Shown piece after piece: positions 1-64,000 of a DNA stretch of 64,000 nt. Both the position numbers and the translations under genes were made by a program. Each line of letters opens with the position of its first letter. The first letter of the stretch is position 1. Source of the stretch: Clytia hemisphaerica. Lineage: Eukaryota; Cnidaria; Hydrozoa; Leptothecata; Clytiidae. The notes below the pieces were generated by a model. It was not told the origin of the DNA and did no database searches. It saw nothing but the letters and a program-made list of their open reading frames with translations. The stretch covers positions 221,060 through 285,059 of the forward strand of contig CACVBU010001392.1 of the NCBI GenBank assembly GCA_902728285.1, given 5' to 3'.

Positions 1-40
1 GTGCTTTGTATAAAGTGGGTTCGAATCCCATGAGCGGCAT
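1..40 (+). tRNA. 3' end of a tRNA or tRNA-like sequence, cut by the window edge
   Basis: A T-arm is visible at about 17-33: a 5-bp stem closes on a TTCGAAT loop, and a 7-base stretch that could be the 3' acceptor strand follows. The B-box consensus GGTTCGAATCC is intact. The 5' half lies outside the window, so the isotype cannot be read. No run of four or more T follows closely, so this may be a tRNA pseudogene or a SINE head rather than a working tRNA. Confidence 0.35.
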
Positions 41-1881
41 AAGTTTCGAAATTTCGGGAAATGCATCAAAAACTTTCAAAGCTTAGCAATACAAAGAAAG
101 TGTCAAAGAATAGAAGCTCAGAGTGGAGGATGGGAAGGAAATTTTTATGCGTCACTTAAGGAACCCGGTACGAACGACATTCGGTTATTGCCACGTCAGC
201 TGGACCTTCACGCCGCTCCGGCTTCTTGTTAAAAGTAATATCTCATTGTAAAGATAATCTTAAGCAGATGCCTTTAAGACTTTTTTCAGAAATTTCACAA
301 ATGGAGATGAAAAGTGGTGGTTATGACTTCAAAAATAGGCCCTTTGGATTTTGACGTCCATTCACGTTTGCTAGGCATTAGATTTACAACGCCATTGTTA
401 GATCCCATTCTAGCTGGCACTTTGATTGATTTCAAAGGCATAAAAAGAGCATATTTCTCTCGTCTTTACAGCTGTCTCAGTACTTTTGAAAGATCGAAAA
501 TGGCTAGATAAAACTCGTTTACAATTTTTAGCTAAATCTTTTGTTCTCAATACTCTGAGAATCATGGTCGGAATATGCTGGCATTGCTGGGTATTTTAGC
601 ATTTTGCAGAATTCAAAGTTCGGGCGAGAATGACATTTTCAGAATAGCTACTTTATCTAATCGGACCATTCACAAGTTTTTGGATCCTCAGATCCTAAGT
701 TTCTCTTAAGTCCCAACTCTAGAGTTAAAACTCTATTTTCCAACCCTAAGTGTCACTTAAAAACAACTTGTGCTTTTTTAAATTTTGCAGAAAAATTCCT
801 TCCATGGCGATAGTTGTTGAAAAAAGTTTGCAAAAAAATTGATAGGAACAAGGTGTCATGAATTTGATAGAAAGTCATTATCTTTTTCAATTTAAGATAC
901 TGCCAAAAGACAAATATTCAAAATTTAATACAATATTTCAGAAGATATTATAAAAAACTTCTGTATTCATAGCCAATGGACTGTGTTAAAACTAGGTGAT
1001 GTGAATGTGACGGACTAGTATGTCCGTTTTTCCTACAAAATTAAAAGTAGTTTTGGACAAATTTGCATAGATGAGTCATTTGACCAAAACTACTTTTTTA
1101 GGAAAAACTGAAATTGTGTACAGTTGACGCTCTTTAATTCGATTTTCGAGGGGAATTGGATTTTCATCGAATAAGGGAACGTATCGAACAGTAGAGCGTC
1201 GTTTATGAGAGTTTCTTGTTGATGGTGACTTTCAATATATTGCATAATGGAGTATATAGAGTAGTAGAACGTCGAATTAGACAGCTTCAACTGTATTTGC
1301 ATTTGATGGCACAGATGGAAAAGTAACAACGCTCAGACAGTAGCGATTCAGCAAGCTAAGCTACAACGAATTGTAAACAAAAAGACTCCTCAAAATGTTC
1401 GAGTGTGCAAGAATTTGTATCTCAAGACTCTGGTTTAATAGAACTTTCAGAAGTTTCGACACACTGATAAAAAAAATTCGATTCCATGTCATACCAAGTA
1501 CTATATATCATCCCTTTTCCCACCTTTCCATATTTCTAATAGGCAATAAAATTACGTAATGTTTTCTACAGTAACACCCCGGTGCCAGAAGCTGTAATTT
1601 TGTTCGTGCTTAAATTTGTCACTACTTGCAAAAACCAAGGTGTTTCCGTTAAAAAAGCTTACTTCATACATCGATGTCTCACAACCCCGGTGGAAGTTCT
1701 TCCCACAGTAAGAGCGATGAAAATTGTTCCAAGGTAAAAAAAATCCAGTGGGGCTGAATTGTATGGTATTTTCCCAACGGGTACGAAATTTTAGCCAAAT
1801 TTTCCAATGGGTAGGGGTCCCACCGGGTCTGTGATACCGGGGTTTCATCATAAATATCATTAAAAGTGGCTTCTTCATCGT
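41..1881. other. Gene-free stretch downstream of CHTF18
   Basis: No coding exon is recognisable on either strand. Around 650-765 is a decayed, reverse-oriented copy of the 342-bp unit seen twice near 29.5-30.5 kb; shared features are the GGATCCTCAGATCCTAAG-like block and the AGAGTTAAAACTCTA-like block. Short ORFs here have no flanking splice signals that fit the neighbouring gene. Confidence 0.5.
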
Positions 1882-4800
1882 TCAAAAGAAATCTTTCACT
1901 TTCACTTTTCGTCGAACAGCATTCGTATAACCTTCATTGAAACGAAATCGTATGGTTTTACTGAGCAACGAATTTTCTTCTTTTTCTTTCCCCGCGCCTT
2001 GTCCACCTACAAGTAAAAACAAAATTCGTCAAGCAACCAATTCAGAAAATACTTCTACAGTAGAGTCTTATGTAAAGTTTATAAAGTATTGTTAAGTGAA
2101 GAGACCATGAAAGTTGTTCGAGTTAAGGAGACAGTCGAATTACGATGTAAGGTTTATAAGAGATTGTTAAGTGAAGAGACCATGAAAGTTGTTCGAGTTA
2201 AGGAGACAGTCGAATTACGATGTAAGGTTTATAAGAGATTGTTAAGTGAAGAGACCATGAAAGTTGTTCGAGTTAAGGAGACAGTCGAATTACGATGTAA
2301 GGTTTATAAGAGATTGTTAAGTGAAGAGACCATGAAAGTTGTTCGAGTTAAGGAGACAGTCGAATTACGATGTAAGGTTTATAAGAGATTGTTAAGTGAA
2401 GAGACCATGAAAGTTGTTCGAGTTAAGGAGACAGTCGAATTACGATGTAAGGTTTATAAAGTATTGTTAAGTGAAGAGACCATGAAAGTTGTTCGAGTTA
2501 AGGAGACAGTCGAATTACGATGTAAGGTTTATACCCAGCTGGCACACACGTTGTTTCAACGTTCACCTAACGTTAAATAGACGTTGTGAACGTTAGATAA
2601 ACGTTGAAACAACGTTGTGTGCCAGCTGGGTAAGAGATTGTTAACTGAAGAGCCCATAAAAGTTGTTCCAGTTAAAGGTTTTATCGTTTGCTTACTTAAT
2701 TTACAAGCTTTTTCACATTCGATTGACACGGATGTGGAGCAAGATGAGAAGAAAGAGGGAAAGAAAAACATTTTTTGTTTATATCAGCACAATGTAAAAA
2801 TAGGCAGACACTGTCCTGATATGAAACAGGAACACTTATGTAAAAATAAAACCTTTAAGGAAATTTCGAGTTACGGAGTGAGGTTTATAAGGCATAGTTA
2901 AGTGAAGAGACCATAAAAGTTGTTCGAGTTAAGGTGACATTCGAGTTAAAGAGACTCAAATGTACTTGCAAAGATGCAATAAAACATAGTTTTCGAGTGA
3001 GTGTAAATTTGCATACACTAATCATACCAAAATGCCCTCCTCGTCTATATATTAATAACCGTAGTCTGTATGTCTGTTTGTTTTTGTGTGTCACTTTCGT
3101 TTTCGCAAGCAATATATTTTTTGTTCTCGATAAGTTTGTTAGCAAAATTTGATAAGCAAAAGGAGAATGTGAGAATTAGTCCACCTCTTTCTTCACATAA
3201 AATCATTCGAGTCGTCGTTACTGTTAAAAAGTGTGGCCGTCATTTTACATATTTAATTTGTAAGCAATTTAGAATTGTCTTATTATTTTTTTAATATGAT
3301 AAAAACAAAGAGATGCACTATTCTTTGTGACTGTCCCGCTTTTTCCTGAAGAATTGTCATTTCTACATTTCACTCCTCTACCATACCATGACACACAATT
3401 TTTTCAAATTATCGAGAACTGAACGGCGTAATTGACGCAAACGAAGCGAGAAAAATATCTACACTGGATTTAAAAAAATGCATCCTGTCAGATGTGAATT
3501 ATATCGGGGTATCTGGTAAATTTTGGACCCTGACAGAAAGAAAATCAAAAAAACAAAGTAGAAGCAAAATTGAAAAAAAATTGATAATTTCCACCCTGAA
3601 AATTGTCAAAAATGACCAAAAGTCGACCCTGTCAGATGAAATCTTGAAAATTAGTAAATTAAAGACCCTGTCAGATATCTTCAGATCCTAAAAAAGGGAC
3701 CCTTACCAGCGGCACGTCCCCGTACCCATATTTGCCTAAGTGCCCCCCCCCAGGCGGGGACACTACACAATCAAAATATGGTTAAGAGATGAGACATCCG
3801 GGGGAGGGCTAGAGTCATACTTTGAAGAGATTCCTTTTTTTATCCAAAGGACTTTTAGTGCGTTCAGCTACAGCTTAACCGGCGTGCGACGCCAGGTACC
3901 GGCTAGTTGAGTTTAAAACCCGAAGGGCTAGAGAGCAAGAAAAGTTAAAGCTTTCAGACTTGCGCCACTTCTGACCCGCAAAACCAAGGACGGTAAAAGT
4001 GCTGATTCACCGTCGTCCTCAGCTGGTCAGGATCTAGTCAAGTTAGAACCTTACCGTCTCCGTCGCAGAAAAACACACATACATAAACTCGCTGATGCCG
4101 GTACAAAGAATAGAAATGGAAATGAAAGGACGCACCTTGACCTTTGACGGGCGTTTTAATCACCCGCCCGAAGAAATCTAGTTGCGTCGATTCTTTCTCG
4201 ATTTTCTTCGGGATTAATTTTTGACGTTTGACGATAGTTTGAGCAGAAACTTGAGGTTTTTTCGCCTGCTGTTGTTGTTGTGATTCTGTTCCTTTTGCGG
4301 TTTTACTTTGAAAGTTTGGTTGCCTAAACAGATAAATAAGAAACATGAGTCAGGGTGATATTCTTATTTTAAACAAAAGAAATTAGCTTTCGTACATGGT
4401 GTAAAGGACTACTACATACACTACACTGTGTATTGTCAGGCAATATATTATTGAGAATATATTGGTGAGTGTCAGCATAATATATTGAAAAGGTGTCCAC
4501 AATATATTGTCAGCTCGATTTGCAATATTCCAACAATATGGGGGGATTTTTAGAGTAAGAAAAGTCCTTTTTATAATAGAGTACCTATCGTTTACTTCGT
4601 ACATTACGGTCCGCAAACCATATTGTTGAATATTGTTCGTCAGTTTATTGTGTAGTCTAAGTAGCCCTTAAGATCAAGAACCGCACAAACGTCTCTCAAA
4701 CCCTTGATATTTGAGTAAAAAGCAGTCAGCCTGTGGTAGGGAAGAAATAGCCAGCTTCTCAAAAAAACCCTCTGAAAACAGGTACAAATAAATATTCTCG

Positions 4801-7800
4801 TTTCTTCTCATCGATCGAATCAGTATGTAAACCCAGCTTATACCAACAAATAATCTTATTTTAATTACCTTTGTTAGATGAGTAATTCAAATTAGTACTA
4901 GTAATCGTATAGTTTGGAGTGCAATTAACGATTAATCACGAGTAACAAAGGAGAAAATAGTAATTTGCACGAGTCCTTCGGACTCGTGCAAATTACGATA
5001 TTTTCTCCTTTGTTACGAGTGATTAATCGTTAATTGCACGATAAAACATACGATTCCGAGGTAATCGTCAGTAAATAGTTTTGAAAAAGAATCTTTTTCT
5101 AAGTTTTATATTTTTGTAAACATTCGAAAACCTCCTTTTTTTCTTTTGTTTAAAAAGAAAACATTGCAGTGTAATTTTTCTTTGTTTTCAATTAAAAGAA
5201 GCTATTGTAACGTAAAATTTCTTTGTTTTTTATTACCAGTGAATACCCCTTAAAACCACATACCCCTTAAAACCCACAATGTTGCATTTTTGGCTTTCAT
5301 AACTACCAGATTTAACTTTATGTGGTATGTTTCACTTTTTTACAACCTCTTATAAATGTTCTTTCATAAAATACCAAATTTTAAGGATTTTAAAGATGCT
5401 AAAGTATCTTAAAATTCGAAGTTATTCAAAATTTTATCAAAAACCCCTTCAAAAAATCAGGTTTTTTGGACCTAGAAATTACACAATTGAATTTAAGGTC
5501 ATAAAACTTTTAGATACCTATACTTATGGTAGGTATGAAAGAATCATTTTCATCTTCGTGAATAGACCCCAACGAAAATGACAGGCCCTTAAAATTCTAC
5601 TTTAAAGCACACTTTTATGGTGATGATCAATAAATCTGAAAATCGACTTTCTCAAAACCTGGTCATGTTGCATACCAAAATGTCACAAATTTGATGGAGA
5701 TTTAGAAAAACATTTAGAACCATTGGTCAAAAATGAAGCGAATGAAGGTTTTGGCCTTTCGTAGCCGTTTTTGACGAAAAAACCACACACAATTGCATTA
5801 TGGGCATGAAATCCTGAAAAATGAAAATATTGTTGTGGGAATGAATTTCTAGCAAGTCTTTGAACCATTGAATCACGAAGAAACACCAAATTTGTATCCA
5901 TCAGCTTGAGTATCCCGTTAGCAAGGGTCGGACTTTGTGGTTTTTAGCCTTATTTTTGTAGGTTTTAAGGGGTATTTTGATTTTAACACATATTTTTGAG
6001 ATCATTTAGGTACTAAATGGTATATTCATAACATTAGTAACTTTACAGTGAATCACTGTTCAAAATTTGAGGTCAAAAGAACTTTTTTGTAAAAAGTTAT
6101 TCGAGAAAAACCATTTTGTAGGTTTTAAGGGGTAAATAGCTAAAACTGCACTTTTTCACTTCCTCGTGAAAAACTGAAAACTGTTTTCTACAAAACATCA
6201 CTGCTAGGGAAGACAATCATAGACAACGTACTTTCAACACAAAAAGTTTCAGCCTTACACTCCAACTAAACAATGAGATAGAGGGTACCACTTTTTATTG
6301 TGGGTTTTAAGGGGTATCTACTGGTATATAGTAAAAAAAAGTCTGACACAGGACTTGGGAGAGAAAAGAATAAGGGGACAAAAGTGTCCCCCCGCCGAAG
6401 AGTGCAAAAAGTGGTAATAGTGCAATTAACGATTAATCGCACTCCTCTAAACCAATCAGATTCGAGTAATTTTGCACGGCTGACGATTACTCTTTGTAAT
6501 TGGAATCTTTCTCCGTTTCGAAAATTTTTTTGGTTTCTTGAAGATCGAATTAGAGAGAGGTAATTGTATATAGAAATTCGTGATTCGAATTAGGGAGAAT
6601 TCACTGTACTTACTCCAATGCATTAGCATTCCTTTCATGTTTTCGCATTTTTTCGAGATCGATTTCTCTTGCGATGAGTTGTTTAGTAGCGTATGGGAGA
6701 TGTTTATGTTGAGGCATGTTACTGTACGCAATCAACTCTTCAATATTCCTGCAAAATATAAATGGATCAAAATGGAGTTTAGTTTTTCGTATTTAAAGGT
6801 TTTATTTTTAAACAAGAGTGATATCGTTTACTTACTGATCAATTTTAATTCACAAGCTTTTTTACATTGGATTGACACATAGTATGTGGAGCAAGATTGG
6901 TCAGAAAGAGGTAAAGAAAAACATATTTTTGCTTATATCAGCCTGACAATAGGCAGACACTGCCCTGATATGAAATATGTGTCTGATATGAAACGGGAAC
7001 ACTTATGTAAAAATAAAACCTTTAATAATAGTACAACTGCTGATGTGTCAGAATCCGTCTTTGAAAATTGTAATAAGTACCAACCACTTAGCCTATACTA
7101 GACGTCACCCGCGTTTTTTACGCAAATTAACGTCTATTCCACTTTGCGACTTTTTCGAATGTTTTGAGCCCAGATTCTCGGGCTCCAAACATTCGATTTT
7201 TTGACGTCACTTTTAACTTTCCAAACTCCTGCAGTAGCAAAATAATCGAATTTGCGTCAAAACACTTGAAAGGCTTCTATTTTTTGAAAATCGTCAAAGT
7301 GGAACTCACTAAGAAACGAGATGAAAAATCCCGGTTTTTGGTTAGGTGCTCGCTACCAACCACTGAGCTTTATATATCAACCTCGGAGGCAGTCTCTCAA
7401 TCCCGACCAGCCAAAATCTTTGATCAGAGTTTTAAGTGGTACTTAATAATAGCACGACTAATAAATAGCAATGTAAAGGCATCTAGATCTGCATATCCTC
7501 CAATAATCGTGAAGTAACGCCGTCGGACGGTAGGCAGGTAAAAGAAAAACACCGAGAAAAGTTGGCGAATAAATTTTAGGCCAGGGTTTAAAAAGGCCAC
7601 TTCTCATCTGTCATCAGACAGCAAAACAACGTCTAAAGTCCAAAACGTCGTTAATATAACGTAATATAGATGTATGTTAGCTGACGTGTTCCCTTCTTTC
7701 ATTTCAACCATCTTTTTTATTTTACTCTGTGATAATTGTCTAAAATTGGTGAAAATCTCAAAGAAATTGACTTTCATTATCCAACTTTGAGAAGAAACTC

Positions 7801-10800
7801 TTTATTGAAGAAATCACCGTTTAATTACCTTAAGGGAAGAAATTTTCGCGAGAATTTAATTTCGCGGTTGGTCAAATTATTTTTTTTCGCGGGAATTTAA
7901 TTTCGCGGTTCATCAATTTTCGAAAAATTCGCGGGAATTTAATTTCGCGGTTGCAAGATATTTTTGACCAAAAACGTTATTAAATAAGCAAAAAGCCTGT
8001 TTTAAGGCTTGAAATAGTACGAATTTGGGGGAATGCGTGAAATAAATCAAATTTCGCGGGAATTTAATTTCGCGGATTGACGATTTTGTAAAATTTCGCG
8101 GGAATTTAATTTCGGGGTTTTACGCAAAATCCGCGAAAACCGCGAAATTTTGTTCCCACGAAAATTTCTTCCCTTAAGGTATTTAGACTTTTTAACGTGA
8201 AAAGGGTTTGTCATCATTTTAGTGAAGAATATGTTTACTCAAGTCTTACGGTTCAAGAATGTATGTATATTGTCCATCCTGGTTTCTCTCTTGTCGAAAA
8301 GTCAGATTGTAAGAAATCATGGTTTCTACGAGCGATACGAACATTCGCTTCTCCATCTCACTATACAGTTTGGTATTGACCTAAAATGAAAGTGAAAGTA
8401 AAACCACTTTACAATGTTGGCCAAAGTTGACAGAGTATACAGTTGAGTCTCTTTTACTCGAACCTCGCCCAGCTGGCACCCAACGTTGTTTCAACGTTCA
8501 TTTAACGTCCACAACGTCAATATAACGTTAGATGAGCGTTAAAACAACGTTGTGTACCAGCTGGGCAATAACTCGAATTTCTCCTGAACTCGAACAGGTT
8601 TCTCGTCCCTTCAAATAACATTGCCTTGTAAATCTTACTCTATATCTCCAACATACTTGTGTTCCCTGTGTCATACAGGGAGACTCCCCTGTATAAATTT
8701 TGTTGGGTTCAATATTTCTGAAACTTGCAGTTCTAAAGTTAATAATTGTTTCATTCTTGATTTTTGAAGGGTAAAAGGCAGCTGTGATGGCTAACATCAG
8801 GCATTTTATGCGCAAAGAAGAATTTGAATTAATTTCAAATGATGTATAAAGATTCGAACAAATCAGGTTCCATTTCAAAGAAAGAGTTACTGTATTGACG
8901 GAGGACCTTGATTTAGACAAACTTATCATAAGTGTACTAGAGTTCCTTCAACCACACCTTTATAGCAACCACAAAGCGCCCTCCTAACGCCCAATAGCGC
9001 CTTCCACTCTCCACTGAACAGTAACTTAACAATTGCTGTCCAGCCTTCCTGAACTTTAGTGTTATTTTGGCAGCGATCGGCAACGGGACATCAGGGTTGT
9101 AAGTATCCTCATATTTATAGTTAGTATTGTAGAGCGTTGTTATTGTTAAACAATCTGAATGTATTGTAACTGCATTGTCGCACATCACTGTCTGTAGATA
9201 AGATTAGGTTCTGCTCCCCTAGGTTCTAAGCCCGTCCCTTTTGTAGTCCGGTCTCACTCACCCACTGGGTTTTATTTGAGAGGTCTGGTCATCCCCTTAG
9301 ATAGGCTCCAGTATATAAGGGTTAAATACCAGTGGGCTAATTAGTACATTAAACGAAAACCATACTTGGAGAATTGTAATAAAGCTCTGAAAACTATAAA
9401 AACAACAGTCGATATACAATAACTTACCGGCCGTAAATTCGGAGCGGTCATCAAGAAAAGATACGGAACAAGTTCCAAAAGCGTCGGACGTCCTAAACAA
9501 TGACGTCGAACATACGGCGACATGCCGGACAACATCAATTGCAATGTTTGTTTGTTGGTCTGCGTTTTCACAAAGTTCTATGACGAAAGAGTGGCGAAAG
9601 TTTGATTGGGGGTTTCTTAATTTCAGTCCATTTAAGATGCAGTTAGAATTTTGTAATTTAGCCTCGCTTAGTACAAAATGCTTTTAAATACAGATGAATG
9701 TCCTCCACAAGCAAATGAAATGAAATGCCTTCAAAAGGATCGAAAAATGAAGATATGAGAAAAGTATCCCTCGCAAATTTAACTCGAATGTACCTCCTTA
9801 ACTCGAACAAGTTTTCTAGTACCTTACCCTATACTTCGAAATTACTTGAGCAAAATTGTGTTCTCCGTACGTGTTTGAGTTATAGAGAGTGTACCTCCTC
9901 TGATTCGTATAGACCTTTTTCAAAGAGGACGTCCTGTTGAATAATTATGCAGTCCAGCCATAAAAACAATGATAGAGCCATGCATAATTACTGTATCTGT
10001 ACTGTATATTGTAATAATTATGCATGGTTTTATCATTGTTTTTCTGCTGGACTACATAATTATTCAACAGGGTGGCCTCTTTGAAAAAAGGTCTAATTGA
10101 AGAGTCAATGATTCAAAGTAATTTATCATCTCTCATTACTTGTACCATGGAGTCTCCATAACTCGAACACCTACGTTGAACACAAGGAAATTTCGAGTTA
10201 TGGAAAAAAGTTGATAAGGCATTTTTAACTGAAGGGGCCTTAAAACTTTTTCTAGTTAAGGAGACATTCGAGTTATGGAGGTCCGATTTAAATAGACTCC
10301 ACTGTGCTTCTAAAACAATTGTTTTATCGGTCGCATTAAATTAGAGATCTGGCAAAAATAAGTGCAAGTATATAATCAAATCAAAAACATGACAAATACA
10401 TACCTCATATGACACGTTCGAATATTGTAATTTGAAGGGTGTGGCTTTGGCGAAGAACATATGGAAAGCTACTGGTAAAAACACTGAATATTTCCTCAGT
10501 ACGAAGCTCTGATCGTGTTGCACCCGTTCCTGGACCAGATCGGCGAAACAGAGCCAATCCCCTCCTTTAGTTATGCTCTCTAAGTATGGATCTTTGGTTT
10601 TGCAATGCAGATACTGGTCAAATAATCCTACAAAAATAAAACCATTAAACAAGACAATATACTATAGAGTCAGGAATAGATACATTCGATGACATTAAGA
10701 CTGGAGTCGTTAGTAATGTGTATAATACAGCAATATTATTTTTTGCATATTTTCTACTACGTCTGATTTTGCCGTCTAGCTTGCTAGACAATAGGTTTGA

Positions 10801-13800
10801 AGCAAACAAAGGTTTGAAACAAAAAACTCTCGATTTTCCATCTTGATAATCTAAAGGCTCTGACCATAGTGAATTTTTCATAATTGCCGTGTTTAAAATG
10901 TGTTTTCTGACTGATGTAACCAACAAAACTATGGCATGTTATACATTTTCTGTTAGACAAACTATTCCTGAATCTGAAAATTCACAAATTGCATTAAAAA
11001 ATTTGATGAAGAAGAAAATGAAGACTTTTGTGAGGAAGAGTATTTCAACTTTGAAGAGCTTAGTTTCGGCGAAGAAAAAAACTTTTGGAAAAATTTTGCG
11101 GACAGTGTAAAGAAATTTTGAAATTTCAAAAAAGTTAATTACCCATTAAAACTAAGCATTTTTTGTAAAAGAGGGTGATGCAACATATTATTAACGTCTT
11201 TTTAAAGTTCATAACGTCATTTTTGGAATTAAATTCTAAATTACTCTTAAGGGATTCGATTAAAAAGCAATTTATAAAGGCAATTCTTTGTTAAAAGTGT
11301 TAAGGAACATGAAATATAACTTTTATGTTCAAATACCAAAATCAATTTTTGGACTATGGTCAGAGCCCTTAAGCGTCGCTCACGGGCGGCCCTTGAAAAA
11401 ACAATTATTTATCACCGTCTTCACTATTAAAGGTAAGGGATGAACTTTTCAGCCATAAGATTTCATAAATCAAGGGGAAAACAAACACTATATCCCCAAT
11501 TTCTAGCGTAATGACGTGGCAAAGAGTATAAATAAAAAAATTACCGCTAACCTTGCATAGTCTTTTCATAATCAGTATTTCCCGACACTGTGTGTAGCAT
11601 GTGATGAAAGCGTGCACTCGCCCCAGTTTTCACGTTCACACCTCTATTGTTCATGTCACCAATCAACTTCTTGCGGTTGACACGTGGTAATTGGAAGACC
11701 CCCTGGATGATGGTACGAACACCTTTTTTCATATCTTTTTGACCGACATCCAGCTTTTTTATATCGTCTTGTTTGAGTTCTTTTCCTTGCTGTTTGACGA
11801 ACTGGAAATTTAAGAAAAAGAGCATGTGTAGAAAATATGTTGGGCTTAAGTGTATACACGTTTTCTTTATAAGAAAATACAAAATTTTTGAAGTCTTCGG
11901 ATGTTCTTAGCATGTTCTTATTTTCACCATTTTGTGATTTTCAATCTTATAAAAGCAACTCAATTTTTGAAGAAGAAAAAAACAGCACAATAACATAGAC
12001 AAACTTAGACTTGTAAACAAGTCTGTAATTACTCTGGCTATAAGAACTATACAATAATAATAATAAAAAGTAAACTATAAATGTACGTGCAAAAGGAGAA
12101 TTACAGACTTGAAGCTTCTTCCACGCCTTTTTTTTCTTCAGCTAAAATCATAAGCTCAGACATACAGATTTCTGTATGTCAGGTGCGTACGTGTTTGCGT
12201 TTATTTTTCTTTCTTTTAATTGTGTTTTAACAATTGTTCTTTTATTTCTATGTTCCTAAGTTCAATGCTACTATGAAATAAAATTTAGTCAAAAAAGTTG
12301 GATGGTTTCTCAAAAATCTAAAAAAAGTTGAAAAATTAAACAACGTTTTTTGAGGGAAGAAGCTTCTAGTCGTTGAAATTCAAAAAAGACACGCAACATC
12401 ACTTTTTCGATTCTTTTTCTTTTGAGCTTGAATTTTTAGATAGAGTCTGTTTTCAACGGCTATTACTAGTCTAAGACAAACTCAAATCAATGACCTTTAT
12501 ATATCCCTGGACCAAGCTACTCAATGCCGGCAAAACAAAATATTATCATCGGAGTTTTTTTGAAATTGGTACCCGCGAAGAGAGCGCTAGATCTCGTTTC
12601 GCTTGTACACTAATGATGTAGCGCCGTTTGTTGTTAGGCAAAGGAAACACTACAATGGCTTCTTTGCGGTACCAACTTTCAAAAAAACTTTGATCAAAGA
12701 TGGCAGGGATATATAAAGGTCAGTGGCTCAGATCCTTTTCATCGCCCAATAGAAACCCTATAGACATGATTTAACAAAAAAACACACAATTAACCTGTAA
12801 AGTGTTCAAACAGGAACGAATATCATTTTCCGTTTTTTCAGCAAGCAATAATAATGATCCCATGTCGATGATCATTTCTTCCGTTTGCGATATCTAAGTA
12901 AAGGTTGATGATGTTTGAAAAATTGGTGAGTCAAAAAATGGCTGATAAATCAGGATAAATTCATTCGTATAGACGAATGAATTTATGTATGAAGTCCTAC
13001 GGTGATGAGGAATTGGTGAGGGGTACAGGTTTAGTAAGCTGGAAATACTTAATCAAGAACTTGTACGTAGGCCGTTTGAGATGGATTGTACTTTTTTCTA
13101 ACTGAAGCAAAGTAAAATAATTATGGTAGCTACTAACACGACCAGCCTTTTTAGGATAGCACTGTTTGCCCTAATTCAGGGAGGGTGCTTAATTTATGGT
13201 TTTTATAACTTTTTTAACCTAGTTGTAACTACCAGCTTTCAAGCAATCGAGCGCTTTCTTTGTTTTCACGCAGTATCTTCTTTATCTGGCGATATATTTG
13301 AATTTCGCGTTCGTGTGACAAGTAGGCTTTATTTCCATCCAAGACATTTCCTTTGGGGCTTCAAACTCAATGACTGGCAGGCCTTAAATGGGCTCTTCCA
13401 GAAAAAAATTGAATATGGGGGGGGGGGGAGGGTGGAGGATATAACATTTTTTGGAAAATTACTCCCCAGACAACAGATCTCACCCCCACCCCTCGGTCAA
13501 GCATCAGTTGACCCCCCGGATATTCAAAATCACCCCTAATCAGAGCAAATTTGCCCCTAAAACAAGGCAAATTTTGCAGATTTTTTAATACCCCCAGACA
13601 AAATATCCAATATATCCTCCCACCCCCCCTCCCCGACAAATATCCAATATATCCTCCACCCCTCCCCCCCCCATGGAAGAGCCCAATTAACAATTACGGG
13701 CAATTGTATTGTTTACATAATAAATTCAGCATACCAAATAGAGGTAACATAGGAATAAAACAGATACCATTAGAAGACGGTTAGCCAACCGACTTGCAAG

Positions 13801-16800
13801 CGTGGATGGGAAGTTAAGAACGAATGAAGCCTGTCGTAATTGCCGAAGCGCTGGAACATACCTATCGAAAAAAATGAGCAATGAGTGAAAAGCTTGAGAA
13901 CTCTAAAATAGGATCTAAAATTGAAGATGAATATTTAAAAAAGTCTAAATATCATTGGGCTATTCCATTAAAAATCCATACAAGGGGGTAGACGAACCTT
14001 TTCAAGTCAAAACAAAATTCTTGGAAATGTGAGGATACCCCATGGAAAATGGCAAAATTTGCAAAGAAACCCTCGGAAAAATTTAATTTTATACTTTAGA
14101 GTGAAGGTGGTCGAACTAAAACATGTCTTTTACCCCCTGGAAATTTTAGAATAACTTTTTACCCCCCTGGAAAATGAAAAAAACATTCTTTTAGACCTCC
14201 TGGAAATTTTTCTAAGGTTACCCCCTGGAAATGTTCGTCCACCCCCCCCCCCCTGTATGGAGATAAAATGGAATGGCCCATTTTCATAATTGAAAATTTA
14301 ACAACACGCACGACTCTCATTATATTACAGTTGACTCTTCGAGGTCAACACATAAATGAATTCTATTCGAATTACGGAGAGATTCAAATTATAGAAAGTA
14401 TGTAATAAGAGCTCTCCTTGACGGTTAATTAGCTCGAGTTATATAAAGATCCGAGTAATAAGTTCAAATTAGCGTGAGTCAACTGCACTTTTAATTAATC
14501 CGACATTTCAAATTTGTGAGACATAATTAACTTACAGATCATTACAAATACAAATGATTGGTCGATTCAAAATAAAGTCTCTCTTTTTCTTCTTTTTTCC
14601 TTTGGCACCTTTCCGGTTACCGGCTAAAATGAATGAAAACAAAGTAACTAAATAGAAAAGAAAGAGCACTACTACTAGATGACTGCGATGTCTTCCCGGG
14701 GGGAGGGGCACTCGATTCAAAAACGACCATACGTGCAGCCCAAAATTAGGCCTTCGAAAGCGGACCCTTAAAGTGCAGATAAAATTTTGGAAAATTTGAG
14801 AACATTTGGGCGAACATTTTCTTGAAAATCTTTGACCAATTTCAGGCAAAATATGGTCAAATTTTCCAAACCCTTAGAATGCATTTTTTCTCACTTTTGC
14901 TAATTTCGACCCTTACCGCGCACTTTGGGAAGCTCGGAAAATATACCCTTAAGGGCCGCACGTATGGTAGGTCATATACCTTGAGTGCCCCCCCTCGGGA
15001 TGTCTCGATGTTTAGTCCGTCAGGGGGGACACAAATCAAAACAACAAAAGGATCAAACATCAGAGAATGGAACATTCTTTGCGAAAGACGGTTACACAAA
15101 CTCTGATACAGTGGAGTCTTCATAGCTCGAACCTCTGTAACTGGCATGTCTCCTTAAGGGCTCTGACCATAGTCGAAAAGTTGATTTTAGTATTTGAACA
15201 GTTAATTTTTTCATTGCAATTCGTAAATTTTCAGACTCAAGGATAATTGGCCTAACAGAAAATGTATAACATGCCACAGTTTTGTGTGCTACATCAAGCA
15301 GAAATTTTTACGTGGCAAATACTAAAATCTCACTATGGTCAGAGCCCTTAACTCTTGTCTCTTCAGCTAATAATGCCTTACCTTACTCCATAACTTGAAA
15401 TTTCCACAATTCGAAATTTGTGATCCACGTGGGTGTTCGAGCTATGGAGACTCCACTGTAGTTTGAAAAAGGGCCAACAACCGAAAGTGTTCTACTGAAA
15501 AAGTTGTTATTTATTAAGAACAAAGTGGTATAAAGATCACCTACAGTTATCAGTTGTCTTGCAGAGTTCTGTTAGAATATTGATTGCAGCCTAAAATGAA
15601 GTGTATTATGTATCTGGAAATCTCTACAGCTACGGTTAAAGTGGCGAGGGAAATGGCGAGTAAAGCAAGTAATGGCGGGTGAAAGCAAGTTCGATATTTG
15701 ACGTACGGCATTTTGTCGACTTTGCTTATACGGTGTTTTGGTGTTTTTCCCGTACAGAGCAAAGTAGACAACGACATGTCGCCTTTGGTGACGACCCGCA
15801 CGGGCAGCCCCGCAACCGTAGCCGTAGAATATCTCCGATACATAATCTCTCTACTAAGTTATCTCTTAGGGTGATTCTGCCTAAAAGTCAAAATGATGGG
15901 ATAAACCTAGTTATAAAGCCTTGACAAATTCTATCACACCATGATAAATTAAAAGAGAAGATTAGAAAAAAGGCATGATAGAGAAAGAGATTGTTGGAAA
16001 GATAATCAAAAGAACATACAGCGGGAGCTCCATCAATTTCATCAATGATCAAACAATTTGGTTTCTTGTGACTAGTGACTGTAGCTTTCATTTGAACCGA
16101 TGATTCGATTCGATTGCGAAATATCTCTGTTGAACGATCGTCACTGAAAATGGACATTCAAAAAAATGGAAATATTTTTCTGTATAGAGTTAAGTATTTC
16201 AAACATCCAATGAAAGAAGTTTAGGGTCTGATTTTGTTTCTTATTTGACTCGAACGGCCACATAGGGCCGTTAGCAAGGTGACCTTGCGGTGCCCTAGAT
16301 TCAAAAGGGTCAAAGCAAGGATCGGATATAAAGTAAAACTTCAAGCTGTTTCCAAACTCACAGATGGTGGATTGGGCTTTTCTAGAAATAGTCCGTGCCC
16401 CCCTGTTGAGGATATCGGATATCCAGGTTATCTGATATTCCGATGGCGGATTGGCGGCCGCCCACGCTAAAGCTCTAAAGGAGCGGGCCAATTTCCCATC
16501 GGAGAGGAATGATAGTCGGCCTTTGATGTGCCTCACCCCCAGTCGGGTTCAACAGCCCTTGTACGTAAACCTATAAATATTTCGGTTGGACCCGCCAATC
16601 CCCGAAAACGAGGGCTGGGTTACCAGACCTCCCGTTACAAAATTCTTTGACGCAGTCCTTCCAGATGTTGAAAATTTTCCCGACCTTCAGAGCTTTAGCG
16701 TGTCGGATGAAAATTTCACCATCTGGGTGCCAGATAAATATCCAGGGGGTTAAAGATTTTTGTTCAAAAATGGATATCCAGGGGGTTAAATATCTAAAAG

Positions 16801-19800
16801 GGAGCGGATATCCAGGGGTAAAGTGTCTTTTCAAGTAAAAAAATACGATATCCAGGGGTAAGCATCTTTATAAGAGAGGATATCCAGGGGGTTGAGCATA
16901 TTTTTAAGAGTGGATATCCAGGGGGTTTTTACTAATAAAGTAGGATATCCAGGGGGTTCGATACTTCGAAAAATCAATATCCTCAGTTGAGCATATTTTT
17001 AAGCCCATTGCATTGTTTTGTATGTAAAAAAAACAATAGAACTTTTTAGTTGACCATCAGAGCTTTTTTAAACTTCTTAACTTATGCCGTTCGTATCCAA
17101 ACAATGAACACAAGACACTGCTACATACCTGGCATTCATTTCAATGACGTTATATCCAGCATGTTTCGAAATGACATGCGCTAATGTCGTCTTACCAAGC
17201 CCTGGGTTTCCACAGAGCAAAGCAATCTGAAAGAAAAATGTTCAATTGCTTTACTATCGGTGTAAATAATCACAGTTATTAGGACGATCCTGCCGATGCA
17301 CCGAACTGTCCGGTGCCCAGTGCCGAAAAGTATCATCAAATTGCTTTACTATCGGTACATTCCTAATTCCTACTTTGTAAGGAGTATGACCCATCCCCCA
17401 ATGGGGAAGGCTCATATGATCAATATCAAACTTTGAGCGTGCGCCACGATCGCTTCTTTATAATCGAAGTATCTACCTTAAAGGCTCTGACCATAGTCGG
17501 AAAATTTGATTTTAGTATTTGAACATAAAAGTTATATTTCAGGTTCTTTAACACTTTTAACAAAGAATTGCCTTTATAAATTACTTTTTAATCAAATCCC
17601 TTAAGAGTAATTAAGAATTTAATTGCACAAATGACGTTATGAACTTTAAAAAGACGTTAATAATATGTTGCATCACCTTCTTTTATAAAAAGTGCTAAGT
17701 TTTAATGGGTAATTAACCTTTTTGTTTCGAAGTTTTTTCAAACTGTCCGCAAAGAATTGAACTGTTTTAAATTTTTCGGAAAATTTTTCTAAATTAATGC
17801 ATCAAAAGTTATGGCTGTTTTCTATGAAAAATTGGGATGGAAAATTGGTCAAAAAGCACTATTTTCAAGTTTTTGAAGCAAATAAGCTTTTAGAAAAATT
17901 TTCCGAAAAAATAACTTTAGTTCTATAAAAGATACACCTATATATGTATAAATATGGTATTATATCAGGGGTGGTCAAAGCAAATTTTTCAGAAAATGAG
18001 CTAGAATGCTAAACAACCCTGACCCGAAAAATGGAATGTACCTTCATTTTCGGTCTTCCCTTTTTATCATGAACCTAAAATGGAAAAGAAAAATAGGAAA
18101 ATCATTTTGGTTTTCTACTGGTTATAATAGAAACACTTAGGTTAAGAAGAGACAAAGGCTTTATACGAGGTAGTAAGGAAAAGAGCAGTTAATGAAGAAA
18201 ATTCGGCAGTTGGCATTAAGATAAAAATCATTTGCATGGGTCACAATTAAAAAGTCTCATTCTATTTTAAGTGATGTTATAAAATTTTCGAGGAAAGCCA
18301 TTTAATTGATTCACAAGAACTGGCAAATATTTGAAGGATGATGCAAAGAATGCCAGACTCTAAATAAGGCTCTAGATGGTGAAACACGTTTTTTTATAAG
18401 ATCCAAAATCTTTGAAGCCTTTGGATGTTTTGAGTTTTCAAAATGTTCTAACATGTAATTATTTCCACCATTTTAAGAGTATTTTTGTCCATTTTCCTAT
18501 GAAACAAAACCTTAACTTGTTCTTAATATTCTGGTTTATTAGTTTGTTCTAAAAAAAACGTGTAAAAGGAAGGCAAGGAATAAAATTAATACCAGCTCCT
18601 CTTCCAAAATAGCTTGTCTACTTGCAAACGTTGATTTAGTGAAATCTCTCCGTTTAAACTTGCCGCCATCTTGTTTCTTGAATCCACCATCTTTATTTTG
18701 AAATTTGTTATTGTTGTTGTTATTGGTGAAACGTTTTGTATTGATTGCTTTCCCTTCGTGAAAAACAACGTTATCCCAGAGCTTCAACCATTTCAATAAA
18801 AGTCGGTTTGTTCCCTAAACAATAGAGAGGGAGTTTAGTCTAAAGAATCCTACATTTGCAAAAAATAGACAAAAAGAACGACAGGTTACGCAATCCACAG
18901 CCCCAAACCGGATAGTTTGTCCACCCCATGTTTTGATCCTCTTTGTTCATTACAAAGATTAACTACACATGGTTTAGAGAACGACAAATTGCGCATGGGT
19001 GTTATAATGAAGGATTCTTTACAGGAGCAGACTGAGAAGTGCTTTTGTGAGATAATCAGATCCTTTAAAATATTTGGCTAAAAGATATCTTGTGTTCACC
19101 GAACCACCTCATATTTTCCGCCTCTAAAATGTTTTATTGAGGGATTAATTTTGAAAATTCAATATTCAAAAGTGATATTGTAGGTTTCGATTGTGTAAAG
19201 ACCAATTTTTAATAATTTTGAAACCAAACATTTCCAGTCAAGTTTCCAAAACAAGCAATAGGCCGGAGGTGAAAATCTTAGCTTGTGAATTTCTTTGTGA
19301 ATGGTTAAAATCAAAATTCCTCTTTGACATGTTTAGTTTACTAACTAAAAGATTTGAGTAAAAACAAATCATTAGCTATAACAAGTCGACAAGGCACACT
19401 TAAGTCTGAATGAAGTCCATCATTTTTTAAAGATTTATTTCCATTGTTATTCTATTTTCGATATAGTCTTATACAGGTCAATTGTCTAAGAAAGGAGGCA
19501 TGCCTCTATGCTGACAAAGCAGAATAAACAATGGAATTTCTAAAAATCTGTGCTTGTGCTGCACTGAAAGGGGATAAAGTGTTAATTTTCTTGGGTAAGC
19601 AAATGGTAGTAGATTCGTTAAATGGTGTTTCTTAATTAAGTATAATTATTTAAAAAATCAGAACGATACTTACATCATCACTTAGAAGTTCAGTGTATTT
19701 ATGAGGGGAATATTTATCCACCCATAAAGCCAGGTCTTTTGTCCCTCTTATGTCAGGAACACGACGATCAGAACTAAAAAGTAAAATGAATTTCATAACA

Positions 19801-22800
19801 TTGAACGAAGTGAACCTCGCAATATATGGTGAACTTGGTGAATTTGATTGCTCGTTGTTGTCAGGGCCCAAAAATGCACACAAAAACTTTTCCCAAAAAT
19901 ACTCTTTAATCCTCGACAGATAATCATAATTGTATAATTATTTGTCAACATATGAAAATCAATGTTACCTGTTAATGGCACGGCGCTGGATTAAATTCTG
20001 ATGTCTCTAAAATTTAAAAATACAACAGAAAGTTAAACTTTGCAGGAAAAATCTATATTAAAAATTAATCAAATCATGAACTGATCTATAATAAAGAGTT
20101 GACTCAATATCTATCAAACTCAAGAGTTTCATTGGTGCTCTGGCACCAATCTTCAGTGAAATCATCAAATCAAAATGTTAAAATTCAGGATTTTGAAGGC
20201 TTTCTCAGATGCTATAAAGGTAAAATGTCAACCTTTTCATTGACTTCTGAGAGCAGATCTTCAAATGGAACGGAGAGCAAATTCAACCGACCATCTGTAT
20301 CACGAAATGTGACCTGAAATAAAAATGAACATTTATTCTTAAAATTTTACCAACATTTTAACTAAAATTACACAAACTATACAGTCTTACCGCTTAGCAA
20401 TCCTAATCATCAACAAACCCAAAAGGCTGTAAACGCAAAGGCATTGAAATGAGAATGTTGTTATTTTAAATTTAGCAACTACAGTGCTAAAAGCAAAGAG
20501 CTGTACACAAATTTACACTAGAAATTAGCCAAGATTCTTTAAAATTTTGCAGCATTTTTAAACAGAGCCTCATTTTGTACTTTGTAATGAGGGAAAACTG
20601 TCTGGAATGGCAATACACTGAACGCTGTTGCAAACTGAAAAAATAAAAATAAGGCATACCTTTGACTTTTCGTGTTCAGTATCAGGTGACAATTTCAAGA
20701 AAACCCGATCACCTTCTGTATTTGTTACATTCACCATGTCATACCCAAGTAAAGGTCTACGAAAAACACGTTGTCTTGTATTATTGTATTGCTGTTCATC
20801 AAAATCATCTGCATCATCCTCTATATTGCCTTGTAATCTTTGTCTCAATTCTGATAATTCTTTTGAAGCTTGACTTTGAGGTGTTATTGTTTCTGATGGT
20901 GGTGATGGTTCATCAAATTTCAACTTTTTTGTACATTTTTCTAATAATCAAAAGGTAAGGAGAAGAAATGTATAACCAAGTGCTTAAAAGTGGCACCATC
21001 CATTTAGAGTTGCTTTCGTCAGGGAGGAGTAACTTTCATAGCCTCCTACCAGGGAACTCTTCTGATCTGCAAGCTTTAGTTTAAATCATGCTAGCTGGCT
21101 TAAAATGTAATGTAAAAATGTCACGTTGCAGTATTCTGACTTACAAATATAAATTATAATTCTAGGATGAACAAGTGATACTTTTATGGACCTACCTGGT
21201 TATGCATTTAACACATATATAATTGATATCTACGTGAGCTTGACCATTAAACAATCATTCAGAACACAAATAGTGACGATCTATTAAAATTAGTCGTTTG
21301 TTTCTTATAAAAAAAACGCTTGGAAACCAAAATTTCATGCTCTTGAAATATTCTTTCATATTCAAGACTTCGTGAGCAAAAAAAACATATATCTCATAAA
21401 AAAATTGAGTAATTTGGCTAAGAACATTGATGTATGCTTATTAATAGTGATTCTTATAGATAAAAATGCGTTTTTTGAGCTGAAAAAATATTTTTTTACA
21501 AAAATCTGCTTGAGCCATCTTTTACCTAATTTCATGCAAAAAACCCTTTTTTTAGCCGTTTTTTAGCTGAAATTTACCCAAAAATCTTTTTTCGAAAAAT
21601 CAAGCTCCATCACATTCGAGGGTTTATAGTTATGCATCTTTGTGCAAAAAATCATAAAGAATGAAAGAGCCAATCTCGAGAAAAGCTTATACCTAAGTAA
21701 TTTATAATGTGCTTATAAAAAAATATCGAATTCGGCCAGTTTTTCTATAAAAACACGCAAAGCAACCAAAATTGCATGGCTAACACAGATATTCTTCAAA
21801 AGTAAGCCCTCATGAGCAAAAAAAAACATATATCTCATAAAAAAATTGAGTAATTTGACTAAGAACATTGCCAAGCAACCAAAATTTCATATCTAGACCT
21901 ACTTTCATGCAAAAAATCAGAAAAAATTAATGATCCAATTTTTCACAAAGTCTGAAAAACCCGTATTTTAGCCGTTTTTTGGCCCAAATTTGCCCAAAAT
22001 TTGTTTTTTTGAAAATCGAGCTCCGTCACATTTTGGCCACCATCATTTTGCACCTTTATACCAAAAATCAAAAGATTCCTATGATTCAATCCTGAGAAAA
22101 GTTGGTAACAGACAAACAAACGAACGAACGAACGGACGGACGGACGAACAAACACAGGTTAACTTATAGGACCTCCACCCCACCGGGGTAGGTCCAAAAA
22201 TGTGCAATCTGGTTGCTATGAAAGTTAACCCTGATTGACAGCAGTATCTTAAATCTTAATATCAAACATTTGGTTGTGTTATAAAAGAGAGCTTTCCATC
22301 ATGTTTACGTGCTTCCGCCATTCTCTTTTCTGTTAAAATTTCTACCTCTCCAATTATTAAAATAGAATATTTTTAAATGGTTCTTGATAAAAATATATAC
22401 CAAAATCATAATTAGTAGCTTTCAACAATACCCTGTAAATTGTGGTAACAGAGACCTTTTTCCATTAACAAAGAGGCATATATCAATTTGAAAATATTAA
22501 ATGATCATCTGTTAGGCAAAATTCAAATGGTACTTATTTTTGAAAGAAATAGGATTTTTAATTTAATAAATACCTTTCATTGGTGAATTATTTTCTTTGA
22601 TGCTGGCCCCTTTTGATGATTCTTTTTTCTTATCTTCTTCGTCACTGTACATTAATTCATCATCATCTGATTCCAAGAAGGTGGAAGTTCTCTTCAAACT
22701 GCCTTTCAAAAGTGATCGGTCAAGTTCATTTGCAGTTTTGGTTGTCTTGTTTTCAACAGTGAAATCAACCTTATCTGTTTGAAGAAACATTAAAAAAATC

Positions 22801-23568
22801 GAGTTACTTATTCTTTTTTTGATGTTTTTTTTCATGACATTGAATGTAGAAAAAATTTCCAAGAGCTTTCTAAAAGAGGCCCCCCAGCGGTAAGTCTGGT
22901 CACTGTATAATGCAATTTTTTGTCTTTTTAAATCTCACGATCGCAAAAATCAGCAAAAAAAAATGGATAATCACACATCCTTTTGAAAAAGTCCAAATCA
23001 TGCATCACGGCTAAAAAATCTTTCAAATGACAATCACGATTTGCCTTCTGATCTCGCAATCACGAAAAAATAATTTCCAAATCACGTAATCACGCTAGAA
23101 AAAGTCCCAAACAGCCCTTATGATAACCGCTTGGGGGCCTCTTAAAATGGTTGTTTCTCAAAAAGTGAGTTTGAAGGTCATACTCAGTACGGTTTGTAAG
23201 ACACACACTCTGTTAGTTATAAGAATAAATTCTTACATCAGCCAGTTTCAATGAAGGTTGGTCGGCCATAATAACCTTTTCGACTGTAGCTACCAATTGC
23301 CACACAGGCAATTTTTGTCTGTTTATCACGACCCTAAACCCCAAACTAAGTGTCAAAAAGATTGAATCTTGTTTTAGGGGGATAATTAAGTAATCAAATG
23401 GTAAGCATGTCTACCGTAAAAAGGGTGTATATTTGACTTACCATTCTTTTTCTTTGTTGTATTTTCATTTTCAAATTCCTCCATCATTTCAAATTCATCT
23501 TGAAAACGATTCTCATACAAATCGTAATCATCCTGGTCTAAAAAATCTTCAGGATCAGGATAATCCAT
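1882..23568 (-). CDS. CHTF18: Chromosome transmission fidelity protein 18 homologue (alternative RFC clamp loader), complete, 21 exons
   Basis: CHTF18 is the AAA+ large subunit of the CTF18-RFC complex, which loads PCNA in the nucleus for leading-strand synthesis and sister-chromatid cohesion. Exons in transcript order: 23568-23442, 22774-22574, 20940-20660, 20313-20233, 20006-19969, 19773-19674, 18814-18593, 18074-18042, 17226-17129, 16143-16020, 15590-15545, 14623-14536, 13861-13768, 12893-12795, 11801-11552, 10627-10404, 9559-9428, 8380-8250, 6748-6614, 4323-4136, 2006-1882. All introns are GT-AG, phases agree, and the sum is 2817 nt: 938 residues plus TGA, close to the usual 950-1000. Visible motifs: acidic N-terminus; [18 protein letters not shown] (exon 6); Walker A GNPGLGKT at about 367-374; Walker B LIIDEID at 425-431; sensor 1 ICICND at 474-479; sensor 2 NDIR near 534-537. 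At the C-terminus are DFFGR and the closing block [14 protein letters not shown], the region known to bind DSCC1-CTF8. Exon 7 carries an Asn/Lys-rich insertion. The start ATG opens the typical acidic N-terminus; UTRs are not resolved. Confidence 0.95.
2534..2630. mobile_element. 97-bp MITE, CCCAGCTGGCAC termini, TA target site
   Basis: Almost the whole element is one inverted repeat with termini CCCAGCTGGCAC. It sits inside the sixth 75-bp repeat unit. The other units show the empty site GTTTATAAGAG, and here it reads GTTTATA-element-TAAGAG, so a TA duplication is directly visible, as for Tc1/mariner-type elements. Internal repeats of ACGTTG occur. Confidence 0.9.
2670..2870. repeat. Dispersed repeat, copy 1 (second copy at 6800-7025)
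   Basis: This block shares long stretches with 6800-7025: TTACAAGCTTTTTCACATT-like, ATATCAGC, AGGCAGACACTG, CTGATATGAAAC and ACTTATGTAAAAATAAAACC. Both copies lie in CHTF18 introns. No coding function is evident. Confidence 0.7.
4919..5039. repeat. 121-bp near-perfect palindrome (hairpin-forming)
   Basis: The two arms start with GTGCAATTAACGATTAATC and are reverse complements with few mismatches, meeting at TCCTTCGGA around 4974-4982. It lies in a CHTF18 intron. A partial relative, with the same GTGCAATTAACGATTAATC start, occurs at 6419. It is probably a foldback MITE. Confidence 0.8.
5234..6326. mobile_element. About 1.09-kb inverted-repeat element, TACCCCTTAAAACC family
   Basis: The left end (TACCAGTGAATACCCCTTAA) and right end (reverse complement, TTAAGGGGTATCTACTGGTA) are inverted repeats. 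The motif GGTTTTAAGGGGTA recurs internally near 5960 and 6120 and in duplicate at the left end. No transposase reading frame is present, so it is non-autonomous. It lies wholly in a CHTF18 intron. Confidence 0.65.
6800..7025. repeat. Dispersed repeat, copy 2 (see 2670-2870)
   Basis: Related to 2670-2870 along most of its length but more diverged, with a small local duplication of the 'CTGATATGAAA' stretch. It lies in a CHTF18 intron just upstream (in gene sense) of the exon at 6748-6614. Confidence 0.65.
7826..8181. mobile_element. 356-bp MITE, TACCTTAAGGGAAGAAATTT termini, internal repeats
   Basis: The termini TACCTTAAGGGAAGAAATTT and their reverse complement bound the element. Inside, a motif close to TTTCGCGGGAATTTAATTTC is repeated about five times in one orientation. 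It lies in a CHTF18 intron, about 70 bp from the exon at 8250-8380. No ORF fits a transposase. Confidence 0.8.
8468..8565. mobile_element. 98-bp MITE, second copy of the CCCAGCTGGCAC family
   Basis: Same termini and internal ACGTTG motifs as the copy at 2534-2630. It is inserted into another dispersed repeat that starts near 8439 (TTGAGTCTC, then ACTCGAACCTC) and resumes with ATAACTCGAATTTC. The flanking TA duplication is decayed. Confidence 0.85.
9912..10093. mobile_element. 182-bp foldback MITE with TA target duplication, copy 1
   Basis: The arms are inverted repeats with termini GACCTTTTT and internal TGAATAATTATG. TA flanks both ends. A sister copy lies at 28258-28435. Structure and target fit a Tc1/mariner-type MITE. 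Confidence 0.85.
10146..10314. mobile_element. MITE of the TGGAGTCTCCATAACTCGAA family
   Basis: The left end TGGAGTCTCCATAACTCGAA is mirrored at the right by AGACTCCACTGT, with a TTAACTGAAGGGGCC-like core. Members of this family recur at 15108, 38535, 51229 and 60863; decayed pieces lie at 9744-9900 and around 8439. The core is the unit amplified in the 75-bp array at 2091. Confidence 0.7.
10855..11368. mobile_element. About 514-bp piggyBac-like MITE, GGCTCTGACCATAGT termini
   Basis: The left end AGGCTCTGACCATAGT and right end ACTATGGTCAGAGCCC are inverted repeats; TTAA follows the right end and a decayed CTAA lies at the left. Residual coding similarity to the copy at 15158 (peptide MACYTFSVR in both) suggests descent from a common internal region. 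The inner right part matches 17482-17770 in reverse orientation. Confidence 0.7.
12491..12722. mobile_element. 232-bp MITE, TGACCTTTATATATCCCTG termini
   Basis: A perfect 19-bp terminal inverted repeat, TGACCTTTATATATCCCTG, bounds the element, and less perfect inverted sequence continues inward. It lies in a CHTF18 intron. A diverged relative is at 56088-56338. Confidence 0.85.
13956..14280. mobile_element. 325-bp MITE, TGGGCYATTCCATT termini, GGGGG-rich interior
   Basis: The left end TGGGCTATTCCATT and right end AATGGAATGGCCCA are inverted repeats. The interior repeats CCCCCTGGAAA four to five times. A shorter, diverged copy with the same interior motif order is at 40630-40881. Confidence 0.75.
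14337..14486. mobile_element. About 150-bp MITE, ACAGTTGACTC termini
   Basis: ACAGTTGACTC at the left and GAGTCAACTG at the right are inverted repeats around a core with ATTCGAATTACGG. This is a variant of the ACTCGAAC superfamily. It lies about 50 bp from the CHTF18 exon at 14536-14623. Confidence 0.6.
15108..15459. mobile_element. MITE of the TGGAGTCTCCATAACTCGAA family, interrupted by a second MITE
   Basis: The outer ends ACAGTGGAGTC and GACTCCACTGT are inverted repeats. The core is split at TTAA by the 190-bp element at 15158-15347. Outside that insertion the sequence follows the family consensus. Confidence 0.8.
15158..15347. mobile_element. 190-bp piggyBac-like MITE inserted at TTAA
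   Basis: Terminal inverted repeats start GGGCTCTGACCATAGT. TTAA lies directly on both sides (15154-15157 and 15348-15351), the target duplication expected of piggyBac-type transposons. The host repeat family has CTCCTTAACTC at this point, which is the empty site. Confidence 0.85.
15602..15850. mobile_element. MITE of the TACATAAACTCGCT family, copy 1
   Basis: The ends (TTATGTATC at the left, GATACATAA at the right) are inverted repeats and the interior resembles the copies at 49990 and 52136, with shared ATGTCGCCTTTGGTGACGA-like and GTAGAATATCTCCGATACAT-like segments. It begins about ten bases upstream, in gene sense, of the CHTF18 exon at 15545-15590. Confidence 0.65.
16733..16965. repeat. 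Degenerate tandem repeat of GGATATCCAGGGGGTT
   Basis: Seven copies of a core close to GGATATCCAGGGGGTT are spaced about 30-38 bp apart, with variable A/T-rich linkers. It lies in the CHTF18 intron between the Walker A and Walker B exons. Two weaker cores, GGATATCCAGG and its reverse, lie near 16413-16450. Confidence 0.75.
17482..17775. mobile_element. Partial piggyBac-like MITE, GGCTCTGACCATAGT end
   Basis: It begins with TTAA then AGGCTCTGACCATAGTC, and continues with sequence matching the reverse complement of 11090-11365, including TTAACACTTTTAACAAAG. The other terminus was not found, so it is probably truncated. Confidence 0.6.
21366..22196. repeat. Old repeat with internal direct duplication and a GAAC/GGAC microsatellite end
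   Basis: The roughly 55-bp segment GAGCAAAAAAAACATATATC... occurs at about 21373 and again at about 21814. A following block with TTTTAGCCGTTTTTT also recurs (21552 and 21966). The end at 22106-22154 is a stepped microsatellite of ACAA, GAAC and GGAC units. A reverse-oriented relative of that end is at 37990-38150 (TTCGTTCGTTCGCCCGTC). It lies in a CHTF18 intron. Confidence 0.6.
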
Positions 23569-25755
23569 AGTTTTTCTGTTTATCTTTGTATAATTTGAAT
23601 TTATAAAGTTTCAATCTTGATAATCTTCCTATAAGAAAATTAGGCAGTAAGTATTAGAAATGATATAGATTATAAAACTTTTCATTAATTTCCAAGAAAA
23701 CCATTATCTATTGTATGTATGCTAACAGAAAACGGAATATCATATGGTTCAACCCCCCATTTAGTGCAAATGTTAAAACCAATGTTGCAAAAAGATCTCT
23801 TTACTTTTTGTCGTGAAAAACTTTCCAAAGACTTCACAAACTTTTTAACAGAAATAACCTCAAAGTTAGTTACAGCCGTATGTTAATGGCTCAAAAAAAT
23901 GTAACCTCTGTCTCACAGAAAAATTTCATATAATTATGTCAGAACTCGATCTCGTTAACAAAAGATCTGAACTTATTTCTAAATGTCGTCATAACAACAA
24001 ATTTATTCCAAAAAACTTTGAATCGATCCCCCCGGACAAATCATAAATTTTCTTTTCAATACTTTTTTAATGCTTTCGTCATTGTTTTTATTTCCTAGTT
24101 TTATTGCACTAATTATCCAGTTTTTTAACTTTTTACGTCGAATTTCAGATTTTTCAATCATTGTTAATTTAGGTTTATTCTGGTTTATTTGGGTTTAATT
24201 GCTATTTTAATGAAAGGTACTTTTTCATTGGTCAGCGATAATTGGGAAACTTTGTGATGACGTCATCATACATATGATTAGTGTAAAAACACGAAACTCA
24301 GAGTAATGTACTTTACTTAGTTTTTTTTCAAATGGAAGATGACTTTTAAAAATATTGATACATGGCTCTGGTTTCTTGAACTGATTGAGCACTCTATGAC
24401 ATTGTTTTGCCACATTTGTGTATGCTATGAAGCACTTCCTATAAACCACATTTCACGCACGTGACTCCTCAAACAATTTTAAGTACCAGCCTAGACTAAA
24501 ACTCCTACATTAGAATTAGAAACTAGACATTGAAATTTTTTGTCTTCTTATACTTACTATGCTTGCTATATCATCTAGGAAAGAAACGGTACAAAAATGC
24601 GAACCTAATCATTTCTTTGATTTTTTTCATTGCATACACAAACTCGCAAAATGTTCCTAGTGGACAGTCTTTGGATAACAAAATATTTGGCGTTTCCACA
24701 AATCAGTATAGCCCTAGCCCTTCATATAATAAAGTATAAGGGAAATCGTATTTGGATGTACGGGAAACGCATATTTGTACCCAATGCTGAATGCAAGCAT
24801 CTAAGCTAAAGTCCCTCTTCGTGTACTTTTTCGCTAATGATTGACAGATTAAAGTAACATAACAAATATAACAAATAAAACGATTCTAAATTTTTAGTTT
24901 TTCTTTTATATCTCCATATATGTTTACCAATCCACTCAGCAGGGGAGTCTTCATTTATACATCAATGTCAATGATAATGATGCTGTAAGCACCAGGTTAA
25001 ACATGCAGTAATTAGACAGTTAGTCACACTAGGAAATCTAGCTTTCAGAAAAAACAACATCAGTCATCTACAGGATACATTTCAACAACAAGGATGAGAG
25101 TTACCTGAATCAAGTTTGCAAGACAATAATAATTAAAACTAAAAGTTGGAAACAAAATAAAACGTGCAGCAGCCAAAATCAACCAACTAAAATTTGTCAT
25201 TCATTCCCGAGACAGCGCTTCGATCTTTAAGGCCTTGTATATACGCTAAAGTAAAACAATTACGCACATGTAAATGGGTCATTGTTTGAGGTCCGGCAAA
25301 ATTTCCGGGAGATAGCCTATCCGGCAGTGCGCGGATCTAGGCGGGTTCCACCTCCCCCGTAGATCTTTTTCTTGGGAAGTTGATCTTCAAATTAGTTTTC
25401 AAGGTTGGCTTGGCTCAAATTTTTTCATCTAACCGTATGGCACAAATTTCTCTTTTTGAAAGTGATAGTCTGCTATCAGCTCTCATCTCAATTTCTCAAA
25501 GTTTTTGAAAATGTTAATTTCATTAAAAAGCACCGGGTTATTTTTTCATGCATCTCTTTAGAAGTTTTGCGGCGCATTGTTTTGCTTGAGAGTCAAGTAA
25601 ACGATATAGCGCTTTCGCAGCACTAATCTTTGATACGCATTTTGGCGGGACGATAGTGTGGCTAACTGTTAGAAGGATTTCCCAGAGGCAGAGACTACTG
25701 ATAGATTTACTTACTTTTTGATACTTTTTGAAGGCTTCTTTGTTTGTCTCAACAA
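23569..25755. other. Intergenic, start of the gap between CHTF18 and ZZEF1
   Basis: AT-rich sequence upstream of the CHTF18 start codon. No coding exon with usable splice sites is recognisable, and no TATA box or CpG-rich promoter can be assigned with confidence. Short ORFs here show no family resemblance. Confidence 0.4.
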
Positions 25756-27452
25756 TCATCCAATTTGAGAAATCCGATGATGGACCATGACTTTGATGCT
25801 ATTTGAATCAGCTCTCCTAAGAGGAAAGTAATTCGGCAGCAGTGGCTCGTCCGGTAGTGAATTGAGAAAATGGTCCAATTGATGTTTAAAACTAGTTTTG
25901 GAGCAGTTTTTGAGGTTACGGATGGATTGTGGGAGGGCATTAAATAGTCTGGGACCTTCTTCTGACAGGGAGTCTCTCCATATGTTTTTTTGCCTTATGT
26001 TCACCTCTTTTAGATAACATTTTCTACCCAGTCTCTGGTTATCGTAACTGAAGATGCCACCTTTGTTTTCAGCATAGTTAAAATTTGGTACAAGCTGTTC
26101 TAGGATGCTCCAGGTGTAGATAATCCTGTATCTTTCTCTGCGCCGCTCCAGGCTGTATAGTTTAAGTTCTTTGAGCTTCTCCCAATAGTTGAGATGTTGA
26201 AGTGTAGGGATTCTATTTAGGTAAGATTTTTGAAGTGATTCCAGTTGTTGGATCAGATATCTTTTTGAAGGTGACCACAGCTGGGAGCAATAGTCAATGC
26301 GTGGTAGTACCAGTGACTTCCAAAGAGTTAGCATTACTTGACAATCTCTTGTTTTGAACGTTCGATGGATCCAAGCAATGATACTTTTGACTTTCTCGAT
26401 CTGGTTTGTAATGTGTTTGCTGTATGTCATGTTAACATCCAGAGTGACTCCTAAATCCTTCACGTCCATCTTGGTTTCGATAGGAGAGCCAGTGTCTGAG
26501 AGGTAACTTGAGTGTTCTTTCAGTTCTTCATTTTTTCCGTATTTAAGATGTTCAAACTTCAAGCCATTGAGCTGCATGTTGTTTAATGATGTCCATTGAT
26601 ACACCACATCAAGGTCGTTTTGTAGAAATTGAACATCAGTGTTATTAGAGATCTCCTTCATTAAACGTGTATCGTCGGCAAATGAAGATAGAAATGAATG
26701 TAGGATGTTAGTGTCAATATCTTGGATCATTATCAGGAAGAGAAGTGGACCAAGAACTGATCCTTGGGGGACGCCAGAAATGACTTCTGCTTTTTTGGAG
26801 AGGATGTAGTCAACAGATACTTGTTGGGTCCTACCGGTAAGGAAGGATCTGATCCATTGCAGTAATTTGCCAGTTATACCATTTCTCTCGATTTTATGGA
26901 GTAAGATTGTATGTATGTATTGTATTGTATGTAACTGCTCCATTTGACAGCTTGCCCTCCCTCTCTCGTTCTTTTCTCTTTATCTTATCCCCCTCTTATG
27001 CAGAGTCTTCTTCTTTTTTCATCATCAGTCCTTTTGACGTTCTATATTTAACCTTTATCTCACCTACATTTTCACTAAAGGGACTTATTTTATTTTTTTC
27101 CTCGTGTCTCCAGTATTTAGGTTTTATTTCTAAAAAAGTTTTTTGATTTATTACATTATATAACCATTACATGATTTTATTTTCATTTTTGTTAGATATC
27201 ATTATTTTGTTAGATATTATCAAACTGACATGATACCTTTTTGCAGCATAAAAAGTGCTGTATTTTTATTATTTACGGTTTTAGTGAATAGGTTTCCATA
27301 TAATTTCTAGCTTTTAGTAGTTAACCTTATGGTTTTGCCTCTCGTGAAGCTATATATATAATTTACTTATGCTTCTCCAGATATTTATCACGCCGTATGG
27401 TGGTTTTTACAAAATGTATATAGTTTTTAACGAGTCCTTAAAAAAAAGAAAA

Positions 27453-27483
<31 letters not shown>

Positions 27484-27744
27484 CACGGTCAAATGCCTTG
27501 CTGAAATCAAGGTAAATAACGTCAACGTTACGTCCTTTTTCAATGTGATGGATGAGTCGTTCTGTGTGCGAAAGAAGTTGGCTAAGACATGATCTTCCAG
27601 ACCTGAATCCATGTTGATTATCGTTAAAGAGGTCGTTTTCTTCTAGATGATTTTGTAGCCGTTTTCTGACAATCTTCTCGAAGATCTTTGTTACATGCGA
27701 AGTTAATGCTACAGGTCGATAGTTTTCAGGTAGGCCTTGGTTGC
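25756..27744 (-). pseudogene. Non-LTR retrotransposon reverse transcriptase fragment (jockey/CR1-like), 5'-truncated and interrupted
   Basis: The C-terminal part (25756 to about 26910) reads as an open frame with the RT motifs GVPQGSVLGPLLFL and the catalytic FADDT, then the thumb and a C-terminal tail typical of jockey/CR1-type elements. The upstream part (about 27480-27744) continues the same protein: LPENYRPVALTS and the motif with the first catalytic Asp, YLDFSKAFD. The two halves are separated by a 570-bp insertion at 26911-27480. The endonuclease and ORF1 regions are missing, so the copy is dead. Confidence 0.9.
26911..27480 (+). mobile_element. Retroposon insertion ending in (ATCTT)n inside the RT fragment
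   Basis: The insert splits the RT frame between the Asp of the first catalytic motif and the following ILLHKIERNG segment. Its right end is A-rich and then runs into five copies of ATCTT (about 27452-27480), a simple-repeat tail typical of CR1/L2-type non-LTR ends. It is therefore probably the 3' end of another LINE or a SINE in plus orientation. It encodes nothing recognisable. Confidence 0.7.
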
Positions 27745-28257
27745 CTTTTTTTTGCCTTTGCCCTATGTTTGATTATCAAGAGATTTTGCTTTTTCTTACC
27801 TGTATTGTCTTGTATTTTCCCATGTATGCACACAGTGGCCTTATGGATGCCTGCCAATTTTTCAGATTTTGAGATTTCATTCAGTGTTGTTGTTTTTTTT
27901 ACTTTTTTTCGCGCCAATTTGCTGTAATCCTTCGGCCCGCCCGTTAGGGATCATCTTTTAAGTCACAGTGAGCTGCTTTCCTTAACTCGGTAACCTTAAG
28001 TCTTGGTTTAAACGCACGCTGCGAGATAGTGAGATAACTGTCAGGTAATGTGAAAAAATGGCCACTCACAAATTAAATAAACTCAAAAAATTGACTTCGA
28101 AAAATTGTTTCCTTCCAAATGATTTCTCTTCCAGACTGCTACCGTATTTGTAAGTTCTTCATATATTTGACTGTTTAAATCTCTTAGCTACATAGATAGA
28201 GCGCGCAGAAATGGTTTTTCGTATGAAAGGATGCAAGGCGTCAACACGGAGAGCATA
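27745..28257. other. Intergenic stretch, no gene seen
   Basis: Between the RT fragment and the foldback MITE I see no coding exon, RNA gene or clear repeat boundary. Confidence 0.4.
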
Positions 28258-28435
28258 GACCTTTTTTTAAAGAGGCAGCCATGTTGAATAATTATGTACT
28301 CCAGCATAAAAACAATGATACAGCCATGCATAATTTTTGAAATATGCAAGATACAATAATTATGCATGGCTGTATCATTGTTTTTATGCTGGAGTACATA
28401 ATTATTCAACATGGCTGCCTCTTTAAAAAAAGGTC
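28258..28435. mobile_element. 178-bp foldback MITE with TA target duplication, copy 2
   Basis: Near-perfect inverted arms with termini GACCTTTTTT and internal ATGTTGAATAATTATG. TA lies at 28256-28257 and 28436-28437. Arms match each other better than in the copy at 9912-10093, so this copy looks younger. Confidence 0.9.
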
Positions 28436-28691
28436 TATTGAAAGCTATCCTGAACATGCCAGCCACACACAGCGCCATATCTTGGAATACTGAAGGAAAC
28501 TGAAATCTGGCCGATGAAAAACAGAGTTGAGTATATTGAGTATAGCAGGCTAATGCTTATCCAAAACCTCGTAACATCATCACGAAGCAGCAAAGGAAAA
28601 ATGCTAATTCTTATTGTTTAAAACGAAACTATTATTAGTGGGATGTTGTTTTATTCTCAGCGAATACTAGCTAAGTTATTTGAAATGAAAC

Positions 28692-28855
28692 TACCTTAAG
28701 TGGATTAATTTTGGCTTGGAGTAAATTAGCCAGCTAAATCCCTGCCAAATTTTACAAATTGATCAATCGTCAAATTAAAATCCCCACCAAAAATTGTATT
28801 TTTAGCAATCGCCAAATTAAATCTACGCCTACCCAAAATTAATCCACTTAAGGTA
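28692..28855. mobile_element. 164-bp MITE, TACCTTAAGTGGATTAATTT termini, copy 1
   Basis: The termini TACCTTAAGTGGATTAATTT and their reverse complement enclose an interior rich in GCCAAATTAAA repeats. A longer relative is at 41492-41818. Confidence 0.85.
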
Positions 28856-29090
28856 TCTTTCATTCAGCAGATCAGGCAGATACTATCAGTTAAGTGGAAA
28901 TACCTCCATTTAAAGCATGTTCAAAGTTCACTATCAGTTACATCAACATGCCAAAAACATTTTGTTCAACCACCCTCACTTCAAGATAGGCACAGATAGG
29001 CCACCATAGAATGAACTTCCTTTTATAGGATGAACCATATTCATGTGGCTTTCAGCCTTGCACTCCATCACAGAGCCTATTTCAGTCAGG

Positions 29091-29476
29091 CACATCCTGG
29101 CAAATGAACGGGGTGAGCATCGCATTTGCATGGGGTATTCGTCACCCAGTGTACTGTAAATGAGATAGGACGTCTCTGGCTAAAAGCATGAAAATGAATA
29201 AAAATGAACTTCAAACTGAAAAAGGGAAAAAAGGAAGAAAACTGGGAACTTTATTTTTTCATTACAAGTTTCTTCAATCTTCGAAGACAAAATTGACCCA
29301 TGGAAAAAAAATTTCATCTATGTAGTTCTTTGAAATGAAGCAAAATATTTCCAACCCGGTTCAATTAAACTGGGTATTCGGCGATATTATGTCACTTTCG
29401 TTTTCGACCCCGTTCATTTGCCAATGGTCGCAAGTGAAAAATACCCCGTTCATTTGCCGGGATGTGCCTGACTGTA
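29091..29476. mobile_element. 386-bp nested MITE, CAGTCAGGCACATCC termini
   Basis: The left end CAGTCAGGCACATCCTGGCA and right end GCCGGGATGTGCCTGACTG are inverted repeats that extend about 30 bp (through AAATGAACGGGG). It sits inside the composite element, next to its left arm. Confidence 0.8.
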
Positions 29477-29496
29477 TTTGAGATATTTTACTAACT

Positions 29497-29838
29497 ACAA
29501 TCAAGGTCATAATATTTGAGAAAAAAGGGAAATCCACCGGGAAGTTTTTGAACCACAATCGATTTGTAAGTGCTCTAAAGTAGGTTGGAAGGGTAGAGTT
29601 TTAACTCTGAGTTTTAACATGAGACTTAAGACTTAGGACCTTAGGATCTGAGGATCCAAAAGTTCAAAAATAGTCCAATAAGACTCAGAATATAGCCTGG
29701 AAGTCTGCCAACCCCTCCCAAATTGAAATATTCGATTAAATTAAAAAGATGGCCAAAAATCGACTTTCTCGCCAGAACTTTAAATCTTGAAAAACGTTAA
29801 AATAGCCAAAATTCTCAATATATTATGACCTTGATTGT
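29497..29838. repeat. 342-bp direct repeat unit, copy 1
   Basis: The unit begins ACAATCAAGGTCATAATAT and ends with its reverse complement, ATATTATGACCTTGATTGT, so it is itself terminally inverted. It is almost identical over its full length to 30162-30503; I noticed only one difference. Confidence 0.95.
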
Positions 29839-30161
29839 CTTTGGAAATCAAAAATGCCAAATTCTGCTCTGCTGGGGGTCTAATTTCAAACTTAAGTCAT
29901 ATTTCCCGGTTAAAAATATCCCTTTCTTCGGTTTAACAGCCAAAAACTTTTAAAAAATTGAAAATTTTCTCAAATATTGGCATTTTTAGATTTCTGTAAA
30001 CGGGACCTTATCAAAAAGTGAAATATTTCACCAAAAACTGATTTTGACCTATTGAAAATGCTTCAAAATGGTCGGAAAAGGGTTATTTTTCAAATTTTTG
30101 GGGTTTTCTCCTAATTTTAGACCCCCCGCAGAGCAGAAATCGGCATTTTTAATTTTCAAAG

Positions 30162-30503
30162 ACAATCAAGGTCATAATATTTGAGAAAAAAGGGAAATCC
30201 ACCGGGAAGTTTTTGAACCACAATCGATTTGTAAGTGCTCTAAAGTAGGTTGGAAGGGTAGAGTTTTAACTCTGAGTTTTAACATGAGACTTAAGACTTA
30301 GGACCTTAGGATCTGAGGATCCAAAAGTTCAAAAATAGTCCAATAAGACTCAGAATATAGCCTGGAAGTCTGCCAACCCCTCCCAAATTGAAATATTCGA
30401 TTAAATTAAAAAGATGGCCAAAAATCGACTTTCTCGCCAGAACTTTAAATCTTGAAAAACGGTAAAATAGCCAAAATTCTCAATATATTATGACCTTGAT
30501 TGT
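30162..30503. repeat. 342-bp direct repeat unit, copy 2
   Basis: Same unit and orientation as 29497-29838. The 323-bp spacer between the copies (29839-30161) also has inverted ends: CTTTGGAAATCAAAAATGCC with GGCATTTTTAATTTTCAAAG at the other side. Confidence 0.95.
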
Positions 30504-30766
30504 AGCCAAGAGAAAAATTTTAAACCTTTATTATTTGAATGCATGCCTTTTTAAAAATACTCAAATATAAAAACATTTAAAAATTATTAACTTGGTCGTT
30601 AGTCAAAAACGTCATTAAAATTGATTAGCCTCTGCGATGGATTGCAAGGCTGAAAGCCACATGAATATGGTTCATCATAAAAGGAAGTTCATTCTATGGT
30701 GGCCTATCTTGAAATGAAGGTGGTTGAACAAAATGTTTTGGCATATTGATGTAACTGACTATGTAA

Positions 30767-32018
30767 TGTCTTTCTTTTTATTACGGAAACCAAACAAGTG
30801 AGAACAAGTCATATTAAAACTAAAAGTCAGCACTCTGTGGTTGTGACGTAGGTTTTGTTTGTAATCGATTTTCACAGTTTCTTGTTTCTACGTCATTTTT
30901 TAAACCTTTTTTGTAGGAGAATTTTATAACACTTCATGGCAGATTAAAAAGACAATTAGAAAACGAAAGCTTCTTTGTTTTTCATTTTTGTATTTATACA
31001 TGAGGAAGAATGAAATTTTCAGAAGATGCTTTATTCGATACAAGGATTTCCATTTCTGTAATATCGCGATTCCCCATGGTTGTGAAATGGTATCTATGGG
31101 TAATTCCTTTGTTCTTTTACCAGGGATCGAATTAGCGTATCGCATTTTGCAATTCGCGATGCGTTTTTGGATTACTTACAAGCTAAAAACTGAAAATTTT
31201 AGGATGCAAAATCATGCTTATCAAAAAATTGCGATGCACTTTCTATCCCTAATTTCGATGCCTGTTTTGCTATTTTCTTTTGTTCTGTGTGACGTCAAAA
31301 AGCTTTGCAAATCAAAGTACTTCCACTAACTGACTACATATATCACCTAAAAAGAAATTAAGTCCTTATCAGGAGAAACTTAGCTATCTTGTTCAAAATG
31401 AAATCATTTCTTTTGAAACGAAACTACTGAAAGTTAATTTAATATCGACATCCCTCGTCTAATTCCAACATCCTTCTTTAGAGACAGGAATAATATAAAA
31501 GCTTGAATCACTGATTGAAAAAGGATTATTCCTCTGTGACCACTAAGCAAAGAAAAACTGTTTTGACCTTTCAATCAATTTCAATTTTCAGCTGATATAA
31601 AGGGTGTCAGAATTAGATGAGGGATGTCGATATTAGACCAAGTTACCTTATATCATATTTAGAAAGAAACTATCTTTTCTGAAACACAAAAACAATAAAT
31701 AAAGTGCCTTGTCTCGCTTTCTCGTTTTATTTTCTGATAGTGAGCATGCACATTTAGTTACATTATATACATGTTATGGTTGTTTGTTGTTTTTTTTGCT
31801 CCTAGTATTCAATGCATATAACAATCACACCACCAAGTAAAACTGAGTAAAAGGATATTCTTATCTCTTGTGCACAGTTGCTAACACCTTTGCTATCATT
31901 ATCATCATCCCATGTTGTGAACATTGAGCCGCCACAATATGTCCAATCTCCGATGTCTGATATAGTTGTTTGGGAGAATGCAACGGTGTTTTGAATAATT
32001 ACTCCAGCAGTAACCGTA
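30767..32018. other. Intergenic: one MITE, an orphan ORF, otherwise unassigned
   Basis: A member of the ATCGACATCCCT MITE family lies at about 31430-31650. A minus-strand ORF around 31802-32056 encodes a Trp/Cys/Asp-containing peptide (with GDWTYCGGSM) followed by a hydrophobic end. It overlaps the next MITE and I do not recognise it. Nothing else is supported here. Confidence 0.4.
31430..31650. mobile_element. MITE of the GGTCTAATGTCGACATCCC family, copy 1
   Basis: Inverted ends (ATATCGACATCCCTCGTCTAA at the left; TTAGATGAGGGATGTCGATA at the right) enclose subterminal CCTTCTTTAGAGACAGG and its mirror. Others are at 32019, 44095 and 61026. Confidence 0.75.
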
Positions 32019-32225
32019 AGTTGGTCTAATGTCGACATCCCTTTTCTATTCCTCACCCTTCTTTAGAGATAGGAATAATAAGAAGGTCAGAATCATTGAT
32101 GGACTCCTTTATGGATTGCTAAGCAAAGAAAATTAGTTTCAATCAGCCATTCCAACCTTCTTATTATTCCTATCTCTAAAGAAGGGTGACAAAATTAGAA
32201 GAGGGATGTTCACATTAGACCAACT
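32019..32225. mobile_element. MITE of the GGTCTAATGTCGACATCCC family, copy 2
   Basis: Termini AGTTGGTCTAATGTCGACAT and ATTAGACCAACT are inverted, as are the subterminal CTTCTTTAGAGATAGGAATA blocks. It is about 207 bp with no coding content. Confidence 0.85.
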
Positions 32226-32279
32226 AACAGTAATTTATTTAATGATAACGTCCTATAATTGATTTGTCATTTACAACAC

Positions 32280-33470
32280 ATCAGTGGTTTTTTCAAGCAC
32301 CCAAATGCCCCCGTTAGACGGAGGCATTAAACTCAATTCAAATTGAGTTTTAAAAACTCAATTTGAAAGAAAATTAAAAAAAGTTTATTATTCTCTTTTA
32401 CAAGAAAAAAGTAAAAGATCAAATTTAACCATATAAAGCACTTTATAAGTCTCTCTTCCCCTTTTTTAAACCCATTAAAAGGATTTAAAAATGAATGAAA
32501 CCCATAGTTAGAGTTTACTCAGTTATCACAGCTGCAGTTGATTCTTTTAATTGAGTTTTATATATCCCCCTTCTCCTTGATTGAAGATGAAATTGAAATT
32601 ATTCTTGATCTTCAATAAAGGAGACAATTTTTAATTGAGTTTAATTGCTGCCAAAATGCAAAAACTTGTTTTCAAATGAACCAGTATTTATGAACACTGA
32701 CTTTTCAACATAACATTACATTTACATTCTTCTATTAGCTCATTCAATTACGTAGAGTGCTGGTTTAGAAGCACCACTATTACTATATCATTAGTGGTTC
32801 ATTTTTTAATTTTTCAAAATGTGAAATTTTTCATCATCTTCTCATTTAAAAAGAGCTGTGATTTAGATATTTTCAGTAATTTAATTAACTTTGATCATAG
32901 ATAAATTCTAGGTATATACACATTCAACTTTTGCTGATTCAAAGTGCCAGTTGAGACAAAATTTGCTCAGCTTTTTGAAAAATCACACTCTTTTGAGTGT
33001 CTTTTGAAAAATTTTATATAATTCTGGTGGAGTTTTTTTATCATTTAGCAGCAGTTCTTTACATAATTTTGTAGTTTTTTTAATTTGTTATTTGAATATG
33101 AGTTCAAGTTAAATTTAACAGTTAGTTTTGAGAGGACTTTTAAGGAAGTTCATTGATAAATTCTACAAATTCATTCAATTTTAACTGTTTTAAAGTGCTA
33201 GTTAAGACAGAAATATGCTCAGCTTTCAGGGGCTTCACTGTTTTAAAGTGCTAGTCAAGACAGAAATATGCTCAGCTTTCAGGGGCTTCGTCCCCTGAAC
33301 CCCCACCATGGCTAGCCCTGGACCCACAGGGGGCTCGAGGCGCCCCCCAGCCCCCAGCTTCTGTTATCCAGCCTTTGGCTGGATAGCGCGGCTTACGCCT
33401 TTAAAAGGAATTTGAAAGTACAAACGGAGGCATTGCTTAGTGCTTGGAAAAACCCCTGCAACTGTTACCT
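32280..33470. repeat. Possible 1.2-kb element with decayed inverted ends and a GC-rich end segment
   Basis: Left sequence GGTTTTTTCAAGCACCCAAATG is roughly mirrored at 33425-33462 (GCATTGCTTAGTGCTTGGAAA then AACC). The interior has ATTGAGTTTTA inverted motifs near 32335 and 32565-32640, a 53-bp direct duplication (33184-33289) and an unusually GC-rich block at 33270-33365. Boundaries are approximate. Confidence 0.45.
33184..33289. repeat. 53-bp direct tandem duplication
   Basis: Two adjacent copies of a 53-bp unit start ACTGTTTTAAAGTGCTAGT and end CTCAGCTTTCAGGGGCTTC. A third, diverged copy is near 32938-32975. Confidence 0.85.
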
Positions 33471-33771
33471 ATGTACAAGATAATTTATCCCTTTTTAGTG
33501 GCTGGAGTAATTTGTTATTCAATTAGGCTGTCGCGTTCTCCTGAACAACCAGCCTGTAAAGGAGGGAAATGTTACGCTGGAGCTGCGCCAACTTAACTGG
33601 GAAAAGTAGAAGGCAGCAGATCTCAAACCTCAAATCTACGCCGGAGATATCTGGCGCACAAGCCGCAATTTCCAGACTGGCTGAACAACTATTCCATTCA
33701 TCATCAAACATTTCTCAGAATGCAATTTGTATTTATTTTGTTTGTCTTCAATATCCATGATATGCACCACC

Positions 33772-33897
33772 GCAATATTTTCTGACATTACATCACAGAC
33801 CCAAGAGAAGATTGGTTTTAAATGACGTAAAATCAGTCAATACATCATTTTCAACCAATCAGCTGTTGGGTCCGTGGAAGACATTGCAATGGTGCAT
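33772..33897. mobile_element. 126-bp foldback element, ATGCACCACCGCAAT termini
   Basis: ATGCACCACCGCAATATTTTC at the left pairs with GACATTGCAATGGTGCAT at the right; further in, ACAGACCCAAGAG pairs with GTTGGGTCCGT and ATTGGTTTT with AACCAAT. It lies 1.3 kb upstream of the ZZEF1 start codon. Confidence 0.65.
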
Positions 33898-35195
33898 TTA
33901 AATAGAATTTGGACGAGAAAGTAAGGAATTAAAAGAAATTATAAATGGCAAAACAAGATGGGGGGTGAAGATGCAAGTAGAGAAGTGAACAAAAACAAAC
34001 AAAACAAAATAAAAAAGTCTGATACAGAAAGTAATAAGATTTATAACGAAAGTGAGAAGAACAACCTAAAAGGAGAAGGAAAAGAACATATAAATGGCAG
34101 TTAGGAACATTTGGCAAGTTCCTGTACTTGGCCACAATAAAAAAATCATAGCCACACTCATAAGAAAATTACGATCACAGCGCCTTTGTCTTTCCGCAAC
34201 TTTGTCCACCATTTTAAATGAGTTAACAATGAATCCAAAAGAGCACCCTAACTTTGGTAGGGTGAGGCGTCAATCAAATGTCAAAATCAGAAAATTCAAG
34301 ATGGAGTGTTTTTTTTTTCATTCTGCGCAATTTTTAAGGTCAGAAGACCAAAATTGGCCGAACCCCCTTTGGGGGTACTGAGTTACACTATAGACAAAAA
34401 TTATTGGTATTTTTTGGCTTTTTCAGGCCTTTAAATATATAAAATGTCAAAAATTTTGCAAATCTTGTCTTACTTTTTTCATTTGTTGTACTAGATTTCA
34501 TGAAGAAACAACAAAATAATCATATTCGGTTGAAAATTGTTTTTGTTTGCTTGCGCCCTAAAAAAGCTTGTTTTTATCCAATTTTAAGGCCATTTTTTTT
34601 AAGTTCATAAAGGACATTTTCAGAGACGGAAGTCTTCAATCTAATCTTTAAGCAAAATAAATTTCAAGTTTTTCACTTTTTTCAAAAATACATAATGCAA
34701 TGGCGTTTTCAGAAATCTCTTTTTAACAAGAAAAAGTCATCTTTAAACTTCATAAAAAAAGCAGTTTTTTTAAGGCAAGATTCTACAAAAAAGTTTAAAT
34801 GTTGACTGAAATTCTTTTTGCAGTGATAGTATTTTGGAGATACTCAAGGGAAATCAAAATCATTTGGGTTTGGGATGCGCCTATGTCCGCCATTATAGAA
34901 AATGAAATCTCTGCTAAGAGTCATTTTTCAGGCAAAAACCCAAATTTGGACTGAAAAGATCTCTAAAGTGGCAAAACACATGGACCCAATTTTTTTTGCA
35001 TTGATGTACTGTACTATAAAATAGATGACCCCAGACCCCATACTACATTATAATACAAGTTAGATATCTTAGCATTGATGTTTTGCATGATTAGTATGGA
35101 TACTTAAGTAGTAAAGGATACAAGAAGTAAATATTGTATACTTTATATGTTCTGTATAGTTTCACAATAATAACAATATTTTGAAATAATCTGCA
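33898..35195. other. Upstream region of ZZEF1, no gene seen
   Basis: AT-rich sequence leading into the ZZEF1 start codon. The 5' UTR and promoter must lie here or further upstream, but no unambiguous core element can be assigned. Short ORFs look accidental. Confidence 0.4.
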
Positions 35196-38100
35196 ATGGG
35201 AAACAGTGGATCAGCTGCAAATAGTGAAAATGAAGATGAAGAAACATCAAAGGTATGTCAATGGTGTTTTATTCCACACAAAATGATATCAAAACACTAA
35301 ATATTGTCGACTACATGACTAAAGGTTCAATCTCAAAATAAGTGTCTCGGAAAATTGGAAATCTTGCAATTCTGTTATGCCTTTGAGAGTGGCCTTTTTG
35401 TGAAAACATTGACTATCATCTCATTAAAAGATGACCACCACAGTAAAACTTTAAATTGTGTAAGGTACTAAGAGATTGAACCTTTAGTCATGTGAACGAC
35501 AGTATGTAGATCACTCTACTCTTTCAAGCTATAAAAGGTGAAGCAAAATAATACACCATCTTTTCTTATTTAGATAGGCCATATATTTGGTACAGCCAAT
35601 TTGTTCAATCAAAACTAACTAGAATGGCAAGAAGGGCAGTTGTAAGAATAAAAATGGCCTTCTTTGACCCCAGGAAACAAGACTTTCTGTTTGAGACTGA
35701 CTTTCCAGGCTTTCATTCTTAGCTGTCCAGTGGGTCATTATTTTTACTGTTATGAAATTCATGTTTCTCGTCTTTAGGAATCAATTGAAGATTCTGGGAA
35801 AGAGATAGGTATGATTTTTTGGAGATAAAAATTATTTTGAATTCTATTTTAAGTTCATGATTGTCTTATAATTCTGCTTCAAATTTATTTATTTTTTCTT
35901 ATTTAAAAAAAAAAAGTCTATTATGAAGTTAATGTTTTTTATTTTGTTTTTCAACTAAATTTGCTTTTATTTGCTAAAATATTTGTTACAGGTGATATTG
36001 CTGTTCTTGATTTGACTGTTCTGTTTGAACCAAAACAACTACGGTTGGTAGCTGGTAAAATCAAAGAAGATACCACTGTCAGTCCATTACAGCAACATCA
36101 CAATGCTTTGATCAGATGGTTGGAAGAGAGACATGCAAGAGGGGCAGTAAGTATTTTGATTCAACCGTTTTCTTTTTTTATGATATTAAATTTTTTGTTA
36201 CATGAGAAACATATCAAATTATATCCAATAAGTCCACCAGAGTCCAACGAAGTTCATTCAAGGTCTTTTTTTACCTACAATTACCAGTACACTTTACCTT
36301 CAATTATATTTACATAATACTCCTATAACCAATGAAACTCAAAGATTTTAGTTAGTAGGGTTACATACAGGTTGAAACCACATCGCTGAAGTATATAATA
36401 TCATAATAAAATTATTACCAACTATCAAGGACTTATGTAGTGCCAACACGCATATTATATGAATTAATAGCGACTTACTAAACTGAGGACTTCTCTTTAT
36501 TTCAGGAGACAGTAACAGTCATGCAGTTTGTGGATTCTTTTTCCAACAAAGGAGTTTCCAAAGAAGTAGCCACAGCTGTAAGAACTTGATTAAATTCGTT
36601 CCGTTATATGTGTGTAATATTGTACAAAACTAGTTGCAAATATGGCAGTCAGCTTGGCTGTTTATGATGTGTTTTTGCTCCATGCCGGCACTCATTCAAA
36701 AGACTTTTAAGTGCAATGTGTTATGGTTGTAAGTGCTATTATGGCATATAAAACCTTTCAATCATGGTCTGGCCTGGACATAAATTTGAGAGGTGGACCT
36801 GGTTCTCACTGGCACTTTTTTGCCTGACTCTTGCAACCTCATGTTGCACATGAATTACTCTCAAGTTGTTTTATTCATGCAGTTTCATGGTAGATTAATC
36901 ATGAAAAGGATGAATTTAAAATGTACATAGGAAAGAATTTCGATCAAACAGAGCCATTACAAAGCTGTATAAATTATTTCACTAATTCCTGCTTTATTAG
37001 CCTAAGATGTACCCATGCTTTATATCTAATCAAAAAAACGATGTTGTTAAGTTATTGATTTTATCTTTCAGATTTTCCAGCAATTTGATACTGAAGGTGA
37101 AGGAGTTGTGGACCTGGACTACCTTCACGAGGTATGAAAAGAAATGAAATTTAAGCATTATTTAGAAACCAACATAATGTGAACACTTATTCTCTGTATC
37201 CCATGTAATGTTGTTTGACATTATATCACTTTCCCAACAGCTGCTTGAGTGCAAGTGACATTTTTTGGTAAAAAAAAAAGCCCATAAAATTTGTTGCATT
37301 TTCTGAATTTTTTCTGTATCCATTTTTTAATTTTCAAGATAAAAGTCAATTCAAAGCAAAATTGACTGTTGACAGACCTTATTTTCAAAATACAGTATTT
37401 GCTTTACTAAGATCAAGAGAGGCGGTTTATTGTTGTTCTTTTATTTAACAAAAAGGTTGCTTTTGTAGGAATTTTTTATGAAAGTTTCAAGAAGGGTGGT
37501 AGTTGATAACTGGACGCTTATAAAAAAACATGAAAATGGTCTGATTGATGTAACTATCACTACATAATTTTCATTTGCCGAATTAGTTCCATTTTTATAA
37601 CCTATTTTAATAGATTTCTTAGAGCTTACAATTATTTATTTGATTCCTTTGTGTTTAGATGCTTGATCTATCAAGCCGATCAGTATCAGGGTTCTCAGGT
37701 GTTCGATCAGATCTTCAAGCTGTCAATAGTATTCTTCAAGACTGTTCTCTAGCACCAGGTATGTATGATATTTGACTGTCTCTGGTGTATAAAAATCTTT
37801 CCCAAAATAAGGCAAAATTAAATGGCTGACAACTAAATGACTTGTGGAAATAAACCTCAATACCATGAAAGCAATAACAGGTTTAATGCGGGACGATAAA
37901 AGCCTTTTAATTTAACAAACCACCCTCGAAAATCTAATATCTTTCAACATTTATTATCTCATTTCGTTATTGCTCCTCAAACGTATGGCCTCTATGGCCT
38001 CTATGTAGGGAAGATAATTCCCGGGGGGAATTCGTTCGTTCGCCCGTCTGTCTGTTTGTTATCAGCTTTTCTATGGATTGGTTGATTAGTTTTTCTCTGA

Positions 38101-41100
38101 ATTTTTGCACAAAGATACAAAATAGGGATTCCTAAAAAGTGACAACCTGATTTTCTAAAAGATGTTTTGGTAAATTTAGGCGAAAAACTGCCTAAAATTT
38201 TATTGGACTTTCGCGCACGTTTTCAGCAAGAAATTAAAAAGGCGCGTTAAAATTAATGGAATCAAGGAATTGAGCAGAAAACAACCGATAAAGGCATTTC
38301 ATTGAAAACTAATCTCGAATTAATCTTAGGGTATTTTTTTGAAAATTGATTCTTATGAAGTTTAGCCAGTAGTTAATTTTCCTTTTTATTAGGATTCGTT
38401 GATGCTTTCACGAGTGGAAAAACTGTTCAAATAAATCACGGCAAAAGACTGTTTAAGGTAAGAAGTACTCCAGCTTGCTTATCAGGTACCAGACTATCAC
38501 AAAACTTGTCATTTTATAAGGTAGGAGAGGTGATACAATGGAGTCTCCATAATTCGAACCTTTATAACTCGAATTTCTCTTTAACTCTGACGATTTTTCT
38601 GGTCCCTTCAGTGAAGAATGCATCATAAATCTCACTCTATAACTCGAAATTTTCTTAACTCAAACAAATTTGTGTTCCCCGTGCGTATTCTAGTTATAGA
38701 AATTCCACTTTTTAGAATTTTTATGCATTCCTTTTATCTACCTTTTATTACCCTTTTATACGCACATCAATTTTTTATCGCACCAATTATTTCAACTTTT
38801 TAACATTTTTTAGCTTTTTAAATGAGAATTTCAAAACAGATTCATTTTATTTGTACATTTGACAAGTGCAGTAAGCATGAAACTCGGAGTAGTGTACTTT
38901 TTTATTTTGTGATGAAAGATAACTTTTAAAATTTAAATTGGCTCTGATTTCATTGAGCACTCTGCAACATCAATCACAAACAAATCGAAATTCCACTTTA
39001 TGAATCTTCCCTCTAAGCATATAAAGTATTTTGACTTTTTCAAACTGCATGCTCTGATTTTTAAGTAAAAGACTTCTTCTTATATTGTCCTCATTGGTCC
39101 AAATACGTTTGAAGATTCACCAACCCTTCATCGCTCCAAACCACCTCTTTTTCTGTTGGCGAGATTTTTCCAACGATACCAGAGTTTTGTCTCAATTCTC
39201 AAAACCAAAACTTTTCCGTCTTGCATTTTCGTGAACTTGCTGTAAATTTTAGACTTTCCGTCCAGATTAACCAAAGCTGGTCGCAACACTGTGTAAAGGT
39301 CTTTTATTTTTCAGTTCCTTTCAAGAAATCGTGCATTGCATGTCTCCATCCCAGTGCCAGCTCTCCGTGGGTTCATCACGTCCACTGAAATGCGATTGAA
39401 GGTGTTACATGCTCACCTCGTTGCTTTGAAAGAGAAAGCTGACAGCAAGAAACAAGAACCTCCTTTACAAGCTGATGAGATCTTAAAACCCATCAATCGA
39501 TGCTTCACCTCTGCTGAAGTATCAAGTAACCGAAATGATGCGTCAAAGTAAGCTTATTTAACTACCTTATCGGCCCTTTTTACACCGGCCCTTATTGGCG
39601 TTATTTTTGGGCTCGTGGCGTAATAAGGGCCGGTGTTAAAAGGGCCGGTGTAAAAAGGGCCAACATTTTGCAATTTTTACCTAAAAGCGGCGTTAATTTT
39701 TGCCCGTTTTTTTCTCAATTTAAAGGATTTTAGGCATGATTAAAGGATGAAAACTATCCATTTTTTTACTCTATATCTAAAACTTCAATGATTTTCAATG
39801 TAATTCAACAGTTTAATACTGAAAGATGACATTTTAATGTAAATTTTAGTTGATACTTACTGTTTTGAACCCTGAATAGCGATTTTTACAAGTTTAAGCG
39901 TTATTTACGGTCCTAATTTGCGTAAGCCCAAAATTAGGCTGTGGCGGAATAAGGGCCTGCGTTAAATTAGGGCCGGCGTAAAAAGGGCCGATAAGGTAAT
40001 TAGCGACATAACATAACACACTGAATACAACGAACACACGTTTCAACATGTTAAGTAACATTTGTCTAATCGAACTACGCATAAAGAACACAACAACGAT
40101 CACATGTTTTAACATTATAAAAAGTAAAAATTGGGTTTTAGACTAGGCTAACAAGCACCTCAGTAAAAGCCGGGATTTTTCATCTCGTTAATTTCGTAAA
40201 AAACGCGGTTGACGTCTAGTATCAGGCTAAGGCTAGGCTGGATTTGTGAGAAAATGTTAACCTCGATAGATTAGCCAAGGTTCAGGGGAAAATCAAGAGC
40301 CAATCAGATTTGAGCTTTACGTCTTCGCCACTACTGCTATAATTCGAAATAAAATATTGTTCCACTCAGCTGGAAAGTATAAATACTGTCTGTAATTTGA
40401 ATCTTTCACTAATTCGAAGAAGTTTTTTGTCCCTTGAAAATCGAATTAGAGAGATTTTTGTCCCCTTGATAAAATCGAATTAAAGAGCGTCTATTGTATT
40501 TCTTTTTTACAAAGGTTGATTGATAACGACAATGGTACTTATTGGCAATCAGATGGCCCTGCAAGATCACATTGGGTTCGGTAAGACGATGAACTTCTTT
40601 GTTAAGAAAGTTGAAGCGAGAAAACAGCAGTAATTGTAATCATAAAATCCATATTAGGGGGTAGACGAGCAAATATAATCTTGGAAAAGTTCTTAAGTAT
40701 GCTTAAAGTGACGGTGGATGAACTAAAACCAGTCTTTTACCCCCCCCGGAAATTTAAGAATATTTTTTCCCCTGGAAAAGTGAAAAACACACCTTTGGTC
40801 CCCCTGGAGATTCTTCCCAGATTACCCCCTGGAAACGGTTGTCCATCTATAAAAAAAGGGGATATAAAATGAAATGACCCATTGAATAAGCTGTGTAATC
40901 TGACTATGATAGACGTGGAATCAAAGCAAAGCAAACCAAATAAAATTCATTCCGAGTGTTTACATTAAATTACTACCTTTATACGTACCTTAAGGTTACG
41001 CGAATCGGAACTTTCTAAGGATATGCGAACATTTTGGGGGCGGAAAAAGTGAAGAAGAATTTCTAGAATTTATGACCCCTTGAGGAAGTTGATTTTTGAT

Positions 41101-44100
41101 TTTAGTAGTTTTAGAACCCTTACAGAACCCAATTACTATTCGATGGTTTTGTACCCCTTTGAGGGGGAAAAAGTGAGAGAGTGTGAAAAGGGGCTCTTAT
41201 GGCTTGCAAATACCCGGCACCCATATCCCTTTGAAGCTGCAGTGAGCATTTTTACTTCTCTATAACCATAGGCTCACCATCCCAGCAAATGTTGTCATTA
41301 AGCAGTTATCAATGTACGTTGTGGCTTCCGACCAGAGTTACATGCCTCACCATGTGGTAGTTCATGGTGGAAAAGATGAATCAAATCTAAGGGAACTGAA
41401 TGACGTTCGCATACCCAAGTAAGATCTTATGGAATTTTTAATGACTAAGTACTAAAATGACTTTTAAGTTGTTTTCTATAGGTCAGCTAATTACCTTAAG
41501 TGTATTCATTTTGGCGTGGACTAAAATTGGCGGTTTAAGTGGAATTTGGTAAAATCCGCCAAATTAAATACCCACCAAATTTAACAAAAATCTTTTTAGG
41601 ATAGAAAATCTATATGAAATCAGCATTTTGAAGTAAAAACAGTCAAAATACCAAATAATTTTCTATTTGCAAGTGCCTAAAGTTTCCCCATTCGTCAAAT
41701 CAAATCCCCGCCAAACTATATACAGATTCTACCATCTGCCAAATTTAATAACGGCCAGAAAAATCACATTTTGGCCAACCGCCTAATTAAGTACACGCCA
41801 AAATTATTACACTTATGGTTCAAATTGGCAGAGTACTACAATTAGCTTAAATATCTCGACAAAGAATGTGAGATTTATTTCTGAAGACAAAATGCAATAA
41901 TTATTTTAGTTATTTCACTTTTGATTTGAGAATACTTTTTAAGACGTTTCAAACGTCAGTGTTCATTTTGTCCTTTATTTTATTCTAAATTATATTTCTT
42001 GTTTTTTTTTCAGTCATATTACCGGAGATTTCACCTTGCTCGAAAATCTGAAAGTGCCATATCAAGGTATCAAGATTTTTATTAGGAATAATCAGTTGTT
42101 AAAGTCACTTTAGGTGTGCACTCTTGTTTGCTACAATGTCCTCGTAAATAGAATGATTCCTTGAGAGTAGTTCTCACATGGTAGCAAGAAAAATACACAT
42201 TTAAAGCGATTGGTCTTTTCAACATTTTAAATACCTGAAACTAATAGAATCACAAAGTGCTCGATTTAGCGAAACATATTATAGCGAAATATCAAGAAAT
42301 AAAGAGCTATGCTCAGGAAATACAGTGTATTGTATTTTTTTTCTCCAAGTCTGATTTTTAGGGAGGGGGGTGGTCACTAGTATTAAACTCTATTTGATTC
42401 AGGATTAAAACTCTACATTCATAGGTAACTTAAAGAGCACATAGAAATTATTTTTTGTGTTTAAAAGTTTGCAGGGAATTCCCATTTTTATGAAATATTA
42501 CGACTTTGATTGTACTAATCCATAATACACTGCATTGCCTGAAAACTGCAAACAAACTGAAACATTGCTTGCAATCCTAAAAGTCACCGGGTGTCCAAGA
42601 GAAAAGCTCTTTGAAGTGAATTTCTCGAGTTCAATGAACTGACAAAAAATCTTTTTGCATTGGAAAGAAGAAGAACAAGACGACTCAGAGTCGAAAATTT
42701 CGCAAAGTATTTGATTATAGTGGGGCCACTATGTCGCGAAAAAGCTCCTCGTGTGCAGCAGCTTGTGCAAAGGGATTTTATGAATTAATATTGTTCCTTG
42801 AATGTAGAAGATCAAAATTTGAGAGGTGGGGCCGGGTGGGACCACCCGCTGCCATGGAAACTGACGTCATTGGTTACTATGGCAACCAAAGTAAAAAATC
42901 AAAAGAAAAAAGTCAAAATTGAAAACATTTTTGTTCCATTCGAAAGAGCATGAAAAACTGATGAAGAAAAAGATCACAACCTATATCTGAAAATGAATAT
43001 ATCATGAGATATCAAGGAAATAAGCCAAAATGACGTCATGAAACGATGACGTTATCGAAAAATAAAGATTTGTCAAAATTCAAAAATTTTAGTTTTTTTT
43101 GGAAAGAATACCTTCCAGTGGACATAAAATATTATTACGAAAAAGTCAGAAAATCCTTTTTAAGAAGTGTATTAGCCAAAATTGATATTTTTAAATTTTG
43201 CCTGTAATAATGTGCTGGCTGGGCGTACTCCCAAGCACCAACCTTCGACAGGCAAAAATTGAAAATATCAACAAGCTGCTGCACACGGGAAGACATAGTG
43301 GCCTCTACTATTATTCATAAATGAAATAATCATATCAAACGACTGGGGAATACAAGGGTTGAAGAATGTCAATCGGACCTCTAACAGAGAATAAAGTTAC
43401 CCTTACAGAGACAAGGCGAAAAAGTGACTCTTAGAGCACATTTTTCAAAAAATGTTCTAACCTTCTAGAGATTTTTTTGACTTTTCAAGTTCGTACCTTA
43501 AATAATTCCGAGACTTGGGAAGGTTAAAAACAGAACCTTAGTATCAGCATATACCTGGTATATACCTATTTATGCCCAAGTACATCCCCACACCTTCACC
43601 ATTTTCACCAAGTTACATTTCAATATCATACCAATATCTTTGACTATTTACAAAAATATTAAAATGTTTACACCTTGTAGATAAATCAAAAATAACTGTT
43701 TCAAGGCTCGAAAAGCACAAATTTGGAAAATTACATGAATATTTTAAATTTGATGGAAATTAATTTAAATTTTTAAGGCCATTCTTTTTTCTGCAAAAAT
43801 GTTTTACCTTTAAGCTACTGCTACTTTGTTTCTGCTGTTACTTGCCTTGCATCCATATCATTGAGACGTGGAGTTACATATTTTTTGAGAATTTATTGAT
43901 TGACTAGTAGGAAATCGATTTTAGAGCTGGTCGATCAAATTTGATTGACTTCCATTTCTTTTTTTGATGAATAACCAATCAATTTGTTCCAATATTCGAT
44001 AGGTAATGAAGCCCATTAGATAATTTTGAGTATTAATCATTAATTGGATTTGAATGATAGCATAAAATTATCAAATACCTATCAATTACTGTACGTTGGT

Positions 44101-47100
44101 CTAATTTCAACATCCTTCTTTAAAGATAGGAATAATTGGAAGGTCAGAATCGCTGATGGAAACTATTTTTCTTTGCTTAGCGATCAGAGAAGAAAATACC
44201 TTTTGTCTATATAAGTGATCCCAACCTTCCTATTATTCCTATCTCTAAAGAAGGGTGTCGGAATTAGAAGAGGGATGTCGACATTAGACCAACTTAAGGT
44301 ACTAGAACCTATCAATATCCAGTCAATTGATTTGTTATCGATGTGTCATCGATAGAAAATAAATCAATTGTTTTGAGTGGGAGTCTGGCACTGTATAAAA
44401 AAGTTTGTCTTTGAGTTATATATCTGATCAATCAAAACTCAAATCCATTGTATATACAATATTCAATCAAAGTTGATACAGATTTTACAGTGAGATTTTG
44501 ATATAGACTTCAACAACAGTCTTGCCGTTTTCCCTCGCATCCATTTGGGTTGACCGGGTGAAGGCTCGTACACTTTCCAAGTGAACCGCTCATCATACTT
44601 CAGGATGCATCGTCTCTTATTTTCCCCCTTTTTTCTACTTTCCTATCTTCTATCCTGATTTTTTATCTTTCTCAAGTGTTTCTAACTGTTTTCTAAGTAT
44701 TTTTCTGAAATTTGCCCGTACCCGTGAAACAGGTCTCCCACCCCGGCTCGAACCACCGAATGCAAGCAACCTTGGTTTGCAATCCCAATGCTTAACCGCT
44801 TGCGCCAACGAGACACGACAGAAAGCTTTCATTCACAAATACTTATAGCGTGTAATTTACAGACCATAACTAAGAAAGCTCCCAACCCTACCGGCCATCG
44901 GTCTTATATTGTGACTCTCCAGCTCCAACCCTAACCCTAACCCTAACTGATAATAACCGAACCCCCGTCTAGGTCCGCGGATTGGAAAATTTCACTTGCA
45001 TCCTGGAGTATGATATCGTTTGCCAACCGTAGCAATCAAGGTAACTTTTTCCAATCGATGACTAATCGATAAATAATCGATGGATTGGATGATATCGTTT
45101 GATTTCAATAATTGATACATGATAGACAGAATCGATAATCAATATTTCACGGGAAGCTCGATTGGCTATCAATTGTAATTGTGATCAATTTTCCATCGAT
45201 TTATTCTTAAGATGTTCGATTGATCACAATTGACAGCCAATTGAGTCCAATCGATTAAAAAACTAATCTATTATCAGTTAGAATAGTCTCGATTATTGAA
45301 ATCAATCTAAATCCAATCAATCGGTTGGTTACCAATTAGTCATCGATTGATATTGAGGCTGGAAAATGACAATTAACACATCGCACCTAACTAACTCTAG
45401 CTAGCAAAAGGTAACTTCTCTATCACTTATAGATTGACACCCCTTGCTATAAATTCTTCTGTGAAATACTTAGTTGTTAGTAAATGATAATACTTAGTAA
45501 ATGATGATCTATCTTACAACACAACTTAATCAAATATCAACAAATAATTCTACTTGTAAAAATGAAGATCATACCTGTTCTGTGTTGGTCTGTGTTGTCT
45601 GTATTATTGTTGTTGTGTGTAGTGAAGTTCAAGAGCAACTCTAATTGTAAGATTCCTATCACTTTATTGGTGCATTACTAACTACACAAACATAAAATAC
45701 TATGCTATTGTAAAGAAATATAAACCTCTTTAAGTACTCTAAAAACATCAAAAACATGATAAAAATACAAAAATCCAGAGCAAATCTGACAGCATGATCG
45801 AATCCGCCATTTAAAAAAACTAGCAATATTTACGAATGCTTGGTTCCACCTACCTAAGCACTTGCGGAGTGGAATCATTAAATTTTATTTTAGCGAGTGA
45901 GTTCATATTTTAGAATCTTCGAGAATGTTCTAGAAGTTTCAACTACTTTCGTTTTCTAATTTTTTTTCCGCACCGCCGCCGCCGCGGATTTTTTTTCCGT
46001 CAACGAACGAAGACCTACGCTAGCGGCCGAATACCTTTAAAACTTTAATGCGTTGTTTTCCAGCGGCCGAAGACCTACGCTAACGGCCGAAGACCTACAA
46101 ATTTAATGTTAATCTCATAACCGATCACCATTGCTAAGGCATATGATGCATATCTTGCAGAATATCTTGCAGAACCATTCCCTTTAGAGCGCATGCGTGG
46201 AATGCGTGGAGCACGAAGAGCTGCTTGGAGGTTAATTTAATGTGTGATCAGTAGTTTTCACCGGCCGAAGACCTACACAAACGGCCGAAGACCTGCAAAA
46301 CTTAGAAATTTGAGAATCTAAATCTGAGCCAGCGGACGAATACCTTTCTTTGCCGCATGAAAGTTTTTCGCACCAAACTGCCATTCAAGCAATAAATTTT
46401 TAATATTTTGTGAAATAAATTCTTTTCGTGATAAGTCACATGAAAACATAATGGTACTCGGTAGCACATTTCCTACGAAATTCACCTAGAAACTGAGCAT
46501 ATGCTTGTGATGGAGTCATACCAGATTCAAATAGCTTTTTGATATAATTTTGCGTTTCCTCTGAAATCAATTTAAAGCTTAAAGCATGAAGAGAATTTAT
46601 GGGGTGATTGTGTTTATGCTCTTTATCTATGGTACGTCTAAATGGAGTTGGTTGTTCATTAGAATCACTTTTAAGTATCTTAACCGACATCTGAAAGGGA
46701 CAAAAAGTATTCCTGAATCTTTTGGTTGGTTTCTTCTCCAATATTGACTTGACATCTTTTGTCTTTTCGTACCTTGTGTCGTGGTAGCATCTATAAAACA
46801 CTCGCTCCGAGTAGATACTCTTCTCAGTGTTCTTTTTTCGGGTCCTAATTTTCAAGGTTTCACCCGTGTATTTTGAGTAGGTTTCAATAAAATTTTTGAG
46901 ATCTGTACTGCTTTCAGTACATTTATCACATTTTATCTCAATATCAGTTTCATGATTTTCATCACAAGAAAATGTAACAATTTCGTACTTTGATTCGATT
47001 TCCTCAAAATCATCAGCAATCAAATCCATCTCCATGTTTACAAGAGTACCATTATGTTTTCACACATTAAATTTGTAGGTCTTCGGCCGTTAGCGTAGGT

Positions 47101-50100
47101 CTTCGGCCGCTGGAAAACCACGCATTAAAGTTTTAAAGGTATTCGGCCGCTAGCGTAGGTCTTCGTTCGTTGACGGAAAAAAAATCCGCGCCGCCGCCGC
47201 GAAAGACGATCGTAATACTTTCGCTATGCGAAATTAATAAACTTAAATTTTGAGGGGTCATTTGTCAAATTTGGCCAACTAGATAAAAAGGTATGGCCTA
47301 AATGCTAAAACATTACTTTTTGAAAAAGTTTATAAAAGGCGAAAAACGAAGGTATTAAATCATCATAAAAAAAGCACGACACTGTAGTTACAACAGTTTA
47401 AACACGCCTTGCAATCGTAAGTTAAATATATTTTTTCTCAACAGTATTTTGAATGGAGTATACACTACATCTTTTCTCATTTTTTCGATTTTTTCAGTGA
47501 TTCAGATTGCGATCAAAAGATGTCACAGTGACGGATGTGATACCAGAATTCGTCAAGTGAAAGCTGTAGGATACAGGTTGGGATAATCTACTCTACTTAA
47601 AGTTGTTAATACAATCAATTCTGTCTAATTTCAACCTCTACTTTTCGAATCTTTCTATAATTCGAACTAAGTAGTAAGTAAGTAAGTAAGTTTGCGACCG
47701 CAGTCGAGGGCGACCCGAAGGCTCCTTTTTCGTATAGCTGTCTACCCGAAGGTAGGGGAGGGCCCCACTTCTTTCCCTGGATTTCTTCACTTACCCTTGA
47801 TCCGTCTCTTTAGTTGCTGAGCATCAAGCAGAGAGACATCAAGTACCATTTTGGGATTCTTTTTATGACCCGGCTGGGGATCGAACCCACAACCTTGCGC
47901 ACCGTAGCTGGATGCTCTACCTTCATGCTACGGTCACTTCGAATTAAATTCGAACTAAAATATTTGTCCCCTTAGCTAGAAATTAGCATGAAATAATTTC
48001 TGTAATTGGAATCTTTCTCTAGTTCAAGGAAAATTCTCGGTCCCTTAAAGATCGAATTAGAGAGAGTTACCTGTATGTCCAAGTCAAATAAAAGCTTGGA
48101 AAGCACCAAAATTTCACTGAAGATTGGTGTGGGCTTTTCGTGAAACTCAGAGTTTGAAATGAGAGTTTTTACGATTTGTATCATTTTTTACCAGCTTCAA
48201 AAAACAATATTTTGAGTTTGGGTTAAACCTAATAAAAAGACGGAAAGGAAAAATTTATTTAGCCTTACCTTAACAAAGTTTCAGTTGTTAGCCTCAAATA
48301 TTCCTTGATTTACTGAGCTAAGAGTAAACCAACAAAAATGCCACAAATGCCCCCCCCCCACCTTTTTTGACCAGGATCAATAAAGAATAGACCATCTACA
48401 AGGGAATATCCATTAAATCTGCACATTCTCCCTTCCTGTCTTTGTTTTAAAGTTCAGTGGGAACGTTGATTGACTATCGAAGAACAAATCCAGAAATTGT
48501 TTGTACCCCCTATATTGAGGAGGAGTGACGTCCAGGGTGGTCTGGATAATAAAAAATCCAGGTTGGTCAGTATTAAAAACGAGGTCGAAAATCCAGGGTG
48601 GTCCTTGTCATCATTCGATCGTAGTCGAGAATTTATATACTGATTTCATGATCTTGTATGTATCTAGGTCATAAAAGTTAAGTCTTATTCTATATTTAAC
48701 TTTGCAGAGTGGTGAAATCAAAAGGTGTGAGCATCATGGATGCGACAGCGATGTGGTATCTCTCAGTGCTGGCTTCAACAGCTCAAGCGTCTTTGCCAGT
48801 TGCTCCTCATCTACGAGATTCCATCATTCAACATACCAAGTAAGTCTCTTTAATACCGAGTTTATGTAGTATGTGTGTTGGTAAGGTTCTAAATTGACTA
48901 AATCCTGATCAAGAGAATGACGGTAAATCAGCACTTTTACCATCCTCGATTGTGCGGGTCAGAAGTGCGGGTTATTCCAAATCGCTTCAGTCACTCTACC
49001 GTCCTCAAAAGGGCAAATACATACACAAGTTAATTATTCTTATACGATGCAGTAGATGAAATAGCCTTGATATCTCTAGAATCTAAAATCAAACAACAGG
49101 AAAAACTAACTCAGCCAGCCCTAGCCATACAAAGTTTGACGTATAAAGTCTTGTTATCGTACCTCGAGTTTTGATTTCATTTATACCTTTGTATAACTTT
49201 TGATTCTTTGCCTATAACGTCGGAAATAGGTGAAAACAGATGATCTTTTAATTTTTTCCCAATCTTATTTCCAGGATCTCGCTATCGCATATGAGTCCAC
49301 TTTCATTATCGGCTACTTCAACTGAGAAGCCTGGTTTTCTCAGTCGGAATGTCATGGAGCAAATGGAACAGTTTTTGCATACTATTATTTGGTAAGTTGC
49401 TAACACTGAGTTTTTTATAAACCCTAGAGGCAGTTTCTCTTAATTCTAGTCAACCAAAATCTTTTATCGAAGAATTTCAAATTTTAGTCGAAAAGTCAAG
49501 AATTTATGACCCTTTGAGGGAGTCAATTTTTGATTCTCGTAATTTTGGAACCCTTCACAGAGACTCTTTTAATGATTTTTGTAGCCCTTTGAGGGACTTT
49601 GAGGTGTGAACCCCCCTCCCCCGGGCGTGATATCTAGAGAGGCCTCGAAGCTATAAAGTAGACCGAGAGTAAAGTATCATTTTCGGAGTTTGGAATTTTT
49701 TATCTATTCTTAGTCTTGATGAAGGGCCTACAGGTGAAGAATTGATCGTTCTTTTGGAGTTTGCAATGGCGCGTGGTAGTCTTGGAAGCATCCTGGATGC
49801 CCTCAAACTTCTCTTAGGTAAGAAGAAAAAACATATTTTTCATTAAGAGGGATTAGAAATTTACATAAACCAGCGTTCGTGCCTCGACCCTCCACTCCTT
49901 CAATCCAATGTCTCGCTACATTTGTTAGTGAGTCGTTTGGCCATGTATGACATAAAAATTACTTTTTCCTCGATCTCCGTCGATATAACAGCGAGTATAT
50001 GTATTCGAGAAAATTCGAAGGAGGCGGTCTCTCCAAAATCGCCGTCCCTTTTGCTCGACGACGGTAAAAACACCAATATACCGTCGTCTGCTTAGGTGAG

Positions 50101-53100
50101 CAAAGGCGATAAAGAGCCGTACATCAACTATGAACTTTGCGTTTTGCGTCGACTTCACTTACCGTCGCCCTCGATATCCTCCGATACATAAACTCGCTAT
50201 AAACGGCTCAGCACAAAACGAGCAATCACCCTATGTAATTTTCCTTTCGTTCATTTTTCCAGAGAAAATCAAAGAAGATTACCCAGCGGTCAGTTTATTA
50301 CGGACGTTAACGGAAACCGAAGAAAAAGCTGTCCGAAAGCATGGTATGTGCTTGCCGTCCGAAAAATAACTCGATAATAATAATTAGATTTTTTATTTAA
50401 GTCAGCTATTCTTACATACATGAATCCGTCACGGGCAAAGACTTTCCAAAGAGGGTAACGCACTTCAACACACATCTCATGTATAAGCTATTCTTAAGCT
50501 TTAGTCTACACTTATCCATATTAAGCTTTGGTTTGGTTTTATATTAGAGTAGAGTGTTACATATACCAGACATTACTTGTGTGATTTTATCTTTGAAGGA
50601 TTGACCTAATAGAGAAACAAATAGTTACCTTACAACTGCTGACGATTTTTCGTTCGGATGTAATCTTCAGGCAATGCATTGTTTTGTCGATTTTATTTCA
50701 GAGATTGGACTGATAATTTTCGCGTCTGAAGTTTAATTAGAAGAATCCGCTATACATGTTATTCATGCATGGTTAAGTTTCGTAATTTCTGCCATTATGG
50801 AATCGAATTTGTAGAGGCGATTCCTTTCGCAAATCGAACGTTGGAAAAATGCTTGATAGATATATATATAGTCTAGAAGTATAAAACCTTCAACTTCTCA
50901 AAATGGAAACACGAAAGACAAAACCCACAAAACATATTATAATGAAATTGAAATTAGATTGAAGATTGAAATAAAATCTCCAATTTGCATTGCCTGAAAA
51001 AGTGTGCCAGTATGAAACATCGTGTAGTTAATTCTTTATTTCCCGACATTCTTAATGTATTTTTCAATTCAATTGAAGGTCAAAAACTACCAATCATGAT
51101 TCTTTCTTGTGACGGTGGAGCACGTGACTCGTCAACAAGCCCCTCAAATGTCTTATCGGATAACTGGAAAACTGACAGTAAGTAGTTAGATCCGTTTTTT
51201 TTCTTTTGTTTAATATTATTTCAATAATACAGTGGGAACTCTTCAACTTTAACCTCTACATCTCGAATATACCTCCTTAACTCGAACAAGTTTTCTCGTC
51301 CCTTCGGTTAACAATGCCTTACAACACTTACGCCACACTTCGAAATTCCCTCGAACAAATTGTTGTTCCCTGTTCCCGTATTTGAGTCATGGAGACTCCA
51401 CTATATTATTCAAAAAACTGACAAGTTGGGTGCCATCTGGATTTCCGAGCTTTAAACAAAAGAATTTGAATGCCCTCCTTTTTAGAACAGGAGGATTTTT
51501 ATGCCCTTGGTATGAGGATTTTAAGAGCAAAGATACACCAAAGTATTCATTTCTTATTTCACCAATTGCTTTCGGTTTTTTCAGATTTTTTACAACATAT
51601 ACGTCATGTACAAAAATGCATAGAGTGTATCTTTTTGAATTTCATTTAATTTTTAAACATCTAGCACTGAAGATGCTTTTAACCGAAAAATTCGAAAAAT
51701 TAAACTTTGCTCTTCCTTCCCTTTCACTTTCTGGAATGGCTGATTTGAACCGATCTTCATTTTATTCCGACTATTTCTGCCTTTAAAATTTTCACCGGAT
51801 CACTGTGACTCAGATATGAAAATATATGTTTAGTGGTGGATCTGAAGGGGTTTGAAATTTATGACGGAGAGCGTTTTTTTCGCGATACTCCTACAAAGAA
51901 ATGGAGTCTCTCATCTCCTCAGATCCGTTGCTGACATTTTAAAAGGAACGATCCCAGGAGAAGGTTTTTTCATGCATAATTATTTCTCTTCCCTTAGCTT
52001 ACTTCACAGCGACAGGAAAGACTAAATTCAACATCGCTTTTGGATTGAAATCCAACAATCTTTTGATGGTCACTCGAGTTTACATGAAGGTTAGTACTCT
52101 TCCAAGAAAAAGTTCAGTTCCTTGTTAAAGTAAGTAGCGAGTTTACGTTTCAGAGGATATCGAGGGCAACGATGAGTGAAGTCAACGCAAAATAAAGTCG
52201 ATAGTTGAAATGCGGCTCTATATCGCCGTTGCTCCCTAAACAGATGACGGTATTTTGGTGTTTTAACCGTCGTCGAGGAAAGTGGACAGCGATTTTGGTG
52301 ACATGTCAACTTTGCTTTATACAGTCTCCTTCGATTTTTCTCGAATACATAAACTCGCTTGCAAGTCTGCAACCGCAGTCGAAGGCGACCCGAAGGCTCC
52401 TCTTTCAATAGCTGTCTACCGAAAAGGATGGCAAGGGAGGGTGCTGTTCTTTCTCCTAGATTTCTCAACTTACCCTTGAACCTTCTCTTAATTGCACGAG
52501 AGACATCAAGTACCATATTTGTACTAAGTACGAAGTCTATTGTATGAACAGGCTGGGATCGATCCTTATTAAAGTAGACTTTCATTTTGGCGTAAAGAAA
52601 TAACTATCTTGTCAAATATTTAACAAGCCTTTCAAATTAAACGAAATATCTCCTCGAAGCTATCCAAGGCTAAATGCTACTAATATTACAAAGTGTTATT
52701 AGGGTTACGTCAAAGACAAGAATCCCAAAAGCTCATACCAATATTCAGTTCCAAAACAAAAATGTTATCGTCAGTTCATTCATTCAAAGACATGCTTCTG
52801 ACGTAAAATGCTAAACAGATCCAGTGAAATATTTACAATCCTATAAGTATTTAAATAATAGTCTAAAATCTATTTAAAAGTAATTATATTGTTCTTTGTC
52901 GTCAAACGAGAGTTTTTACAAGCGTCATTATGATTTGGTTGATCGCTAGTCTTAAAAGACGAAGTCTCTTTATGTATAGTCGGCTCTCTCTAATTCGAAC
53001 GTCTGTAATTCGAATTCAAGATCCTAATCCGTTCTTTAACAGAGATGAAATGAAATTGTTAGCGTAGTTGGTTATACAGTTTACAATTTCCACGAAAACT

Positions 53101-56100
53101 GTTAGAGTTTGAAAGCTCGATAGGCGACAAATGAACACTGGGATAACGCCTTGCTTTCCAACAATAATAGCAGAATAGGAGAAAGGAAACGAATAACAAC
53201 AAGGCCATCACTATGACGACAATCATGAATAAGACTTCTTGGATATAGCAGTGTTTGTAATGCCATTCATTGAAATGGCAATCTTCAGGGAAAACATCTT
53301 GCCAGTGATATTCGCCACATTTCTCTGTGTGACCGCACCAGTAACAGTTGGTTGCTTGGAGACAAGTAGTGCATGTATGGTATTTCGAGCAATGGTTGTC
53401 TCCTGATGTGTTTCTTTTGGCGGGATGATGGGCGTGCGGATGTGTATGGTGGGCGTGGTAGCGTTTTGTGGTTGGTGTTTTTGTGGTGAGAAGGCTTTCT
53501 GCTATACTGTCTATTTTAGGTTTTGGAGGTTTAATCTTCTTTGGTGTGGGTTTAGGGTGTTTTTTGTTGTTTCTTGTAATCGTAGTTTTCTTCGTGGGGA
53601 GTATAGTTCTGAGTGGATTTGTATGGTGGTGCAATGCTGCTTTTGTAGAAGTTTTCTCTGGTTGTTGTACCGGGTTTTTCACTGTCTTGTCTGTTGGAGA
53701 TGTAGGTACGAGTGAAATTGTGTGATATTCATGTTTTCCTTCCGTAGATGCTTGCGTACTCAAAGCCGGCAAGGTGGCTGTAGCGCTTTTTCTCTCACCA
53801 ATATAAGCGTTTGATATGGAGCTTATAGCAAACAAGACTAAGAGTGAGATGTTTGGGTTTCTCAGCTTCAGCATTGTTGATTGTATGACTTCAATATTCT
53901 TCCGACCTTTCCAAGATGCAGTTCCTCTACAAATGATAACTTTATCATAACATGTTACAGACTTTGGTTCCAACTGTATTTATTATTCGTCTGTCTTGAT
54001 TGATTGATTTGGTTCCTGGAAAATAAATTAAATGGACAAAAATAAAACTATGACGTCATCGAGTGATCACAATTTTCAAACTGTCAGAAGTAAATTGAAG
54101 TGGATTTTCCATGAAGAACTTTGTTGCAAAAACGTTGTGAGATTGACATTATTTTATGTCGTTTATAATCATAAACTTTACTCTTTAATAATAAATACAA
54201 TGCATTGTCTCGACCGAAATTCTAAGAATTACACATCCACTGAAAATTATAAAATCCTTCATCACGAATTTTGAGAAATTTTCGCACCAATATTTTCTAA
54301 ACTCAAAGGTTTAGAATAAAATGTCATTTTTTTTCTGACGATTAAAATTCAGTGTTTACTTAAAATCTTATCACAGATATGATATTTATTATATTATAAA
54401 GGGCTATATACACATGGCTGTGTCAACACTCGTTCCAATCGATTAGAATGATTTTAAAATCCGGATTTTTTTGGCAAGCCACCTAAAGTTTAAACTTCTC
54501 CCCATCTTTTCGATCTTGGAACTCTTTATATTGGATGCGTTACCTCGGATTAATAAAAAAGATTTGCCTGCATTTTTACCCCCCCCCCCAAAAAAAAGAC
54601 AAAATTAATGGAATGCGAGGGTCTATCAACAATATATCTTATGAACATCTGAACCTAGAAAAATGAGAACAGCTGTGACTTTATATATTGCTCTATTTCT
54701 TGACGTCATTTTATTTCTGTTTATCAAATCATTGGTTTATTTCCCTAGGGAAACAGTGAAGTTGTACAATATTCGAACCTATTTTTAAGAACAAACCATA
54801 TAAGAACATAATGTGCTAATGGAAAAATCTTAAGAACAAGTAAAGAACATTTTAAAGGATTCACAAACTCTAACATACCCAATTTCTTCGGAAGTTGCAC
54901 ACTAACAAAATGGTGAAAATAAGAAAATGGTAAGAACATGGTCAGGTTTAAAACTCAAAAAGTAAAGACTTTCAAAGGCTTCAAAAATTTTGGATGTTCT
55001 TATAAAAAACATGTGTACTCTCGGTTGATAATACCTAATCTAATGCGTTGCAATGCAGCCTATCAAAATCTAAAAAGTCATCACTGTTGATTACTTTCAA
55101 CTACCATCGAAGATCATGAATTTTTATATTCAACGATTTTCTCTAATCATGAAAAAATAATTTTTTCGTAAAGACGACTTTTTATCTACTCCCACCCAAA
55201 TTTATAAGTAACGGCGTAACTTTAAGGAAAGAAACTTTCATTCACAACTAGCCCCGAGTTCTTAACCTAAGCTCTTTTTGAAAAAAAAATGAGGTTGAAC
55301 CCTTCTGACTGGCCAAATAACAATATCATATTTTTGTTCTTCTCTCGACAGCTGTCAAAGGGCGTGAACGCACCAAAAGGTGGCATGGTTTTTATCTTCG
55401 ACTCCGAAAACATGTAAGTAAACTACTATGCAGTGGTTAAAAAATAAAAATAAATCTAAGAAAACTCACTTTCCCTCTCACTGGGGAAAACGTACTGATT
55501 TATTGGCTCGTATATTTTTGAGAACATCTCGATATGGATGATTATTCTTCCAAATTACTTCCAGTGGGGTTTTGAATTTTTGTTATTGACAACTTTAACA
55601 AATAAATTCCCAAATACTTCCCTTAATAATTTTTACCCCAACTTTTCGATAAGGTATTAACTGACCGTCTTCAACTCAGACATTTTCGTAGCCTATAGAG
55701 GTTTTTTGTTTTGTTAAATTACGTAATTACCGCCATTATGGAAGCAAACGTTCAAATCTATAGAGACGATCCCTTACGCAAATCGAGTAAACTAGACATA
55801 AAAAACTAGCACATAAAAAACTAGCTTTTTTCTTGTGAAGTAGCGTCTATTCGGTTTAGATGATTTATGAAACGTTCTTCTTCGAGGTGTTAGGGGGGGT
55901 AGAATTTGACGTCACAACTAGCTTTTGAAGCTCATTGCAGTTCACCACTGGAGCTAATAGCAGGAATGACGTCAGGCCAATTAAATAGACTCACTTTTAC
56001 ACTTTTACGCAAATCGTCTCAATGAAAGTCACTAGATTTTGTTTTTTGATAAGTTATCTTCTAATATTGTCTGTTCTCCTCCACCACTGACCACTATATA

Positions 56101-59100
56101 TCCTGGACCAAGCCATATCAACCATCTATGAGTTTTTTTAAAGTGGTATCCGCAAAAAAGTTATTGTAGTGTTAAAAAATTAGCGTTCAACGACGCTACA
56201 TCATCTAATTATTCGAGAAATAAAAGATCTAACGCTTTTGAGTAGTGCTACCAATAGTGCACCACTTAAAAAAAAACTCTGATTAAAGATTTCTTAGCCT
56301 TGATTGAGAAACTCTGTCTAGGGTCTGGATAAAGGTCAATACTCCTCTTCATTCTTTAACTTACAGCAAAGATGAAGATGAGGGTACAATGTTCCAACCT
56401 TTAGAAGAATATAGTTCATGGACTGAAGAAGACTACAAAAAAATGAAAGACAAGTAAGTATTTGGTTGACGCTTCTTCGCTGGCTCCTTTAGTTTTGCTA
56501 CTAGCTACTCTCTTGATAGTTCGTTCTATTGTGTTCTCTCGAAAAACTTTATTTCTCGGAAAATAGAAATTTGAGAAAGATCGGAGAGCAGCAAAAACTT
56601 ATGCCGTCTTATGCCTTTTTCGGTTTCTCTATTGTTGACTCTTTAGATAGGTCATTCTCTTCCATCCTATAAGGCCAGCAAAGTAAGTGTCTATACGCTG
56701 TGAGAATCTCGATGTTAAGCTAATCAACAAAGCACACTCTTGACCTTGTTTCGAGGTTTAGGCTCATATTAAAATTCTGTTTTGACTTAAATCACAAAAG
56801 AAATCACCATAAGTAATATGATTCTTCGTTCTATGAGCTCACTTTGGTTTTAGATAAGCCTTGCACTGTTGGAAAGAAATTTTATTATTTCTTTATTATT
56901 TTTTTCAGACCGAAATCAAAATTGAGTGTTTATGATCCCGTCGCCTTTTTCAACGTCGACAAAGACTGGTAAGTGACATTTCCAAACGTTCTTTGCATGG
57001 CGTCAGAGTTATACCATGTTCATATGTGACGGTTCCATGCCGCTACGGTACGGTTTCTGTTACGGATCGCGAGAGTGTTCATATTGATTTCGGAGCAAGA
57101 AAACGGAGCAGTTCCGTTCCAAAAAGTAGACTGAAACCTTTTCGATCCGTTTTGCTTTTTGACGTCTACATTTTGACGTTGTGAATTTTGACGTTCATAC
57201 AGATAGTGTTTCGGAACCGTATCGTTTCAAAGCGATAAAAAACCGTAACGTCTGAACATGATCTTACGGATTGGGAGTGTTCATATCGGTAAGAAAACGG
57301 ATGAAAGAAGTAGAGCGAGACGTTTCGATTCGGTTTGCTTTGTAACGTCTTCTTTTTTGACGTTCACACTTGCTTCGGGACCGTTTCTTTTCCAGAACGA
57401 TACGGAACTGTAACATCTGAACATGGTCTTAGTCAAAACTCAGAGCACTAGGGTCTAACTAGCTAAACATTTTAATTAACAGTGTGTGTCCAGTTAAAAA
57501 AATCGTTTAGTGAGTTAAACCATATCACTTTTTTTCCCTCCCCTCGAAATGATTATTTCTTATTGTTTAAAAAGTGCACCACATGCAGTAGCCTGGCTGA
57601 AAAAGCTATCTAAAACCTTCTGTGCTTCGCTCGTTTAAATTTTCCAAACAGGTTTTCCTTAATAGGGGGCGCCAAAATACCTACTTTGAAATTTGTTTCC
57701 TAGTTTACCCCAATTTTGCCTTCCCAATTTACCCCAATTGTGTTCGACTGACCACGCTACGGATCACATGTTAAAGAATAAAAAATGGTGAAGTGGAGAG
57801 GCTGAGAGAGTACTGCGTCGCAGCATGTTTATTGTCGCCTAACTAACTTTCTCGGTAACTTTCCAATTATTCAGGGCGGATGTTGATGTAGTCATTGATC
57901 GACTGAAAACCGGCAGTGTAAGCGTCATACTTTTATTCAAATCTCATCATAAATTTGGTCTGAAAGATTTTAGTCGTCCCCTTCTTGCTGAGGGCTTAGT
58001 CTTCTGTGCACCTTTACTGGTGCAAAAATCAATGTGTTCCATGTTGAAATAAGTTCAGACGAGACACGAAGACAGTGCCAGGCGAATCGTGCACGCGATG
58101 CTTTTTTTGAAGTCTGAAACAGAAAAACTTAGTGGATAAAAAATGAGGAAATTTTTAGGCGGATGACGAAATATTTTTCCCGGCTAACTAAGACTTCCAT
58201 TCCTAAAAACATATTTCACGCTTGGTATGTTATGATATCCTAACGATCTTCTTTCTTATTTTACCCCTTCAGTGTGTTGTGATCAAATTTCTGGGTGCGC
58301 GGCAAGAGAATGCAGAGAGGTTGGGTATCATTGGCATCAATGTGATTGGCTATGAACAAAATGAAGATATGCTCATTCAAAACGGATATCTGGTAAGCCA
58401 GTGATCGAGATACCTTGGAGTTTTTACAAGATACTTCACTAATTGGTCATTTAAAGTGATAGAGATGACGCGCTCTTTAGAAAAAGTAATAAGATTCTTT
58501 TATTACATCTTAACGACCAATCAAATCAAATAAGAGCTTGTAAAAACTCCAGCTTGTCCCCAGTGATCACCTAATAGAAGTCTATGCAATCTGTGCAACT
58601 ATTGACGAATGAACATTCTATGTTGATTGTTCATTTGTGAGTGAATTTTCCCTTCAGCTATCGCAATTTTGGTAGCTTTTATAGTCCATTCGCTTTAAGT
58701 GTGGATTCTTTCTTGTTATCGTGAAAACCACTCTTTAGGAAATTACAGTTGAACTCATGTAATTCGAACTCCTATAATTCGAAAACTCACTTAATTCGAA
58801 CAGATTCTGTGGTCCCCTCAGAATTTACCTTGAAAACCTTACAAGAAAACTCCTATAATTCGATTCCATGTAATTCGAAAAATCATGTAAATCGAACAGA
58901 TTTTCCGGTCCCATCAAGAAATTTTAATCATGTAATTCGAATTTTCGATTTTTTTTAGTTTTTGAAGCTGACAAACTCAAAAATTTTATCAATCAAAGGT
59001 TTTCAATTAAACGTTTTTGACGTTAGAATTATTGTCTATCAATCGAATGTTTTCTTTTTTACATTCGATTGGAGCTTGTCCACTGCTTTTGCCTTCCATT

Positions 59101-62100
59101 TCTTATCAAGACAAGATGGGAAATTAAAAAACACAAAGAAGTCACTTTAAAAACGAAATATGAAGCTCTCCGTGACTTGGAGGATGGTATGTCCAATAAA
59201 GACGCATCCATCAAGTACAAATACAAAAAATAGTTCAAAAGTAAACCTGGGAAAGACTTTTTTTATCGAATTAGGTCAAAAATACAAAAACTCATCTAGT
59301 TCGAAACTCATGTAATTCAAACAAAATTCTCGGTCCCTTGAGAATTCGAATTACATGAGTTCAACTGTAATAAGACTGACATGGTTTCCATTGATTTTGG
59401 TTCAACGATTTGTATAAACTTTTCACGTTAACAATGTAAGAAAACATCTCCCAAAGAACAATTTTCTTCGTTTCTCTACTTAAGGATATTTACAACCAGG
59501 GCTTACCAGCCGATGAAGATGCCATCCTTCCTGGTCCTGCTGTCTTCATTAGATGTTTGAAGTTCCTTCAAGTCATGTCTAAAGATGCGGTATGATATTT
59601 TGTACTCTACTACTGTGTTCAGAAAAAACTCTCAACAAATCTTCTGATTACTTCCACGCATTTTATTAAAGCAGTGTACTTGAGCTTTGTGGTATAAATT
59701 GTAAATCTTTTAAGTTTCTTCTTGTTCCAATATCCTATCAGTTATCACTGTATCAGCTCCTCATGGTGTAACTTACAATACCAACTAAAAGTCTGCAAGA
59801 TTGTAAAATTAAAAAGCTAATTTTCACGCAATCTTATCCTTACTTCTTTCCCAATAGGTCAATTTGAAATTTCAATCAGCCAAAGATATGATGTCAACCG
59901 AAAAGGTGAACCCTTTCTCGTTGCATTTTTTTTTCGTTAGAAATATTTTTTGAAGATAGTAAAAAGCATTTTTCCCAAATTTGATGTTTTATTTTGTTTT
60001 GTAGATGGTCCATCGTTTGACTTCAACTGCCTTGGCGTTGAAAAAAGCTCTACTTACTGTTTTATAAGTACAAACCATATAAGAACATAAGGCTTCAATA
60101 GCCAAAATGTTAAGAACAAGTTAAGAACATTTTAAGACTTTGTGGACTATAAAACACCCTATTTCCTAAGAAAATGGTCAAAAATACCCACAAAATGCTC
60201 AACATAAGAACATGTTAAGAACATTTTTAGGCTTAAAGCTAGGAAAGTTAAGAACATCCGAAGGCTTCAAAAATTTTGGAAAGAAAAAAGTGAAGTGTTT
60301 TATATAAGATATCTGTAGAAGAGAAAATCTTTTTTCAACCCATTATTGACAAGGCACAATGGGAATGAACGCCTTGCTGCTTTTATACCTTCGGTCGAAA
60401 TTTATTTTCATGATTGTGAAAAATCGCTTTTTTTACTCAGGATGCTACCATCGATATTTATGACGTCACAATGGAACAAGTCTGGAAAGTTTATAATTTG
60501 ATTTGCCAAAGGTATGAGATTTGTTTTGAAATTCGAAATAAGTTCTCGAAAAATACTTTCAACGACTCTGTGAAATTATCTCGATACTACTGCATACAGA
60601 AATGGAGATAATTAAATTTTTCGTTACTTATCAATTAACTATGAGGATCATTTTTTGATGCAGGGGACTATGCCCGATTTTATGTACCTTGTCGGTAAAA
60701 AAAATTCAGCTGGAAAACTTTTTGTCAAGTGAAAAAATTCAGCTGGAAAAAAAAATCGTCGAAAAGTATTTGTCTGTAAAAAGTAACTTTTTGTCAAGTG
60801 AGAATTTTATTTTTGCCGACGCATTTTTCACCGAGAATGTAGGTACTGGTGATTTAAAGAATACAGTGGAGTCTTCTAACTCGAAACTCCTCAACTTGAA
60901 CAAGTTTTATGGTCCCTTTAGTTAGCAATGTCTTCTAAACCTTACTCCGCAACTCGAAATTTCCTTAACCCGAACAAATTTGCGTCCCTCGTGCGTGTTT
61001 GAGTTATGAGACTCCGCTGTACCGTGAGTTGGTCTAATGTCGACATCCCTCTTCTAATTCCGACACTCTTCTTTAGAAATAGAAATAAGAAGGAACGTCA
61101 GAATCACTGATTGACAAAATAAATGTTTCCTCTCTGACCTCTAAGCAAAGAAATAGTTTTCATAAGCGATTCCGACCTTCTTATTATCCCCAGCTCTAAA
61201 GACCAACTTACGGTACTGATTTAAAACTTTTACTTATTTCCAGCGATATGAAAGAAGAAGAACGTAACCTGTGTTCAGAAATGTTGTTGAATTTATTTCA
61301 CATCGCGCTCCCTTACCTGAAACCGAGCGCTCAACGGTTGAGGGAAAGTCGGAAGTTGATGTCTAAGGGGAAGAAAGTTAACGTGGATAAACTCGAGATG
61401 GAGGTAGGCTTCTATTTGGTATAATTGTGTATACGAGAATATTGTCAACACCCACGTGACGTCCTTCTCATTTGCGGGTTATGAAAAAGTTATCTGTTTC
61501 AACTACTGTTTATAATCTTGATCAATTTCTTTTATAAGGTGGTGCAATTTTCAGCCAGTGTTTTCCAATCATTATGTGATATCGTCGACAACCAACCAAA
61601 GACGCGCGGTGTTCACAAAATCGCCAGATCTATTATACTTGATGGTAAGAAGTCTTTTTTATATGAAAATATAGCCAACCTGGTAAGTACGGACCTTCTT
61701 CCACGGAAGTTTAAGCTTTTGACGGTGGTACTAGGTCCGGACCTACCGGCGCAAGACCGGAAGATCTGGCTTTCTCATATGGGTCTATAGTGTATGTACT
61801 TTGAAAGTAATCAGTCAAGGACTATTGCAAACTAGGATAAATTATCCTAGTTAGGCTTTTATCCTAAATAGGCTAGAATATTTATCCTAGATAGAATAAT
61901 TTATCCTAGTTAGGCTATGTGAAAAATTGAAACTGAAATATTGGAAGAATGATACAGATCCGCGTCTTCTTTACTCTTTTAATCAATTATGCACTTAAAG
62001 AAGATTAACTTTAACCAAATATGAACTTTTTATTAGCGCAGAGTAAGAAAATATAAAACACTTATCCTAACTAAGATAAAATAGCTTAATTAGGAGGAAT

Positions 62101-64000
62101 AGTACATAATATTTTTATGTGTTACGCGCTTTTCCCGTCATAAAATAATAAAAACTTTAAAACAAGTTTGAGTGAATGAAAGTGTCAAAAGTGTTCATTC
62201 TCCTTGAAACAATTGTAAATAACGCTGTGTTATATCTTAATAATATCTATTTGAAGATTTTCTTTAACAAACAATCATCATAAGCAAAGTTATCACCAAG
62301 AAAGTTCGATGCTTAACATTTGGAGTTTGTAAAGTTACCTCTTGAAAATTGAATAACTTCTGAACGCACGCTGACTGGGAGATGAGACTTCACAAGCATA
62401 CTTTGCTGGTTCTAAATTACTCAAATTCATGCAAATCTTGACGCGGACCTCAAAGTTTATTCAATAAATAAGTTTTTCTTCCTTTTATCCTAATTAGGAT
62501 ATAGATTTTATCCTAGTTAGGATAATTTATCCTATTTGGGCTAAATACTCGCATTTATCCTAGTTTGCAATAGTTCTTGACTGGTAATTGTCCTCAATTC
62601 TTTTTGGAAATGTTTACAAAGTGACAGCAACCATGTCTACCGAGAAGGCTCCGTCTTCATTGCCCGAATTTGTTTAGCTCCAATGTGGTGGGATATATAG
62701 GTTTGCGAAATGACGTGGAGTGCCGCCTAATGTTTAAAAATTGGAAATTTTATGGTCTAAAATCGAAGGAAAACCGTAATTTGGTGAATTTTTGGTCCTT
62801 GTCGGGACTTTTCCCCTAAAATTTAGCCTTTTTGCGTTAGATATTGGAGTTATTAGTTTGTTTATTTTGTAACCTTTAGGGGGACTGAAATTAGATATTA
62901 TGAATTTTGCGATCCGTAGAGGGACTTTGTAGGTTAAAAAAGGCATATGTGCCGCCCGGCGTACCCTCAATGTCACGTATGACTCAATCACCTTTTATCT
63001 TCAAATCAAACACTACAGGAGCTGAAGTGTTCTTCCCGGACGCAGAAGCCAGACGTGCTCACTTGCTATCACTCGTTGAGAAGGTTATGGAGGAAAGCAA
63101 AGCAGTTTCTTTATCCTACACTTTCGAATCATTATGTAGATTCTTCAGTAATAAAGATGCCAGTGGTCTGCTTGGATTACCGGAATATCTTCCACAGGTA
63201 TAGCTAATTCTTTTCAACCGTAAATGAGAATACACAGTTGGCCCTTGCTAATTCGGCCTCAGACAGGAAAATTACTTCGGTTTGATTTTAAGCTTTTTTG
63301 AAATATTGAAAGGATTTCATAAATGTCTCGTCTCCTATTGACGAGGACCAAGAATTAGTTCGAATTAGCAAGCGACCTATGTAATCAATAAATATATGTT
63401 AGATAGTTGATTTAATAAATACATTTTACATTACAATTTAGGACAAATCAAAAAATACGATTTATAAATAGACAGGACAATGAACTTATGCTAGCCAGTC
63501 CTGAATTTAAAAGCAATATACCGGGTGTGCTTTAAAAAACGCCCCTATTATCCAATTTTTGACGTACGTTTTTCTATTCAGTTGAACTGCTTGAATTCTT
63601 TATAATTATAAATTTAATCATAATTTGCAGGTCAACTTAAAAGTTAACATAAATTAAGTTCAAGGTGTTTTAAAAATATTTGATGGTTTTATTTTCATTT
63701 TTTTGCTTTTTTAGGAAAGTTTCCACCCGGAGTCAGTGGTTCACGTGATGATGACCTTGGTATCCGTTGCTTATAGAGAGGTGAGAGTACTTTCTTATGT
63801 CTTAGATCTGATAGCTTGCCAGAGCGTTTGGAACTGCGGCTCCCCTTTTCCTTTCGATGCATACAAACCGAGAACTAGATGTATTTTACTTCAGCTATTT
63901 TACACCAGAACGCGATAAGAGCTTCTGCGTGGAACCTCTAATTAGCGGACATCATCGGGGAATCGGATTAGTGTCCGCCTTTTGGAGGGTTTTGAGTTTC
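35196..64000 (+). CDS. ZZEF1: ZZEF1 homologue (zinc finger ZZ-type and EF-hand domain protein 1), N-terminal third, 30 exons, runs off the window
   Basis: Exons: 35196-35252, 35778-35808, 35992-36146, 36506-36577, 37072-37131, 37659-37758, 38393-38457, 39315-39547, 40515-40580, 41272-41418, 42014-42066, 47498-47576, 48708-48839, 49275-49391, 49714-49817, 50263-50343, 51079-51177, 51998-52089, 55352-55413, 56367-56453, 56909-56968, 57875-57917, 58273-58392, 59485-59589, 59858-59905, 60441-60511, 61244-61403, 61539-61644, 63019-63197, 63715-63780. All introns are GT-AG, phases agree, and the total is 2850 nt, exactly 950 codons; known ZZEF1 proteins are near 3000 residues. The MGN start resembles the vertebrate N-terminus. 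An EF-hand-like segment, FDTEGEGVVDLDY, lies near 109-121, and a DOC/APC10 domain at about 245-373 with TYWQSDGPARSHWVR and SDQSYMPHHV. Further blocks such as EFAMARGSLGSIL and FLGARQENAERLGI fit the family. The ZZ fingers should lie beyond the window. The human protein is reported as a histone H3 reader; function here is inferred from orthology. Confidence 0.95.
38535..38709. mobile_element. MITE of the TGGAGTCTCCATAACTCGAA family (ZZEF1 intron 7)
   Basis: Starts ACAATGGAGTCTCCATAATT, has the family core (ACTCGAATTTCTCTTTAAC, GGTCCCTTCAGTGAA) and ends with a decayed ATTCCACT mirror. It begins 78 bp after the exon 7 donor. Confidence 0.75.
39563..39998. mobile_element. 436-bp element, TACCTTATCGGCCCTTTTTA termini (ZZEF1 intron 8)
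   Basis: Termini TACCTTATCGGCCCTTTTTA and reverse complement AAAAAGGGCCGATAAGGTA bound it. Near each end AGGGCCGGYGT-like segments repeat in both orientations. It starts 15 bp after the exon 8 donor site and carries no transposase. Confidence 0.85.
40630..40881. mobile_element. Diverged copy of the CCCCCTGGAAA MITE family (ZZEF1 intron 9)
   Basis: Shares GGGGGTAGACGA, ACTAAAACCAGTCTTTTACC and several CCCCCTGGAAA-like motifs in the same order as 13956-14280, and ends TAAAATGAAATGACCCA. Its left terminus is weak. Confidence 0.65.
41492..41818. mobile_element. 327-bp relative of the TACCTTAAGTGG MITE (ZZEF1 intron 10)
   Basis: The left end TACCTTAAGTGTATTCATTT and right end AAATTATTACACTTATGG are inverted, and the interior repeats GCCAAATTAAA-like motifs as in 28692-28855. 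Confidence 0.7.
42717..43311. mobile_element. About 595-bp element, GTGGCCACTATGTC-type termini (ZZEF1 intron 11)
   Basis: The left end (AGTGGGGCCACTATGTC, then CGTGTGCAGCAGCTTGT) is mirrored at the right by ACAAGCTGCTGCACACG and GACATAGTGGCCTC. No transposase frame is present. A short plus-strand ORF starting in the left repeat is probably accidental. Confidence 0.75.
44095..44293. mobile_element. MITE of the GGTCTAATGTCGACATCCC family, copy 3 (ZZEF1 intron 11)
   Basis: Inverted ends GTTGGTCTAATTTCAACATC and GATGTCGACATTAGACCAAC, with the subterminal CCTTCTTTAAAGATAGGAAT block and its mirror. Confidence 0.85.
44733..44814 (-). repeat. Decayed tRNA-like sequence (SINE head or tRNA pseudogene)
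   Basis: On the minus strand an A-box-like TTGGCGCAAGCGGTTAAGCA and a B-box-like GGTTCGAGCC lie at tRNA spacing. The ends GTCTC and GAGAC pair, and an anticodon-like stem-loop is visible. Length with a long variable arm is 82 nt. The T-stem does not pair, so I do not call a functional tRNA. Confidence 0.5.
44927..44947. repeat. Short interstitial (CCCTAA)n telomere-like repeat
   Basis: About three and a half copies of AACCCT lie within ZZEF1 intron 11. The unit matches the animal telomere repeat, but it is too short to infer an old chromosome end. Confidence 0.8.
45983..47190 (-). mobile_element. 1208-bp Mutator-like element with 127-bp terminal inverted repeats (ZZEF1 intron 11)
   Basis: The left repeat (45983-46109) and right repeat (47064-47190) have equal length and are almost perfect reverse complements, starting CGCGGATTTTTTTTCCGTC. 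The 10-bp sequence CCGCCGCCGC flanks both ends exactly (45973-45982 and 47191-47200), a duplication size typical of Mutator-like elements, although the sequence is simple. The repeats hold several copies of CGGCCGAAGACCTAC. The only gene inside is a 199-codon FAR1-type protein; the 330 bp left cannot hold a transposase core. It is the most GC-rich sequence of the region at its edges. Confidence 0.9.
46436..47035 (-). CDS. FAR1/WRKY-GCM1-like zinc DNA-binding protein of the Mutator-like element, no transposase core
   Basis: The 199-residue frame begins 28 bp inside the right terminal inverted repeat. Residues 79-146 have the layout of the FAR1/FLYWCH-type DNA-binding domain found at the N-terminus of Mutator-like transposases: Cys83, Cys112 followed by PF, and the HxHxH cluster at 140-144 (KEHKHNHPI). 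A further CDKC lies at 36-39. Residues 155-185 (EETQNYIKKLFESGMTPSQA) match the usual linker that precedes the MULE catalytic domain, but the protein ends at 199 with TGA and the DDE core is absent. It may be a truncated transposase, a stand-alone binding protein, or an exon 1 whose partner is lost. Transcription would run antisense to ZZEF1. Confidence 0.8.
   Translation of the reverse strand: MEMDLIADDFEEIESKYEIVTFSCDENHETDIEIKCDKCTESSTDLKNFIETYSKYTGETLKIRTRKKNTEKSIYSERVFYRCYHDTRYEKTKDVKSILEKKPTKRFRNTFCPFQMSVKILKSDSNEQPTPFRRTIDKEHKHNHPINSLHALSFKLISEETQNYIKKLFESGMTPSQAYAQFLGEFRRKCATEYHYVFM
47671..47937 (-). mobile_element. tRNA-derived SINE with (ACTT)n tail, copy 1 (ZZEF1 intron 12)
   Basis: On the minus strand the first 72 bases (47937 to 47866) have a tRNA shape: A-box-like TAGCATGAAGGTAGAGCA and perfect B-box GGTTCGATCCC. 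An unrelated body follows and the element ends in repeated ACTT at 47671-47690. Flanking TTCGAACTAA (47661-47670) and TTCGAATTAA (47938-47947) look like a target duplication with one change. Confidence 0.85.
49990..50198. mobile_element. MITE of the TACATAAACTCGCT family, copy 2 (ZZEF1 intron 15)
   Basis: The left end AGCGAGTATATGTATTCGAG and right end TACATAAACTCGCT are inverted; the interior holds ACCGTCGTCTGC and its partner. It ends 65 bp before exon 16. Confidence 0.75.
51229..51402. mobile_element. MITE of the TGGAGTCTCCATAACTCGAA family (ZZEF1 intron 17)
   Basis: Starts ACAGTGGGAACTC, carries the core CTCCTTAACTCGAACAAG and GTCCCTTCGGTTAACAATGC, and ends CATGGAGACTCCACT. It is close to the family consensus. 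Confidence 0.8.
52136..52359. mobile_element. MITE of the TACATAAACTCGCT family, copy 3 (ZZEF1 intron 18)
   Basis: AGCGAGTTTACG at the left and TACATAAACTCGCT at the right are inverted. It begins 47 bp after the exon 18 donor. It is followed immediately by a decayed SINE. Confidence 0.75.
52363..52562 (-). mobile_element. Decayed tRNA-derived SINE, copy 2 (ZZEF1 intron 18)
   Basis: Reads closely with 47693-47890: AACCGCAGTCGA, GGCGACCCGAAGGCTCC, ATAGCTGTCTACC, AACTTACCCTTGA and AGAGACATCAAGTACCAT all occur in the same order. The tRNA-like head is damaged, with only GGGATCGATCC left of the B box. Confidence 0.8.
53059..53874 (-). CDS. PTTG1IP-like single-pass membrane protein with PSI domain; intronless, nested antisense in ZZEF1 intron 18
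   Basis: A 271-residue frame from the ATG at 53874. The frame opens 33 codons earlier at 53973, but 53874 places a signal peptide at the N-terminus (LLVLFAISSISNAY). Next comes a Lys/Pro/Thr-rich stretch and a His-rich patch, both of low complexity. Then a Cys-rich PSI module of eight Cys follows (CSKYHTCTTC, CYWCGHTEKC), and a transmembrane helix (VLFMIVVIVMALLLFVSFLL). The short cytoplasmic tail has a basic start and a YNQL endocytosis-type motif near the end. Order and spacing fit pituitary tumour-transforming gene 1 interacting protein (PTTG1IP, PBF), though the ectodomain is longer than in vertebrates. The absence of introns suggests a retrocopy or intron loss. It is transcribed against its host gene. 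Family assignment is from domain layout, not a search. Confidence 0.8.
   Translation of the reverse strand: MLKLRNPNISLLVLFAISSISNAYIGERKSATATLPALSTQASTEGKHEYHTISLVPTSPTDKTVKNPVQQPEKTSTKAALHHHTNPLRTILPTKKTTITRNNKKHPKPTPKKIKPPKPKIDSIAESLLTTKTPTTKRYHAHHTHPHAHHPAKRNTSGDNHCSKYHTCTTCLQATNCYWCGHTEKCGEYHWQDVFPEDCHFNEWHYKHCYIQEVLFMIVVIVMALLLFVSFLLFCYYCWKARRYPSVHLSPIELSNSNSFRGNCKLYNQLR
54776..55012. repeat. AAGAACAT-rich dispersed repeat, copy 1 (ZZEF1 intron 18)
   Basis: Begins ACAAACCATATAAGAACATAA and ends CTTCAAAAATTTTGGATGTTC. The motif AAGAACA recurs several times. The same order appears at 60064-60285; fragments lie near 11864-11940 and 18388-18475 in CHTF18 introns. Confidence 0.7.
56088..56338. 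mobile_element. Diverged TGACCTTTATATATCCCTG MITE (ZZEF1 intron 19)
   Basis: The left end TGACCACTATATATCCTGGA and right end GGATAAAGGTCA are imperfect inverted repeats. The interior (GGACCAAGCC, AGTTTTTTTAAAGTGGTATC, GACGCTACATCA) follows 12491-12722. It ends 28 bp before exon 20. Confidence 0.7.
58745..59368. mobile_element. 624-bp element, ACAGTTGAACTCATGTAATT termini (ZZEF1 intron 23)
   Basis: Terminal inverted repeats start ACAGTTGAACTCATGTAATT. TGTAATTCGAA-like motifs recur near both ends with GGTCCC blocks, so this is a longer relative of the ACTCGAAC MITE family. The interior has a partial coding look but no recognisable protein. It ends about 116 bp before exon 24. Confidence 0.8.
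60064..60285. repeat. AAGAACAT-rich dispersed repeat, copy 2 (ZZEF1 intron 25)
   Basis: Begins ACAAACCATATAAGAACATAA and ends GGCTTCAAAAATTTTGG, parallel to 54776-55012, with at least five AAGAACA motifs. It abuts a possible unused exon at 60004-60063. Confidence 0.7.
60863..61020. mobile_element. MITE of the TGGAGTCTCCATAACTCGAA family (ZZEF1 intron 26)
   Basis: Starts ACAGTGGAGTCTTCTAACTC and ends GAGTTATGAGACTCCGCTGT; the core matches the family. Another MITE begins six bases after its end. Confidence 0.8.
61026..61210. mobile_element. MITE of the GGTCTAATGTCGACATCCC family, copy 4, right end shortened (ZZEF1 intron 26)
   Basis: The left end AGTTGGTCTAATGTCGACAT is intact. The right arm has lost the GATGTCGACATT part and ends AAAGACCAACT. 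It lies 33 bp before exon 27. Confidence 0.8.
61812..62583. mobile_element. 772-bp element with repeated ATCCTAGTTAGGAT palindromes (ZZEF1 intron 28)
   Basis: The termini CAGTCAAGGACTATTGCAAA and TTTGCAATAGTTCTTGACTG are inverted. At both ends ATCCTAGTTAGGAT-type short palindromes are repeated several times. The 400-bp middle is unrelated AT-rich sequence without a gene. Confidence 0.85.

Follow-up and report, generated by a model that had tools for sequence, protein, structure and literature searches.

A short multi-copy Mutator-like element in Clytia hemisphaerica that encodes only the N-terminal part of a transposase

The window analysed here (the whole stretch of 64,000 nucleotides) contains at positions 45984-47189 a short element of 1206 bp derived from a Mutator-like element (MULE), with a single open frame of 199 codons that lacks a catalytic core. 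We consider it likely that this element belongs to a young non-autonomous MULE deletion family, which is mobilised in trans and carries its gene as a passenger. How a binder-only transposon derivative arose is directly readable in this genome: there is a single founder junction, full-length relatives survive, and the later decay is visible for each copy. In the proposed course of events the founder would have been made by a template switch during repair, and its terminal repeats would then be recognised by the transposase of full-length relatives, which would cut and paste the short element in trans. The gene of 199 codons would be carried along because it adjoins the end that the element needs. 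If translated, it would yield the DNA-binding region of the parent but no catalytic core, and this product could be a competitor at terminal-repeat sites.

Recurrence and structure of the short element

A search of the whole genome (417 Mb; its Wnt genes mark it as that of an animal) with the element yielded 214 matching pieces (40 of the 301 candidates were scored). The exact junction pattern is present at 17 places, against none for a reversed-pattern control, and the short unit thus recurs far beyond chance. This bears out the proposal of the sequence-only reading that we are dealing with a distinct multi-copy element encoding only the N-terminal part of a transposase. The whole frame is kept by 14 short copies. 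In the counts of changes given below, a pair of fragments from a single composite unit (C806) was counted with these, and C254, C91 and C680 were left out (low coverage). Exact 9-bp duplications flank nine of the 14 (the window copy, C352, C341, C851, C38, C515, C735, C882 and C672). Those of the window copy and C38 consist of the same letters; the flanking DNA differs. Given these separate exact duplications, the short form itself must therefore have moved as a unit.

A typical short element is about 1.2 kb long with arms of about 339 bp. In C352, C851 and C515 the arms measure 339-341 bp at 97-98.5% identity; those of C352 align over 339 bp, with the ATG at 348. The window copy is a damaged, atypical member that has lost 193 bp and gained 124 bp (Table 1). 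The lost sequence, measured against C352, belongs to the arm on the upstream side of the gene and lay beside a 19-bp remnant; a 30-base core of the gained insert was not found at the other loci compared. The inner block of the left arm (query 261-486) matches both arms of other copies and provides the final codons and the stop of the ORF. In the tree no other short copy is as diverged as that of the window, yet its frame is open.

The element ends read GCGGATTTTT...AAAAATCCGC, with a 9-bp duplication whose register was fixed from other copies. Intact terminal repeats of 127 bp and an exact flanking duplication of 10 bp had been described earlier. Both features are present and the duplication is indeed exact, but the repeats comprise 126 bp with one mismatch and the duplication 9 bp; the earlier figures describe the same structure, displaced by a single base within a GCC repeat. 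The single open 199-codon frame was described correctly. A 13-bp motif occurs nine times in the window copy and nowhere else in the window (pattern scan); C352 and the C308 parent have 12 each, six per arm. Scans of the window for tRNAs and Rfam families gave no matches, and a viral-contig scan confirmed nothing.

Table 1. Features of the short element in the window
Feature	Positions	Strand	Remarks
Left target-site duplication GCCGCCGCC	45975..45983	.	Exact match to 47190-47198; register from other copies
Left terminal inverted repeat, outer block, 126 bp	45984..46109	+	1 mismatch vs right arm
124-bp insert in left arm of window copy	46110..46233	.	Query 137-260 unmatched at other compared loci
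Inner block of left arm, copied in inverted orientation from the 5' (transposase-side) end	46234..46459	+	
199-codon ORF: MULE transposase N-terminal codons 1-192 plus 7 codons of inverted arm	46436..47035	-	
Founder junction, transposase frame to inverted arm	46457..46460	-	2-bp GA overlap
Putative zinc domain C83...C112...H142-N-H144, FAR1-like pattern	46604..46789	-	Alignment conservation
Right arm inner-block remnant, 19 bp, just upstream of ATG	47044..47062	-	Perfect inverted repeat with 46441-46459
Right terminal inverted repeat, outer block, 126 bp	47064..47189	-	Pairs with left arm
Right target-site duplication GCCGCCGCC	47190..47198	.	Exact match to left duplication
13-bp motif C[GT][GT][CA][CG]GAA[GT]ACCT, first of nine	46024..46036	+	Pattern scan; candidate protein-binding sites
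Further 13-bp motif starts	46064, 46084, 46262, 46282, 46333	+	Pattern scan
13-bp motif, reading down	from 47149, 47109, 47089	-	Pattern scan

Origin from full-length relatives

Four full-length relatives (C359, C128, C308 and C306) have both ends and exact 9-bp duplications, and span 6097-8237 bp. Their terminal repeats are approximately 225 bp long: the alignment between the two ends covers 225 bp, or 182 bp in the case of C306, and the ends are mostly 96-97% identical to the C352 arms (89-90% at one C306 end). The parent has a MULE frame of 615 codons and a terminal repeat of 233 bp. In C308, the sole copy tested, the Pfam MULE profile (PF10551) matches past the cut-off with E=1.4e-7, and a MULE peptide segment is matched exactly in C359, C128, C308, C306 and C22 (five of the nine loci scanned). 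The parent has, in addition, frames of an Ulp1-like protease and of the C2H2 type. On these sequence features the family can be assigned to the MULEs: the target duplication lies within 8-11 bp, a relative has the MULE domain, and the terminal repeats are held in common.

The full-length relative with a matching N-terminus for which the sequence-only reading had proposed a search is present in the genome. Parent frames match the 199-codon ORF as far as ...FRRKCAT, and in unbroken stretches the parental copies are 88-89% identical to the window ORF. The short frame stops 7 codons past codon 192 of the parental frame, inside the second arm, and the GA overlap at the junction can be read from parental as well as short DNA. 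The first approximately 192 codons are joined to a second, inverted copy of the 5' end of the element itself, and therefore both ends are transposase-side. Accordingly placed is the inner part of the arms, which is found at both ends in the short copies but on the ORF side only in the full-length relatives. This rules out a simple internal deletion. A Pack-MULE is likewise ruled out, as what the short element carries is not a captured host gene but the N-terminal frame known from the full-length relatives. A supposed second N-terminal-only family at C826, the sole locus checked, turned out to be an ordinary frameshifted copy that shares 97% identity with C920 along 2 kb.

In Mu killer of maize (PMC3440606), too, both terminal repeats derive from the transposase-side end, and an inverted duplication is present. 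By analogy, read-through RNA of the short element would pair along its 339-bp arms and yield small RNAs that silence full-length copies at their ends and in their 5' region, the protein being irrelevant. The shared origin of both ends and the long, nearly identical arms of C352, C851 and C515 speak for such a silencer, and for the C352 arms joined without the middle an RNA pairing of -623 kcal/mol is predicted (a value that has no shuffled control). However, the arms duplicate the terminal repeat and upstream sequence only, not transposase coding sequence, and long inverted arms in any element would qualify. Moreover, the arms of the window copy are broken, and PMC3440606 itself reports transcripts that conflict with a simple read-through hairpin model. 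We regard silencing of this kind as quite improbable.

Encoded protein

Pfam finds no MULE or DDE domain in the 199-codon product, confirming that the DDE catalytic core is absent as had been claimed. The 199-residue protein gave one chance-level match only (E=0.068), and its 14 same-genome relatives gave weak matches only. As to the FAR1-type zinc domain proposed by the first reading, a C...C...HNH pattern is conserved: C83, H142, N143 and H144 are invariant and C112 is nearly so in 15 aligned sequences. Neither FAR1 nor FLYWCH (Pfam) matched the protein or the 14 relatives. A genome search with FAR1 (PF03101) placed none of 11 matches above the cut-off; the best reached 25.7 against 28.1 bits, at a separate locus (C207). 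What suggests FAR1 membership is the C-C-HNH pattern by itself, and the assignment is not confirmed by profile. C83, C112, H142 and H144 are candidate ligands of a FAR1 or WRKY-GCM1-like zinc fold. The predicted structure is of low confidence (mean pLDDT 61), and a Foldseek search of this model against the PDB returned no matches at E <= 0.001. Two sequence searches of the PDB gave one match at E=0.55 and none, respectively. The encoded part is probably the DNA-binding front of a MULE transposase.

A protein of this kind may be compared with KP of the Drosophila P element. As a KP-type repressor, the core-less protein from intact copies would sit on the repeated motifs of the full-length terminal repeats and lower transposition. 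P-element repressors are characterised in PMC12393704 by an interrupted transposase translation and a retained DNA-binding region, and the KP protein has 207 aa (PMC7776569). In the short element the translation of the transposase is interrupted and the DNA-binding region is likely retained, and the motif, a putative binding site, is present six times in each arm of both C352 and the C308 parent. Also, short copies are many relative to parental-type frames: among those found, there are 14 against 7 parental-type N-terminal frames at 6 loci. An advantage of the short layout might likewise account for this excess. On the other hand, the DNA-binding domain has no profile support and motif binding is putative, the window copy lacks 193 bp just upstream of the gene, 9 of the 14 frames are broken, and both private and shared changes look neutral (see below), although the selection involved may be too recent for a trace. 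Overall, repression by the protein seems unlikely to us.

Decay of the frame

The sequence-only reading had suggested that the frame is maintained, and had named broken frames in most copies as evidence against this. Among the 14 short copies the frame is open in five (the window copy, C352, C851, C515 and C672) and is interrupted by a single stop in two and by frameshifts in seven. The intact frame of one copy is no evidence of maintenance, and neither private nor shared changes show a synonymous excess.

Selection was judged from counts of changes, leaving out gapped codons, everything beyond ORF position 585, and ORF positions 112-132, where an indel makes the region ambiguous. Private changes comprise 46 nonsynonymous, 4 stop and 16 synonymous (against a neutral 73/5/22%), a result that an omega of 0.3 would yield with p = 4e-5. 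Shared changes are 11 nonsynonymous and 1 synonymous. Four of these 12 are common only to the two C806 fragments; without them, the counts are 45 nonsynonymous, 4 stop and 16 synonymous for private and 7 to 1 for shared changes. The latter ratio excludes an omega of 0.3 at p = 0.04 only, and an omega of 0.5 stays compatible. The older lineage is constrained, with 60 synonymous and 42 nonsynonymous codon differences to C594, and differs from the among-copy changes with a Fisher p = 8e-7 (3e-6 without the C806 fragments). A maintained stand-alone gene is rejected on the neutral-looking private and shared changes, and these counts reveal no sign of selection keeping the 199-codon gene. The tests are weak, the short family being so young. 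Neutral-looking variation is not special to the short form, as the parental copies vary alike (9 nonsynonymous, 3 synonymous and 1 unclassed).

These counts also bear on a domesticated DNA-binding protein, that is, a host gene derived from the element. The frame is open in the window, and precedents exist in plant FRF proteins (PMC6000157) and animal FHY3-like genes (PMC10027918). Against this, the ends and target duplication are still intact, many similar copies exist, the changes look neutral and the upstream region is deleted in the window copy. We judge domestication to be extremely improbable, and retain the passenger gene of a trans-mobilised deletion family as the preferred explanation.

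Comparison with described elements

KP and other internal-deletion derivatives of the P element are, like the short MULE, non-autonomous and multi-copy, with terminal repeats and a short frame for the N-terminal part (DNA-binding, in our element probably so) without the catalytic part; the products are of similar length (199 aa here, 207 aa in KP). However, KP belongs to another transposon superfamily and repression is its feature, whereas here it is a candidate only. Also, KP is a simple internal deletion, and in the short MULE the sequence of one end has given way to that of the opposite end in inverted orientation. Mu killer, a derivative of maize MuDR, is likewise a MULE derivative with both ends from the parental transposase side. 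It is described as a single locus in which transposase coding sequence is inverted, whereas the short MULE has its junction at 17 places, its arms end before the coding region, and the coding part is present only once.

Both likenesses could be combined in a self-limiting animal MULE derivative: one rearrangement would give a KP-like core-less binder together with Mu killer-like inverted ends, and the element would spread while dampening its parent via protein, hairpin RNA or both. We think this doubtful at best. If the protein or the hairpin does act on the parent, the family would offer a natural animal-MULE test of ideas about self-regulation derived from P elements and maize MuDR.

Plant FRF proteins, truncated relatives of FAR1/FHY3, are also MULE-derived with the N-terminal domain only, and a role as competitors of their full-length relatives at binding sites has been suggested for them (PMC6000157). 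They are host genes, in contrast to the element described here, which has no Pfam FAR1 match and no visible selection. A literature search of titles and abstract openings, with most subscription papers outside its reach, found no animal MULE with the present layout. The Tm1 Mutator/Foldback family of root-knot nematodes (PMC3169594) is an animal MULE with 9-bp duplications, non-autonomous members and long inverted repeats built from repeated motifs of approximately 14 bp. Its non-autonomous members are said to be without significant coding potential, whereas the N-terminus of the transposase is kept here. The animal groups Ghost and Phantom share the MULE transposase (PMC6446971), with duplications of 8-10 bp in Phantom and a terminal repeat of 177 bp in a cnidarian Ghost. 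Set beside these groups as described, the parent element carries in addition the Ulp1-like protease and C2H2 frames.

Copies and mobility of the short element

A DNA search of the 417-Mb assembly (40 of 301 candidates scored) yields at least 214 pieces matching the short Mutator-like element (MULE) of the window. The Wnt genes in this assembly mark it as that of an animal. Fourteen short copies, the window copy included, have inverted arms and cover 508 or more of the 600 frame positions. At the 25-base junction the transposase frame runs into an inverted copy of the element's own 5' end; this junction sequence occurs at 17 places when up to three mismatches are allowed, against none for the reversed control. 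The structure is thus present in many copies, which the sequence-only reading had named as support for a distinct element type. That reading also placed the element correctly and recognized its open 199-codon gene, but each end was one base off, a shift explained by a GCC repeat at the site; the ends are set here from other copies.

The outer arms of the window copy measure 126 bp each and have one mismatch between them; the target duplication that flanks them, GCCGCCGCC, is 9 bp long and exact. The window copy differs from C352 (C numbers denote other loci with family members) in both arms: 193 bp have been lost from the one immediately upstream of its gene, and the opposite one has an insert of 124 bp. 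Arms of 339-341 bp, 97-98.5% identical, are found in C352, C851 and C515. One arm is shorter or more diverged in C341, C38, C735 and C882, the outer part of one arm is missing in three of the 14 copies (C308, C240, C321), and C672 is interrupted by an insert. Unsplit copies are 1179-1259 bp long where measured.

Exact 9-bp duplications flank nine of the 14 short copies (window, C352, C341, C851, C38, C515, C735, C882 and C672, the last scored around its insert), and C187 has a duplication with a single mismatch over 11 bases; the same check found no target duplication at C308, C240, C321 and C894. The window copy and C38 have GCCGCCGCC in common with unrelated flanks, and the remaining seven exact duplications all differ in sequence. 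These separate duplications and unrelated flanks show that the short form itself has transposed repeatedly.

All 15 tabulated target duplications of the family are GC-rich (mean GC 0.79, one to three CG dinucleotides each), whereas nearby flanks have a GC of 0.26-0.51 and the window 35%. The family has a marked target preference for GC-rich sites. C806:718000-725200 (stretch L038) is a composite, in which three family ends and truncated frames lie within a single unit of 5928 bp that has its own exact 9-bp duplication.

Features in the window and at related loci
Feature	Location	Strand
Short MULE element, window copy (1206 bp)	45984-47189	
199-codon frame without internal stop	46436-47035	minus
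19-bp perfect inverted repeat immediately around the frame	46441-46459 / 47044-47062	
75-bp tandem repeat, 6.2 copies, 98% matches; in-frame reading gives a repeated peptide	2070-2533	
395-codon frame with reverse-transcriptase match (RVT_1, E=1.6e-11); retroelement remnant	25756-26943	
271-codon frame that weakly resembles PSI (plexin repeat; E=0.0091, below cut-off) and may encode a host membrane protein	53059-53874	
Junction, 17 places	14 short copies, C69, C254, C806	
Full-length elements with both ends and exact duplications	C359 (6097 bp), C128 (8050 bp), C308 (8237 bp), C306 (8026 bp)	
Ulp1-like protease frame, 411 codons, C308 full-length copy	L033:1402-2634	plus

Derivation from full-length relatives

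The 19-bp inverted repeat around the frame is the key to the element's origin. Among the parents, C128 and one C306 copy have an N-terminal frame of 299 codons and C308 one of 292; that of C359 is broken. These parental frames agree with the short frame up to ...FRRKCAT, which supplies the full-length relative with matching N-terminus for which a search was suggested earlier. They then read DLEFHHKKADRS; the short frame ends in EYHYVFM-stop, encoded by the inverted arm. In full-length elements the alignment of one end with the other spans 225 bp (182 bp in C306). The inner portion of the short arms is matched in full-length relatives only at the transposase side, so the short element derives both its ends from this single parental end. 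At the junction, frame side and inverted end overlap by 2 bp (GA); a template switch during gap repair would be the natural mechanism for the founder join.

The C308 full-length copy has a frame of 615 codons in which Pfam recognizes a MULE domain (E=1.4e-7, above cut-off), and also a C2H2 frame. Its 411-codon frame, opposite the transposase, weakly resembles peptidases of the viral I7 type (E=0.0073) and the Ulp1 type (E=0.029), both matches being below cut-off. In an exact-match scan of nine loci, a 31-residue MULE segment was found at five (C359, C128, C308, C306, C22) and not at C251.

Relatives of the protease frame (26-32% identity) occur at seven places (C928, C308:1331474, C49, C920, C839, C680, C340), where each lies on the strand opposite to a diverged MULE N-terminal frame, at a distance of about 5-8 kb; the arrangement of transposase and protease as two genes appears to be conserved among the MULE families of Clytia hemisphaerica. 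The full-length element at C306:213600-222400 (L034) carries its transposase end twice, some 1971 bp apart, and so has two N-terminal frames. Full-length elements also contain a 122-codon frame (L033:4067-4432, likewise in L031, L032 and L036), with C2H2 zinc fingers in the single copy tested, possibly captured sequence or a further element gene.

The encoded protein

Neither Pfam FAR1 nor FLYWCH matches any of 15 proteins (the window protein and 14 same-genome relatives), and a profile search of the genome gave no FAR1 match above cut-off. Three of the 15 weakly match the AFT family (best E=0.044), which is in the same fold group. The AlphaFold model is poor (mean pLDDT 61), with no Foldseek match at E <= 0.001. 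In the alignment of these proteins, where one parental frame is 88% identical and the others 32-41%, several being near-duplicates of one another, C83, C112 (nearly), H142-N-H144, F49 and Y53 are conserved. These residues fit the C2H2 class described for FAR1 in the passages of PMC6000157 consulted. The FAR1-type domain proposed earlier is better described as a 'FAR1-like pattern'.

Selection on the short frame

Maintenance of the frame, previously suggested as a possibility, is not supported. The frame is open in five of 14 short copies (window, C352, C851, C515, C672) and broken in nine, by one stop in two (C341, C308) and frameshifts in seven. Private changes in 16 short-type rows (the 14 copies and two C806 fragments) comprise 46 non-synonymous, 4 nonsense and 16 synonymous, close to the neutral expectation of 73%, 5% and 22%. 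Changes common to at least two rows are 11 non-synonymous (one a stop, four common to the two C806 fragments only) and 1 synonymous. The same region differs from the diverged relative C594 by 60 synonymous and 42 non-synonymous codons (Fisher p = 8e-7; 3e-6 without the C806 fragments), an approximate contrast that sets single changes against differing codons.

At an omega of 0.3 the private result has p = 4e-5 and the shared one p = 0.004 (5e-5 and 0.04 without C806). At 0.5 the values are 0.024 and 0.034 (0.03 and 0.15), so there may still be weak constraint. Changes among full-length relatives look neutral as well (9 non-synonymous, 3 synonymous, 1 unclassed). The two groups are separated by 9 non-synonymous and 8 synonymous fixed differences, too few to place. 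Short branches separate the short copies in the tree, the longest being that of the window copy.

How the short element may work

Internal-deletion derivatives, binder-only products and one-sided inverted ends are each already known, according to passages of PMC12393704, PMC7776569, PMC6000157 and PMC3440606; their combination in a multi-copy animal MULE family was not found in a search of open-licence PMC papers. The short frame could possibly make an interfering protein like that of KP, the Drosophila P-element deletion derivative; the structural criteria for such a repressor, in passages of PMC12393704, are that the transposase is interrupted and that its DNA-binding region is kept. It is also possible that the element acts as a hairpin like Mu killer, the maize MuDR derivative, in which both ends likewise come from the transposase side; however, the duplicated coding sequence described for Mu killer in the relevant passages of PMC3440606 is absent from the short element. 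Best supported is a deletion derivative that would be mobilised in trans, its gene riding as a passenger. A 13-bp motif provides candidate binding sites: each arm of C352 and of the C308 parent has six of them, the window copy has nine, and the rest of the window has none.
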